From: Wolfiporia cocos
Lineage: Eukaryota > Basidiomycota > Agaricomycetes > Polyporales > Phaeolaceae
DNA length: 64,000 nt
Assembly (NCBI GenBank): GCA_029448655.1
Contig: JACCLO010000014.1
Coordinates: forward strand, 124,001 to 188,000
Reading direction: 5' to 3'
A model generated the notes under the pieces. It did no database searches, was not told the origin of the DNA, and saw nothing but the letters and a program-made list of their open reading frames with translations. Of this stretch, positions 1 to 64,000 are shown piece by piece (positions within the stretch are counted from its first letter, which is position 1; every line of letters starts with the position of its first letter). The translations under genes were made by a program, and so were the position numbers.

Positions 1-122
1 ACACAGGTGCGGAGTGATACGCTCCTACGGACGTAGAGAAAAACGCTCCATCGTCACACCTGGCGGCAACACGGCCAGTACACAAATGCGTCCCAGAACG
101 GGGAGCCTGGTGGGGTAAATCT

Positions 123-788
123 TCAACTCACCAACTCGGCGAAAATGGCTGCCGTGCCCCAACGTGTCTGAAAATCATCGGAGTCGATTTGATCGTTTAC
201 TGATATCCCCATTTCGTCCTTGAAGGATAAGTTCCGCACCACGCGGAACTTCCCAGGGGAACCCGCCTTCTCGACCACAGATAGTGGTGAGGACCTGAAA
301 GGGCCTTCCAAAACAGCTTCGACTGCCCATTTGGGGAGCGGGCCAGTGAAGCGACCAAGACGCAGTTCTTCGGCAACATAAGCATCAATAACGTCAGGAT
401 GGGAGATGGCAGACTGGTGGTTGTCAGGTGTGAAAGTGTAGAGTATAGGACCAAAATTGCCGATTGGGAAACCGAAGCGAATACGATGGGGTAAATTAGG
501 ATATTGGTTTAGGAGGCCATGTTTTCGCAGCAGGGTCTCGAACCCGTCAGCGTCGTAAGGCGTTACCACGAGCTCGTGGATAGGGAGGTTTTGATGAGTT
601 AGCGAGGGCTGAGCATTCTGCGGCTGGGTGATCAGAGGATCCACAGAGCGAGCACTGGTGTGGCTCCCCATCAGGGCACCGGCGCGTGTGGCATCGGCTG
701 CGGAGGTTCCAGATGATACATAACTCCTGTCTCGTGCGGTCGGTAACGAGTCGTTTCTGGTGCCATGTGCACCGGACTGGTTGGCCAT
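123..788 (-). pseudogene. Reverse transcriptase N-terminal part (DIRS-type pol)
   Basis: The first ATG is at 788 and the frame closes with TGA at 123, directly after ...FAELVS. About 110 residues of linker precede the RT entry motifs (GPFRSSPLSVVEK, GKFRVVRNLSF, WGTAAIF). The catalytic palm motifs are not reached. RT-like residues (DDGAFFSTSVGAYHSAPV-like) can be read further downstream toward position 1 in another frame, so the copy has a frameshift or stop, or possibly an intron: the stop lies in GTGAGTTGA, which contains a good 5' splice site. The rest of pol lies outside the window. Confidence 0.55.
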
Positions 789-1929
789 TTTCGAGCGTAG
801 TTGCTGAGCACTTCGCCGCGACGTGACCACCCCTCCTGCAGATAAGGCAGAACGGTCCGGAGGGTAGAGGCCGGCTGCCTTCCGGAAAGGGCCTCCGTTC
901 GCCGGGACCGCGAGAGTCGCTGTAGGGGTGGTATCGAGGCGGGGGATCGCGGATACTGCTTTCGGCTTTTTCCTCCAACACCTGTAGGCGGATTTCGTGG
1001 AAGCGGTTCCGGTATTCGACTGACAAGGTGCTGAAGGCGGTCGGCTTGTTCATGTATGCGCGTCGAACCTCGATGTCAAAACGCAAGATTGCACGGTAGT
1101 TGCGCGAGAAGTCAGGGGTGCTCGTGAGGAACTCAAAGTGGTCCTGGAAGCGCTTCACGACTGCCGGTTCAGCGATTCTCTTGTAGACCTTCAGCATGTT
1201 CCGCCAAGCCTCAGTAAAATCGCTCGCGGGCAGGGTCTCTTCCGCAGGCCAGCACGACAGATCCAGCACGTCCCGCTTAACGCCCTCCCAGTTCTGCAGA
1301 CGCTTGACTTTAACAGAGCCGGGGTTACAGTGCATCGTACGGATGGCCTCGGAAGTCGTAATCGTTAGCGGGATATGGATGCGGTTGCGCGCCAGCTCAG
1401 AAAAGGCGCGCGGAATTTCGAAGCCCTTCTCGCTGAATAAGTCGTCTTGGGCTTCGCTGGCCAACGTTAGCGGGCGCTCTTCGGCGGTACGCTTGTGATC
1501 GGAAGAAGATGCCGGGTTCGATTGGTTGGTGTCGGAACCGTACATTTGGTTAACGGTTTGCAGGTATGCCAGTCGGGACTGGGGCGAGAGGGCCGAGGCC
1601 ACCTGTCCCACGCGAATGACGGCGTCCAGGCGAGGATCTGTTGCCAGCGCTGGGGGGGAGATCTGTATGTTAGCGATGTCGCTTAGGGGGGCGCTCGCAT
1701 CTCCGATCTCCATTAGCGACTCATCGTCAGATACATCCCCTTCTCCCGCCGCGCGCCGGGTTGCGCGGGATCGATTGTTAGCCATGCGATGTTCGTTGAT
1801 GTCGGCGATGATGGCGGTGGTGGGCGTGGCGTCGTTGTCGCCTGGCGGCGGGTTGGGAGTGGAAAAATCGTTTATCAATTGGTAGGTGTCTTTTTCTCCA
1901 GCCCCGGGTGGGTAATTGCCGTCGGTCAT
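547..1929 (-). CDS. Gag-like protein of DIRS-type element with cysteine/histidine clusters
   Basis: The 460-aa frame starts at an ATG at 1929. The N-terminal half is acidic and low in complexity. The middle (about residues 170-330) is helical with basic residues, as in a capsid-like region. The C-terminal 110 residues carry three Cys/His clusters: CLICRRGGHVAAKC (CX2CX4HX4C-like), a CX5H...C stretch, and CSLCGSSDHPAAEC (a good CX2CX4HX4C zinc knuckle). Such knuckles bind nucleic acid in Gag proteins. The frame is open throughout and overlaps the pol frame by about 240 bp, the usual gag-pol arrangement in these elements. Exact family membership is inferred. Confidence 0.65.
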   Translation of the reverse strand: MTDGNYPPGAGEKDTYQLINDFSTPNPPPGDNDATPTTAIIADINEHRMANNRSRATRRAAGEGDVSDDESLMEIGDASAPLSDIANIQISPPALATDPRLDAVIRVGQVASALSPQSRLAYLQTVNQMYGSDTNQSNPASSSDHKRTAEERPLTLASEAQDDLFSEKGFEIPRAFSELARNRIHIPLTITTSEAIRTMHCNPGSVKVKRLQNWEGVKRDVLDLSCWPAEETLPASDFTEAWRNMLKVYKRIAEPAVVKRFQDHFEFLTSTPDFSRNYRAILRFDIEVRRAYMNKPTAFSTLSVEYRNRFHEIRLQVLEEKAESSIRDPPPRYHPYSDSRGPGERRPFPEGSRPLPSGPFCLICRRGGHVAAKCSATTLENGQPVRCTWHQKRLVTDRTRQELCIIWNLRSRCHTRRCPDGEPHQCSLCGSSDHPAAECSALANSSKPPYPRARGNALRR

Positions 1930-2255
1930 CTTCAGGAGAGGGTCTCAGGTGTATTGTACGAAGCTGTGGATCGCTGTATGCGGTCGGAAAATTCAGAAAA
2001 CTGGTTTTTGCAGTGAGCTACGAGGGCCTTCGAAAGGGAGGTGCTGCGCGAATGCGCTTACGCGTCTCTCGTTCCTCCCCACTCGCTTAGTAAGCAAATG
2101 TTCGGCCTAGCGCTCGTACCTCGTGCAAGGCGCGAACTGCACAGTTGCTAGATCGAGAAGGCAAGTTTCCACTCTGGTCAGTCACGTGGGTAATTGAAGC
2201 TCCGAGATTGTCACTCATCGTCCTGTCTCGTCACATGTCATGTCTTGTCACGTTG

Positions 2256-2276
2256 CCTCTTTTTTTTACTTCCCTC
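2256..2276 (+). promoter_or_regulatory. Pyrimidine-rich start region of the 2277 gene
   Basis: A run of C and T with a T8 tract lies directly before the chosen ATG. CT-rich tracts next to transcription starts are common in filamentous fungi. A similar tract precedes the related fragment near 13140. Confidence 0.35.
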
Positions 2277-2874
2277 ATGTCTCAAAACCCTCATATTCTC
2301 AGCTCTTTTACACCTCTTGATCCTCCTAATTTACAAACCCCTTTGACAACAGCAGCTGGTATTCTTCGTACACCACACTCATTTTCTCCCGAGCACACAC
2401 AGTCCCTGGGCAGCAATCAACGGACAATAAACTCTTTTAATTCAGATCTCTTAGCAGGAAATTTGCAAGGAGTTTCAAATTGGGAAAAAGTGAATTCTAC
2501 CGTATGTCTGAGAACTGCTGCACCAATCACTAGCTCATCTCCAACCAGCTCATCTCTGGCGCGAATCATGAGGCACTGATTTGCTCAGGCAATCAGACAT
2601 ACAGGTTACTTGTGGAAAAGAATGATTACCTCGTTGCGGAAAATGAAAGGCTTCGAGTGCAGATTGAGTGAGTATATGCACACTGTACTCTATTCCAGGC
2701 GCTCTAGGCTACATTTGTCATTGCAGCACATACCTCTCCCAGATCCGAGAAGTAGAGTTTCAGTCAATTATCTTAATCTGCCAACTGCCCTTCGCTTAAG
2801 AAATCGCAGTTGCGAGCTAGGTTTGCACGCAGATTAATCTGCTAACTGCGGCAGATTAATCTACTGTGACAATA

Positions 2875-2965
2875 AAATGGCACATCCCAGATTCGAACCA
2901 AGGACCTTAGCGCAGATGAGAATAACAGCATCGCAGGGTAATTAGCCAACTGAGCTACAGTGTGA
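2875..2965 (-). other. tRNA-like sequence, left arm (inverted copy)
   Basis: This is the reverse-strand counterpart of the right arm: B-box-like at 2889-2899, A-box-like (TAGCTCAGTTGG) at 2946-2957, and TTTT beyond the 3' end at about 2874-2877. It differs from the other copy at a few positions, so the two arms have diverged slightly or been gene-converted incompletely. Confidence 0.5.
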
Positions 2966-3255
2966 TGGGTGTTGCCCCCATTTTAAGCAATATATAGAGT
3001 ATTTTGTAAACTTCATTTTCGCAGTTTAACATCTTCCATAACACAAATACAAATGAATCTGCCTCTAAAGACCTGTGATTCCAGTGTATTCAGCTTTCCC
3101 ATGGTGAGTTGCTCCAGGTCAAGCATGGTAAATCAAGCTACCACTATCATTGATTTCTGTATGCTTGTTGTAGCAGTTAGTTGCCTTGATGATTTGCGAA
3201 AATTGTGTGTAAAATTTGCGTTATATATATTTTAATTAGTCAATGGTACCTGTTG

Positions 3256-3345
3256 CTGCAATGGCTCAGTTGGCTAATTACGCTGCGATGCTGTTATTCT
3301 CATCTGCGCTAAGGTCCTTGGTTCGAATCCGGGATGTGCCATTTT
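3256..3345 (+). other. tRNA-like (SINE-head-like) sequence, right arm
   Basis: An A-box-like TGGCTCAGTTGG lies at 3262-3273 and a consensus B box GGTTCGAATCC at 3320-3330. A T-stem-compatible sequence and ATGTGCCA follow, then TTTT (3342-3345), which could stop RNA polymerase III. The A-to-B spacing fits a tRNA with a long variable arm. The 5' acceptor strand pairs poorly with the 3' strand, so this is a degenerate tRNA relic rather than a working tRNA gene. Confidence 0.5.
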
Positions 3346-5399
3346 ATTGTCACAGTAGATTAATCTGCCGCAGTTAGCAGATTAATCTGCGTGCAAACCT
3401 AGCTCGCAACTGCGATTTCTTAAGCGAAGGGCAGTTGGCAGATTAAGATAATTGACTGAAGTCCCTCCCGAGAAGACATACAACTGATCATTAGAGATCA
3501 TGCAGCAGGGCATGTTTTCTCATCTGAATGATGCAGCTGGTTTTTACGGACATCTTCTCTCATTTTAGAACTGATGTGCGCAACAGCATATCCGATGCTG
3601 TCTCAGGTTCTAGAAGGGCGCAGCACAGTGACATTAAATTTTGGAATGCTGCGGATTGGCGGGTAACACAAGCAGACATCGGTGAGATGGATCCGATGGC
3701 AGATGGCACGCCAGAGTCACCTGTCAGAAGGAAGTGGTCGTCTTGTTTGGAAAACGAAGATGGCACTATATTCAATGAAGCACGTGTGCGCAGCGTAAGC
3801 AAAGTATGCAGGGAAGTATTCCAAGATCTGCTGCGGAATAGGGTGGCACCATGGACCTGGTCGAAGGTTTCCAAGGAGGGTAGAGATGAGTTGCGTCACA
3901 GGCTGGAAGAATCATTCCCGGAGATTGGCCTCTGCGAGGGGCACTGGAAGGCGGATATGTGTGCTATAGGCCTCTATCCATCTTGGAAGCAGAAGAAGGT
4001 AAAAAAAATTAGGGCACAGTGGAATGCCGACCACCAATGTCCCGAGCTGGACATTCCACCAGCTGCACCTTCAGCTCCTCCACTGCCACGGCCACCACCT
4101 CCAGCACAGAGCAATGCAGAACTGGTGAGCTTTTGGATCAACTCATTATGGCTTCGTAAACGGTGTCTGAAAACTATTTACACGAGGTACAGGGGCCTTC
4201 TGTGCCTGAAACTCTGGCTGGAAACTCTTTGTCTTCACGAACATCTCATGTCGGGATGGAAGACGAGCGCTCCAATACCGCAAGTTCGATGCACACTACA
4301 TCGACGAATCCTGTCCTGTCTATGGCTACTGCGCAATCATCTGACTTGGTCGCTGCTCTGGTATCACAGCACTCGCCTCCACCTTCTGCTCTGAGTCCCC
4401 AGCTGCCCTCTGAGTTAGAATACGAAGTCCCCCAACTCTCAGACATACCTCTGACAGCTAGGGATGCGACTGTTGTACAGCCAGTCATCTCTGAGGCAGA
4501 AGACATTGCAGAAATGTTGCCCACTCATCGTGGAAAGCGTCCCTCAGAGCCAGACCATACCGGAGGACGGCCAAACAAACGCCACACCACACTTACGATC
4601 AGATCAGCCCTGTATGTTGCTTTCTTATACATTCCACAATTCGCTAACTACTGCAATCAGGAATCGATCTCAACGGGGCACCGTGGCTATTTCCCAGTCG
4701 CAATCAGCCACAGTGGATGCTTCCATCATGGATAACAATAACAGTGCAGGTGAGTAGTATTCCCCAGTTCAAGTTCGACTGGTTTTGAATGTGCATGTGT
4801 CACAGACTCATTTGTCAATAACCAAGAACCAGGTATGCATTCATTTATATTTTAACGATACAATTTTTGCTACATCTACAACACAGAAAATAATGAGATG
4901 ATTCAAGAACCTCGGGCTTCTATGCACATTGACGAGCAACTCGTCAGCTCCTCAGCATCCTTGACAGCCACAAAGACAGTTGCTGCTACCAAGACTTCAC
5001 GCCTTCGCCGCTACACACCTAGGAAGGCCATAAATGCAAAGTAAGCCATGAGCTGGGCTAACTTGATTATGCTAATGCTGCACAGGAATCTGTACGGGAA
5101 GGACTGGCACAACAAGAATCCTGGAGGTACACTCGAAGAGTTTGAAGCGCACTTCCGCACTTTGTCGAGAGAGGCCCTTCAGGCAAGTATTATATTCTAT
5201 GTGTCTTTTGTTGAATAATCAAGTCCATGTAGCCGTACAAGGACCTAGAGAAGGAGCAGGTATTTTTTAAAATCCCAATTTGTTCGAGGAATTGTGCTGA
5301 CTTTCATCGCAGAGGAAGCAGAAACAGGCTTAACACATTGGCTGGTGCATTTGGCAATACACGTATTAGTTCTTGGAGTCGAGTTGACTGGTTGGTAGA

Positions 5400-5975
5400 G
5401 CGATAGATTCCAGCGAATCCTGATACATGCATAGGATCGCCCTGATGGGTTCAGATATTTCGCAGTACGTGCACGATTTCGCTATTGAATAATTCGGATT
5501 TTTTTGGTACATGCTTGGGACTGCAATCGCTAGATTGGAATATTTTTTGATACATGCATACAATAAATTCGAGTATTTTCTGGTACAACAAAAAATCTGC
5601 ATACAATGATTCAAAATATGTTCAAGTAGCTTTTGATACATTGCAGTTGCTCAATATATGGGATTTGATATTTATTGATACATTCTGGCTGACCGACAAA
5701 CCAAGGGCCACTACATATGAGTATGCCCGGGTATCTTTGAGGATCCTAAGTCAGGTGCTCTGGATATTCTCCGATAGCTATAAGTAGAGGTGGATATATT
5801 TCAGATATCTTTAGATACATGCTCTATATACTGAATGCTACCTAGGATAGGCTCGAGTATCTAATGGTAGCGTCTGCTATGTCTCTGAGCGCCTACTGAC
5901 ATACCAAAAGCTATTGAAAAGTCGGAAATCCGATCTAAACCTATCCGATATATTTCGATAGCTTCTGATAGGGTG
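5400..5975. repeat. AT-rich region of degenerate GATAC / TGGTAC motif repeats
   Basis: Variants of a short motif resembling ATATTTTTTGATACATGC recur about every 30-60 bp (for example near 5420, 5510, 5545, 5570, 5630, 5670, 5810). Similar degenerate motifs lie at 12130-12310 and 14090-14440. No open frame of interest is present. The region separates the 2277 gene from the hAT element. Confidence 0.45.
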
Positions 5976-8900
5976 TTTCTTCACTGGGATTGACGGCCCA
6001 CGGCTTGGCCCGGCCTGGGCCGGGGCTTGGCCGGGGCCTGGTAGTAACACAGTGTCAATTGTAGCATTTTTACCGGGATATGATAGATCATCATGCATGT
6101 TGAGAATGAGGCATCACACAACATGATAAATTGTGCTGTCTACAGTCAATTTAATTGCACTATTGAGAACGCTATTGGTTTGAGTTGTTACATGATCGGA
6201 GAAACATATACGTCGTCATCATCGATTCCAAAAATCTCCGCATCATTGCCATTGGATATATCCTCCACCAGATCATCCCAAGGTGCTTCAAGCAATTGTG
6301 AGGGCTCACTAGCTTCGTCAATCATGTCCAATTTGGTAAGCAGTGAAGGACTCTCGCAGAAGAGAAGATCACGTCGTATTGCGCACTTAAGGAACTGTAG
6401 CGCTTCAACGATGTCTGCTTTCAGGCGATTGCGCCGCTTGCTGATTGTGATACCAGCAGAAGAAAATGCACGCTCGCTGGAGACAGATGATGCCATCACG
6501 GCAAGGTAGTCCCTTGTCAGAGATGCCCATACAGGGTAACGACCTGCATTGAGCTGGATTCAATGTAGAATCATGATGAGTCGGAGCAAATCAAAGTAAC
6601 GTACTCCCCACCACTGCACAATTGAGCAGTGTCCAAGATCATCCACTGAATCCAGATAGCCATGGAAGTCACGTAGCCAAGGCTTCACAGGATCGACGTC
6701 ATCACTGATACCGGTTTCCGACAAATTGTCCTCGTCATCAGAGAGTTCACGATCAATGAGGCGCTTCACACGTCCTGCTGCCGAGGTTGCTGAAGCAGTG
6801 TGTTTGATTCGAGTCATTACAATGCCATCAGGATAGAGTTTTTTGTAGCGGGCTGCATACTATAGCAACCACAAGTTGTTAAGTCAACGTAGGAACATTG
6901 AAGCTGATCAGGTGACATACTATGGTCTCTGCATGCTTCAATGCTTGTTGTAAGAGTTCGTCACCCCAATGGCGCTGGATATGGCTCTTCTTTTGGTTCG
7001 GATCAAGGACTGTTAAGGTAGTGCTGGTTAGTAGCCACACAAGCATCATTTCACATGACGTACGCATTGCAAAAATATAAACCTCAGAATCCGCCGTTCT
7101 GTCATAATACTCGGCAAGCTTCGATGTACCTGCTTCAAGTGCATGTCTAAATTCGCTATATTTGGTACGCTCAGTCCGTACTGTCCATGACTTGTGCAAT
7201 GCTTCAAGCGCAGGGAGAGCTAAGTGCAGAGTTGGCCCACTGTCAGACGAGAAGGCATGCTGTGCGTTATCCGAGTGCTAAAATGCGAGATCAGAATGGA
7301 TATGCATATATATCTATAGCACTCACAGTCAACAGGTCCACAAGCTTGCCGACACGATCCCACTCATTGTTGGAGAGCTGTAGACTATCCAATGCTGCCC
7401 GCTTCTCACCCTTCTCAAGACGAGCTATCTCGTAAACAAATGTGTCGACAGCCTAGGTCTTTGTTAACATATGCAGCACAAGCATTCACTATACACACCT
7501 CCTTCAGCTTGTCAGCACGTAGAAGCATTAGATAGGTCGATGACCAGCGCACTGGCATGTCAAGGACAAGCTGCCGTGGACGTTCAACCCCCTGACGAGC
7601 CTGAATGTCCTTGAATAGCTGCTTGCGCTTTGCAGAAGAACGTTCCTATAACACCATCAGATACATTAGATAATATGTATGACAGACAACTGACCTTCAC
7701 AGTGATTGTGCGAATGAGGCACACTTCGTCACGGCAAGCCACAGTTGCAGCCCAGTTGTCTGCATCAGGATCAAGGCCTGCATCGGGATTGGAAGGGTCG
7801 AAATGTTTTGATTTGCTGTACAATGTGATGAATGCTTGCGTCGCAAGGTTTATGACATGAGCGAGACACCTGGCAAGGATTGAGTATAGAAATCATGTAA
7901 GTTGCAACTCACTCACCGGATACGGCGTTCCTTAGGATCATATCGCTCTCCTGTCTTAGCGTAGATACGTGTTGCAAATTCCGACATCATTGTGTCGTTG
8001 TTACTTGCATTATCACATGTAACGAAGCCGACCTGTCATGCTGTGAGTCATGCTCAAGGCATAGAAGTAACGCTATACCTTCTTTTCGATCCCTACACGC
8101 TCAATTACCTTAAAGAGGGCTCGTCCAAGTTGGATACCATTATGTGTGGTATTTAACTGAGTGAATCCAAGCAGCGAAGCCTCAAGTGTCCAAGAACCTG
8201 GCTTTGACTCCTCAATCCAGTGACCTGTGACGGCATAATATGCGTCCGTGTTGGAGGCTTGCCACGCATCACATGTAAGGCTAACAAGACCTTTGACGGC
8301 ATCACTCTGAAGATTGATTAGTTCGTCTGCTCAGAAGCCATGGGGAGAACATACAATAAGCCTCTTACGAAGCAGAGTTAACTGTTTTTTAAACATGTCC
8401 ATGACTTCCTGTCGTGTCTGCTTGCGATTTGGGAAGGGTGGCCCGGGCACCAATCTGAATCATGTTGCGAAATGCCGGGTGCTCAAGTGCCTGTAGAGGC
8501 TGCAAAACGGAGTCAGTACAATTGTATACTGTTATTAGAGACTGGACGCTTACCTGGTCAGTGGAAACCAGCCATACAATGGCGGCTTGCCGGAAAGCCA
8601 AGTGCGAGTACGGGGGAATACATTCAGACCGTTTGCGTAGATGAGGATCGAGCTGGGTCTGCTTATCAGACTGTTTCGCCTCCTTTTGCTTTTTGATATC
8701 ATTGGGTAGCATCGATTTGAAGTTGTTCTTCGCCGCCCACTCGTGATAAGTACCCTTTCAACAATCAGCAAAGTTACCGTCTGAAAATTAAGAATGGATA
8801 GACTGCAAGTGTCGCCGCATGGTAGTAGCTTCGTTGATGACTGATTTATTGCCTCTTTCATAAGTCATAAGAATAGAGTGCATAGTGTGAGAATAAGCCT

Positions 8901-9850
8901 GAACAAGTCCGCAAGCTACGCACCCACAGAGCTTGCACAGGCGGCGTTTTTTTGAGCCATTCTCCGTCTCGACAATATAGGGGGCATCGAAGAATTGATC
9001 GATATCACGACGGCGTTCTCCTAGGGTCGGGAGAGAGCTACCACTGACAACTTGCATCTCAACATCGGCGGGGGAAGAATCTACAGTCAATTGTTGTAGA
9101 CAGCATTAGCCTCGCATACTGCGATGAAAGCAACATGTAAACAGCAGTAGATGCACACTCACCACCATCGGAAACCTCATATGTGTCCCCCTCGCCATCG
9201 GACTCCATTATGCGTCGGATTCGTTCTATTGATAGAGGATTGATAAGAGTATGGGTCTGAGTACGAGTGCTTACTTTTCCGGGGCTCAACCAGTTCAATA
9301 CTGGGAGCATCAGACTCTGCTTCAGTCATCTCTTTGACTCGCTGCATCAGCACCATGCTTGGATGCTACCAGAAGAGAAAGAAATCAGGCTACATTATCG
9401 CATGCAATGCCAGATGACACACCTAGTATTGCGCTGCCTACGGATTCTGCAGACACTTGAGCCTGCGCCGCAGCTCGTTTGTGAGATGTAAGCTCTTGGC
9501 TAGCTGCATTGCTAATGTCTGTGACTTTTGGCCGATGGCCGTGGATTGCGACGGGGGCACTGCGCAGGTGGACTCTGGGCATTCATCAAAGGTTCTCGGT
9601 GGAGATCACCGGTGGAAATTGGGATTGTGATTACATAATAGAGCTGTACAGCATCCGATCAGGAGGTGGCAGTGGCTTTGCCACACATAGTGGCAAAGCC
9701 CCGGCTTCCTGGCTTGGCCCGGCCCGGCCTAGGATGCAAGCCGGGCCCTGGGCCGTCCTAAGCCGTGCTGCAGGGCCCGGCTTGGCCCGGCTCAAGTAGG
9801 GCTTGGCCCGGCCCGGCTCATGGCCCAAAGCCGGGCCTGGCACATCACTA
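5976..9850 (-). mobile_element. hAT transposon with transposase gene, left end truncated
   Basis: The right end (9690-9850) is a block of GGCCCGGCTTGG-type subterminal repeats ending in GGCACATCACTA, the same terminus as the two complete non-autonomous relatives in this window. The left end starts inside the equivalent subterminal block (about 5990-6045), so roughly the outer 100 bp including the terminal inverted repeat are missing. The 8 bp after the right end are TTGCAAAG; no matching copy is found on the left, consistent with loss of that end. Confidence 0.8.
6188..9582 (-). CDS. hAT family transposase (spliced, BED zinc finger and hATC domain)
   Basis: This enzyme catalyses cut-and-paste transposition. 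A BED-type zinc finger is assembled across an intron near 8830-8945 (CKLCG ... RRHLQSIH). Next come the region that in related fungal hATs reads PPYSHLAFRQAAIVWLVSTDQ and PLQALEHPAFRNMI (8430-8640) and a long RNase H-like middle. The C-terminal dimerisation domain follows (WWG, YPVWASL, SSVSSERAFSSAGITISKRR, NRL) ending at 6188. Introns have ordinary GT-AG ends, for example 9127-9165 side of the BED exon and the one splitting WWG from LNAGRYPVW near 6548-6607. A basic RKKRIRR near the N-terminus could be a nuclear signal. I prefer the ATG at 9582; 9356 is an alternative. No certain nonsense mutation was found after splicing, so the protein may be intact although the element lacks its left end. 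Confidence 0.75.
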
Positions 9851-9865
9851 TTGCAAAGTGGGACC

Positions 9866-10548
9866 TAAGGCTCCAACCATATAATGTATATACCATGTAT
9901 ACATGGTTTTATATATACATGTATTTACACATGGCCGAGTACATGGTATATACATGGTATATTATATGGTATATGGTTGTTGTGAATGCATTCATATTAC
10001 ACTCTCAAATTGTTGTTTTGAATATGTACTTGAGCTAGTTATGTGTCTTACAGATTGTATGGTGCAGTGGCAATATGAGATTTGGACAATCTGGTGGCCA
10101 CTGCACAAATGCAAAGATGTTAAGTCATAATTCACACACTCTGCTTACCCTCTCATTTGGTGGAAGGTAAGATCAGATTTATGTTTATGCTATATAATAT
10201 CCCACATAGTGATTGCATCATGCATAAGACTCATGTGTAAAAGTTTCCCATCATCTCACACATTGTGCACAATTCCTAAGCCATTCCAGCTACTAGTGTG
10301 GCTGTTGAATACTGAACACCAATTTTTCCCTTGCATCAGCCAAGTGCTGATACCTGTGGCATGTTGTTGAAGGAGGAGACAATCTCCATAGCCATATGGG
10401 CAAGGCAATGGCTATGTCAAGATGTCTGAAAAATCTACCATCTGAAAACCATGTAAACCATGTATATACTATGTATATACCATGTATATACCATATACCA
10501 TATATTTACTGATTTCCTGTACATGTATATTATATGGTTGGAGCCTTA
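9866..10548. mobile_element. 683-bp MITE with 8-bp target duplication
   Basis: The terminal inverted repeats are TAAGGCTCCAACCATATAA, and the direct repeat GTGGGACC flanks both ends (9858-9865, 10549-10556). The 8-bp duplication points to a hAT-type element. Both subterminal regions are rich in ATGTATAC and CCATGTATA palindromes. It has no coding capacity. It lies only 15 bp from the end of the hAT element, within the gene remnant that continues to 11176. Confidence 0.8.
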
Positions 10549-10556
10549 GTGGGACC

Positions 10557-11176
10557 TGTGATGGCAAGGGTAAAACTTGGGCAACAGCAGTGATTCATAA
10601 ACTCCTTGCTCTGTTACACATACTGGAGTGAGTGAACATGAACCAATGCAGAAGAACAGAGGTTGAATACGGACATGATTGAGATAGTACCTAGCATACC
10701 CAAAGGCAGCCTGCATACACGGCTCAGTGGTGACTGCATCCGCTTCAGCCTTGTACTCCAAGAACACCGGAGCGGCGTTTTGACCGATCTTGGGGCATGT
10801 CACCGAAACCAGACCATTGTTATTCGACCGGTGCGATAACATCATTGGTGTGATATGGGTGCCCAAGAAATCAGAGAGTTGACGATTAATCGCATGCTGC
10901 CACATGCCTTCATTTGGATAGAACTTGGACGATGCCTCCACAAGCTGTTGAGTTTTAACCAGCACGTCCGGGTCCTGGCTCATCTAGTAGTTCTCCATTG
11001 GGCTAAGCAGGTGTGAGGGTCATCAAGATGCGGCATGGAGTGGCCACATACCTTCCAAAGAGTCAATCATTGTGACTCCACCCTTGATAACCCTAGATCG
11101 TCACCAATGGCCTTTCGCAATTGGGATATCCTAGTACCCACAGGAACATCGACATCGCTTGGGTTTGCTGCGCCAT
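10557..11176 (-). pseudogene. Remnant of a nuclease-fold (PD-(D/E)XK-like) gene
   Basis: A likely start ATG at 11176 opens a short exon (MAQQTQAMSM...). The main exon (10983 to 10557) contains a helical N-part and then VFLEYKAEADAVT, EPCMQAAFGYARYY. An E-x-K followed by Q...Y is the pattern seen in fungal nuclease-fold domains, including the one in the gene at 25543. The coding sequence stops at the MITE and hAT insertions, so only an N-terminal half survives. The assignment rests on a short motif and context. Confidence 0.45.
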
Positions 11177-11378
11177 TGTTACCAAACTGTGACTGTTGAG
11201 GTTGAGGATGACATGACTAGGGATCAGTTGGTCGTCGTGGTGGTTGGAAGTTGAACGTGAGCGGCATGTATATATATGTGGCGTCCTTGTAACACATGGG
11301 CCAGGCCGAGGCAAGCCAAGCCCTAGACCGGGCTCCTAAGCACCTTGTATACTGTGGTGTCATGACCTTAGGCGATGT

Positions 11379-12018
11379 TGTCACAATAAAGTACGTTCTC
11401 TCTCCTTAGCTAAATACTTGGTAGTTCCCTACGATACGGGCTAAGGGTGCCCTACTAAACCCTTAAAGGCTGTAGCCACCCGCGCGCCCCTTACCGGACG
11501 CGTAGGAATATAGATATTCGGTCGAAGACGTAGACACGTGACCGGAACGCGTAGACAGGTGACCGCGTAACGGCACCTGATCTACAATGACTAGCGCCCA
11601 GCACCTGACAAGGTGTCTGGGGGCATATGAGTTCACAGGGTCTCATTACTGGGGCCCTGGTTACCATTACTACAGCCCAGGCTTGATGCCAGGCTCTTTC
11701 CAGTCTTGTGCCCCAGCCTCCGGGCAATGATGGGCGCACAGACCATTCCTTGAGGGCAGGTAGTTACTAAGTAGTTAACCTGGAAACCCTCATGTATATA
11801 TATCAGTGTCTGAGGTCACTGGGACCTCAGACTATGATTGTCATTTAGGACCCTGAAGGTCCCTTGAACCTCTCCACTTGTGAGCCCCACTACTGCTTCT
11901 TGGATTGAACCTAGAAGTAGGGCCTCTGCTACAAACAGCGTAGCATGCCTTGTAGGTCTACCCCTTGAGTCGACGGGGTAGTTTAGGGATCCCTCCCTGC
12001 ATGAGTCGTCTTGTGATA
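11379..12018 (+). mobile_element. Solo LTR (TGTCACAA family), target duplication GATGT
   Basis: The LTR starts TGTCACAATAAAG and ends CTTGTGATA, with GATGT on both sides (11374-11378, 12019-12023). A TATA-like ATGTATATATAT precedes a strong hairpin at 11808-11832 (10-bp stem). Long stretches resemble the solo LTR at 49662-50352 (for example CCCTTACCGGACGCGTAGG and the 3' end). No internal region is present. Confidence 0.8.
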
Positions 12019-12119
12019 GATGTTCCCTGTCCCCGGGGGTCTGTTGCCGTCACCTATTCGCCCATTTGTCCCCCTGTCCCCAGTGGCTCGTCACCTGAGC
12101 TGCGACTTCAATTCCAGTG

Positions 12120-12310
12120 AAAAGCCGTCATATCCTTAGTGTATCAGTAAATACTAGTAAATATCAAAAAAAAATCGAGATAACCATTTATACTAGAAGC
12201 TATCGAGAGTTAAATGCCAAGAGTCTGGGCAGTCAGATTACCGATGCCAAGACTTTTGTCGTACTCATACATACTAGTTAATATACTCAACATATACTCG
12301 ATTAATAGAA
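12120..12310. repeat. AT-rich degenerate motif repeats (second site)
   Basis: Short motifs such as TACTAGTAAATATC, ATACTAGAAGCTATCGAG and CATACATACTAG recur, in the reverse sense of those at 5400-5975. The block abuts the non-autonomous hAT element. Confidence 0.35.
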
Positions 12311-12351
12311 GTCGCGATTAAGAATTTTTTGAGCAGACGTCCAGTCGCAAA

Positions 12352-12989
12352 TAGTGATGTGCCAGGCCCGGCTTTGGGCCATAGGCTGGGCCGGGCCAAG
12401 CCCTACTTGGGCCGGGCCAGGCCGGGCCCTACACCACGGCTTGAGACGGCCCAGGGCCCGGCTTGTGACTCAAGCCGGGCCGGGCCAAGTTGTGAGCCCC
12501 GGCCTGAAAGCTCTAACAGATAAAATGTCCAGTAACTATGACATAAGGATATATATAGTAGCAGTATTCCATATTCCAATGAAGTATGTCTATATTATTA
12601 AATTCAAGCAAGAGGATAGTCCCACAAATTGATTATTTGGTGCTGAAGCCTGTCGCTCACTTTTGGGCGCCTATACGATGCCCCATTTGGAAGGCGTGCC
12701 ACAGAGCACCGTGCCGGTGAAATGATGATTTCACACTATAATTCACTAATTATTGAAGATACTGGAGCTTGGCTTTGTCAGAAGATAGTTGCAGAAGGTA
12801 CGTTATGAGTTTGTGTGGCTACAGTGATGATCATCCTCACAGTGCCAGGCCCCGGGCAAGCCCCAGGCCGGGCCGGGCCAAGCCCTGGGCCATCAATGGG
12901 GGCCCGGCCTGAGATTTGAAAAGCCAAGGCCGTCCAAAGCCGGGCCAAAGCCGGGGCTTTTGAGCCGGGCCGGGCCTGGCACATCACTA
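12352..12989. mobile_element. Non-autonomous hAT element, complete, target duplication GTCGCAAA
   Basis: The element is 638 bp, begins TAGTGATGTGCCAGG and ends CCTGGCACATCACTA, with GTCGCAAA at 12344-12351 and 12990-12997. Both ends carry GGCCCGGC-rich subterminal repeats like those of the hAT at 5976-9850, which presumably could mobilise it. The internal 300 bp is AT-rich, has no coding capacity, and matches the reverse complement of parts of the element at 30072-30722 (for example GGCGCCTATACGAT). Confidence 0.9.
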
Positions 12990-13089
12990 GTCGCAAAACT
13001 GCAAGTCGACATCAAGTCAAAAAGTGTCTTGTGGGCAGCAACCTGGACTTCGACTTCGTTGCAAGCAGCGAGCCCAAGCACTCACGTGA

Positions 13090-13900
13090 GCTGATCATTC
13101 AGTTGCGTCATAGTACAAGTACTGTCCTGTCTCGAGTCACCCGTCTCTTTTTCTTATCTCTACCTCATACTTCCACCATCTTCCAAGGTATGCATGGCTC
13201 TGGTGAGGTGATTATAGAGAAGATTGGTTGCTTCATGCAGAACACAGCAAATGAAACAAGATTAAGTGAGTATATGCATGCTCAACACTTGTCTCTGATA
13301 ACTTCTGTCTGTAGATACAGTGACACAGACTTACGCGCAACGTACAAGTCGCCATGTCTATGGTAGCTGCCATAGAGGCAGGGGCATTCTGAGGGCGAGC
13401 CATCAAGGTAGGCGACCCAAGACAGAGGGGAGAGAGGGTAGAGGCCTCAGACAAGCACGCGCAGCATTAAGCAAGTGGGACATGCCCCAACGTTACAATA
13501 AACAGTCTGAGGTTGTAAGACCTCAGATGACGTAGTTATATACATGAGGGACCGCTTAACTACATGAGAGCTGACCACCCTAAAGGTGGCCTGTGCGCAA
13601 CGCGCCTATCATGACTAAGCTAAGCCCTAACTACGTATGTCCATGTGACCTACAGGTAAGTAGCGATACCAACGTACCACTATGCTACGAGGAGCGCGGA
13701 GTCAGGTGACGTACAACCAGGAAGACCGGGGTTCGGGCCAGGGGTATGGCAAGTTAGCCTAACGTCACAAAATCTGTGACATACAGACTGCAGAGGTGTG
13801 TGCATTCCCCATTCTTGCGTTGCGCCCCAAGATGGCACTTCTCCCTTATCGGACTCCAGGACCTTCATCTGGATAGGTTACAAATGCACGGCTTAGGTAC
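13090..13900 (+). pseudogene. Scrap of a paralogue of the 2277 gene, split by a solo LTR
   Basis: The promoter-like stretch (CCTGTCTCGAGTCAC...TCTCTTTTTCTT) and the exon/intron boundary ATTAAGTGAGTATATGCAT strongly resemble those at 2220-2276 and 2662-2680 of the 2277 gene. No long frame remains, the expected ATG is absent, and a 461-bp solo LTR sits directly after the predicted 3' splice site. The rest of the gene is not recognisable. Confidence 0.35.
13321..13781 (-). mobile_element. Solo LTR (TGTCACAG family), target duplication TACAG
   Basis: On the plus strand it reads TGACACAG...CTGTGACA with TACAG on both sides (13316-13320, 13782-13786). Read on the minus strand, a TATA-like TGTATATAA is followed by the hairpin TCTGAGGT-loop-ACCTCAGA (13506-13527). 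Both resemble the other members of this LTR family in the window. Confidence 0.8.
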
Positions 13901-14089
13901 GTACAATCTGTCCCTTTTTATGCTAACGGTGACTTATCTGCCCATACCACCCTGATTATCAGCCCCCCAACTCCCGCCACACCCACCATTTCTGCCTTGG
14001 TGCGCTATTGACTCGGATCAATGTGTGACTCCAATCGCACCATCACGCACCGAGCGCACCAACTTCCAACATATGTGTGCCATTCTTTT

Positions 14090-14440
14090 GAGTGAGTCAG
14101 AAGATGAGATTCGGTGGATTTTGGTATTTTCTGGTAGCTGTTGATAGATTAAAGCAATTAAAAAAATGAGGTCTGATGCAAACGAGTATGCTCTGATTGA
14201 GTGAGCCTCTGCATACTGGTATGTTCAAATATCTTGGGATATTCATTACATTTTCAGACAGGGCCGTCGGGTATTTTTTGGAATGCTATCCTACTAGCTT
14301 GCAGTACATTCTAGTATACTACCGGGCGCCTATAAAAATAGCGAATTTTATGAAGAATCCAACTTTAGTATCAGATCATATCGGGTAGCTACTGATAGAA
14401 TCTGATACGAGGTACTTTCAATGGGCTTCAATACTTACTA
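14090..14440. repeat. AT-rich degenerate motif repeats (third site)
   Basis: Motifs such as TTTTGGTATTTTCTGGTAGC, GGTATTTTTTGG and GTAGCTACTGATAG resemble the units at 5400-5975 in the same sense. The following 14445-14785 shows no supported gene. Confidence 0.35.
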
Positions 14441-14785
14441 ATTAAGGAAAGTCTACCAAGAGCTGAAGCGCTGAATTCCTGGTCGTTTCACGCTATCTAT
14501 GCAATCTTGGGCAGCTTTATCTTGAGCTTCAACACCTCCTGTGTACCCTCTGCAGCAGTGCTCTTCTGCTTTATACCTCTTGTCACCTCTCAAGTTGTAT
14601 CATTTGAAGACTGGGCAAGCTTTGGAGCCAACTGGGTGTCTTGCCATGCAGACCGCTTCATGCACGGATTGGTCTTGTGTAGTGTTGTGTTGTCTTGCAG
14701 GGCAGTGTAATGTGTACCTCCTCGTACTGAAACATCCAATGGGTATGTATTTTCTGCAGGTGGAGGAATGCAAGAGGTGGAGGGG

Positions 14786-16105
14786 TAACACAAGATAACG
14801 AGTTACCTGTTATGTTTGAGGTTTGCTGGTTAGGCAGGATAGTTGTAAGAGGTACAGCATGATACGTTGTGTTACGGGTCGAATACCCGTTCGTATATTC
14901 GAGTCGCGAATATAGATTGTTCTTCTGCACGTAAGCGTATAGCCGTATGCAAGGCAAATACTCGTTAGATGCCTTCAAGTCCTAAGTGAAGTCTTAGGAG
15001 ATCGGTTAATATCCAATACACGTTAGAGGATATAATCTGTTCAAGTGCAAGTCTGCTAGAATATAAGACTCGCCTAAGTCCGAGAAGTCAGTGTGCACTT
15101 CGAGGACTTAGTCGTTCGGTTGCTCGAGTGAGAAATACTGAGCGTAGTTTCCTACGTTTGAGAACGAGTATAAGACTTCTTGTTTGTACAACAAGGTCAA
15201 GCTGAAGAGCCTCGACAGTAAGTACATGGGTTTATATACTACGTTAGGTGTTAGGGGTCAGGTCTGTCCCAGATGTCACCGATACTATCCACGCTATAGT
15301 ACCAAATGTTTGATAAGTATGTAGTGATATATCCGAGATGATAGATAGGAATGATGGCGGTTGAACGCCATCTATCAGTAAGTGAACGATGAACATGAAA
15401 CGGGGACAGAGTTGGATCTGTCAAAGATGAAATGTGCCCTATAGACTAGTACAACTGGGGATGCGCCCAGTAGAGTCACGAGTAGCCAGGGGAGTTGGTT
15501 GTGCAACAAGTCCCTGTATCGCATTCACCCAGTGGTGAGTTCTGCCAGCGTTCGAAAAATTCAAAATAACCGTAACACGTTGAGTGGTTAACTCGTAGTA
15601 TGAATGCAATGAATAGAAATGAGGCAATAGCGCTCAGCAAGGCTAGTATATATACATGATAAATAAGACCCCTAATACTACGTATTAGGTAATCCAATGT
15701 CCATATTGGTATGTACAAGTCCCCAGGTACCTAAGTACTGAGTAATACACATTAAATATATAGGGCGATCAAGACCGGGATATAGAAAGACGGCGTAGGC
15801 CACACCAATGGCGTTTTATGCGCTTTGTCATTCTAAGACGGGGCGTGACCATGAGCCCAGTCCGCTGACATTTATATGCTGACTGCTTCGGACGGAACGT
15901 CCGATTGGCTAGGAACTAGGCATGTGACTGATGGTAACTACTAGTGATAAGATAAGATCGTCGTTACAGGAGATAATGCGGCCATCATTCGGCATGTATG
16001 TAACCTTTACTTATGAACCGTGATAAGTGGTCTAGAAAGTTGTAGATAATTCGAAGAATTGCCGAAAAAATAGTACGAAATTAGGAGAATTCTTGTGACA
16101 TTACA
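14786..16105 (-). repeat. 3' LTR of element C (split by a solo LTR)
   Basis: The minus-strand sequence starts TGTAATGTCACAAG and ends near CTTGTGTTAC. It matches the plus-strand LTR at 33843-34468 over its length once the inserted solo LTR (14870-15577 plus a 5-bp duplication) is ignored. The left boundary is approximate. Confidence 0.7.
14870..15577 (-). mobile_element. Solo LTR of family A, target duplication CGTTG
   Basis: This 708-bp LTR runs from TGTTACGG to CCGTAACA on either strand, with CGTTG at 14865-14869 and 15578-15582. It is the same LTR as those of A1 and A2, and is nested in the LTR of element C. Confidence 0.9.
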
Positions 16106-16192
16106 CCCCCCCCCTTAGACTTCAACAAGCCCGTTGAGTGTAGAAGTTGTGCTAGAGCCTACTGAAGGGTTAGACTTTACGATTTTTCTACT

Positions 16193-16735
16193 TCATCGTC
16201 CTGTCGATCCAAAACCTTTGGTACCGCGCGTGGTTGGCTTGTTGAACTGCTCATTGTAAGGGCCACTTCCATGAAGGTGAGGTCGGATTTCTTTCTCAAA
16301 CCTCTCCTTCGTCATGGACTCCTGAATTTCGGGTGTGACTGCTACTTCACAAATGAGCTGAGCGATTCTGTCGCCTTTCTTTACTTGGGACGGGTTTCCG
16401 GCTAAGTTCATCAACATGACAAAGACTTCTCCACGGTAGTCATGGTCTATTACGCCTGCTAGGACCTCGATGCCCTTCTTTGCAAGTCCAGACCTCAGTG
16501 CTATCCAACCGTATGTCCCATAAGGAACTTTGATACGAATATCGGTGGGGACCGTTGCAGACTTCCATGAATTAATCAGGATGTCCTGCGCAGCATACAA
16601 ATCGTAGCCAATCGCATCAGTTGTTCCCCTGGTCGGTAGTGTCCCGTTGACTCCTACTTCGATTTCCAAGTCTTCGTTGAACTCAACGTCGAAGTGTACC
16701 CATTGCCTTGTGAAAGGGTCGCGCTTGTAGTACAC
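16193..16735 (-). CDS. dUTPase domain at the C-terminus of element C Pol
   Basis: The domain converts dUTP to dUMP and pyrophosphate. All five motifs of trimeric dUTPases are visible: DAIGYDLYA (1), ALRSGLA (2), AGVIDHDYRGEVFV (3), KKGDRIAQLI (4) and a C-terminal TRGTKGFGSTGR (5). The 180-aa open stretch has no ATG at its start (the first codon is GTG) and continues in frame with a linker behind a chromodomain, so it is the end of a polyprotein and not a separate gene. An insertion of about 35 residues lies between motifs 4 and 5. It remains fully open although the chromodomain before it holds stops. The stop at 16193 is about 80 bp before the polypurine tract. Confidence 0.85.
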   Translation of the reverse strand: MYYKRDPFTRQWVHFDVEFNEDLEIEVGVNGTLPTRGTTDAIGYDLYAAQDILINSWKSATVPTDIRIKVPYGTYGWIALRSGLAKKGIEVLAGVIDHDYRGEVFVMLMNLAGNPSQVKKGDRIAQLICEVAVTPEIQESMTKERFEKEIRPHLHGSGPYNEQFNKPTTRGTKGFGSTGR

Positions 16736-19116
16736 TTTCGGTTCGTTCGGATCTACATCGTCACGATATTGGGGCCAGTCGTCGGGCCAGACACATGTGT
16801 CGGAGTCCCAATTGGCTGAGTCAGGGTCGAAGACGGCTACTGTTTGCCATGTTCCGCCGAGTCGAGTTGATCGGCGAAGGGGTTAGTTTGGATTGGTAGC
16901 TAGGCTTGAATGTTTTGCCTTGTACTCATCCAGAATTTCCTTAGCGTTAGCCAGGTTTTCCTCAATTTCTCATGTGTCCTCCACAGGTCCGGTGCCTTTC
17001 CAATGGATAAGGTATTCCCACTGGCCACGTCAGTTACAATGGTCGAGAATGGCTTCCACTTCCCATTCTTCCGGGTCTTCCATTTCCGTTGGCTTGTCAG
17101 CCGCAGGGGGATGACTTTTTTGACCTTCGATGGTTGATTCCTTGTACATGACTAATTTTGAAGCATGGAACACAGGGTGATAAGCCCTATATTGTGCATC
17201 CATGTACACTTTGAACGTTACCGGTCCCAGTAGTGTTCAACCACATCGCTGTGCGTTTATTTCCAGGGTTCTCTGTTCAACCAGCAACCCCCGTTTCATG
17301 TACAACAGCCCTACACCCATAGTCTCGTAGCATATCAGGTTCTAGCTGATATCTTGTGTATAACCACAGAGCTTCTGCGTTTCAGCCACTGTTGCGCTCA
17401 ACCGCAACATTTCAGCTTAGTTATCTTAGCGTACTAACCTTATGGACTTAGTGGTAGCAGTACCAAGGACACTATGACCCCGATTACAGAATCGTAGTAT
17501 GAAAATCCTGCTGTAAATACTGGTCGAGTTCCTCAGCTCGACCTTGTTGAATTACAAGGATCTTATACTCGTTCTCAAAGGCTTGAAGCAAATAAAGCCT
17601 GCAGCTAGTATATCAATGCTCGACTCTGCGGAGTCCGACGAATAGTGCGCTATTCGACACGCTGAGTAACTCGACTTAGTTATTTCAGCTGAACGGATAT
17701 TCGACCCGTAACAGAATGGGCCGATGTAGCGTGGGGCTAGACTCCTTTTGGTGTCTTGCCAGTTTCGCACGTCCACGAGTACTTTGTCGCCCACTTTAAA
17801 GAGTACGACTTGCTTCTTTTGGTCATAGTACCAAGACCATCTTTCGGCTGCAATCTTCATTGCTGCCTTAGCTTTTTCTTGTGCAGAGAACCGTGTATTA
17901 ATTTCGACTCAGTCTTTGTTTCGACTTGGTTCGAAGCTGCTTGGTCCTGCGATTGAATGACGACCTAATTCCACCAGGAATGGAGATTCCTTGGTAATTT
18001 TGCTTGCCGCATTATTGTACGCGAATTCTGCTGTTGGCAAGAACTCCACCCAGTTATCTTTTTGGTACGTGTTTATGTAGCATCTTAGATACTGTTCGAG
18101 TATTTGATTTACTTGTTCAGTTTGTCCGTCTGCCTGCGGATGGTATGCGGTAGTCATCGACCTTTGAATTCCCAGCAGGGAGCACCATTCGCCAAATAGT
18201 TTGGATGTGAATTGAGTCCCTCTGTCCGATACTATCTGTTTTGGTAACCCGTGTAAGGGGTAAACCTTTGATAGAGTACCGTAGCTAGGTCTTTCATTGA
18301 GAAGGTATTTTCAATTGGGAAAAACCTTGCTCTTTTGGTCAACCAATCTACCACGACCATGATTGCATCATGCATTCCCGATGGGGGTAGCTGTGTAATC
18401 AGGTCTATTGTCACCACTTTCCACAGGCCTGATGGCACCGGTAAGGGTTGCAGGGGGCCGTACGGCTTCTGTGGGTGGTTCTTCATACATTGGCATATGT
18501 CGCATCTGTCTACGTATTTTTTGACGTAAACGAACATTCCGGGCCACCAATAGTTGCGGCTCAGCAATTCGTACGTTTTGTAACGCCCGAAGTGCCCAGC
18601 TGACTTGTGATCGTGATGATACTCGACCACTTGTCGTCTGATGTCCGCTGGAACGTAGACTTTGCCTCTTTGGAGGAGTAACCCTCCTTCGTAGTTCCAT
18701 TCTGATAGGTCCCTTCTTGAACTCTCAAGGGCCGGATGAGAGCAGCTCCTTGTAGTCCTTAGTGACCTTGTCGTCTAGCAACGCTTTGCGAATCTCTCGG
18801 AGTATCGATTCGTCTTCCAATTGTGGGGCAGCATGAGAGGTATCAAGAGCCATTGCCATGAACTCTTGCTCGAACCACTCAGGTTTCAGAAGAACCTGGT
18901 CACAATTATCGAGATCCACCCCCTCCTCATGGTCTGGCTGCCTGGACAGAGGATCCGCGGTTGGCATTGTTTTGCCAGGTTTGTGCTTCATCTGGAAGTT
19001 GAAGCATGAGAGGTACAGTGCCCAATGGGCTTGTCATCTCCTCAGTTTTTGCTCCGTTTTGAAACAGGTTAGGTTCAGATGATCCAACCATATTTCAAAT
19101 TTCTCAGGATGTCTCT
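16736..19116 (-). pseudogene. Element C Pol remnant: RNase H end, integrase, chromodomain
   Basis: From upstream to downstream: RNase H tail (MKHKPGKTMPTADPLSRQPD near 18960), integrase zinc domain (HKSAGHFGRYKT, CDICQCMKNH near 18500-18600), catalytic-core pieces (TIDLITQLP; TTAYHPQADGQTEQVNQILE near 18100-18160) and the integrase C-terminal fold (KVGDKVLVDVRNW, RYIGPF). A chromodomain follows (EWEVEAILDH, QWEYLIHWKG) containing two stop codons near 16970 and 17035. Frames change near 18230, 18700 and 17900. The LTR fragment 17231-17714 separates RYIGPF from PVTFKVYMD. Confidence 0.75.
17231..17714 (+). mobile_element. Truncated LTR of family B inside the integrase of C
   Basis: It ends with TTCGACCCGTAACA and follows the family-B LTR at 56371-56904 over most of its length, including a TATA-like region and CAGCTCGACCTTGTTG. 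The first ~50-60 bp of the LTR are missing. The following GAATG has no exact partner upstream, so the left side was rearranged. Confidence 0.7.
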
Positions 19117-19816
19117 TGTTACGGGTCGAATACCCGTTTGTATATTCGAGTCGCGAATATAGATCGTTCTTCTGCACGTAGGCGTGTAGCCGTATGCAAG
19201 GCAAATACTCGTTAGATGCCTTCAAGTCCTAAGTGAATCTCTTAGGAGATCGGTTAATATCCAATACGCGTTAGAGGATATAATCTGTTCAGGTGCGAGT
19301 CTGATAGAATATAAGACTCGCCTAAGTCCGAAAAGTCAGTGTGCACTTCGAGGACTTAGTCGTCCGGTTGCTCGAGTGAGAAATACTGAGCGTAGTTTCC
19401 TACGTTTGAGAACGAGTATAAGACTTCTTGTTTGTACAACAAGGTCGAGCTGGAGAGCTTCGACAATAAGTACATATACTACGTTAGGTTTCAGGGGTCG
19501 AGTCTGTCCCAGATGTCACCGATACTATCTACGCTATAGTACCAAACGTTTGATAAGTATGTAGTGATATATCCGGGACGATAGATAGGAATGATGGCGG
19601 TTGAACGCCATCTATCAGTAAATATTCGATGAACATGAAACGGTGGCAGAGTTGGATCTGCCAAAGATGAAACGCGTCCTACAGACTAGTACAACTGGGG
19701 ATGCGCCCAGTAGAGTCACGAGTAGCCAGGGGAGTTGGTTGCGCAACAAGTCCCTGTATCGTATTCGCCCAATGGTGAGTTCTGTCCACATTCGAAAAAT
19801 CAAAATAACCGTAACA
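19117..19816 (-). repeat. 3' LTR of A2
   Basis: TGTTACGG and CCGTAACA lie at the ends. The sequence closely matches the A1 LTR at 44053-44759 and the solo LTRs at 14870-15577 and 47871-48581. It borders the RNase H of element C directly (TCTCT at 19112-19116); no matching duplication is found on the other side of A2. Confidence 0.9.
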
Positions 19817-19827
19817 TCAGCCCCTCC

Positions 19828-22800
19828 CTAGGCATTCGTCGGCCTCGACGGATCCTCCAAGTTCCCCTCCTCAGAGTGCCTTTGCATCCTGTTCGTTGTA
19901 GATGTCCCCGTTCCCGCTGAGGGACGGGGTCGTAGAAGTTTGCCATATGAAGTGTTGGTGGCACTCATTCTGTCGATGACCTGGTTGATTGAGCCCACAA
20001 GTTCGGCAAATGTAATCGGGACAGTCGAGGATCCAGTGGTTAGCGGAACCACATTGTCGGCACGGCTGCTCGGGTGAAGGCCTTGCTGGTACCCATAGGG
20101 AAGGGATATCGCGGAGGTATTCGTTATGTTGATACCTCCAGTGGTGCACGGCTCGGTGAAGGTTTCGTGCAGCCCATGTGGGTAGGGAGGCAGTGTCTCG
20201 TTTGTGCTCCCTCGCACCTCGCTCAAACTCCTTGCGGGTAATACTCTGCACCGAAGGAGATCGTTGAATAGGCGGTGTGCTATTCGCTCTTCGCTGTCGC
20301 GCTGGGGTAGCCCTAGGGCTTGTCGGGCGTGCAGGTGGTTCACGTCGCCCATCGCTTCCCATACCAGGAATACGCGGCGTTGAGTCTCTAACTCCTGTTC
20401 GGCGGGCTCTCTGAGTCTCGGTAGGCAATGGAAATAATACTCGATCGCGTTCCATAAAATCATACGGCCTTGCAACTCGGCGTCATTTGTTGGTGGTGAA
20501 AAAGCGGGCGGGTCGTGGTACGTATTCGGGTCGATTGGGAGTAGTGTGCTCGCGATCCTCGAAGTCGTTGAGCGCGTGTCGTAATCGTGCCGTTGTGGTG
20601 GCGGCCAGTCTGTCGATAAGTCTGTCGGTGAGTAGCTCGAGTCCCTCTCTCTGCGCTTGGATCTGCCCCTCCATTCGGACGAGGTCCTCGGTAATATTCT
20701 GGTACGAGCTGTATACGTGGGTGAGGTCCTGCGCGATATCGAAGAGGGCCGTCCAGCCATCGGCTCGGCCAGCAAAGGGTCCCTCGGCCCTGTACCAGAG
20801 TAGGGCGTGTCTGATCTGTAGATGTTGGGGGGAGTGCCTCCTCGGCAGCGTACCTCTTGGTCGTCCTTCTCTGCGACCTGTGTCGCTGTGGGGGGTTGTG
20901 GCACGGCGAGGGAGCTGGTGACGAGTCGTCGACATACTATCACTGTTCGGTTTTCGAGCGTTGGGGTTGTCCTGACTCTCGTCCTGTGGTAGTCTTTTAT
21001 CAGCTCCCTGGAATGCTCCAAGTTCCCCTCGTCTTCCCATGAGTTGTCAGCTGTGGCATAGCCTTTCCACTTGACAAAGTATTGGTGTTTCTTTCCTCGC
21101 CATCTGTCAGCCAGGATAGCTTTGACTTCGTATTCTTCCTGTCCCTTGATGATATCAGGTGGCGGCCGTAGGTAATTGGGTCCGTGCACCCTCGCTTCTC
21201 TGAACGGTTTTAGTAAGGCAGCGTGGAATACCGGATGAATTTTCCAGCTCGTTGGTAACTGCAGCCGGTATGTCGTGGGTCCCATCTTTTCTGTGATGGT
21301 GAAGGGTCCTTCCCTTTTTGGTGCCAGCTTGTTAGATTCGTATGGGATAGTTATGTTCTTTGCGTCGAGCCAAACTTTATCTCCTTTCTCGAGCTTCGGT
21401 AATTCTTGGAGGAAGCGTCCTGCCATCCTTTTCTGAGCTAGTTCGTGCGCGATGAATGCCATATTTCGCGCCTCTTTGATCTTCTTGATTCTGTCGACTG
21501 CTGCCGGGACGTTCCCTACTCTGTCGTAGTCTGGGAATCCTCTCGGGGTATACCCCAAGATTATTTCGAGTGGCGCGGGTCGATTTTCAGTTCGCCGGGT
21601 GTTGTGTGCAAACTCAACGTCAGGTAGTCGTTGTACCTATTGAAACGGGTCATTCATGCAGTAGATGTGAAGGTATACTTCGATTTGTTGGTTCATCCTT
21701 TCTGTTTGCCTGTCTGTCTGGGGGTGGTATGCTGTGCTCATCGCTGATTCCGTTCCTTGCAGTTTGCATAACTCCTTGAAAGGTTTTGATGCGAACTGTG
21801 GCCCTCTGTCTGAAATGATCTTTCGGGGGATGCCATATAGCGAGTAGATCTTTCGGTGGAATATCTCTGCCACCCCTTTGCTAGTGATTGTTTTGTCGCA
21901 AGGGGTGAGAGAGATTGCCTTGGATAGGCCATGGTCGACGATCACCGTTGATGAATCGTATCTTCCCACTCTTGGCAGATCGGTGACAAAGTCGACCGAG
22001 CATTGTGAGAAGGGGAGGGCGTCCTCCCGCGTCGGTATTGGTTGTAGTGGGGGTTTGATCGGGCTTCGATCAGGTTTCATCTGTTGACAGATTGCGCAGC
22101 CCTGGACATATTCCGCTATCATTGTTCTCATGTCAGGCCACCAAAAATGCGTTGCAACCTGTATCGTTGTTCCCCAGATTCCAGGGTGTCCGGCTGGGAT
22201 CGAGTCGTGGTATTTCGAGATGACGTCCCATCGAAGACTCTCATCTTTTGGTACGTACATCCTGCCCTTGTAGAGCAATATTCCATCTGTTTGCTGCCAA
22301 TCATCTGCGGCGGTCCTTGCGGGGAATTCGCCTGTTCCTTCTAGGGTGCGGATTGCCTGTTCCGCAGATTCATCTCGATCATTGGTGCTTTTGATTTGAT
22401 CAATGATTGGGATCTGGATCGCATGGACTACGAGCTCATCTGGGATCATGGTGATTCCCTCGTTGTCTTCGTCGCTTTCATCGAGGTGATACAACCTAGA
22501 AAGTGTGTCGGCCATGACCAGTTTTTTTCCGGGGACGTGTTGCAGCTTCAGGTTGAATTGCGAGAGGAATAGATGCCATCTCGCTTGTCGCCGATTTAGG
22601 CGCTGTGCGCTTCTCCAGTACGTCAGGTTCTGGTGATCGCTTCGGATCAAGATCCGATGCGGTGCTCCTTCTAACAGGTGCCGCCATTCTTCTAGTGCTC
22701 GGACTATTCCGAGTAGTTCGCGATCATAGATTTCGTAGTTCCGTTCTGCCGAAGTCAGGGATTGTGAGAGATATCCCACCGGCCGTTTGTGCCCTGTTTC

Positions 22801-24292
22801 ATTCGTCTGTTTCAGCACTGCTCCTGTGGCGAACTGAGATGCGTCTGTTTCGAGGATAAATGGTTTCTCCTTGTCCGGCGTCCCTAGTGCGGGCGCCGTC
22901 GTGAATGCTTGTTTCATGAAGTCGAACACCTTTTGTTCTTTATCCGTCCACCGGAACCGTGTCCCTGTGACCGTTTCCGTGAGGTCTACCAGAGGTCGGG
23001 CGTGCGTTGAGTAATGATCGATAAACTTTCGGTAGAAATTTGCGAATCCTAGGAAGGATCTGACTTCCTTGAGATTTCGGGGAGTCAGCCAGTCTTTAAT
23101 CCCATTGAGTTTCGCTGGGTCCATCTGAATATTTCCTGGGGTAATGACTAGCCCCGGAAATTCGACTCTTTCAACGCCAAAGGCGCATTTTTCGGGTTTC
23201 ACAAAGAGGTGGTTATCCACCAGTCTTTGGAGAATTCGTCGCTCTCGTTCCTTGTGCATTTTCTCATCTTCTGAGAAAATGAGGATGTCGTCCATGTAGA
23301 CAAGCACCCATCCTTTGAGAATTTCTTCTTTCAGGATTTCATTCATCATTGCCTGGAAGGTTCCTGGTGCGTTGCATAATCCAAAAAACATAACCGTGGG
23401 CTCGTATAACCCTCGGTTTGTTTTGAAAGCCGCCTTCCATTGGTCTCCTTCTTTGATTCGAATGTTGTTGTATCCCACCCTGAGATCCATTTTCGTAAAG
23501 ATCTTTGCTCCTTTCAGCTTTTCTAGGAGCTCTGAGATGAGTGGCAGGGGATAAACATTCTTTATCATCCCTTCGTTCAGATATTGATAATCTTGACAGG
23601 GCCGGAGGCCGTTGTCTTTCTTTGGGACGAAAAAGGAAGGTGACGCCATTGGGGATTTCGGAGGAACTACGAATCCCTTAGCCAGGTTTTCTTTTAGGAA
23701 TTCGTCCAGTGCCTGTTGTTCTTTTGGCGACAGCGCATAGACCTTGCAGTCTCTTGGCACGAAGTCCGGTTTTAATTCAATCGCGTGGTCCCATGGTCTC
23801 GACAGGGGGAATGCTGCCACGGATTCCTTACTGAATACCTTGGCGAAGTCTAATAGGTGTTTCGGGACCATCTCTTCGATCGTTTTTTCTGGTTCGGGGG
23901 TTTTCTGTGCGAATTCTTGGGATTTTGTTAATGCTCTTCGGACAGCATTAATGATCTATATCTTTGTTTGGAACTTCCTTCGCGTTTCCTCTTTCTTTCC
24001 TATGATCTTGGGGCCTTCTTTCGCGAAGCGTCGGATTGCTTCGTACTCTTCAGGAGTGTATAATCGTCGATTAGTTTCTTCCGGTTGGTCTGTGGATCCA
24101 AACCCTTTCTCCCCTCGTTCCATTCCATCTAGGTCTTTGACCTCTATGATGTCGGGGGTGAGGTGTCGTTCGAATATTATCTGGGCTATTCGCATGCCCG
24201 GGATAACCCTTTGTGCTTTGTCTGAGTGGTTGAAGATAATGACTCCAACATCTCCTCGGTAGTCTGAGTCTATGACTCCTGCTTGTACTACC
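19828..24292 (-). pseudogene. A2 Pol: partial dUTPase, RT, RNase H, integrase, chromodomain, tail
   Basis: The dUTPase begins at motif 3 (QAGVIDSDYRGDVG). RT shows VYMDDILIFS, RNase H shows LETDASQ, and integrase has GHPGIWGT...CAICQQMK, then CSVDFVTDLP, ISDRGPQF and YHPQTDRQTERMNQQ. A chromodomain (EYEVKAILADRW, QYFVKWKGY, SWEDEGN) and a ~330-residue tail end at 19828. Stops interrupt it near 23955 and 21640 (a TAG where A1 and D have Trp). Otherwise it is open in two long pieces (23871-21637 and 21558-19828). Confidence 0.85.
19871..20935 (-). pseudogene. A2 copy of overlapping ORF3 (two zinc knuckles)
   Basis: The frame lies in -1 relative to pol. Its ATG at 20935 (MSTTRHQLPR) is the same start as in A1. 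The coiled-coil-prone N-half and the C-terminal knuckles CRQCGSANHWILDC and CRTCGLNQPGHRQNEC are kept. One in-frame TGA (20483-20485), where A1 has CGA, splits it. It ends in DAKAL, close to the end of pol. See the intact copies in A1 and D. Confidence 0.7.
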
Positions 24293-24353
24293 AATTCGTA
24301 TTCGCCCAATGGTGAGTTCTGTCGATATTCGAAAAATCAAAATAACCGTAACA

Positions 24354-24654
24354 CATAGTGTCCTTGGTACTGCTACCACTAAGTCCATAAGGCTAGTACG
24401 CTACAATAACCAATCCGAAACGCTGCGGTTGAGTACAACAGTGGCTGAAATGTAGAAGCTCTGTGGTTATACAACAGATATCACCTAGAACCTGATACGC
24501 TACGAAACTATGGGCATAGGGCTGTTGTACATGAAACGAGGGTCGGTGGTTGAACAGGGAACCCTGGAAATAAACGTGTGCTAATGCGGTTGAATGCTAA
24601 ATCCTCTTCTCCAGTGAGGCGTCAAAGATATACGAAATTGTGCGGACCGTAACA
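24354..24654 (-). mobile_element. Fragment of a family-B LTR
   Basis: It corresponds to the 5' ~300 bp of the LTR (ending GGACCGTAACA on the plus strand) and is abruptly joined to A2 at 24354. The other part of this LTR is not next to the far end of A2, so the junction is not a simple insertion. Confidence 0.7.
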
Positions 24655-25124
24655 CCTGAGTCCCTTCCCACACCTCTGTTTATTGCAGATGTGGTGCATG
24701 TCCGGTGGCCAAGCCTCCTCCACTCCGTCGTCCATGGCAGACATTGTGACTGCACCACTCATGTGAGTCACTTCCTTTCCTTCCTGCTTGTAGTAACTCA
24801 TAGCTGATGTGCTGTGTACAGTGATAGTGAGCACCACATCTGGGACACGCTCGCGGTGGTGGCAGCACGTGGTGTCCACACCACATCCATGGTGGATGTT
24901 CATGCTGATACTAAGAGGTCGCCGCCGTGGGCGCCACAGGCAGGAGTGGAGGTCAGAGACTACTGCTCTGTGGTGGATCTTTCATAGCTCCTTCTGTTAC
25001 TAGCCAGCTCTACTGACATGAATAAAATTGAACTTTTATTGGCACTGTACTATATGTATTAATATATTCTATGAGCTGCATTTCTGGAACCGGTACCCTA
25101 GAGCAGTGCCCCTGCCCCGCCAAC

Positions 25125-25235
25125 CGCCCAAGGGACCACTATTGTGAGGTCCTCACAATAGCAAGGGCCTCAGCTAATGTCCTCGCAATAGCAAGGGCCT
25201 CAGGTGAGGTCCTCGCAACAGCACGGGCCTAGGCG
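25125..25235. repeat. Three imperfect ~33-bp tandem repeats
   Basis: The unit is roughly TGAGGTCCTCRCAAYAGCAA followed by GGGCCTCAG. Three copies, decreasing in similarity, lie 5' of the nuclease-kinase gene. The rest of 24655-25470 shows no supported gene. Confidence 0.55.
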
Positions 25236-25542
25236 CTGCGTCCTTGCAAGAACGCGTCCCTTGGGCGCTTGCTATTGCGCGGACCTGCTACTATAAGGGG
25301 GTTATACATGACTATACTGGTCCGGCTACATTTACAGGACCTGCTAGGTATATCTACGTAGATTTACAGTCTCGCACTTTGCTGATGCCCCCGGTGTAAT
25401 GACTGATCGAACAGAAGTTGCAGTCTCGTGACCAGACGGAGTTTGAATATCTGAGGACGCGTCGGGTTGAGTGTTGCTTGTCCCCACGACTCTGTCTCAC
25501 TCAAGCCTCGATACATTCCCCTGCCGCTCCCCCTTGTTCACT

Positions 25543-27546
25543 ATGGCGACTACCCAGCGGCAACGCTCCATACCTGTTGCTGTAGTTGATCTCTTCATCG
25601 ACGACCATCGCCTCCATGATCGTCCTCTCTTAGCACCCTTCGATCCTCAAGAGACGACCATAGATCAGATTTGTGATTGGGTCGCTGAGCAAAGCAAAGC
25701 AGATACAACTTTGGTTACTCTGTGGAAGGTTTGTCGCCAACGTATCTTCACGTATTGCATTCAACCAACGCCTGGAACAGCCGAAGGAGTACCTCACACG
25801 CAACAATATGAAACAGCTTAGAGAGCTCCTTAAAGTCAACGTCTATAACCTTGAGGCCTTCTGCGATGATATCACAGAAAATGGCGAGGATCTCTTCAGC
25901 TCCTTGCTCGCCGATCAGTCGAGATCGCGTGATGCCAAGTTGCCACTGCTTGTGGCACGAATACGAAAGGATCAGCCGTTCAAGCGGAAGAGAAGTGATC
26001 AAGAAATTGGTGTAGAGATGGATGAGGCCATAACGAGCGAGTTAAGACCATTGATTAAGCGTGCGTCACATTGAACTGTTTTTCTCAGCCACCGCTTCAA
26101 CATCATAATACAGGATATAAGCAATCGCTCCTTGGCGAAGCCCCCAGTCCGTCTGTCGCTGCGCAGCCACGGGAATATTATAATTTCCAGAACGGAGTCA
26201 GTCCTATCGCTGATGGCCGGTATGCTTCCAGAAGACCAGTTGTCGCAGCACCGATTGTGATATACGATTCTATCTTCGCAACCTTCATTGCGGACGTTAA
26301 CAGCTCGGAGCCGCTGAATGACGTTGTCCTGGTGCGGCAAACAGAGGAGTTTATGGAATCTGTGTCGGAGATTCGCTGCGCGGAGAACGAGAGCTACGCA
26401 TCCAACCGCATGGCGCTAAAAGGAATTCTTGAGATTGCCCTCGAGAGCATGGCCACCCACACCGATGGGCCAGAATCCGACCATATTATCCCGTACCTTT
26501 GTGAGGTGGAGCCCCATGAGGCAGCTGCTCTTGGGATTATAGAGGAGAAAGCTGGGGTCGGCAAGAGCGGAGATGCTACTGTTCAGGCTGAATTCTATTA
26601 TCGTCTGTATTGGAAGGAACGCAGTGTGCGTCCTGCGCTTTATCTGTGATACCCCTGTCTCACAACCTTGCAGGATCTCCTCGACGCGAGCTTTTCCTCA
26701 ACGTTCCTCATCGGCTTGATGGGACCCTATCTGTCGATCAGTGGTGCGATTTGGACCACTGACATAGTTGTGCAGCCTCTCGTCTCGGGGCTCCTCTGGC
26801 TCGGCTCCCCTCCACTGATTAGTGACGTTGAGATCATCCGGGTTGCGCGTGTATTCGGTGCGCTGAAGAAAGGCTTGAAATCTCTCCGCGACCAATATAA
26901 ACGCCTCAAGCCCCCCGTTGGCAATATTCTAAGGAGATTTTTCCCACTGGCAACTACCTTCACCTACTCCGGCAAGGAGGTCTCCTTCAAATATCAAAAG
27001 TATCTCAAGTCGAAGTCCGCGTCGTGCTTGGTTTTCTCTGCCATTCTGGACAAGGAAGTGATCGGCGACGAGCAGCAAGTGGTTGTCAAATTCGTCGAGC
27101 GGTACGGCGAGGACGCACACAAACTTCTAGCAAAGGAGGGTCTTGCACCGAAGTTGTATTACTGCGGCGACATCTGGCACAAAGATCCCGTGGCAAACAC
27201 GGGCTGCGGCTCACGAAAGATGGTCGTGATGGAGTACGTCCAGGGTCGGTCTGCCACGCGCACTGATTGTACCAATCATTACGAGGTGCTGTCTAAGGCG
27301 GTTAAGCTCCTCCATGACAAGGGCATGGTCCACGGGGATCTCCGTCGGCCGAATGTCATAGCTACCGACAATCCTAATGCACCGCTCAAGATCCTCGACT
27401 TCGACTGGGCTGGGATGCAGGGGAAGGTGAGATACCCACTTAGATTATCCAAGGAGGTTCGTTGGGAGCCGTCGGTGGGCGACTACGCGCTGATAGAATA
27501 TAAACATGACGATTTTATGTTGCATAAGCTTACTGCCGCGTTGTAG
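25543..27546 (+). CDS. Crinkler-type protein: Ubl-like header, nuclease fold, protein kinase
   Basis: The predicted exons are 25543-25728, 25817-26060, 26114 to about 26612, and about 26665-27546, all with matching phases. The N-terminus (VDLFIDDHRLHDRPLL, TLVTLWK, NVYNLEAFCDDI) resembles the ubiquitin-like header of Crinkler-type effectors. A PD-(D/E)XK-like domain follows (CEVEPHE, IIEEKAGVGKSGDATVQAEF, YYRLYW, then SFLIGLMGPYLSISGA-like residues). The C-terminal kinase has VVVKFVERYG (Lys strand), VVMEYVQG (hinge), HGDLRRPNV (catalytic loop) and DFDWAGM in place of DFG; no glycine-rich loop is obvious and the C-lobe is short. The combination is widespread in Agaricomycetes. The substrate and cellular role are unknown. 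The gene appears open throughout; the third intron's ends are the least certain. Confidence 0.7.
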
Positions 27547-28201
27547 CTATGCACTTCGCATCGATTGGGAACAGTATTTGTGTTCGTTAGTACTACGTCG
27601 TAATTTGTTCGACGGACGGCAGTCGCCGTTTGTTCTCTATAGTGTTACTGTGTTCGAGTGTTCTCTCCCTCCCTAGGCTAGTAGGACCACTGGCACAAAA
27701 ACCCCATTGTGCATCCCATTGGTGTTGGCCGCTGGAATGCTCTGCCTATGATGATCTCGCTGATGGCATGTCAGCCCACACAGGCTGGAGAGCTCAAGCA
27801 TGCTAGATCATACACAACTAGGGATGCACGCAGCGCCGTAGAAGTGGGGAGGGGCAATCCTATGCCAACGGCATCTCCCGCGGATGTCCTCTGTCTGGGC
27901 GAGTTGGCGCGCGCTACTTGCGTGCTACTGGCGCGCTAGTACCTTTATCTCGACAGCGTCTTATGATAGGATTGGTATCAGCACGGCGCGGCGCGGCGAA
28001 CGCCTGCTGCCCCTGTAGCGCTCACTGGACCATGGTATTTTTCTACAGATAATCAAGGAGTGCTTTTCACGCCTCTGTGTAGTGAGACTAAATGTGTATT
28101 AAATATATCTACATCGATCCTCCGGGATGGACTTTCTTCAAATCGCATTATATAGCGAGGCAGTGGTTTCAAGGGCATACACGTGCGTCATGTGATTTTG
28201 C

Positions 28202-28225
28202 GAGAGAGAGAGAGAGAGAGAGAGA
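28202..28225. repeat. (GA)n microsatellite
   Basis: An uninterrupted run of about twelve GA units. The surrounding 27550-28430 shows no supported coding sequence; it is a mixed-composition spacer downstream of the nuclease-kinase gene. Confidence 0.9.
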
Positions 28226-28473
28226 CAACCATTTATACCCCGCAGTCAGTATACTATGTACATGTGCGGCAGCTGCTAGAGCCCATAGTCGAAGGTAAAG
28301 AGTATCGCAAATATGAGTAGGGTGGTGTTAGCGATGAGACGTCTGTTAGTAGTGGTGAAAGGGGAAGGGGTCGAAGGTACTCCGAAGGAGTGGAACTAAC
28401 GTCATACGGGCCCCGAGTTAGGCCGACGCTTGTTCAATAAATACTTGGGAATACGGGTGAAAAATGAGTATAA

Positions 28474-29603
28474 CTATGACGCAGAAGTACTCGCTGCAGG
28501 GAAGGGTGTGGAGGTGACGATCTCGCAAGAGATCTGAGGGTTGAATACGTCGCATTTGCGGGCGATGCGTTGGACACCGGCAAGAGATTCTTCAATGTGT
28601 TCGAGGATGACGTGTGTGTCTTCGTCGGGGAAGGATACGTAAACGGAGGATCGGAGCTTTGTGGAGTTGTCGTTGACCCATTTGAAGTTGGAGAATTGAA
28701 TAGGGTCTTTGTGCTGGACGTTGGCACGGTGAAGATGGTACCAGAACATGGTGTTCAGGAGTACCTCGTACCATTCCATGTTGAGTAGGTGTGAGTCGTA
28801 AGGCTTGCAGTTTGGGGATGGACGTCGAAGGACGTTGTTGATTTGGAGTGTGAGAGAATGGGTGGGGATAAAGACATGAGGAGGTGCGTACAACACGTTG
28901 CCCCATGGTTCGGGGCCGGTGGGGTGTGAATAAATTGGTCCTTCCATAGGACCAGCGGGTCGATCGTAGAGAGGTCCTTCCATAGGACCGGCAGGTTGGT
29001 CGTAAAGGGGTTTCTCGAGGGGGCCAATAGGGTGATCATATAGTGGTGGCTCGAGTAGGAATTCGTCGGTGTCGACAGAGTCGACAGAGTGATGACTGGG
29101 GGTTGGTGATGGGGTACGAGGAGGCATATGTTGTGGGGATGGCGTTCGAGGTGGCGTCTCGGGACGATTCGGAACCCAGTGTAGACGCGGTTCGAGCTTC
29201 TTCGGGGTGGGTCGGATAGAGCGTTTGGAAACGTGTTTGAAGTGAGGTGTGGATGGAGTGGTGCGTGGCTTAGGGGTGGAGGGTGTGGGGGGGTGGGTAA
29301 AGGGTTGTTGAAAGTGGGTGCTAGGAGTGAGGTAAGGTGGAGCGCAAGGCTGTTGATGTCCTGCTGCAAGGCGAGCAGGGAGGGGAGTTCGGTATGAGCC
29401 AATTCATTGGCACCATGGGTGATAGCGGTGAGAAGGTAGGATACGTGCGTCTTCCAGAGAGGAAGAGCATATGTTGATGGGGTGGTTTCATGCGCCCGGT
29501 GAATGCTCTGGGCGGTGTTGAAAAGAAGATCAAAGGCAAAGGTAGCAGGGGTGATGTCGTTAGGGACCCTCTGTGTACTCGGGACAGTGCGTTGGGTGTT
29601 CAT
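28474..29603 (-). CDS. Hypothetical protein with PLYD..GP repeats
   Basis: A frame from the ATG at 29603 encodes a helical N-part (FAFDLLFNTAQSIHRAHE, VSYLLTAITHGANEL) and then a Pro/His-rich stretch. An overlapping frame (from 29127, ending 28474) continues with four copies of a 12-14 residue unit (PLYDHPIGPLEK, PLYDQPAGPMEG, PLYDRPAGPMEG, PIYSHPTGPEPW) and a well-structured C-terminal part rich in Trp and Tyr (NMEWYEVLLNTMFWYH). The two frames overlap by about 370 bp, so a frameshift or an unseen intron joins them, or they are separate. No family is recognised. Confidence 0.5.
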
Positions 29604-30071
29604 GGTGAGGTGGACGGTGCGTAGGGGGTGTTGTTGAGGTGGACGGTACGTGAGCGCCTAAGACGATGGTGGTGGTAAGAGAGAAAGGAGGGTTGTCATG
29701 TGATTTTGCGCATTCGCGTTTAACGTGCGCACCAATTGCACACCTGCGCATTTTCCGGTGCAGCTGGCCATATAGTCTGTAGCCTTTCTAATATTTCTGA
29801 TACACCCAAATAGCTTGTTTTAACCATTACAATACAGGTAAATTGCTTTCTGCCCTATGGGCAAGCGATCCCACCTGCAAAAGACCCAGGCGCTCGGTAA
29901 CTTAGTCAAGATCAGGTGCCGCAGATGCTCAAAAATGACAATGCGGCCTGTCAGTTACAAGAAATGCTGCGCCGTGAGGTTGAGAAAACTCGAGGCTTAC
30001 ACCGGGACCTCGTAAATGCTCGCCGTCGTGAGCTTCGAGTGCGGGCAGCGAAGGGAAAATTGTCCAATAAG

Positions 30072-30722
30072 TAGTGATGTGCAGGGCCCGGCCCGGCCCA
30101 AAAGCCCCGGCTTTGGCCTGGCTTTGGACGGCCCACGGCTTTCCAAAGCCTCAGGCCAGGCCCTCACTGATGGCTCACGGCTTGGCCCGGCCTAGGCCGG
30201 GCCCAAGCCGGGGCCTACCACTACTATGGTAGTCATCACTATAACTTCAAAAGTTTGAAGTACATCATTTTCAGCTGTTCCTTGATGAAAAGGAACATTC
30301 TTGATGAAAAGGAACATTGAGGCCTACAATTTATAGTAGGATTGAGTGTCAAAATAACCTTCCACTGGCACAGTGTTCAGTAGCGCACCTGCCATATGGG
30401 GTATCGTATAGGCGCCCAACGGTGCACGGGAGGCTTCAACGTTAAGGATTTGACTTATGGGCCTTTTCTTTGGTTTGAAATAAACAATACAGAGGCACTA
30501 CATTGGAGTTGAGCATATTGCTATCATGTACATGTAATTGCTGGACATTGTATCCATTAGAGCCACCAGGCCGGGGCTCAACGGCTCGGCCCGGCTTGGC
30601 CTGAGACACAAGCCGGGCCCTGGGCCGTCTCAAGCCATTGCGTAAAGCCCGGCTTGGCCCGGCCCAAGTAGGGCCCTGCCCGGCTCGGCTCACGGCCCAA
30701 AGCCGGGCCTGGCACATCACTA
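30072..30722. mobile_element. Non-autonomous hAT element, complete, target duplication CCAATAAG
   Basis: The 651-bp element begins TAGTGATGTGCAGGG and ends CCTGGCACATCACTA, with CCAATAAG at 30064-30071 and 30723-30730. Its subterminal GGCCCGGC repeats match the hAT at 5976-9850 and the element at 12352-12989. It is inserted in the coiled-coil gene without changing the flanking frame. Confidence 0.9.
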
Positions 30723-30984
30723 CCAATAAGGTCTTGGAGGGACAAAGGGAATTGAGGATAGTAGGAGGAAAAGCCCATGAGGCTACGGGAGTACTTCAAC
30801 ATGAGCTGAGGGAAACAATGGATGGGTGGATCATACATGAGCAAGAACTCCTTGCAGGATGGGCAGAGACCAGCACAAACCTTCGGGAGCAGTGTTCAAA
30901 GGTAGCTGAAGAAGCCAAGAGATCCAGGGATGCGCTGCGTAGAGAGTTCAAGGCATCAAATGCTGCGCTGCATTACGCACTGGC

Positions 30985-32523
30985 TGACACAAGCGCAACC
31001 TTAAGACACACACCAGGGGAAGGTGGGTCGCATGAAAGCGCCTTCCTGGTCCGGGCATCTCAAGGCACAAAAGGCCAAGACAAGTCTGAGGTTTACGCTC
31101 AAGACTGTCCGGCATATATACTCCTAAACTATTTGTACATGTTGTGGTACGGTGGCTCAAAGGCCTCTACATACTGGTATCTAACTGGCTATGAGCTATG
31201 TGCCGGTAATGGCATCGGAGCGCTGGGGTACGCGAGGATGTCCATGGCGACGTAGCGTATAAGGGGCGGATTAAAGGGATAGCCAATTGGTTGGGTTCGA
31301 TCAGTGATTCTCGTCGATCGTAGGAGCGCCGGTAATGGCGGGGTTCTAAGTCCGTGATTGGGTGTGGTCTGCCGCGATCGGGGTCGTGACGTCATAATGA
31401 CCAGTGGTCCTCGTTGGTCTGGTGTATGCCAGTAATGGCGGTGGTGATCGTTAGGTTACGTCGATCGGGGTCTGCCATCCCAAGGGCAGGAGTCTATACA
31501 GGTTGTGGTCAGAGGACGCGTCAGGGGCCTCTGTTCCCGAAGTTACAGTACTGAGGGTTGATCGTTCACGGCCCGGGTTCCCAGAGGTCGCGGTACTGGA
31601 GGGAAGCCGTAACGTGGACTCGTAGACTAAGGTCTAGTGCCTGTAATGGGGTTGGTTCATGGAGACGGGAGGCGTAGGGTTTGGTTGGTTGGGTGGACGT
31701 GGTTTAGTCCTAGCCGTAATGTCACGGTTTTTACCCTCTGACATATGTGGGGGCCCCTAGGCTCGATCCCACGTCACTACGCCTCCCCTTGTACGTTCGT
31801 TAACCCCTTCGTCACTACGCCCTCCCCTGCCTGACGGCACGTGACCGGTAGATAGATAGATTAGATCATTGACTGATAGATAGTAGTGGCGCCCTGGCAC
31901 CGCCCCCTTACTTAGTCAGCCCCTCACATGACACTGTTCCCATCCTGCGCACAGACCACCCCCTTTAGGGTATGCCCGGTAGTCTCTAGTGTAGTGGACC
32001 CGTCATGTATAAGTAGTAGCGTCTGAGGTCTTACAACCTCAGACCTATTAATGTCAGTTGGGCGCGTGTGCCCTCTTTCATGCTCTCTCCTTGTCTGCCC
32101 GCGCGACGTCTCCTTTGCCTTATACCTGCTAGTCTGGTAGTCGCCCCCCTTAGTGTTGCGGCTCCCCCTATAGACGACGCTAGGTCCCTTAGAGACAAGA
32201 CATAGCGGTTGGGACGTGACATCAGAGGCAAGTCTGTGTCACGTAAGTCTTGGTTAGCATGAGCCAAGGGTTAGCTTAGCGTTAGCCAAGGGTCGGCTTA
32301 CCGTGAGCCAAGGATCATGTGACTTGTGTGGCTTTATATTGGACTGGACGTGTAGTCTAGGACTAGGGTTCTTAGGCGGGGCTGGTGATGCTGTTAGCTA
32401 GTGCCCGTAGCGGTACGTGCGTAGGGCTTGGTTCTAGCTGAGACATTGGGTTTCCAGCCTCGGGGGTGCTCTCGATGATCGGAAAAGGTACTGTGTCTAA
32501 TGACTTGAAATTGGCGTGTGACA
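30985..32523 (+). mobile_element. LTR-type insertion (possibly composite), target duplication CTGGC
   Basis: The insert starts TGACACAAG and ends GCGTGTGACA, with CTGGC at 30980-30984 and 32524-32528. At 1.5 kb it is longer than the other solo LTRs. A TGTCACGG start-like sequence at about 31722 suggests that a second LTR lies inside or next to the first. A TATA-like ATGTATAAG (32005-32013) precedes the family hairpin (32021-32044). It has no coding capacity. Confidence 0.6.
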
Positions 32524-33842
32524 CTGGCACAGTCAAACATCGCGCTACAGGACACGAAATTTAGCCAGTGTTGCCCTGCAAGATCAGTGCACAATTTGGA
32601 ACACTCACACACAATCAATTACAAGATGAGTACAGAAATGCTCAGTTTGCCTGGCAAAAGAAGCGCGCTGTGGTGCAAGCAGAGAGGAACGCAGAGCGTG
32701 CCGCATTCCAATCTGGGTGGGAGAAGGAACATGCTGCATTCGAAGCGGAGAGGGAGAAGGAGCGCACCGCATTCAAGGAACAAATTGAGAGGGAGCGCGC
32801 CACATTTGCAGCACAGAGAGAAGCAGAGCATGCAACGTTCGAAGCGGAGAAGGAGGCAGAGTGTGCGGCACTCAGAGCAGAGAGAGAGAGGGAATGTGCA
32901 GCTTTCGAAGCAGAGAGGGAGACGGAACGCGCAGCTTTCAAAGCAGAGAAAGAGGGGGAACGCGCAGCTTTCAAAGCAGAGAGAGAGAGGGAAGGCGCAG
33001 CTTTCAAAGCACAGAGAGAGAGGGAATGCACAGCTTTTGAAGCACAGAGAGAGAGGGAACGTGCAGCTTTCGAGGCAGAGAGGGAGATGGAGCGTGCAGC
33101 ATTCAAAGCAGAGATGGAGGCAGAGCACACAGTGCTTGAAGCTGAGAGAGAGAAATGGCAGGTGAAGTTGACCTCACAGAACACTCGCTTCAAGCGGCAG
33201 AGTGCTGCGCTGAGGAAGCAAGTTTATCACATGCCGGGGTAAAAGTGGCGAGCTGCGGAGAAGAGCGCGGAGAAGGCACTCAAACACGCTCAAAATCTAC
33301 CAGGAAAATTAGAACTCAAGATGAAGGGTATAATTCCGGAGAAGACGCGCGCTCTCGTGAGGGATCTTGTGGGTAAAGGTGTTCCTGCAAGCCAGATTAG
33401 TACCACAATCAAAGCAGTGGCAGAGGCGAGTGGAGTTCCAGTTGAAGGGGACTTGAGCAAACGCTCTGTGGGCAGAATTACATTGGAGGGATATGTTGCT
33501 TCTAAAATGCAAGTTGTGAATGATATCTTACAAGCAGATGGTGAGTGCAGCACATACACTATGAGCAATCGTACCTTATACTCTTTTAGGTATAACACTC
33601 AGTGGTGACGGTACTACACACAAGCAAATCAATTATGAGTCGCGCAACATTTACATCAATAATGGTGACTCACACGTCCGTCGATTTATCGGCATCCGCT
33701 CTGCACGGAGCCATACCAGTGAGGTACAACTAGAAGGTTGGGAAGCCATCACAAATGATATCTACGAGACGTATAATGTGAGCCCAAGAGGTCAGCAGAA
33801 TCCTCAAGATGGTCGCGTTTTTCCTACCAAGGTTACTGGCGC

Positions 33843-35417
33843 TGTTACGGTGTCACAAGAATTCTCCTAGTTTCCCTATATTTCTTACTATTTTTCCGGC
33901 AATTCTACGAATTATCTACGACTTTCTAGACCAATAACTAGCTTATCTGGTTCATAAGTTAACGGTTACATACGTGCCGAATGATGGCCGCGTTATCTCC
34001 CGTAACGACGGTCTTATCTTATCACTAGTTGTTACCATCAGTCACATGTCTAGTTCCAGCCAATCGGACACTCCGTCCGGAAGCCGTCAGCCTATAAACG
34101 TCAGCGGACCGGGCCTTGGTCATGCCCCATCTTTGTAATGACAAGAGCGCAAAACGCCATTCGTGCGGCCTATGCCGCCTTTCTATATCGTTTTGATCGG
34201 CCTATGTATTTATCGCGTATTACTCAGTACTTAGGTACCTGGGGACTTGTACATACAAATACGGACATTAGTATTATCTAAAAGGACTGTTAGGGGTCTT
34301 ATTTATCATGTATATATACTAGCCTTGCTGAGCGCTATTGCCTCAGTTCTATTCATTGCATTCATACTACGAGTTAACCACTCAACGTATCCTGCTTAAC
34401 ATCTTACAATCTACCTGCCTAACCAGCAAACCAAGCAACCTATCAAGTAAGTGTTATCTTGTGTTATATGAATAGAACTCGCTTTCGCCCCCGCCCTCTT
34501 TGAGGGTCTGGGATTTTTTCTTCTTAGGGGTTTTCGTCGCCGTCTGCGCACCCCCGCTCGCCGCCAGGCAGCGGGGTATCCTTAGTGGGCTCTGGGGGAT
34601 TGCTTTCGGGCAAATAGCCGGACCGTAGGCTTAAGCGGAACCGGGGACTGGCTGACAAGCCTTTCCCCATATATTGGGAATCGATGGCAACGGTGTAACT
34701 TCTTGACCGGGCCGGAGACGACCTTCTCGCCTATCCCCAGGCATACAGGGGCCACTCTATTTAGAGTTAGGATGGTGGGCACGAGTTGCCCTGCCTAGAA
34801 CCACCGCCAATACGGCTTCAGAACGATGGAGTTCTGGCCTTGGCACCCTCTAAGTCCCTCAGGGCATGGGTTTGGTTTTAACACTGGCAGCCACCTAACT
34901 GGAGTGAGGTGTGGGCACATGCGGGGTGTAATACCCCAAATCCTGCATTCCCAGGCATCAAGGGAAGACGACCTGCTGTACCCCCACCTGGTAGCGTGAG
35001 AGAGACGCAATCCAGTCGCCGACACTCACTCCGGTCAAGGGCGGAGCGCCCATTGACGCCAGAGGATAAGCGCACGACACATCAAGAAGCGATGATAAGC
35101 CCCGACAGAAGACCACGTGAATTTCCACTAGAATAGCTTACTTAGACTTCTCTTTACGTAGTCATGCTGAAAGCACCACGTTTCACGGTTACACCGAGGA
35201 ACGCCGCTACGGGGGAGCGCGAGGAATGACACATTACCTCCTCTAAATCGCTTGAAGACCGCATCTCCGCGGTCACAGCCCCAAAGCGAGGAAAGTCCTG
35301 AAAGGGCAATAATGTCTTCTACAAGAAGCCAGCCGACCCGGAGGAGATCCGAAGGGTCAATCACGAAGCCGCCCTCGCCGACATCAGGCGGAAGAAGCTT
35401 TTCCGACAGAAGGAGAA
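33843..35417 (+). mobile_element. 5' end of a second C-type element: LTR, leader, gag start
   Basis: The LTR (33843 to about 34468) starts TGTTACGGTGTCACAAG and is closely similar to the LTR at 14786-16105. A non-coding leader of about 840 bp follows. A gag-like frame then opens at 35312 (MSSTRSQPTRRRSEGS...) and is interrupted at 35418 by the insertion of A1. The rest of this element is not found beyond A1. Confidence 0.65.
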
Positions 35418-37006
35418 TGTTACGGTTGTTTTGATTTTTTGAATATCGTCAGAACTCACCACTGGGCGAATACGATACAGGGACTTGTTGCGCAACCAAC
35501 TCCCCTGGCTACTCGTGACTCTACTGGGCACATCCCCAGTTGTACTAGTCTATAGGGCACGTTTCATCTTTGGCAGACCCAACTCTGCCACCGTTTCATG
35601 TTCATCGTTTGTTAGCTGATAGATGGCATTCAACCGCCATCATTCCTATCTATCGTCTCAGGTATATCACTACATACCTATCAAACGTTTGGTACTATAG
35701 CATAGATAGTATCGGTGACATCTGGGACGGACTTGACCCCTGAAACCCAACGTGGTATATAAACTAATGTACTTACTGTCGAGGCTCTTCAGCTCGACCT
35801 TGTTGTATAAACAAGAAGTCTTATACTCGTTCTCAAATGTAGGAAACTATGCTCAGTATTTCTCACTCGAGCAACCGAACGACTAAGTCCTCGAAGTGCA
35901 CACTGACTTCTTGACACAGAACTAACTTGATAAGCCTAAAGGTCTTGCTAGAAGCTGATAAGCTGGTTGTTGGGCAAGAAGGCGACTCAGTGATAGGGTC
36001 AATGGTCTGTTATAAGGACCAAAGACTAGAGAGTCTAAGCAAGTATAGTTGAGGTACTGATTGGGCCTTGCTAGGGCTTAAGTATAGCAGTGGAAACCTA
36101 AGTAGACCTTTGCAGGTACTACAAAGGGTGGTAATAAGAGTAAACGTCGAAATTAACTAGTCTGAGTCCTAAGCGACTCAGAGTACGGTATATATACATC
36201 AGGGCTAGGACCCTTGGTACTATGATGTAGGACTAATGATACCTCTATTACAGATAGCAAAGTGGTGTCATAAGTATTGCGGCCAATAGGGCCGCAGGGC
36301 ATAGGGCATACTACATAGGCATGTGATTACCAACCAGTAATGGCGGCAAGGTGATTGGGTGGTCTTAGACATGTGATGAGTGACTCATACACCGACCGGG
36401 GTATGTCTTGTGTGATGACTATGTGCTTGATAAGGTACTGGACTAGATCATGTGATCTAAGTAGACAAAAGGGTCCGTCCTTTAGTCATGAGTACATGAC
36501 CAGCTTACTAAGCGGTCTGGGCTACTCTATCAAGAGATATACCCGAAATACTGTTTGGGAGCACGTGACTTATGAATGCGCGTACTCCAGATAAGATGTG
36601 TGTGTTACTACGAGATAAGATGAGATGTAACTACAGAGATAAGATACTATCCTAGATAAGATAAGGTCACGTGCTAGATGAGGCCGTAGGGCGTCAACTA
36701 GCGTAAAGCTTTGATATTGAGCTAACAAATGGGATAAATTGCTAGAAATAGCAAGGAAATTGTAGGAAACAGATATAATCTGTGACACTTCTCGGACTTA
36801 GGCGAGTCTTATATTCTATTCGACTCGCACTTGAACAGATTATATCCTCTAACGTGTATTGGATATTAACCGATCTCCTAAGGACTTCACTTAGGACCCG
36901 AAGGCATCTAACGAGTATTTGCCTTGCATACGGCGACGTGCCTACGTGCAGAAGAACGATCTATATTCGCGACTCGAATATACGAACGGGTATTCGACCC
37001 GTAACA
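35418..37006 (+). repeat. 5' LTR of A1 (split by a solo LTR)
   Basis: It matches the 3' LTR once the 876-bp insertion at 35912-36787 is removed. It shows the same TATA-like and CAGCTCGACCTTG sequences as the other family-A LTRs. Confidence 0.85.
35912..36787 (-). mobile_element. Solo LTR (TGTCACAG family), target duplication CTTCT
   Basis: The plus strand reads TGACACAGAAC...ATCTGTGACA, with CTTCT at 35907-35911 and 36788-36792. On the minus strand a TGTATATATACC precedes the hairpin TCTGAGTC-loop-GACTCAGA (36161-36182). It has inserted into the A1 5' LTR. Confidence 0.85.
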
Positions 37007-37007
37007 G

Positions 37008-37018
37008 AAGGTCAAGCT
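37008..37018 (+). promoter_or_regulatory. Predicted self-primer binding site of A1
   Basis: AAGGTCAAGCT begins 2 nt after the 5' LTR. It is complementary, with one mismatch, to AGCTCGACCTT at the predicted RNA start in the LTR (44425-44435; TATAAA at 44391). No TGG-starting tRNA primer site is present at the LTR edge. Confidence 0.55.
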
Positions 37019-37052
37019 TATCACACCCTCACCTATCACGGTGCAAGGGCCC

Positions 37053-38900
37053 ATGATATTTGGACCAGAATTCCCAGCACGACTGATTGAACTCTTGCCC
37101 GAGGACATTCAGGGAGTCTACAGACTCAACCGATACGAGTGGACTGACACCATTGGAGCCTTCCGTAACAGCGGAGGAATTGTTGTCATCCCAAGAGAAG
37201 ATAGGGCATCGAAGTGGGTACAAGTATACCCCTCCGCAGGAACGACCGCTTGGGAAATAACGCGTGAAGCGTTCGAACGATTCGGAGAAATCCCTCCGAT
37301 GTCAACCGCGACGTTGACCGAAAACGAAACCGAAACCATCAACAGAACCTTCGATGCCGATGGAAATACGAATCAGCCTTCGGGCGCCACAGGAGTGGCA
37401 GGAATTGAGCGCATCGGAGATGATGGGAGAAATCCTGGAAACTTTACAGGAACAGATAACAGCCAGACCGGAGGACAGGACCCTCCAGGATTTATATCTG
37501 CTTTTGCGCAGAGTGGGATTGGGCCTATGGCTGGAGGAACAGACCTCTTTGGAAACCCCCCACAGAATGCACCCGGAATGGGTAGCGGAGGAAATCCGTC
37601 TTGGACTAGCCCAAGCGGAGGAATGGGAACAACAAACCCAGGAACATGGCCTTCAGGCCTATTTGGACGAACCTCCGCAGGTACAAGCGGAGGAGGACTG
37701 GGAGGAAACCTCGGACTCGGAGGAGGGAATGCCCCCCCTCCTGGAGGACTCGGAGGAGGAACCCCCACGAACCCTGGAGGAGGAAACCCTGGAGGGAACC
37801 CAGGGAACCCCGGAGGAAACCCAGGAAACCCGGGTGGAGGATACCCGGGAGGAGGAGGACCCCCAGGAGGGCCTCCACCACCGAATGCGCCGCAGCCTCA
37901 ACCTCCAGCGCCGAACCCATACTACCGGCCCCCGATGATAAAGATCAACCCCCCAGACGTATTCGACGGGGAACGATCCAACATGCAGAACTTCATAAAC
38001 CAGTGCAATTCCTGGTTTACGATGTACGAAACGTCATTCCAAAACGACGTTCAGAGAGTGATTTTTATCCTCTCTTATATTTCGAACAAGGGGAAAACGG
38101 GCCAATGGAAACAGAATTATCACCGGGTTTATACGAACCCCCAGACGAAACGATTCTTCCCGCCTAGTCTTGCACAGTTTGATGCAGACTTCCAGAAAGC
38201 CTTTGGAGCCATCGAAGAGGTACAGAAGGCGCGGAAGAAAATCCTGGACGTAACCCAGGACAGGAAGGACATCGATGATTATATCACCGAGTTCAACAAC
38301 TTGGCCGGAAAAGCCCAGTACGATCGATACAGTGCGGACGGAAACGCGCTGCTTATAACCCTATTCGAGAAAGGGTTACCCGAACATACGACCCGATACA
38401 TCATCGGCGTTCGACCGCTACCAGCAACCATTGATGAATGGCAGTCCGCTGCCTCGTACTATGAAAATACGTACAAGATATTCTTGAAACGGGACAAACC
38501 GTTTGTCAAGAAAAAGGCTTGGCAAGCCTCGAACCAGAATAATGGACGCACTAGTGCTCCACAGACAACCGCACCGAAAGATCCGAATGCGATAGACGTA
38601 GATCGAATGACCACCCAGGAAAGGGATGATCACATCAAGAAGGGAAAATGTTTCACCTGTCATCAGCCAGGGCATATGTCGCGAGACTGCCCAAAGAGGC
38701 CGAGGAAGCCAGCCCGCCCTAGGCGGACTACTCGAAAGACCGAAGAGGAAGAAGCCGAGCAAGAAGCTCGCATTGAAGAAGTCTCTGAGGAAGAGATTGA
38801 ATACATCACCGCTAACAGAGCAGTCACAGCAATTAGGGCCCTGAAAGCCAAGAACCCCGAGCTCCTAGCACGACTCGTAGAAGAACAGGATTTTGCCTAG
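37053..38900 (+). CDS. A1 Gag
   Basis: This is the structural protein of the virus-like particle. From the ATG at 37053 it runs about 615 aa to the TAG at 38898-38900. After a ~100-residue N-part comes a Gly/Pro/Asn-rich disordered block (about residues 100-290) with many GG and NPGG steps. The capsid-like core follows (INPPDVFDGERSNMQNFINQ, QRVIFILSYISNKGK, FNNLAGKAQYD, GVRPLPATIDEW). The C-terminus has one zinc knuckle CFTCHQPGHMSRDC, a basic stretch and an acidic tail (EEEEAEQEAR...). An upstream in-frame GTG at 37041 exists, but the ATG is preferred. Pol follows in the -1 frame. Confidence 0.85.
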   Translation: MIFGPEFPARLIELLPEDIQGVYRLNRYEWTDTIGAFRNSGGIVVIPREDRASKWVQVYPSAGTTAWEITREAFERFGEIPPMSTATLTENETETINRTFDADGNTNQPSGATGVAGIERIGDDGRNPGNFTGTDNSQTGGQDPPGFISAFAQSGIGPMAGGTDLFGNPPQNAPGMGSGGNPSWTSPSGGMGTTNPGTWPSGLFGRTSAGTSGGGLGGNLGLGGGNAPPPGGLGGGTPTNPGGGNPGGNPGNPGGNPGNPGGGYPGGGGPPGGPPPPNAPQPQPPAPNPYYRPPMIKINPPDVFDGERSNMQNFINQCNSWFTMYETSFQNDVQRVIFILSYISNKGKTGQWKQNYHRVYTNPQTKRFFPPSLAQFDADFQKAFGAIEEVQKARKKILDVTQDRKDIDDYITEFNNLAGKAQYDRYSADGNALLITLFEKGLPEHTTRYIIGVRPLPATIDEWQSAASYYENTYKIFLKRDKPFVKKKAWQASNQNNGRTSAPQTTAPKDPNAIDVDRMTTQERDDHIKKGKCFTCHQPGHMSRDCPKRPRKPARPRRTTRKTEEEEAEQEARIEEVSEEEIEYITANRAVTAIRALKAKNPELLARLVEEQDFA

Positions 38901-41900
38901 GAGGGAAGCCCACGGTCTTACCCTCCGAGAAAGCAGCGCATATAATTACCTCGTTCGAGAAGAATCGATCCCTCTTCATCCCGGTAATCATGACGCTGGC
39001 AAAACCCGTGAAGTGCAATGCACTAATCGACTCAGGAGCAATGTCGAACCTGATCCACAGCAGAGTGGTAGAAAAATACAAGGTGCCCACGCAACCCTTG
39101 AAGAACCCGATCATCGTCAAAAATGTTGACGGAACAGAAAACAAAGATGGGCGAATAGACCGAGAAGCCACCATACTACTGCGATATCCGAAGACCCAGA
39201 AAACGCGAAAGGTCCGATTCCTGGTAGGATCAATCGGAACAGAGAATATGATTCTAGGGTATGGATGGCTAAAAGACGAAAACCCCACAATCAACTGGAA
39301 GGACCAAACAGTCGATGTACGATCAATATTAGGGGCAGAAGAAAAGAAACAGGAAGCCATGATCCGAATGGATACGGTGGAGATGGTAGTTGCCCCAGAA
39401 GGAAAAATTCCAACAAGGGGGACCCAAGAAGCTGCGGGGTATGACCTTTACGCCGCAGAAGAAACCGAGATTCCCGCCGGAGGATGGAAACTCGTCTCCA
39501 CAGGAGTAAAAATGAAGATCCCGAAAGGATCGTATGGAAGGTTGGCCGGACGATCAGGCAACACCCTCAGACACGGGTTGGTAGTACAAGCCGGAATCAT
39601 AGACTCGGACTACCGAGGAGACGTCGGGGCCATCGTCTTCAACTACTCAGACAAAGCGCATAGAATTATCCCGGGCATGCAAATAGCCCAGATAATTTTC
39701 GAACGACACCTCACCCCCGACATTATAGAGGTCGAAGACCTAGATGAAACAGAACGAGGGGAGAAAGGGTTTGGATCCACGGACCAGCCAGAAGAAACAG
39801 CGCAGCGGCTCTATACTCCTGAGGAGTACGAAGCGATCCGACGCTTTGCAAAAGATAACCCCAGGATCATAGGAAAGAAAGGGGAGACGCGAAAGAAGTT
39901 CTGAACAAAGATACAAATCATCAACGCTGTCAGGAAAGCGCTGACGAAATCCCAGGAATTCGCACAGAAAACCCTCGAACCAGAACGGACGATTGAGGAG
40001 ATGGTTCCAAAACACCTACTGGACTTTGCCAAGGTGTTCAGCAAGGAATCCGCAGCAGCGTTCCCTCCGTCGAGACCATGGGACCACGCAATCGAATTAA
40101 AACCCGATTTCGTGCCAAAAGACTGCAAAGTCTATGCACTCTTGCCTAAAGAGCAGCAGGCACTGGACGAATTCCTAAAAGAAAACTTGGCCAAGGGATT
40201 CATAGTCCCTTCCAAATCCCCGATGGCATCACCATTCTTTTTCGTCCCAAAGAAAGACAGCGGCCTACGACCCTGTCAAGATTATTGATATCTGAACGAA
40301 GGGACGATAAAGAACGTCTACCCCTTACCGCTGATCTCAGAACTCCTGGAAAAGCTAAAAGGAGCAAAGATCTTCACAAAAATGGACCTCAGGGCGGGAT
40401 ACAACAACGTGCGGATCAAGAAGGGAGACGAATGGAAAGCGGCTTTCAAAACAAACCGAGGGTTATACGAGCCCACGTTTATGTTTTTCGGACTGTGCAA
40501 CGCACCCGGGACCTTCCAGGCAATGATGAATGAAATCCTGAAAGAAGACATTCTCGAAGGATGGGTGCTCGTCTATATGGACGACATCCTCATTTTCTCA
40601 GAAGATGAGAAAACACACAAGGAACGAGAACGGCGAATTCTCCAAAGACTGGTGGATAACCACCTCTTTGTGAAACCTGAAAAATGCGCCTTTGGCGTCG
40701 ACAGAGTCGAATTTCTGGGGTTAGTCATCACCCCAGGAAATATTCAGATGGACCCAGCGAAACTCAATGGGATTAAAGAATGGCCAACCCCCCGGAACCT
40801 TAAAGAAGTTAGGTCCTTCCTAGGATTCGCGAACTTCTATCGAAAATTCATCGATCATTACTCGACGCACGCCCGACCCCTAGTAGACCTCACAAAAACG
40901 GTCACAGGAACAGGGTTTCAGTGGACGGACAAAGAACAAAAAGCATTCGAATTCATGAAGAAAGCATTCACGACGGCGCCCGCACTAGGAACATCAGACA
41001 AGGAAAAACCGTTTATCCTCGAAACAGACGCATCTCAGTTCGCCACAGGAGCAGTACTGAAACAGATAGATGAAACAGGGCGCGAAAGGCCAGTGGGATA
41101 TCTCTCACAATCCCTGACATCAACAGAACGGAACTACGAAATCTACGATCGCGAACTACTCGGAATAATCCGAGCATTAGAAGAATGGCGGCACCTATTG
41201 GAAGGAGCACCGCATCGGATCTTGATCCGAAGCGATCATCAGAACCTGACGTACTGGAGAAGCGCACAGCGCCTAAATCGGCAACAAGCGAGATGGCATC
41301 TATTCCTTTCGCAATTCGACCTGAAATTGCAGCACGTCCCCGGAAGGAAACTAATCATGGCCGACACACTTTCCAGGTTGTACCATCTGGACGAAAGCAA
41401 CGAAGACAACGAGGGAATCACCATGATTCCAGACGAACTCGTCGTTCATGCAATCCAGATCCCGATCATTGATCGAATCCAGAACGCCAACGATCGAGAT
41501 GAATCTGCGGAACAGGCGATCCGCGCTCTAGGGGGTACAGGCGAATTCCCCGTGAGAACCACCGCAGATGAATGGCAACAAACGGATGGAATACTGCTCT
41601 ACAGGGGCAGGATGTACGTGCCAAAAGACGAGGACCTTCAACGGGACGTCATCTCAAAATACCACGACACGATCCCGGCCGGACACCCTGGGATCTGGGG
41701 TACAACAGTACAGGTTACGACCCACTTTTGGTGGCCTGACATGAGAACAATGATAGCGGAATATGTCCGGGGCTGTGCAATCTGTCAACAGATGAAACCT
41801 GATAGGAATCCGCTAAAACCCCCTTTGCAACCAATACCGACACGGGAAGACGCCCTCCCCTTCTCACAGTGCTCGGTCGATTTTGTCACCGACCTGCCAA

Positions 41901-44041
41901 GAGTCGGAAAGTATGACTCCATGATGGTGATTGTCGACCATGGCCTATCCAAGGCCATCTCTCTCACCCCATGCGACAAGACGATCACTAGCGAAGGGGC
42001 GGCAGAGATATTTCACCGGAAAATCTACTCGCTATATGGCATCCCCTGAAAGATCATTTCAGACAGAGGACTGCAGTTTGCATCAAAGCTTTTCAAGGAA
42101 TTATGCAAGCTGCAGGGAACAGAATCAGCGATGAGTACGGTGTACCATCCACAGACCGACGGACAGACAGAAAGAATGAATCAACAGATCGAAGTATACC
42201 TTCGCATCTATTGCATGAACGACCCTTTCCAGTGGGTAAAACGACTACCTGACGTCGAATTTGCACATAACACAAGGCGAACTGAAAATCGACCTGCGCC
42301 ACTTGAAATAATCTTGGGATACACCCCAAGAGGATTTCCAGACTACGACAGAGTAGGAAACGTCCCGGCAGCTGTCGACAGGATCAAGAAGATCAAAGAG
42401 GCACGAAAGATGGCATTCACCGCACATGAATTAGCCCAGAAAAGAATGGCAGGGCGGTTCCTCAGAGAACTGCCAAAGCTTGAGAAAGGGGATAAGGTCT
42501 GGCTCGACGCCAAGAACCTAATGATCCCCTACGAATCGAACAAACTGGCACCAAAAAGAGAAGGACCCTTCACCATCACAGAAAAGATGGGACCCACGAC
42601 ATACCGGCTGCAGTTACCGGCAAACTGGAAGATTCATCCGGTCTTCCACGCTGCCTTACTGAAACCATTCAACGAAACAAGGGTACACGGACCCAATTAC
42701 CTACGGCCGCCACCTGATATCATCAAGGGACAAGAAGAATACGAAGTCGAAGCCATCTTGGCTGACAGATGGCAAAGAAAGAAGCATCAATACTTCGTCA
42801 AGTGGAAAGGCTATGCCACGGCCGACAACTCATGGGAAGATGAGGCGAACTTGGAGCATTCCAGGGAGCTGATAAAAGACTACCACAGGACGAGAGTCAG
42901 GACAACCCCGACACTCGAAAACAGGACAGTAATAGTATGTCGACGACTCGCCACCAGCTCCCCCGCCGTACCACGACCCCCGGCGACGCAGATCGTCGAG
43001 AAGGCCGACCGCGAGGTACGCCACCAAGAAGGTACTCCCCCCAGCATCTGCAGATTAGACACACCCTCCTCTGGTACAGGGCCGAGGGACCTTTTGCTGG
43101 CCGAGCCAATGGCTGGTCGGCCCTCTTCGACATCGCGCAGGACCTCACCCACGTTTACAGCTCGTACCAGAACATCACCAAGGACCTCGTCCGAATGGAG
43201 GGGCAGATCAGAGTGCAGAGAGAGGGACTCGAGCTACTCACCGACAGACTTATCGACCGATTGGCCGCCACTACGACGGCCCGACTACGACACGCGCTCA
43301 ACGACTTCGAGGATCGCGAGCACGTTGCTCCCAATCAACCCGAATACACACCGCGACCCGCCCGCTTTTTCACCCCCGACGAACGACGCCGAGTTGCAAG
43401 GCCGTTTGATTTTATGGAGGGCGATAGAGTATTATTTCCGTTGCCTACCGAGACTCAGAGGGCCCGCCGAACAGGAGTTAGAGACCCGACGCCACGTATT
43501 TCTGGTATGGGAGGCAACGGGAGACGTGAACCACCTGCACGCCCGACGAGCCCTAGGGCTACCCCAGCGCGACAACAAAGAGCGAATAGCACACCGCCTA
43601 TTCGACGATCTCCTTCGGTGCAGAGTATTACCCGCGAGGAGTTTGAGCGAGGTGCGAGGGAGCACGAACGAGACACCGCCTCCCTACCAACATGGGCCGC
43701 ACGAAACCTCCACCGAGCCGCACACCACTGGAGGTACCAACATAACGAATACCTCCGCGATATCCCTTCCCTCCGGGTACCAGCGAGGCCCTCACCCGAG
43801 CAGCCGTGTCGACAATGTGGTTCCGCTAACCACTGGATCCTCGACTGCCCCGATTATATTTGCAGAACTTGTGGGCTCAATCAACCAGGTCATCGACAGA
43901 ATGAATGCCGCCAACACTTTGTATGGCGAACTCCTACGACCCCGTCCCTCAGCGGGAACGGCGACATCTACAACGAACAGGACGCCGAGGCACTCTGAAG
44001 AGGGGAACTTGGAAAATTCGTCGAGGCCGACGAATGCTTAG
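38901..44041 (+). pseudogene. A1 Pol: protease, dUTPase, RT, RNase H, integrase, chromodomain, tail
   Basis: The frame is open from before the gag stop. Protease shows ALIDSGAMSNLIH (about 39015). dUTPase (39385-39790) has AAGYDLYA, RSGNTLRHG, AGIIDSDYRGDVG, PGMQIAQIIF and RGEKGFGSTD; motif 2 reads GRSGN rather than RSGL. RT has VYMDDILIFS, RNase H LETDASQ, integrase GHPGIWGT...CAICQQMK, SVDFVTDLP and YHPQTDGQTERMNQQ. The chromodomain is near 42740-42870 (EYEVEAILADRW, QYFVKWKGY). A tail of about 330 residues ends at 44041. Stops at 39902, 40285 and 42047 interrupt it; the last two replace Arg (CGA/AGG) codons of D by TGA. Confidence 0.9.
42937..43998 (+). CDS. A1 overlapping ORF3, two zinc knuckles
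   Basis: The 353-aa frame starts at ATG 42937 (MSTTRHQLPRR) in the -1 frame relative to the pol tail and stays open to TGA at 43998, 43 nt before the pol end. The N-half has a conserved HLQIRHTLLWYRAEG, a Trp-rich helix and a coiled-coil-prone segment (VYSSYQNITKDLVRMEGQIR, LLTDRLIDRL). A basic Arg/Pro linker follows, then SITREEFERGAREHERD and WAARNLHRAAHHWRY. Last are two zinc knuckles at about residues 290-325: CRQCGSANHWILDC (CX2CX4HX4C) and CRTCGLNQPGHRQNEC (CX2CX6HX4C). This looks like a nucleic-acid-binding accessory protein. No described family comes to mind. How it is translated (spliced RNA, frameshift, internal start) cannot be read here. Confidence 0.65.
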   Translation: MSTTRHQLPRRTTTPGDADRREGRPRGTPPRRYSPQHLQIRHTLLWYRAEGPFAGRANGWSALFDIAQDLTHVYSSYQNITKDLVRMEGQIRVQREGLELLTDRLIDRLAATTTARLRHALNDFEDREHVAPNQPEYTPRPARFFTPDERRRVARPFDFMEGDRVLFPLPTETQRARRTGVRDPTPRISGMGGNGRREPPARPTSPRATPARQQRANSTPPIRRSPSVQSITREEFERGAREHERDTASLPTWAARNLHRAAHHWRYQHNEYLRDIPSLRVPARPSPEQPCRQCGSANHWILDCPDYICRTCGLNQPGHRQNECRQHFVWRTPTTPSLSGNGDIYNEQDAEAL

Positions 44042-44050
44042 GGAGGGGCT
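44038..44050 (+). promoter_or_regulatory. Polypurine tract of A1
   Basis: TTAGGGAGGGGCTG lies directly before the 3' LTR; purine tracts at this place prime plus-strand synthesis. D has the equivalent AGGAGGGGGG at 63731-63740. Confidence 0.6.
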
Positions 44051-44052
44051 GA

Positions 44053-44759
44053 TGTTACGGTTATTTTGATTTTTCGAATATCGACAGAACTCACCACTGG
44101 GCGAATACGATACAGGGACTTGTTGCGCAACCAACTCCCCTGGCCACTCGTGATCTTACTGGGCGCATCCCCAGTTGTACTAGTCCGTAGGGCTCGTTTC
44201 ATCTTTGGCAGATCCAACCCTGCCACCGTTTCACGTTCATCGTTTATTAGCTGATAGATGGCGTTCAACCGCCATCATCCCTATCCATCGTCTCAGATAT
44301 ATCACTCCATACTTATCAAACGTTTGGGACTATAGCGTAGATAGTATCGGTGGCATCTGGGACAGACTTGACCCCTGAAACCTAGCGTAGTATAAAACGC
44401 ATGTATTTACCGTCGAGGCTCTTCAGCTCGACCTTGTTGTACAAACAAGAAGTCTTATACTCGTTCTCAAACGTAGGAAACTACGCTCAGTATTTCTCAC
44501 TCGAGCAATCGAACGACTAAGTCCTCAAAGTGCACACTGACTTCTCGGACTTAGGCGGGTCTTATATTCTATTCGACTCGCACTTGAACAGATTATATCC
44601 TCTAACGCGCATTGGATATTAACCGATCTCCTAAGGACTTCACTTAGGACCCGAAGGCATCTAACGAGTATTTGCCTTGCATACGGCGACGTGCCTACGT
44701 GCAGAAGAACGATCTATATTCGCGACTCGAATATACGAACGGGTATTCGACCCGTAACA
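44053..44759 (+). repeat. 3' LTR of A1
   Basis: 707 bp, TGTTACGG...CCGTAACA. TATAAA lies at 44391-44396 and the predicted RNA start at 44425 within TTCAGCTC. The RNA start is followed by the self-primer AGCTCGACCTT. The LTR ends with several GAATAT/ATATTC inverted pairs. Confidence 0.9.
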
Positions 44760-45533
44760 TGAGGTGCATCCATGCTTATAAGCTCCATAGCAGACCAATA
44801 TAATTGGCAAAGCACTTGAGTATGTTTACCACGCATCAGAGGTTGTAGCAACTTATACCTACTCTGATTATGAGTTGGCGCTAGGCTCAAGTCTCAAACT
44901 CACCCTCCAAGCAAGGAACAACTGTCACTCAATATAGAGGCTGAGTGGCAAGACCACCCTGGGCCCTCAGAGCTAACTGGGGTGAGGCGGGCAGAAGAAC
45001 GCCAAGTTCAGAATGGAGTCTGAACCCAACACTCATCCCCCTATATATATTATCGTAGTGTATGCGTATGTTATGTTCTGTGTGTAGGTATTAGGCCAGT
45101 AATGGCCATGATGAGGCTAAGCTAAGACTACGTAGGGAACTACCTACTAGTCTGCATAAAGTCTATATGTTATTAGTAACACATCCATACTGTCGGTGTG
45201 GGAAGTGTACTGCGGCGTGTGTTGTGGGTGCTGATCTATGTGAAATATGATAGAAGCCGCTGCTTTGGAATGTGAAGAGTGATATCACCTTTTTGCTCAT
45301 GACACTGAGATGGTGTACTGAGCATGCTGGTGGTTTGGGTATCAAGAATTGCTGCTATCTTGCATCACACTGCTGTGACAACATCATGGATTGCTTGCTT
45401 CATTCTCAGTGTCTCGGAGCTCATCATTTTAATGACCTGGAATAGCCGTCAGCAGAATTGCTTTGATGTGTATGGATTTGCCTCACCCTGAGAATAGGAA
45501 TACTTTAGTGAGGATGTAGGTAGTGTTACGGAT
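44760..45533. other. Spacer between A1 and E, no gene seen
   Basis: There is no supported coding frame. A short stretch near 44985 (AGAAGAACGCCAAGTTCAGA) is an inverted match to part of the solo LTR at 45856-46726 (near 46255), so this may be the remains of a further LTR. Confidence 0.4.
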
Positions 45534-46939
45534 CGAATATCCATTCAGCTGAATTAACTAAGTTGAGTTACTCAGCATATCAAGTAGCACACTACTTGTC
45601 AGACTCAGCAGAGTCAGAGTGTCAATATACAAGCTGCAGGCTTAATTGCTTAAGCCCTTGAGAATGAGTATAAGATCCTTGTAATTCAACAAGGTTGAGC
45701 TGAGGAACCCGATCGGTATTTACATCAGGTTATATACTGCGATCCTATACCTGGGGTCATAGTGTCCTTGGTACTGCTACCACTAAGCAAGGCTAGCATA
45801 TTAAGATAACAAATATGAAGTGTTGTGGTTGAGCACAACAAGGGATGAAACATAGTGTCGCGTACCAGCGACGTCTCAACTAACACCCTGCCCAATACAC
45901 CTCCAACCTCTAACGTCCCAAGCCTCCGGGCCCAATGTGTCATGGGCAAAAGCTTTCCCTAACGACAACGAACCTGATCCGGTCCCCCGAGTCCCCAAGC
46001 CCAGCCAAGCCCAGATCATACCTTGGAAGGAGCCAGACAACGTATAAATAACGACATAGGGCCCGGTTCCCACACGGCCACGATGACCGCTACGTATTTG
46101 ATATATCCTACACTTCTATGTTTCAGAGTCTGGCTTAGACCCCTACCTTAGTCTTGCACCAGACTCCCTAGTTACCATATACAGTCATTATAGTACAAAC
46201 ATGTACAAACAGCCTGATAGTATAATAGCAGGCCTCGTTCAGCTGGTAACCCCAGTCTGAACTTGGCGTTCATCCACTTCGCTCCCCTCAGTTCGCTCTA
46301 AGGTTTTAGTGGCCTTGTCACAATGCATTACCGAAGGTTGATGGAGACGAGGTAGTCGAGGTCACAGACTAGCGGTCTTGTGTAGCACAGCAGAGAGGTA
46401 CTGAGTAAGGGGGCCTAAGCCCCATGAACAGATTGCAAAGTCTGAGGTAAATGCCTCAGACTGTCAAGCTTAAGTACATCTAGGTGACGCTCTAATCCTA
46501 AGTAGATACCCTTGCCCTAAAGTGACGTGGCCTGTGCGCACGCGCCTACTAGCCAAGACCTAGAACTATTAAGTAAGCGATGATGTAAGTAAGGGTAGCC
46601 GCGCGCTAGCTACTATGTAAGTCATGTGCACTAAAGAAGTAAGTCACATGGTTGATATACCCAGGAGTCGAGGGTTCGACTCCCGGCATAAGCGTAAAGA
46701 AAATATGTCAAACTAAAGTTGTGACACATAGGGTCTTGTGGTTAGACACATGATATCAACTAGAACCTGATACGCAGCGAGACTAAGGGCGTAGGGCTGT
46801 TATACATGAAATGAGGGTCACCGGTTGAGTGGAGACCCGTAGAAATAAAGCACACAATGGAGCGGTTGAATGCTAAGTCCCCTCTCCCAGTAGGGCATCA
46901 GATAATAGAGCTTTGAGTGTATTCATACAGACCGTAACA
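45534..46939 (-). repeat. 3' LTR of E (split by a solo LTR)
   Basis: It is a family-B LTR, TGTTACGG...CCGTAACA, interrupted at 45856-46726. A polypurine tract (AGGAGGGGGGTGA type) precedes it on the minus strand, near 46940-46952. Confidence 0.85.
45856..46726 (-). mobile_element. Solo LTR (TGTCACAA family), target duplication CATAG
   Basis: The plus strand reads TGTCGCGTACC...AGTTGTGACA, with CATAG at 45851-45855 and 46727-46731. It carries the hairpin AGTCTGAGG-loop-CCTCAGACT (46439-46462). A GGGTTCGACTCCCGG motif near 46690 looks like a tRNA T-arm, but no other tRNA parts are visible. Confidence 0.8.
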
Positions 46940-47856
46940 TCACCCCCCTCCTAAGGCTTCATCACCCTTGATGAAATCCAAGCATCAGGGCCACTCAAAG
47001 GGCCTCGGGGTCAGGGTCATTATATCCTGCATCTCCATTGGGGAGAGGAGGCGTGGGCGGAGGGATCCAGAGCTGGTAGGACACACACTCGCCTTGACGA
47101 TGCCCTGGCTGGGATATATGGCACGTGGGGCAACAATAGTCAGGGCAGTTGAGGACCCAGTGGTAGGGGCTTCCACAGCATCGACGGGGTTTGGTTTTGG
47201 GTGGTCAAGGCAGGGATCGTGCTGAGGGGACGTTGCGGAGGTAGCTGCCAGACTCGTACCACTGATGGTGGTGGTGGACCCATATATGCTCTCAGAGCCA
47301 ACGGGGTAGGCTGAGGAGGGGGTCATCCCACCCAGGGTTGCTCCGCTCCCACTCCTCTCGGCTGATGATCTTAACTGATGGAGATCGTTGACTAACCTCG
47401 TTGTTAGCTGGGGCAGTGGGCGGCAGGGAGGTAGGCCGAGCACTGCTTGTCTCATTCGAATTGGGCATCGTTTGTGGCTTCATGAATGAGGAGCAGCACC
47501 CTCTGGTTCTCGGCATCGAGACCTGTTGGGGGTGGTCTCATGGTGAGGTACCAAAGAGCAGTATTCCATAAAATTGTACGGTTCTGTAATTTGAGCCAGT
47601 TCATTGTCCTCGAGTAGCCAGGAGGGCAAGGGGGGAAGTGGGCTTCACTGATGGGGGGAGTGACGTGGGCCCTCTTCGAGCTCATTGAATTCCTGCCGGA
47701 TCCACGAGGGCACTACTGCCCCGTGGTCAATCCACTGCTCGATATTCCTCCTGAGCTACTGCCTTTGCAAGAGGACTGTCCATTCGAGTTGGACAATACG
47801 TTCTGTGACATCTTGGTATTCATCAAAGATGGCGGTGAGCTCCTGAACGAGCTCAA

Positions 47857-48990
47857 TGACACAGATACTCTGTTACGGGTCGAATACCCGTTCGTATATA
47901 TTCGAGTTGCGAATATAGATCGTTCTTCTGCACGTAGGCGTGTTGCCGTATGCAAGGCAAATACTCGTTAGATGCCTTCAGGTCCTAAGTGAAGTCCTTA
48001 GGAGATCGGTTAATATCCAATACGCGTTAGAGGATATAATCTGTTCAAGTGCGAGTCTGATAGAATATAAGACTCGCCTAAGTCCGAGAAGTCAGTGTGC
48101 ACTTCGAGGACTTAGTCGTTCGGTTGCTCGAGTGAGAAATACTGAGCGTAGTTTCCTACGTTCGAGAACGAGTATAAGACTTCTTGTTTGTACAACAAGG
48201 TCGAGCTGAAGAGCCTCGTTAATAAGTACATGAGCTTTTATACTACACTAGGTTTTAGGGGTCAAGTTCGTCCCAGATGTCACCGCTACTATCTACGCTA
48301 TAGTACCAAACGTTTGATAAGTATGTAGTGATATATCCAAAACGATAGATAGGAATGAGGATGGCGGTTGAACGCCATCTGTCAGCTAATAAATGATAAA
48401 CATGAAACGAGGACAGAGTTGGATCTGTCAGAGTTGAAACACGCCCTATCTGCTAGTACAACTGGGGATACGCCCAGTAGCGTCACGAGTAGCCAGGGGG
48501 TTGGTTGCGCAACAAGTCCCTGTATCGTATTCGCCCGGTGGTGAGTTCTGTTGATATCGAAAAATCAAAATAACCGTAACATACTCACTGTGTCATCCCA
48601 TACGCAGTCACCAACATGCCTTCTACTAGGGATAATCACTGAGGTTTTCATAGCACCGGCCCAGCGAGGTCGCATAGTCATGGACACAGTCGAGCATGCA
48701 TGAGATAGAGTAAAAGGGGGACTAGCCCCAAGTCGACAATGTTCAGCATGAGGTTGTAAGACCTCATGCTCTGGCTTATATACATGTTCAGCACAGCGTG
48801 TAACTAAATGACTACCCTAAACTTCGGGTCCGTGCACTACGGTGTCATGTGAGTAGTCACGTGCTATGCTTACATAATCTAGAGCATGACCATCAAGTAA
48901 AATAGGTATGATGATAAGTAAATACCATGCTAATTCAACCAATAAAGTCATGTGCCCATCGGCACACCCATGTTGCAGAAATCTGTGACA
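47857..48990 (-). mobile_element. Solo LTR (TGTCACAG family), target duplication CTCAA, itself interrupted
   Basis: The plus strand reads TGACACAGATACTC...AATCTGTGACA, with CTCAA at 47852-47856 and 48991-48995. A family-A solo LTR (47871-48581) sits 14 bp from its edge. Without that insert it is about 420 bp, like the copy at 13321. The hairpin AGCATGAGGT-loop-ACCTCATGCT lies at 48745-48770. Confidence 0.85.
47871..48581 (-). mobile_element. Solo LTR of family A, target duplication TACTC
   Basis: 711 bp, TGTTACGG...CCGTAACA, flanked by TACTC (47866-47870, 48582-48586). This is the innermost of three nesting levels (family-A LTR in a TGTCACAG LTR in element E). Confidence 0.9.
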
Positions 48991-49661
48991 CTCAAATCAA
49001 TTGGTTCAGGGGGTCGGATGACCTCCGGGGGGGATATCAGATCTATGTCAGGTGAGTGCATGCCATGTGTGGAGATGGGCTTCCTCAGAGCACCCATAGG
49101 ACCTGCCTGTCTGGTAGCCCATCTGGATGGCAAGCGACCGTCACAGCATCAGGGCTGTTGGACGAGCGGATGGGTTGGAAGTAGGCTGAGGCAACGATAT
49201 ACTGTTTCTTCGACCTGATGGGTCTCAGCTTGCCTCCATCAGCTTCTGTACTCCCTCAGGAGCTCAGGGGAATTCTTCAGGTTCGCCTTGTCCTCCCAGG
49301 AGATGTCAGCAGATGGGTAACCCTTCCAGTGGACAAGGTACTGTTTCTTCCCTTGATGCTGCCTTTGGTTCAGGATGGATTTGACTTCATATTTGGCCTG
49401 GCCACTGACTAAGTCCGGGGGTGGCTTCGTATGATTGGGCCCATGCATCTTCGTCTCGTTGAATGGCTTCAGTAGCGAGGCGTGGAAGACCGGATGTATC
49501 TTCCATCGGGGTGGTAGGGCCAGTCAGTCCATCACACTCCCAAGTTTTTCGCTAATAATGAATGGCCCCTCCCTTCTTGGTGTGAGCTTCCATGATTCAT
49601 ATGGAAGATGGAAGTTTTTGGCATCAAGCCAGACCTTGTCTCCTTTGTCAAACTTGGGCAG

Positions 49662-50352
49662 TGTCACAAGAAAGTGACTACGTAAGTACACCTTTCGTTT
49701 CATGGCTAAACCCATAGATTATGGGTCCTAAGGCACCCCCTTAAAGCCCTTAAGGCTAGTAGCCACCTCCGCGCCCCTTACCGGACGCGTAGGGCCTTAG
49801 ATACACGGTCGTAGGTAGACACGTGATCATAATGCGTAGGCAGGTGACCGCGTAGCAGCACCTGATCTATAATGACTAGCGCCTGGCCTCTACAGCAGTG
49901 CCAGGGGGCATATGAGTTCACAGGGTCCCAGAACCTGGGCCCTGGATATTTAGTATACCCTGCTAGGCCCTTATGGCTTAGCAGCTTTGGTTGCTATAGG
50001 CCAGGCTTGATGCCAGGCCCTTCCCCAGTCCGCGCCCCAGTCCCCCTTAGGCCTGTAGGGCGCACTGACCATATCTTTAGGGTAGGTAGTTACTACGTAG
50101 TTACCCTTGACCCTCATGTATATATACTAGGCTGGTGGACGCTAGGTCCCCAGCTTTAGTCTTAATCATCTAGGGCTGAATAAGCCCCTTGCCAGTACTC
50201 CTGCGTGATAGCCCACTACTGCTTACCTGGTTACCCCTAGTAAGGCGGCCTCTGCTACAACGACGTAGCACGCCCTTGTAGTTCTACCCTTGTGCCGACT
50301 AGGCCAAGGGTACAGTTTAGGGTTCCCTCACCCTGTGAGTCGTCTTGTGACA
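49662..50352 (+). mobile_element. Solo LTR (TGTCACAA family), target duplication GGCAG
   Basis: TGTCACAAGAAAG...GTCTTGTGACA with GGCAG at 49657-49661 and 50353-50357. It resembles the LTR at 11379-12018. ATGTATATATAC is followed by a hairpin with one mismatch (50131-50154). It splits the E integrase after the residues corresponding to GRFLCDLP. Confidence 0.85.
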
Positions 50353-51330
50353 GGCAGGTCACACAAGAATCTTCCCACCATGCACTTCTGGGCTAGCTTG
50401 TGAGCAGCAATGGCCTTTTCTCGGGCTTCTTGGGTGCTCTTTAATTGCTCCTTAGCGGCGGGCACCAACACCAGGTTATCTTCTTCAGGCAGCCCCTGTG
50501 GGATGTATCCCATGATGATCTCAGTGGGGGCAAGTCCTTTTTTGGTACATTGTGTGTTATGGGTGAATTCTACGTCTGGGAGTCTGGTCGCCCAGAGTCG
50601 GGGATCATTCATACAATAGATGCATAAGTAGACTTCGATCTGTTGGTTCATCCGTTTGGTCTGCCCATCGGTTTGTGGGTGGTAAGCCATGCTTAGGGCA
50701 GATTCAATACCCAGATCTTACAGAGGCCTTGGAAATGCCTTGACGCAAATTGAGGGCCTCAGTCCGATATGATCTTTCGAGGAAGGCTGTACTTCGAATA
50801 GATTTGTTGATGGAATATATCGGTGGCCCCTTCGCTGGTAATGGTTTTGTTACATGGGGTCAGTGAGATTGCTTTGGATAATCCATGGTCAATGATCACT
50901 ATGATCGAATCGTATTTTCCTACTTGAGGGAGGTCCGTGATGAAGTCTACCAAACATTGAGAAAAGGGGAGTGCATTCCTCTTGGTCAGGATTGGCTGCA
51001 GTGGGGTTTTGTCAGGCTTCAATCAGGTTTCATTTGCTGGCAGATGGCACACCTCTTGACATATTCTGCTATGGTTTTCCTCAGGTTGGGCCACCAGAAG
51101 TACTCCTGCACTTTCAGGATTGTCCCCCAGATTCCGGGGTGCCCTGCTACAATTGGGTCATGGTACCTGGAAATGACATCTCTTTGCAGGCCAGGGTCCC
51201 TCGGCACATACATGCGACCCTTGTACAACAGGACCCCTTTGCTGTACTGCCAGTCTTCCATTACTGTCCTTAAAGGGGGTGGCTTTCCCTGTTCTACTGC
51301 GCAGAGCCCCTGTTCTGCAACGGGATCGAA

Positions 51331-51870
51331 TGTTATGGTCTGTACGAATATACTCGAAGCTCTATTATCTGATGCCCTACTGGGAGAGGGGACTTAGCAT
51401 TCAACCGCTCCATTGTGCGCTTTATTTCTAGGGGTCTCCACTCAACCGGTGACCCTTGTTTCATGTGTAACAGCCCTATGCCCTTAGTCTCGCTGCATAT
51501 CAGGTTCTAGTTGATATCATGTGTCTAACCACAAGACCCTAGGTTTCATCCCTTGTTGTGCTCAACCACAACACTTCATATTTGTTATCTTAATATGCTA
51601 GCCTTACTTAGTGGTAGCAGTACCAAGGACACTATGACCCCAGGTATAGGATCGCAGTATATAACCTGATGTAAATACCGATCGGGTTCCTCAGCTCAAC
51701 CTTGTTGAATTACAAGGATCTCATACTCGTTCTCAAGGGCTTAAGCAATTAAGCCTGCAGCTTGTATATTGACACTCTGACTCTGCTGAGTCTGACAAGT
51801 AGTGTGCTACTTGATACACTGAGTAACTCAACTTAGTTAATTCAGCTGAACAGATATTCGATCCGTAACA
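51331..51870 (+). mobile_element. Solo LTR of family B, target duplication TCGAA / TTGAA
   Basis: 540 bp, TGTTATGG...CCGTAACA. The flanks are TCGAA (51326-51330) and TTGAA (51871-51875), which differ only by a CpG to TpG change. It interrupts E between RNase H and the integrase zinc domain. Confidence 0.85.
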
Positions 51871-54436
51871 TTGAAGGGCTTTGTGATCTTGATCTGATTG
51901 ATGATTGGGACTTCGATTGCATGGACAAACAGTTTATCGGGCAGCATTAGGATGTCCTCATTGTCATGTTCAGAGCTGTCTAAGTTCATGAGGTGAGAGA
52001 GTGTGTCTGCCATTACCAGTTTCTTGGGACATGCTGCAATCAGATGTCGAATTGGGACAGCAGCAGATGCCATCTCGCTTGTCTCCAATTTAATCTCTGG
52101 GTGCTTCACCAATATGTAAGGTTCTGGTGATCGCTTCTGATCAGTATCTGGTGTGGTCCTCCTTCTAGAAGGTGGCACAATTCTTCTAGCGTGTGAACCA
52201 CTCCTAGTAGCTCTTGATCATGGATCTCATAGTTTTGCTCAGCCGGGGTGAGGGACTGCGAAAGGTACCCTACTGGGCATTCATTACCATTGTCATCCTT
52301 TTGTTTAAGTACTGCTCTGAGAGCAGACTGCGACGCATCTGTTTCGAGGATGAATGGTTTCTCCTTGTCAGGGAGCAGTAGTGCGGGGCTGTTACAAACT
52401 TCTTCTTCAGGAACTCGAAGGCATTGTTGTCCTGATTGGTCCATTGGAAACCGGTGCCTGTGGCAGTCTTCATGAGGTCGATGAGTGGCCGTGCATGCAT
52501 GGAATAGTGGTCGATGGACTTTTGATGAAAGTTTGTGAATCCCAGGAAGGAGCGGACTCCTTTGACATTTTGTGTGGTGGGCCAATCTCAGATCCCCTTG
52601 AGTTTGGCTGGGTCCATCTGGACTTGCCTGGTGGTGATTACTAGTCCCAGGAACTCCACCTTTTCTACCCCAAATGCGCACTTTTCTGGTTTTACAAATA
52701 GCTTTTCTCTGGCTAGCTTGCATAGGATTCGCCATTCTCATTCCTTATGGGTTACTGGATCGGGAGAGAAGATGAGGATGTCGTCCATGTAGACTAGCAC
52801 CCATCCTTCGGCAATTTCGGTTTTTAGTATTTCATTCATCATGGCCTGGAATGTCACGGGTGAATTTCATGTTCCAAAGAACATTACTGTTGGCTCATAG
52901 AGGCTGGTGTTGGTCTTGAATGCGCCTTTCCATTGGTCTCCCTCTTTGATTCACGTGTTGTTGTATCCTGCTTACAGGTCCATTTTGGTGAACACTTTCG
53001 CTCCCTTCAGCCTTTCGACGAGCTCAGATATCAGGGGTAGGGGGTAGGCATTCTTGACCGTTCCCTCATTTAGGTATCTATAGTCTTGGCAAGGTCTCAA
53101 TCCCCCATCTTTTTTCGGGACAAAGAAGGTGGGAGAAGCCATGGGGGATTTCGAAGGTCGAATAAATCCCTCTCTTCCAGGAACTCATCCATGGCTTTCT
53201 GTTCTCTGGGAGATAGCGAGTATACCTTGCAATCTCAAGGCACGAAATCGGGTTTTAGTTTGATGGCATGATCCCATGGCCGCAATGGGGGAAATGCTGC
53301 CACAGCTGTCTTACTGAAGATGTGTGCAAAATCTCTTAAGTGTTTGGGGACATTTCTGCTGCAGGTCCCCCTTTCACTGCCGCAGAGAATTCCTGAGATT
53401 TTGTCATGGCTTTGCACACACAGGAGAGGCCTGCGGCTCTTCAACTGAATTGTTTTTGGGTTTCGGTTTTGGGAGCAATCAGCTTTTTGGTTTTGATGAA
53501 CCTTCTTAGGAGTTGATATTCTTCATCTGAGACAAGGTCCTGATCTGGTTTTTGGGTATTGGTAGAGCTGAACCCCTTTTCTCCCCTCTTTGTTTCGTCA
53601 AGCTCCTCAACATGAACTATGTCGGGGGTAAGGGCTTGTTCAAATATTATCTGTGCTATTCACATCCCTGGGATGATACGGTGTGGGGTCATTGATTGTT
53701 TGAATAGGATGACTTGGACCTCTCCTTGGTATTCCAGGTTGATCACTCCTGCTCCTACCGTGAGCCCGTGTTTGAGTGTGAGGCTGGACCATGAAGCTAT
53801 CCTTCCATAGGATCCCTTCGGAATTTTCATCCGGACTCTGGTAGGGATTGCCTTCCATCCCCCGGGTGCGATTTCATCAGCCTCCAAGGCATACAAGCCG
53901 TAGCCAATGGCACCATCAGTTCCCTGTGTCAGAAGGTTCCCTTTGGGGGTTACTGTCATTTCAACTGTGTTGAGTCGGATTATAGCGTCAGTTGTTCGGG
54001 CTTCCTCTATGGGTTTGTTGGGTGTGACATCGACTCTCCCCATTGCCCAGTCGATTTTGGGGCTTTCCATTCAGCCAGTTATATCCAAGGATCATATCTT
54101 CCTTCCCGATGTTTCCGACGAGGAAGCGGACTTTGCACTTCTTCCCTCCATATCCAATCGAGAGGAAGACCTTTCAATCTACTTGTCCATCTTTGTTGAT
54201 GGTTCCATCGACATTTCGAACGGTGACCGGGTTTTTCAGTGGTCGAGTCAGGATTCGATGCCTGATGATGAGTTTTGAGTGAATGAGGGAGGACATGGCT
54301 CCCGAGTCGATGAGGACATTCAGTTTCATGGTTTTCTGCAGCTCCAGGGTTACAGGGATGAATAGCAACCTGTCGCATTCATACAAGGTAATTACATGGG
54401 CTGCGCTTTCGGGAGGTAAGACCACATGCTTCCTCC

Positions 54437-56154
54437 CTACTCGAAATCCTGCTCATCGAGAATTTTGGCAAGGAATGAGGGGTTTCTGGCTCTGAGAATT
54501 CAAATTGCGTTAACTACCTCTTCTACTGCCATAGCTCCGTCATCCTCGTCCTTGGTGTCTTCTTCGGCTTCTTCAATATGGGCGATGGAGGTCCCCTCTT
54601 CTGTCGTTTCTGCCTTCCAGGTTTTGCCTTTGATGACAGGCTTCTTCTTTCGTTTGGGGCAGTTGCTGGAGAGGTGTCCTTTCTCTTTGCAGTTAAAACA
54701 TCGCCCCTCAGTCTGGAGCTTCCGGCGCTCTTCTGTGGACATGTGATTGACATCCATTGCATTCGGATCTTTCAGAAGAGTTGGCGCGGTCGAGGTACTT
54801 GGGACCTTAGCATGCCATTGCAGTTTCTTCTTATTGCTCCCTCATCCTTTGATGAACATGTTGTAATTGTTTTCGTTGACTGAGGCCTGCTTCACCCAGT
54901 TGATGAGGGCGACAATGGGGGGAACAATGTTTATGATGTGTGTTACAAGCACGGGTCGGATGGCTCTCTTGTACATAGTGATGAAGAGTGGATCACACTG
55001 CTGTCGATCTAACCCCATTTTTCCTACGAGGTTGTCAAATTTGATATTGAAGTCATTGATGCTCTTCTTGTCTTGTTTGATATTGAAGAGGTCGTCATTG
55101 GTTTTCTGTTTTTCTTTGATTGGTTTGAAAGCCACATTGAATTGTGCGCTGAATTGGGCTAGAGGAGGCAGGGCAAATGCTCTGGTAACTGGATTGGTGT
55201 ACTTCACATAGTAGTTCTCTTTCCACTGGTTTATTCGGTCACCCCCTCAGATGTACGACATGATGAAGAGGATTTTCTGGTCATCGGACTGATAGTCTGT
55301 GGTGAACATGGTGAACCAGGTGTTGCAGCCACTCTTGAAGCTCTGGAGCTTCTTCCAGTCCCCCTTGAAAGGTTCGGGGGTAGCAAGCTTTATGTGGTTT
55401 CCTCGGCTCGGTTGGGCATACTGGCCTCCCCATCTCACAGGGGCTCCTCCACCCAGTGGGCCTTCTCCACCTGGCGGTCCTCCTGGATTGCCTCCTGCAC
55501 CGCCTGCTGGATTACCGCTGCCACCTGGCGGTCCTCCTGGATTGCCTCCTGCACTGCCTGCTGGATTACTGCTGCCACCCGGAGGACCTCCTGCCCTGCC
55601 TGGGGGGGCTTCCCATTCCTCCTGGGGGACCTCCCCCCCAGGAATTCCTTCTCCTCCAGGCGCTCCTGTTCCGGAGGTGTTTGTTCTGACAGGATTGTTA
55701 GAAAGCGGACTACTAGTCGGCGGAGGGTTATGAGCCATTCCCCCTGTGCTCTGGCCTGCACCTCCGCTTCCTGGAGCAGAGGAGCTGCCCAAGGTTGTAC
55801 CTGCCATACCCATGGTTCCTCCAGTGGGGGGTGGGGTTCATCGTCTGCCCTCCCTGTTGCTGTCCATCGCCTGTTCGATTAATGGTGAGGGTAGGTGTCA
55901 TCAGATCTGTAACTGTTCCGAATCATTCGAAAGCGGCACATGTCTGCTCCCAAGGATTGTTCAAGGATGGGGGTACCTGTATCCACACAGGTACGAGTCT
56001 GTCCAGTGTTGGGATGGTAAGGTATTCTCTCTTCATGAAGAACCCTGCGGGGGGGATCTCTCCACTCGTGCTTTTCTTCATAGTAGATGCGTCTGTATAT
56101 TTCAGGGAGCAGCTGGATCAACCAGTTCGGGAGATCCGGGTCAAAGCATTGCAT
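54437..56154 (-). pseudogene. E Gag
   Basis: It starts at the ATG at 56154 (MQCFDPDLPNWLIQLLPE) and ends at the TAG at 54437-54439. It follows D Gag: an N-part, a Gly/Pro-rich block (GGSSNPAGSAGGNPG repeated), a capsid-like core (KLATPEPFKGDWKKLQSFKS, QKILFIMSYI) and a zinc knuckle CFNCKEKGHLSSNC. Frame changes near 55880, 55245 and 54760 break it. Confidence 0.8.
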
Positions 56155-56198
56155 GGACTTGCACTTTGGTAAGTGAGCCGAGTAGGAGCTCGACCTTC

Positions 56199-56370
56199 TG
56201 TTACAGATCAAATATCCGTTCAGCTGAATTAACTAAGTCGAGTTACTCAGCGTATCAAGTAGCACACTACTTGTCAGACTCAGCAGAATCAGAGCGTCGA
56301 TATACAAGCTGCAGGCTTAATTGCTTAAGCCCTTGAGAACAAGTATAAGATCCTTGTAATTCAACAAGGT
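56199..56370 (-). repeat. Part of the 5' LTR of E
   Basis: The 3' ~170 bp of a family-B LTR, ending TGTTACAG on the plus-strand side. The rest lies beyond element D, outside the window. Just inside (56187-56197) the minus strand carries AAGGTCGAGCT, the self-primer site. Confidence 0.8.
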
Positions 56371-56904
56371 TGTTACGATCCGTATGAATCCGTATATTTT
56401 GACGCCTCACTGGAGAGGAGGACTTAGCGTTCAACCGCTGTATTGACCGATTATTCTTAGGGTCCCTGCTCAACCACCGACCCTCGTTTCATGTACAACA
56501 ACCCTACGCCCCTAGTCTCATAGCGTATCAGGTTCTAGGTGATATCTGTTGTATATCTACAGAGCTTCTACGTTTCAGCCATTGTTGCGCTCAACCGCAG
56601 CGTTTCGGCTTAGTTATCGTAGCGTACTAACCTTATGGACTTAGTGGTAGCAGTACCAAGGACACTATGACCCCGATTACAGAATCGTAGTATAAAGACC
56701 CTGTTGTAAATACTGGCCGAGTTCCTCAGCTCGACCTTGTTGAATTACAAGGATCCTATACTCGTTCTCAAAAGACTTAAGCAATTAAGTCTGCAGCCAG
56801 TATATCGACGCTCGACTCTGCTGAGTCCGACGAGTAGTGCGCTACTCGATACGCTGAGTAACTCGACTTAACATCTCAGCTGAACGGATATTCGATCCGT
56901 AACA
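56371..56904 (+). repeat. 5' LTR of D
   Basis: 534 bp, TGTTACGATCC...GGATCGTAACA-like ends (TTCGATCCGTAACA). TATAAA lies at 56691-56696, and the predicted RNA start is at 56728 in CCTCAGCTC. Confidence 0.95.
56691..56738 (+). promoter_or_regulatory. D promoter: TATA box, RNA start and self-primer
   Basis: TATAAAG is followed 37 nt later by CTCAGCTCG. If transcription starts at the A (56728), the first 11 nt of the RNA are AGCTCGACCTT, the exact complement of 56906-56916. This is the layout known from Tf1/sushi-type retrotransposons; the start site itself is inferred. Confidence 0.55.
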
Positions 56905-56905
56905 G

Positions 56906-56916
56906 AAGGTCGAGCT
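56906..56916 (+). promoter_or_regulatory. Predicted self-primer binding site of D
   Basis: AAGGTCGAGCT lies 1 nt inside the 5' LTR and is fully complementary to the predicted first 11 nt of the RNA. No tRNA-type TGG site is present at the LTR edge. Confidence 0.6.
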
Positions 56917-56949
56917 CTTAACAGACTCACTTACCAAGAGTGCAAGTCC

Positions 56950-58599
56950 ATGCAACGCTTTGACCTGGATCTCCCGAACCGGTTGATCCATCTGCTCCCC
57001 GAAGAATACAGACGCATCTACTACGAAGACAAACACGAGTGGAGAGATCCCCCCGCAGGGTTCTTTACGAAAGGAGGGTATCTCACCGTCCCGACTCCAG
57101 ACAGACTTATTCCCTCGTGGGTACAGTTACCCCCATCCTCGAACGACCCCTGGGAGCAGACGCGCGCCGCTTTCGAACGCTTTGGAAACATCACAAATTT
57201 GATGACACCGACCATCACCATATCTCAAACAGGCGATGGACAACTCGGAGGACAGACAACGAACCCCAACCCTGCAGGAGGAAGCATGGGTCTGGGAGGT
57301 ACAACCTTGGGCGGAAGTGCTGTTCCGGGAAGCAGCGGCACGAGCCAGGGCGCAGGGGGAGTGGCCAATATCCCTCCGCCAGTTAATAATCCGCTACCTG
57401 GAAATCTTAGCGGAACAAACCCCACCGGACCAGGAGCGTCTGGAGGAGGAGGAATTCCTGGAGGGGGAGGTCCCCCCGGGGGCGGAGGTCCCCCGGGCGG
57501 CACCGGTAATCCAGCAGGCGGCGCAGGAGGCAATCCAGGAGGACCGCCAGGCGGAGGAGGAGGACCACCAGGCGGAGGAGGCCCCCCAGGTGGAGGGAAC
57601 CCCGCGGGATGGGGCGGGCAGTTCGCCCCACCAGGGCGAGGGAACCGCATAAAGCTCGCCACCCCCGAACCCTTCAAGGGAGAACGAAAGAAGCTACAAC
57701 GCTTCAAGAATGATTGCAACACATGGTTCACCATGTTCGCGGCAGACTATCAGACCGACGATCAGAAAATCCTCTTCATCATGTCCTACATTCGAGGAAG
57801 CGACCGAGTAGACCAATGGAAGGAGAACTACTACGCCAAGCACACAGATCCGGCGACAGGAGCATTCGTCCTCCCCACGCTACTCCAGTTCAGTGCAGAA
57901 TTCGACGCCGCATTCGAGCCCATCGAAGAGAAACAGAAAACCAATGACGATCTCTTCGACCTCAGGCAGGAGAAGAAGAACATCGACGACTTCAATATTG
58001 AATTCGATAACCTCGTAGGGAAAACGGGACTGGACCGACAACAGTGCAACCCACTCCTCGTCACCTTGTACAAGAGAGCCATCCGACCCGCACTCGTTAC
58101 GCATATCATAAATATTGTTCCCCCCGTCATAACCCTCACGGACTGGATGAAACAAGCATCCATCAACGAGAACAATTATAACACGTTCATCAAAGGACGA
58201 GGAGACCCCAAGAAGAAACCCCAGTGGCGACCCAAGGGACCTAGCTCCCCAGCCACACCGACTCCCGTGAAAGACCCGAACGCAATGGACGTTGACCGAA
58301 TGTCCACAGAAGAGCGACGCAAGCTCCAAACTGAGGGGCGGTGCTTCAATTGTAAGGAGAAGGGCCACCTCTCCAGCAACTGCCCAAAGCGAAAGAAGAA
58401 GTCTCCTGCGAAGGGCAAAGCTCGAAAGGTAGAGGCCGTAGAGGAGGGGAACCCCGCCGCCCACACGGAAGAAGAAGACACCGAGGACGAGGACGATGGA
58501 GCCACCGCAGTGGAAGAAGCAGTTAACGCGATCAGGATTCTCAAAGCTAAGAACCCCTCGTTCCTTGCCCAGATTCTCGATGACCAGGATTTCGAATAG
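56950..58599 (+). CDS. D Gag
   Basis: 549 aa from ATG 56950 (MQRFDLDLPNRLIHLLPEEY) to the TAG at 58597. The N-terminal ~95 residues are rich in aromatic residues. Residues ~100-225 are Gly/Pro-rich and disordered (GGGGPPGG runs). The capsid-like core spans about 230-430 (KLATPEPFKGERKKLQRFKN, QKILFIMSYIRGSDRVDQW, FNIEFDNLVGKTGLDRQQ). Then come MDVDRMSTEERRK, one zinc knuckle CFNCKEKGHLSSNC (CX2CX4HX4C), a Lys-rich stretch and an acidic tail. The last residues (AKNPSFLAQILDDQDFE) are shared with A1. Pol follows in the -1 frame with a 16-nt overlap. Confidence 0.9.
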   Translation: MQRFDLDLPNRLIHLLPEEYRRIYYEDKHEWRDPPAGFFTKGGYLTVPTPDRLIPSWVQLPPSSNDPWEQTRAAFERFGNITNLMTPTITISQTGDGQLGGQTTNPNPAGGSMGLGGTTLGGSAVPGSSGTSQGAGGVANIPPPVNNPLPGNLSGTNPTGPGASGGGGIPGGGGPPGGGGPPGGTGNPAGGAGGNPGGPPGGGGGPPGGGGPPGGGNPAGWGGQFAPPGRGNRIKLATPEPFKGERKKLQRFKNDCNTWFTMFAADYQTDDQKILFIMSYIRGSDRVDQWKENYYAKHTDPATGAFVLPTLLQFSAEFDAAFEPIEEKQKTNDDLFDLRQEKKNIDDFNIEFDNLVGKTGLDRQQCNPLLVTLYKRAIRPALVTHIINIVPPVITLTDWMKQASINENNYNTFIKGRGDPKKKPQWRPKGPSSPATPTPVKDPNAMDVDRMSTEERRKLQTEGRCFNCKEKGHLSSNCPKRKKKSPAKGKARKVEAVEEGNPAAHTEEEDTEDEDDGATAVEEAVNAIRILKAKNPSFLAQILDDQDFE

Positions 58600-61500
58600 G
58601 GAGGAAGCGCACGGTCTTACCTCCCGAAAGCGCAGCTCATGTAATTACCTCGTATGAACGCGACCGGTCGCTGTTTATCCCCGTAACCCTGAAGCTGCAG
58701 AAAGCCGTGAAAGTAAACGCCCTCATCGACTCGGGAGCCATGTCCTCCCTGATCCATTCAAAACTTGTCATTCGACACCGAATCGTGACTCGACCTCTAA
58801 GAAACCCAATCACCGTCCGGAACGTCGATGGAACCACCAACAAGGACGGACAGGTAGATCGGGAAGTCTACCTCCCCATCAAATACGGAGGAAAGGAACG
58901 AAAAGTCCGCTTCCTCGTAGGAAACATCGGAAAAGAAGAAGTAATCCTCGGATACAATTGGTTGAAAAAGGAGAGCCCTGTCATCGATTGGGCAACAGGG
59001 AAGGTCGATATCGCCCCTGACAAACCAACAGAAAAAGCCCGAACGACCGACGCCATAATCCAACTCGACACTGTCAAAATGACAGTAGCCCCCGAAGGGA
59101 AGCTCCCATCGCGGGGAACCGACGGTGCCATTGGATACGACCTATACGCCTCAAAGGATGAGGAAATCACCCCTGGGGGATGGAAGGCGATCCCCACCGG
59201 GGTTCGGATGGAGATCCCGAAAGGATCTTACGGGAGGATAGCCTCACGATCGGGCCTCACGCTCAAACACGGGCTCACGGTTGGGGCAGGAGTGATCGAT
59301 CCTGACTATCGCGGAGAAGTCCAAGTCATCCTGTTCAACCAATCGACGACGCCTCATCGTATCATTCCCGGAATGCGCATTGCGCAAATAATATTTGAAC
59401 AAGCCCTCACCCCCGAAGTAGTCCAGGTAGAGGAGCTCGATGAAACAAAGAGAGGGGATGCGGGCTTTGGCTCCACCGACACTCGGCAGCCAGTGGAGGA
59501 TCCCATCTCAGACGAAGAATACCAACTACTCAGGAGATTTGTCCGAACCAAGAAACTGGTCGCCCCTAGAACCAGGAACCCAAGGCGATTCCGGCAGGAA
59601 AGCGCAGCCCTATCCCGCATACGCAAGGTGGTGACGATATCCCAGAAACTCTCCGAGACAGAGAAAAGGGGGCCCACAGAGGACGCCCTCCCCGAACACC
59701 TGAAAGACTTTGCACACGTCTTCAGCAAGAAAGCCGCAGCCGCGTTTCCCCCTTCGAGACCGTGGGACCATGCTATCGAACTAAAACCTGACTTCGTACC
59801 CCGAGACTGCAAGGTATACTCGCTGTCCCCCAGAGAACAAAAGGCCATGGACGAATTTCTGGCAGAAAATCTCGCCAAGGGATTCATCCGACCATCGAAG
59901 TCCCCCATGGCGTCCCCCGCCTTCTTCGTCCCAAAGAAAGACGGAGGGCTAAGGCCCTGCCAGGACTACCGATACCTAAACGAAGGAACGATTAAGAACG
60001 CTTATCCCCTACCCCTGATATCCGAACTCATCGAGAAGCTAAGAGGGGCAAAGGTGTTCACCAAAATGGACCTGCGAGCAGGATATAACAACGTACGGAT
60101 CCGAGAAGGCGATCAATGGAAGGGCGCATTCAAAACCAATGCTGGCCTCTACGAACCAACAGTAATGTTCTTTGGGATGTGCAATTCACCAGCAACGTTC
60201 CAGGCCATGATGAACGAGATACTAAAAGAGGAAATCGCGGAAGGATGGGTATTAGTCTACATGGACGACATCCTCATCTTCTCTCCAGACCAAACGACCC
60301 ACAGAGAGCGAGAGCGACGAGTCCTGCAAAAGCTGGCTGAAGAAAAGCTATTCATGAAACCCGAGAAGTGCGCGTTCGGGGTAGAGAGGGTAGAGTTCCT
60401 TGGACTCGTAATCGCCCCCGGCCAAATCCAGATGGACCCCGCCAAGCTCAAAGGGATCCGCGACTGGCCACCCCCGCGAAATGTCAAAGGGGTCCGCTCC
60501 TTCTTAGGGTTCGCGAACTTCTACAGAAAGTTCATCGACCACTATTCCGCGCACGCGCGACCGCTCATCGACCTCACAAAAACGGCAACGGGCACAGGGT
60601 TCAAGTGGACAGAACGAGAAAGCGAGGCGTTCGAATTCTTAAAAAGTCAGTTCGTAACAGCCCCCGCGCTGCTCCTCCCCGACAAAGAAAAACCCTTTAT
60701 CCTGGAAACCGACGCCTCCCAGTTCGCCCTCGGAGCAGTGCTCAAACAAAAAGACGATAACGGAAATGAGCGACCAGTGGGCTATCTATCACAGTCCCTC
60801 ACCCCGGCCGAACGAAACTACGAAATCTACGATCGAGAACTCTTAGGAGTGGTTCGCGCGCTGGAAGAATGGCGCCACCTTCTAGAAGGGGGTCCACATC
60901 AGATCCTGATCAGGAGCGATCACCAGAACCTTACGTATTGGCGAAGCGCCCAGAGATTGAATCGGAGGCAAGCGAGATGGCACCTGTTACTATCTCAATT
61001 CGACATACGGCTACAGCACGTCCCAGGAAAGAAGTTGGTAATGGCAGACACCCTCTCGCGCCTCATGAATTTGGACAGCTCCGACCACGACAACGAAGAC
61101 ATTCTGATGCTGCCCGATACCCTATTCATTCACGCAATCGAAGTCCCGATCATCGATCGGATCAAGATCGCGAAGTCCTTCGATCCGATCGCGGAACAGG
61201 GACTCCGCGCCCTTGAACAAGGGGAACAGCCTCCTTTAAGGACAGTAATGGAAGACTGGCAGTACACCGAAGGGGTCCTCTTGTATAAGGGGCGGATGTA
61301 CGTGCCAAGGGACCCGGGCCTGAGAAAGGACGTTATCTCAAGATATCACGACCCAATAGCGGCAGGTCACCCCGGAATTTGGGGGACGACCCTGAAGGTG
61401 CAAGAGCACTTCTGGTGGCCCGACCTGCGAAAAACCGTGGCCGAATATGTCAAAGGCTGCGCCATCTGTCAGCAGATGAAACCCGACCGACATCCGACAA

Positions 61501-63698
61501 AGGCGCCGCTGCAACCGATTCCGACCCGAAAAGACGCACTCCCCTTCTCACAATGCTCAGTGGACTTCATCACCGACCTCCCCCGGGTAGGGAAATATGA
61601 TTCGGTTATGGTCATTGTCGATCATGGGCTGTCAAAAGCGATATCCCTGACCCCATGCGATAAGACCATCACCAGTGAAGGAGCCGCCGACATATTCCAC
61701 CGGAAAATCTACTCGAAGTACGGGCTCCCTAGGAAAATCATCTCGGACCGAGGCCCCCAGTTCACCTCGAAGTTTTTCCAAGCTCTCTGCAAGCTTCTAG
61801 GGATCGACTCCGCCCTGAGTACGGCGTATCACCCACAAACCGACGGACAGACTGAGCGAATGAACCAACAAATAGAAGTCTACCTGCGTATCTACTGCAT
61901 GAGCGACCCGTACCTCTGGGCCGCCAGACTCCCAGATGTAGAATTTGCCCACAACACGCGCAGGACCGAAAGAGGTTTGGCCCCCACCGAAGTCATCATG
62001 GGGTATATTCCCCGGGGATTGCCCGAAGAAGACAACCCGACATCGGTGCCAGCCGCGGGAGAAAGGCTGAAAAGCCTCAAAAAGGCAAGGGAGAAGGCTA
62101 TCGCCGCGCACGAACTAGCCCAAAAACGAATGGCCGGACGGACCCTGCGCAATTTGCCTAAACTTAGCAAGGGAGACAAGGTGTGGCTTGATGCCAAGAA
62201 CCTCCACCTCCCGTACGAATCACGGAAGCTCGCTCCAAAAAGGGAGGGGCCGTTCACCATCGCCGAGAAGCTCGGGGCCGTCACGTACAGGCTGGCTCTG
62301 CCCCCGCGGTGGAAGATACACCCGGTCTTCCATGCCTCGCTACTGAAACCGTTCAATGAGACAAGGGTGCACGGGCCCAATTACACGAAACCACCCCCGG
62401 ACCTGGTCGAAGGGCACAAAGAGTACGAGGTCGATTCCATCCTGAATCAAAGGCAACATCGAGGGAAAAGGCAGTATCTGGTCCATTGGAAGGGCTACCC
62501 AACCGCTGACGACTCGTGGGAAGACGCAACGAACTTGAAGAATTCCCCCGACCTCCTGGAGGACTACAAAAGTCGGCGGAGGGGGAGCAGAACCCGCCAG
62601 GTCGAAGAAGTAACATGTCGACGCCTCCGCCTAGCCAACCCGACCGTCCCAGGGCGCCGACGCTGCGTTGGTCCCTCGCCGTCCGCATGGGATACCAGAC
62701 AGGCAGGTGTTACGGGTGTTCCGAGGAGGCCCACCTCCGCATCCGCCATGCGCTCACCTGGCACAGGTCCGACGTTCCCCCGGGAGGTCATCCAACCCCC
62801 TGGACCGATCGATTTGAGCTCGTACAGGAGCTCGCCGCCGTCTACGACAGCTATCAAGACGTCACCGAGCGGCTTGTCCAACTCGAACGGACAGTCCGCT
62901 GGCAGAGACAGCAGCTTGGGCGGAACATCGATCAGTGGATCGACCACCTCGGGGCGTCGACGCCATCGCGAATCCGGAGAGAGTTCAACCAAGGAGAAGA
63001 AGGCCCGCGTCGCCCGCCCCGTCAGCGAAGCCCCGTCCCTCCAATGCCCTCCTGGCTACTCGACGACGATGAATTGGCTCGAATTGCAGAACCGTACGAT
63101 TTTATGGAATACCGCTCTCTGGTACCTGACCACGCTCCCCCTGAGACCTCCGCCGCAGGAGCTCGACCTGGAGAACCGGAGAGCCCTGCTCCTCATCCAC
63201 GAAGCAGCGAACGACGCCCAGTTCGAGAGGGGCCGAGCAGCGCTAGGATTGCCACCCCGCCGCTCACTGCCCCAGCTGACGACGAAGCTGGTCGACGATC
63301 TCCGTCAGTTGAGGTCATCAGCCGAGAGGAGTTCGAGCGGGGTCGCGACGCCTGGAACGACCCCCTTCTCAGTCTACCTAGATGGCTCCGGGAGCGCATC
63401 TGGGTCCACCACCACCACCAGCGGTACGAATCCGGCGACTATCTCCGCGACGTCCCCTCCGCTCGATCCCCGCCCAGGCCATCTCAGGCAGAGCCCTGTC
63501 GAAGCTGTGGCAGCCCCTACCACTGGATCCTCGACTGCCCCGACTACCGCTGCCCCACGTGTCGGGTATCCCAGCCCGGACATCGACGAGGGGAATGCGC
63601 GCCCTACCAGCTCTGGGTCCCTCCCGCCACGCCTCCTCTCCCCGATGGAGATGCAGGGTATAACGACCCCGACCCCGAGGCCCTTTGAGTGGCCGTGA
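58584..63698 (+). CDS. D Pol: protease, dUTPase, RT, RNase H, integrase, chromodomain, tail
   Basis: Open from 58584, so about 1,700 codons; no ATG is needed if it is made by frameshifting. Residues counted from 58707: protease LIDSGAM (6-12). dUTPase with GAIGYDLYA (~140), RSGLTLKHG, AGVIDPDYRGEVQV, PGMRIAQIIF and RGDAGFGSTD (~255), all five motifs intact. RT with VYMDDILIFS (~518). RNase H with LETDASQ (~667). Integrase zinc domain GHPGIWGT...CAICQQMK (~890-920) and catalytic core SVDFITDLP, VIVDHG, STAYHPQTDGQTERMNQQ (~950-1055). Chromodomain EYEVDSILNQRQ, QYLVHWKGYP, SWEDATN (~1238-1288), which is expected to bind modified histone tails and steer integration. A ~370-residue tail to 1663 has ELQNRTILWNTALWYL conserved in A1. 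Confidence 0.95.
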   Translation, partial: PGFRIGRKRTVLPPESAAHVITSYERDRSLFIPVTLKLQKAVKVNALIDSGAMSSLIHSKLVIRHRIVTRPLRNPITVRNVDGTTNKDGQVDREVYLPIKYGGKERKVRFLVGNIGKEEVILGYNWLKKESPVIDWATGKVDIAPDKPTEKARTTDAIIQLDTVKMTVAPEGKLPSRGTDGAIGYDLYASKDEEITPGGWKAIPTGVRMEIPKGSYGRIASRSGLTLKHGLTVGAGVIDPDYRGEVQVILFNQSTTPHRIIPGMRIAQIIFEQALTPEVVQVEELDETKRGDAGFGSTDTRQPVEDPISDEEYQLLRRFVRTKKLVAPRTRNPRRFRQESAALSRIRKVVTISQKLSETEKRGPTEDALPEHLKDFAHVFSKKAAAAFPPSRPWDHAIELKPDFVPRDCKVYSLSPREQKAMDEFLAENLAKGFIRPSKSPMASPAFFVPKKDGGLRPCQDYRYLNEGTIKNAYPLPLISELIEKLRGAKVFTKMDLRAGYNNVRIREGDQWKGAFKTNAGLYEPTVMFFGMCNSPATFQAMMNEILKEEIAEGWVLVYMDDILIFSPDQTTHRERERRVLQKLAEEKLFMKPEKCAFGVERVEFLGLVIAPGQIQMDPAKLKGIRDWPPPRNVKGVRSFLGFANFYRKFIDHYSAHARPLIDLTKTATGTGFKWTERESEAFEFLKSQFVTAPALLLPDKEKPFILETDASQFALGAVLKQKDDNGNERPVGYLSQSLTPAERNYEIYDRELLGVVRALEEWRHLLEGGPHQILIRSDHQNLTYWRSAQRLNRRQARWHLLLSQFDIRLQHVPGKKLVMADTLSRLMNLDSSDHDNEDILMLPDTLFIHAIEVPIIDRIKIAKSFDPIAEQGLRALEQGEQPPLRTVMEDWQYTEGVLLYKGRMYVPRDPGLRKDVISRYHDPIAAGHPGIWGTTLKVQEHFWWPDLRKTVAEYVKGCAICQQMKPDRHPTKAPLQPIPTRKDALPFSQCSVDFITDLPRVGKYDSVMVIVDHGLSKAISLTPCDKTITSEGAADIFHRKIYSKYGLPRKIISDRGPQFTSKFFQALCKLLGIDSALSTAYHPQTDGQTERMNQQIEVYLRIYCMSDPYLWAARLPDVEFAHNTRRTERGLAPTEVIMGYIPRGLPEEDNPTSVPAAGERLKSLKKAREKAIAAHELAQKRMAGRTLRNLPKLSKGDKVWLDAKNLHLPYESRKLAPKREGPFTIAEKLGAVTYRLALPPRWKIHPVFHASLLKPFNETRVHGPNYTKPPPDLVEGHKEYEVDSILNQRQHRGKRQYLVHWKGYPTADDSWEDATNLKNSPDLLEDYKSRRRGSRTRQVEEVTCRRLRLANPTVPGRRRCVGPSPSAWDTRQAGVTGVPRRPTSASAMRSPGTGPTFPREVIQPPGPIDLSSYRSSPPSTTAIKTSPSGLSNSNGQSAGRDSSLGGTSISGSTTSGRRRHRESGESSTKEKKARVARPVSEAPSLQCPPGYSTTMNWLELQNRTILWNTALWYLTTLPLRPPPQELDLENRRALLLIHEAANDAQFERGRAALGLPPRRSLPQLTTKLVDDLRQLRSSAERSSSGVATPGTTPFSVYLDGSGSASGSTTTTSGTNPATISATSPPLDPRPGHLRQSPVEAVAAPTTGSSTAPTTAAPRVGYPSPDIDEGNARPTSSGSLPPRLLSPMEMQGITTPTPRPFEWP
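62615..63688 (+). CDS. D overlapping ORF3, two zinc knuckles
   Basis: 357 aa from ATG 62615 (MSTPPPSQPDRP), in the -1 frame relative to pol and open from as far upstream as 62516. It ends 10 nt before pol does. Landmarks shared with A1 ORF3 are HLRIRHALTWHRSD, AAVYDSYQDVTERLVQLER, RIAEPYDFME, RSPSVEVISREEFERG, HHHHQRYESGDYLRDVPS and two zinc knuckles CRSCGSPYHWILDC and CPTCRVSQPGHRRGEC (about residues 294-327). It is rich in Pro and Arg between these blocks. It is probably a nucleic-acid-binding accessory factor; function and expression mode are unknown. Protein-level similarity to A1 across diverged DNA is the main argument that it is real. Confidence 0.7.
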   Translation: MSTPPPSQPDRPRAPTLRWSLAVRMGYQTGRCYGCSEEAHLRIRHALTWHRSDVPPGGHPTPWTDRFELVQELAAVYDSYQDVTERLVQLERTVRWQRQQLGRNIDQWIDHLGASTPSRIRREFNQGEEGPRRPPRQRSPVPPMPSWLLDDDELARIAEPYDFMEYRSLVPDHAPPETSAAGARPGEPESPAPHPRSSERRPVREGPSSARIATPPLTAPADDEAGRRSPSVEVISREEFERGRDAWNDPLLSLPRWLRERIWVHHHHQRYESGDYLRDVPSARSPPRPSQAEPCRSCGSPYHWILDCPDYRCPTCRVSQPGHRRGECAPYQLWVPPATPPLPDGDAGYNDPDPEAL

Positions 63699-63730
63699 TG
63701 CTTGGATTTCATCGAGGGCGATGACGGCTT

Positions 63731-63743
63731 AGGAGGGGGGTGA
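63731..63743 (+). promoter_or_regulatory. Polypurine tract of D
   Basis: AGGAGGGGGGTGA ends directly at the 3' LTR start and overlaps no coding frame. Confidence 0.7.
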
Positions 63744-64000
63744 TGTTACGATCCGTATGAATCCGTATATTTTGACGCCTCACTGGAGAGGAGGACTTAG
63801 CGTTCAACCGCTGTATTGACCGATTATTCTTAGGGTCCCTGCTCAACCACCGACCCTCGTTTCATGTACAACAACCCTATGCCCCTAGTCTCATAGCGTA
63901 TCAGGTTCTAGGTGATATCTGTTGTATATCTACAGAGCTTCTACGTTTCAGCCATTGTTGCGCTCAACCGCAGCGTTTCGGCTTAGTTATCGTAGCGTAC
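63744..64000 (+). repeat. 3' LTR of D, first 257 bp
   Basis: One difference from 56371-56627 (T instead of C in ACCCTAYGCCCC). The window ends inside it. Confidence 0.95.

What the first reader, a model, noticed from the sequence alone, without database searches (positions are those of the whole stretch)
62516..63698. A conserved overlapping third ORF with two zinc knuckles in the 3' end of chromovirus pol
In D, A1 and A2 a ~355-codon frame (-1 relative to pol) covers the whole tail after the chromodomain, starts at the same ATG (MST...) and ends within 45 nt of the pol stop. A1 (42937-43998) and D differ greatly in DNA, yet the ORF3 proteins align from HLxIRH to the paired knuckles CX2CX4HX4C and CX2CX6HX4C. 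The pol frame over the same bases is also conserved in places (ELQxRxILWxxxxxY, LExRR, RALGLP). So both frames seem constrained, partly in alternating blocks. A Gag-like, nucleic-acid-binding accessory gene nested in pol is not a standard Ty3/gypsy component and could be an undescribed module of these elements.
Basis: partly seen in the sequence, partly recalled or inferred. Interest (0 to 1): 0.88.

Follow-up and report, generated by a model that had tools for sequence, protein, structure and literature searches.

The report
Hidden gene nested inside retrotransposon pol
A family of fungal jumping genes carries an extra zinc-finger protein gene written in a second reading frame inside its polymerase gene, and natural selection switches from one frame to the other in blocks along the same DNA.

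Summary
In element D a 357-codon ORF (62615-63688) lies in the -1 frame inside the tail of a chromovirus pol; A1 has the homologous ORF (42937-43998), A2 has it with one stop. The host genome (probably Wolfiporia hoelen) holds at least 115 full-length A-type copies plus diverged groups, and five W. cocos gene models contain part of it. Shared substitutions change codon phase at the ORF3 ATG: 43/13/11 at pol positions 3/1/2 upstream, 28/13/95 inside. In D versus B, selection switches ORF3 -> pol -> ORF3: pol dN/dS 0.92, 0.14, 0.90; ORF3 0.25, 0.95, 0.17; comparisons with decayed D' copies agree. The block is not visible within families or against family A. So ORF3 is a real gene, and the pol tail is probably translated too, with a selected ~55-codon block opposite ORF3's linker. 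ORF3 has two C-terminal CCHC knuckles and predicted helices; it resembles Gag only at a knuckle. The closest foreign pols mostly stop right after the chromodomain. Expression route and function are inferred. I found no published description.

The parts
56371..56916 (+). 5' LTR of element D (546 nt; the 3' LTR begins at 63744 and runs past the window end; 99.5% identical, so a young insertion)
   Evidence: blastn of 5' against 3' LTR
56950..58599 (+). gag of element D, one CCHC knuckle
58707..63698 (+). pol of element D (start is the first GTG of the open frame): protease, dUTPase, RT, RNase H, integrase, SH3-like, chromodomain, then a ~370-aa tail overlapping ORF3
62615..63688 (+). ORF3 of element D, 357 codons, -1 relative to pol
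   Evidence: selection
62615..63064 (+). ORF3-selected block 1 (codons 1-150); pol-frame dN/dS about 0.9 here in D versus B
62798..62992 (+). predicted long helix of ORF3 (residues 62-126), coiled-coil-like; low-confidence model
63113..63281 (+). pol-selected block inside ORF3 (approximate borders): helices predicted in the pol frame with modest confidence, against a Pro/Ser/Ala-rich ORF3 linker
63497..63538 (+). ORF3 zinc knuckle 1, CX2CX4HX4C
   Evidence: zf-CCHC just below the Pfam cut-off in A1
63551..63598 (+). ORF3 zinc knuckle 2, CX2CX6HX4C
42937..43998 (+). ORF3 of element A1, 353 codons
42131..44041 (+). 3' part of A1 pol (636-aa open frame) overlapping its ORF3
19871..20935 (-). ORF3 of element A2, one in-frame stop at codon 151
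46998..49185 (-). ORF3 of a fourth element (E, 64-72% identical to D in three pieces), split by a later insertion

Best explanation
The 3' end of this chromovirus encodes two proteins in overlapping frames. ORF3 is a separate gene that starts at a conserved ATG just after the chromodomain codons. It makes a ~355-aa protein with a helical, perhaps coiled-coil N-terminal half, an unconstrained Pro/Ser-rich linker and a C-terminal part ending in two CCHC knuckles. Pol reads on through the same DNA as a tail rich in Ser, Thr, Arg and Pro, with one selected helical block lying opposite ORF3's linker, so each protein keeps its important part where the other can tolerate change. Shown: both frames are open beyond chance over the whole overlap; the phase of selection switches at the ATG and, among D, B and D', again at the block borders. 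Inferred: pol lost the stop that its relatives have after the chromodomain and extended over an existing ORF3 (overprinting); ORF3 is made from its own AUG, by an unknown route; ORF3 binds the element's RNA or cDNA through its knuckles and oligomerises through its helices, as an accessory nucleocapsid-like factor.
For: Start: every copy tallied in register has A at -3, and all but three point variants of groups A, B and D begin ATGTCGACG (D' begins ATGTCGTCG). ORF3-frame stops lie only 3-4 codons upstream of the ATG in 7 A copies and in D_L007, so entry by a distant upstream frameshift is unlikely. Selection: shared variants 43/13/11 upstream versus 28/13/95 inside ORF3, chi-square p 4e-12, approximate (27 of 30 A, 22 of 22 D, 6 of 6 B copies). 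D versus B, blocks 1-150, 165-220, 221-end: pol dN/dS 0.92, 0.14, 0.90; ORF3 0.25, 0.95, 0.17; bootstrap intervals of the middle block do not overlap those of the outer blocks in either frame. D versus each of 4 of the 7 decayed D' copies repeats it, for example 9/2/27, 11/4/2, 8/3/29 without CpG-type changes. Openness. Codon usage is nearer to the element's own genes in the ORF3 frame than in the pol tail (weak). Relatives: none of 30 pol matches covers more than 29% of the searched chromodomain-plus-tail region; of the 7 best (P0006-P0012), 6 end within a few residues of the chromodomain and P0010 has a ~50-residue tail. Five W. cocos MD-104 proteins contain ORF3 sequence.
Against: No transcript, ribosome or peptide data were available. 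The pol-selected block is not visible within families (18 shared variants, 5/4/9) nor between A and D or B, where changes are near saturation (pol dN/dS 0.64 and 0.80 with wide intervals, ORF3 0.26 and 0.27). Within B, codons 216-end show 3/1/1, opposite to the trend, on 5 variants. The pol frame after codon 226 is no more open than chance (P 0.37-0.65 permuted, 0.07-0.15 with the pol codon pool). The D' copies are one lineage, so their four comparisons are not independent. The ORF3 structure model is poor (mean pLDDT 42). Nucleic-acid binding rests on motif alone: zf-CCHC scores are below Pfam's cut-off, and no PDB relative was found. No conserved donor-like site is seen in the 5' leader, so the expression route is open.
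Confidence: 0.68

Rival explanations
1. One protein, not two: short introns join ORF3 codons 1-160 to the pol-frame block, as public W. cocos gene models do, so alternating blocks are alternating exons.
For: Read by eye, 5 of 5 W. cocos models run from ORF3 into the pol frame: P0001, P0002 and P0004 at the same Pro codon, P0005 a few residues earlier, P0003 later. In D the shared place corresponds to a 52-nt stretch, 63094-63145, with GT, a CTGAC and AG.
Against: 5 of 5 B copies shown, and D' copy L025, lack that GT. Pol-phase selection is already present inside the supposed intron (aligned codons 169-176: 5/2/1; 177-184, partly inside: 6/2/1). Joining to pol would lose the knuckles, yet the knuckle end is the best conserved part of ORF3. 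Such models can come from automatic gene prediction.
Confidence: 0.12
2. ORF3 is the only gene in the tail; the pol frame is merely open by chance and pol is not functional past the chromodomain.
For: Pol-frame dN/dS is about 0.9 in blocks 1-150 and 221-end. Pol openness after codon 226 is as expected by chance. Within families the middle block is mixed. Most of the closest foreign pols end at the chromodomain.
Against: Codons 165-220 carry a strong pol-phase signature in D-B, D-D' and B-D' comparisons. Pol openness given ORF3 has P 0.006-0.12 over codons 1-150 and at most 0.022 over the whole tail in 5 representatives.
Confidence: 0.12
3. ORF3 is reached by -1 ribosomal frameshifting, giving a Pol-ORF3 fusion, so the knuckles are a pol appendage rather than a separate protein.
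For: ORF3 is -1 to pol, the usual frameshift direction (recalled). Two A copies (L042, L052) have long frames running into ORF3 (922 and 1101 aa).
Against: Apart from L042 and L052, upstream ORF3-frame stops lie 3-62 codons before the ATG and vary between subfamilies. I saw no slippery heptamer by eye near the ATG. The ATG and its -3 A are conserved. L042 and L052 have pol-frame stops upstream.
Confidence: 0.08

Closest known systems
Fungal chromoviruses with a dUTPase (PosPlaTy3 elements of Postia placenta; PMC2864245, section 5 and passages read)
   Same: Chromodomain Ty3/gypsy elements of a basidiomycete; dUTPase between protease and RT as in PosPlaTy3-5; [quoted passage not shown]
   Different: No overlap with pol, knuckles in an extra ORF or dual-frame selection is described in the text that I read; the figure and supplement were not available.
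3' accessory ORF3s of bdelloid rotifer LTR retrotransposons (PMC5408684, passages read)
   Same: A third gene after gag and pol, including a coiled-coil (CC) type.
   Different: Those listed are env-like, GDSL, DEDDy, CC or TM ORFs; the text has no occurrence of 'overlap' or 'zinc'.
Hepadnavirus envelope ORF nested in the replicase P ORF (PMC5604429, start of abstract in listing only)
   Same: A whole ~1,100-bp gene nested in the replicase ORF of a reverse-transcribing element.
   Different: Unrelated protein; a virus rather than a fungal retrotransposon.
Gag zinc knuckle of the elements' own Gag
   Same: CCHC knuckle (25% identity over 20 columns).
   Different: Only the knuckle aligned; ORF3 has two knuckles, one with different spacing, and lies at the other end of the element.

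Membership tests
Chromovirus (chromodomain Ty3/gypsy) | PR-RT-RNaseH-IN order with a chromodomain at the integrase C terminus, and LTRs | tested here: met
   Pfam hits in that order, Chromo E 1.1e-14; LTRs
Overlapping gene pair | both frames open beyond chance given the other's protein | tested here: met
   for the whole overlap; not met for the pol frame after codon 226 alone
Overlapping gene pair | purifying selection in both frames | tested here: met
   pol only in codons ~165-220 and only among D, B, D'; inconclusive against A (near saturation) and within families
Overlapping gene pair | both proteins made | not testable with these tools
   no RNA or peptide data
Gag / Gag duplication | homology to the capsid-nucleocapsid region | tested here: not met
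   hhalign of ORF3 against the elements' Gag: 20 columns at the knuckle, probability 0.9%; no Retrotrans_gag hit in ORF3
CCHC zinc-knuckle protein | conserved CX2CX4HX4C motif | tested here: met
   Cys/His invariant in 10 of 10 aligned proteins; but no Pfam score above cut-off: zf-CCHC in 2 of 5 members, zf-CCHC_2 in 4 of 5, Zn_Tnp_IS91 in 5 of 5, at E up to 1
Env-like third ORF | signal peptide and transmembrane segments | not tested
   no predictor was run; none obvious by eye

The most novel reading that the evidence does not exclude
ORF3 founds a new family of retrotransposon accessory proteins, and these elements show an overprinted pol extension: pol lost its stop, ran over an existing ORF3 and gained a selected domain opposite ORF3's dispensable linker, so that selection alternates pol, ORF3, pol, ORF3 along one DNA strand.
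Probability: 0.5. Interest if true: 0.75.

Novelty: new variant of a known kind. Interest (0 to 1): 0.64.

Why it matters
Extra 3' genes and nested genes are each known in reverse-transcribing elements, but I found no printed case of a whole gene nested in the tail of a chromovirus pol, with selection divided between the frames in blocks. With over a hundred copies of graded divergence in one genome, it offers a natural data set for how overlapping genes arise and share out constraint. It also suggests that gene prediction can garble such genes.

Tried and rejected
Considered and rejected: ORF3 as chance openness; ORF3 as a Gag duplicate; distant frameshift entry; the W. cocos intron as a conserved device. 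A third-frame stop just before the ATG (TAA/TAG at -4 to -2) suggested termination-reinitiation, but in the 8 copies examined the third-frame ORFs ending there are 0-24 codons without ATG, so I dropped it. The 5' leader was scanned for donor-like sites: one each in D and A, at different places.

Led nowhere: viral contigs and genome-contig scans, PDB sequence search (42), Pfam on the pol block (71), Foldseek on the pol-block model (67 matches, best E 1.6). The ORF3 model was too poor to search. Absence of ORF3 from other fungi is weak evidence: only predicted proteins could be searched, about 8,000 candidates were scored per search, and no eukaryotic DNA collection was available.
Full report
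WHAT IS THERE. The window holds several copies of a Ty3/gypsy chromovirus. Element D is nearly whole in the window: 5' LTR 56371-56916, gag 56950-58599, pol to 63698, and the start of a 3' LTR at 63744, 99.5% identical to the 5' LTR. Its pol has protease, dUTPase, RT, RNase H, integrase, an SH3-like domain and a chromodomain, then runs on for about 370 codons. In the -1 frame under that tail lies ORF3, 62615-63688, 357 codons. A1 has 353 codons at 42937-43998. A2 has 354 codons with one stop. The names A, B, D, D' and E are mine.

COPIES. The window is part of a 64.43-Mb, 76-contig assembly. Size and contig count are close to those of W. hoelen SS20 (64.44 Mb, 78-contig draft; PMC9503964, passages read), so the host is probably that medicinal polypore; this is an inference. 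Searches with the D and A1 proteins list 116 and 115 matches, both lower bounds. By hand count, all 115 rows are full length, 85 have no in-frame stop, and 44 of the 46 stops are TGA, as expected if CGA decays at CpG. Four groups appear by identity to D: D (97-100%), D' (about 78-86%, decayed), B (the intact copies about 70-73%) and A (about 42-45%). Five W. cocos MD-104 proteins contain ORF3 sequence. Four more chromodomain copies picked all have an A-type ORF3 downstream, three of the four with stops or a frame break.

CHANCE. With pol amino acids kept and synonymous codons permuted, ORF3 is open in at most 0.07% of shuffles in 5 of 5 representatives (at most 0.4% with codons drawn from upstream pol). 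With ORF3 amino acids kept, pol is open in 0-2.2%. The third frame has 7-13 stops. The representatives are related, so these are not independent tests.

SELECTION WITHIN FAMILIES. I counted positions where two states are each carried by two or more copies, to set aside changes made after insertion. In the 300 nt upstream of the ATG they fall 43/13/11 at pol codon positions 3/1/2. Inside ORF3 they fall 28/13/95, that is, mostly at ORF3 third positions, which are pol second positions (chi-square p 4e-12, approximate because variants share ancestry). By block: 1-150, 17/6/47; 165-215, 5/4/9; 216-end, 6/3/38. The middle block is thus mixed, not pol-like, at this level. Family B alone, on 5 variants, goes the other way in 216-end (3/1/1). 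Singletons without CpG-type changes fall 14/2/17 (A), 8/7/22 (D) and 9/4/22 (B) in ORF3.

SELECTION BETWEEN FAMILIES. D versus B: codons 1-150, pol 0.92 (0.57-1.62), ORF3 0.25 (0.15-0.42); 165-220, pol 0.14 (0.05-0.26), ORF3 0.95 (0.43-2.89); 221-end, pol 0.90 (0.50-1.58), ORF3 0.17 (0.09-0.30). D and B each against four D' copies, without CpG-type changes, show the same three-block switch in 8 of 8 comparisons; the four D' copies are one lineage, so this is one replication rather than eight. In 8-codon steps the pol-dominated stretch is aligned codons 169-224, and variation is very low just before it, where ORF3 'DFME' and pol 'ILW' share bases. A versus D or B is close to saturation: ORF3 overall 0.27-0.41, pol 0.78-0.85, no clear block. 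A1 versus A_L067: ORF3 0.09, pol 0.42, with 4 differences in the middle block.

WHAT THE PROTEINS LOOK LIKE. ORF3: predicted helices include 37-51, 62-126, 237-251 and 256-272, with low confidence. Two CCHC knuckles stand near the end, and D and B have an extra CX2CX4HX4H near residue 32 that A lacks (alignment). There is no Pfam match above cut-off, no PDB relative and no homology to Gag beyond a knuckle. Pol block: four helices, mean pLDDT 64, no significant match.

HOW IT MAY BE EXPRESSED. The ATG context is TAAC, TAGC or TAGT before ATGTCGACG in most D, B and A copies respectively. ORF3-frame stops lie as close as 3-4 codons upstream in some copies, which speaks for initiation at this ATG. 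A subgenomic RNA, from an internal promoter or by splicing, is the likeliest route, but I found no conserved donor-like site. The intron implied by W. cocos gene models is not conserved in B and overlaps pol-selected codons.

ORIGIN. In the pol search no match extends over the tail (30 matches, coverage at most 29% of the searched region). Since ORF3 is the better constrained and, weakly, the more gene-like frame, I infer that ORF3 came first and pol was extended over it. This rests on few relatives.

LITERATURE. Listings of full-text searches showed no description of an ORF nested in a chromovirus pol. I read section 5 and passages of PMC2864245, and passages of PMC5408684 and PMC9503964; of the other papers I saw listings only. 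PMC2864245 describes dUTPase-bearing chromoviruses and an 'add. ORF' in a figure that I could not see, so overlap with that is possible. Most subscription papers are not held.

Noticed in passing
58707-63698 (pol, residues 131-257): A dUTPase domain sits between protease and RT in pol, as described for PosPlaTy3-5 of Postia placenta.
   Followed up: partly
G000 contigs such as C38, C43, C35, C30, C31: 23 high-numbered contigs (only C38's length, 93 kb, was seen) carry an A-family chromodomain copy with the same score; five hold two copies 67-79 kb apart, and three have a copy at the same contig coordinate. A large unresolved repeat or multi-copy replicon? An rRNA search to explain it did not complete.
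   Followed up: partly
L042 and L052: Two A-family copies have the ORF3 frame open for 922 and 1101 aa (L052 with one TGA), with pol-frame stops upstream: copies in which another upstream frame runs into ORF3.
   Followed up: no
35912-36786: About 875 nt inserted in the 5' LTR of element A1, absent from its 3' LTR.
   Followed up: no
47858-48990 (minus-strand element E): ORF3 of element E is interrupted by an insert that includes sequence 94% like the A1 LTR.
   Followed up: no
2759-2955 and 3264-3460: Inverted repeat with 197-nt arms, 99% complementary, 308 nt apart; possibly a small terminal-inverted-repeat element.
   Followed up: no
W. cocos proteins P0001-P0005: Public gene models run from ORF3 into the pol frame and lose the zinc knuckles; probably garbled by the overlap.
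   Followed up: yes
ORF3 copies across G000: Nearly all in-frame stops are TGA (44 of 46, counted by hand), pointing to C-to-T decay at CpG.
   Followed up: partly
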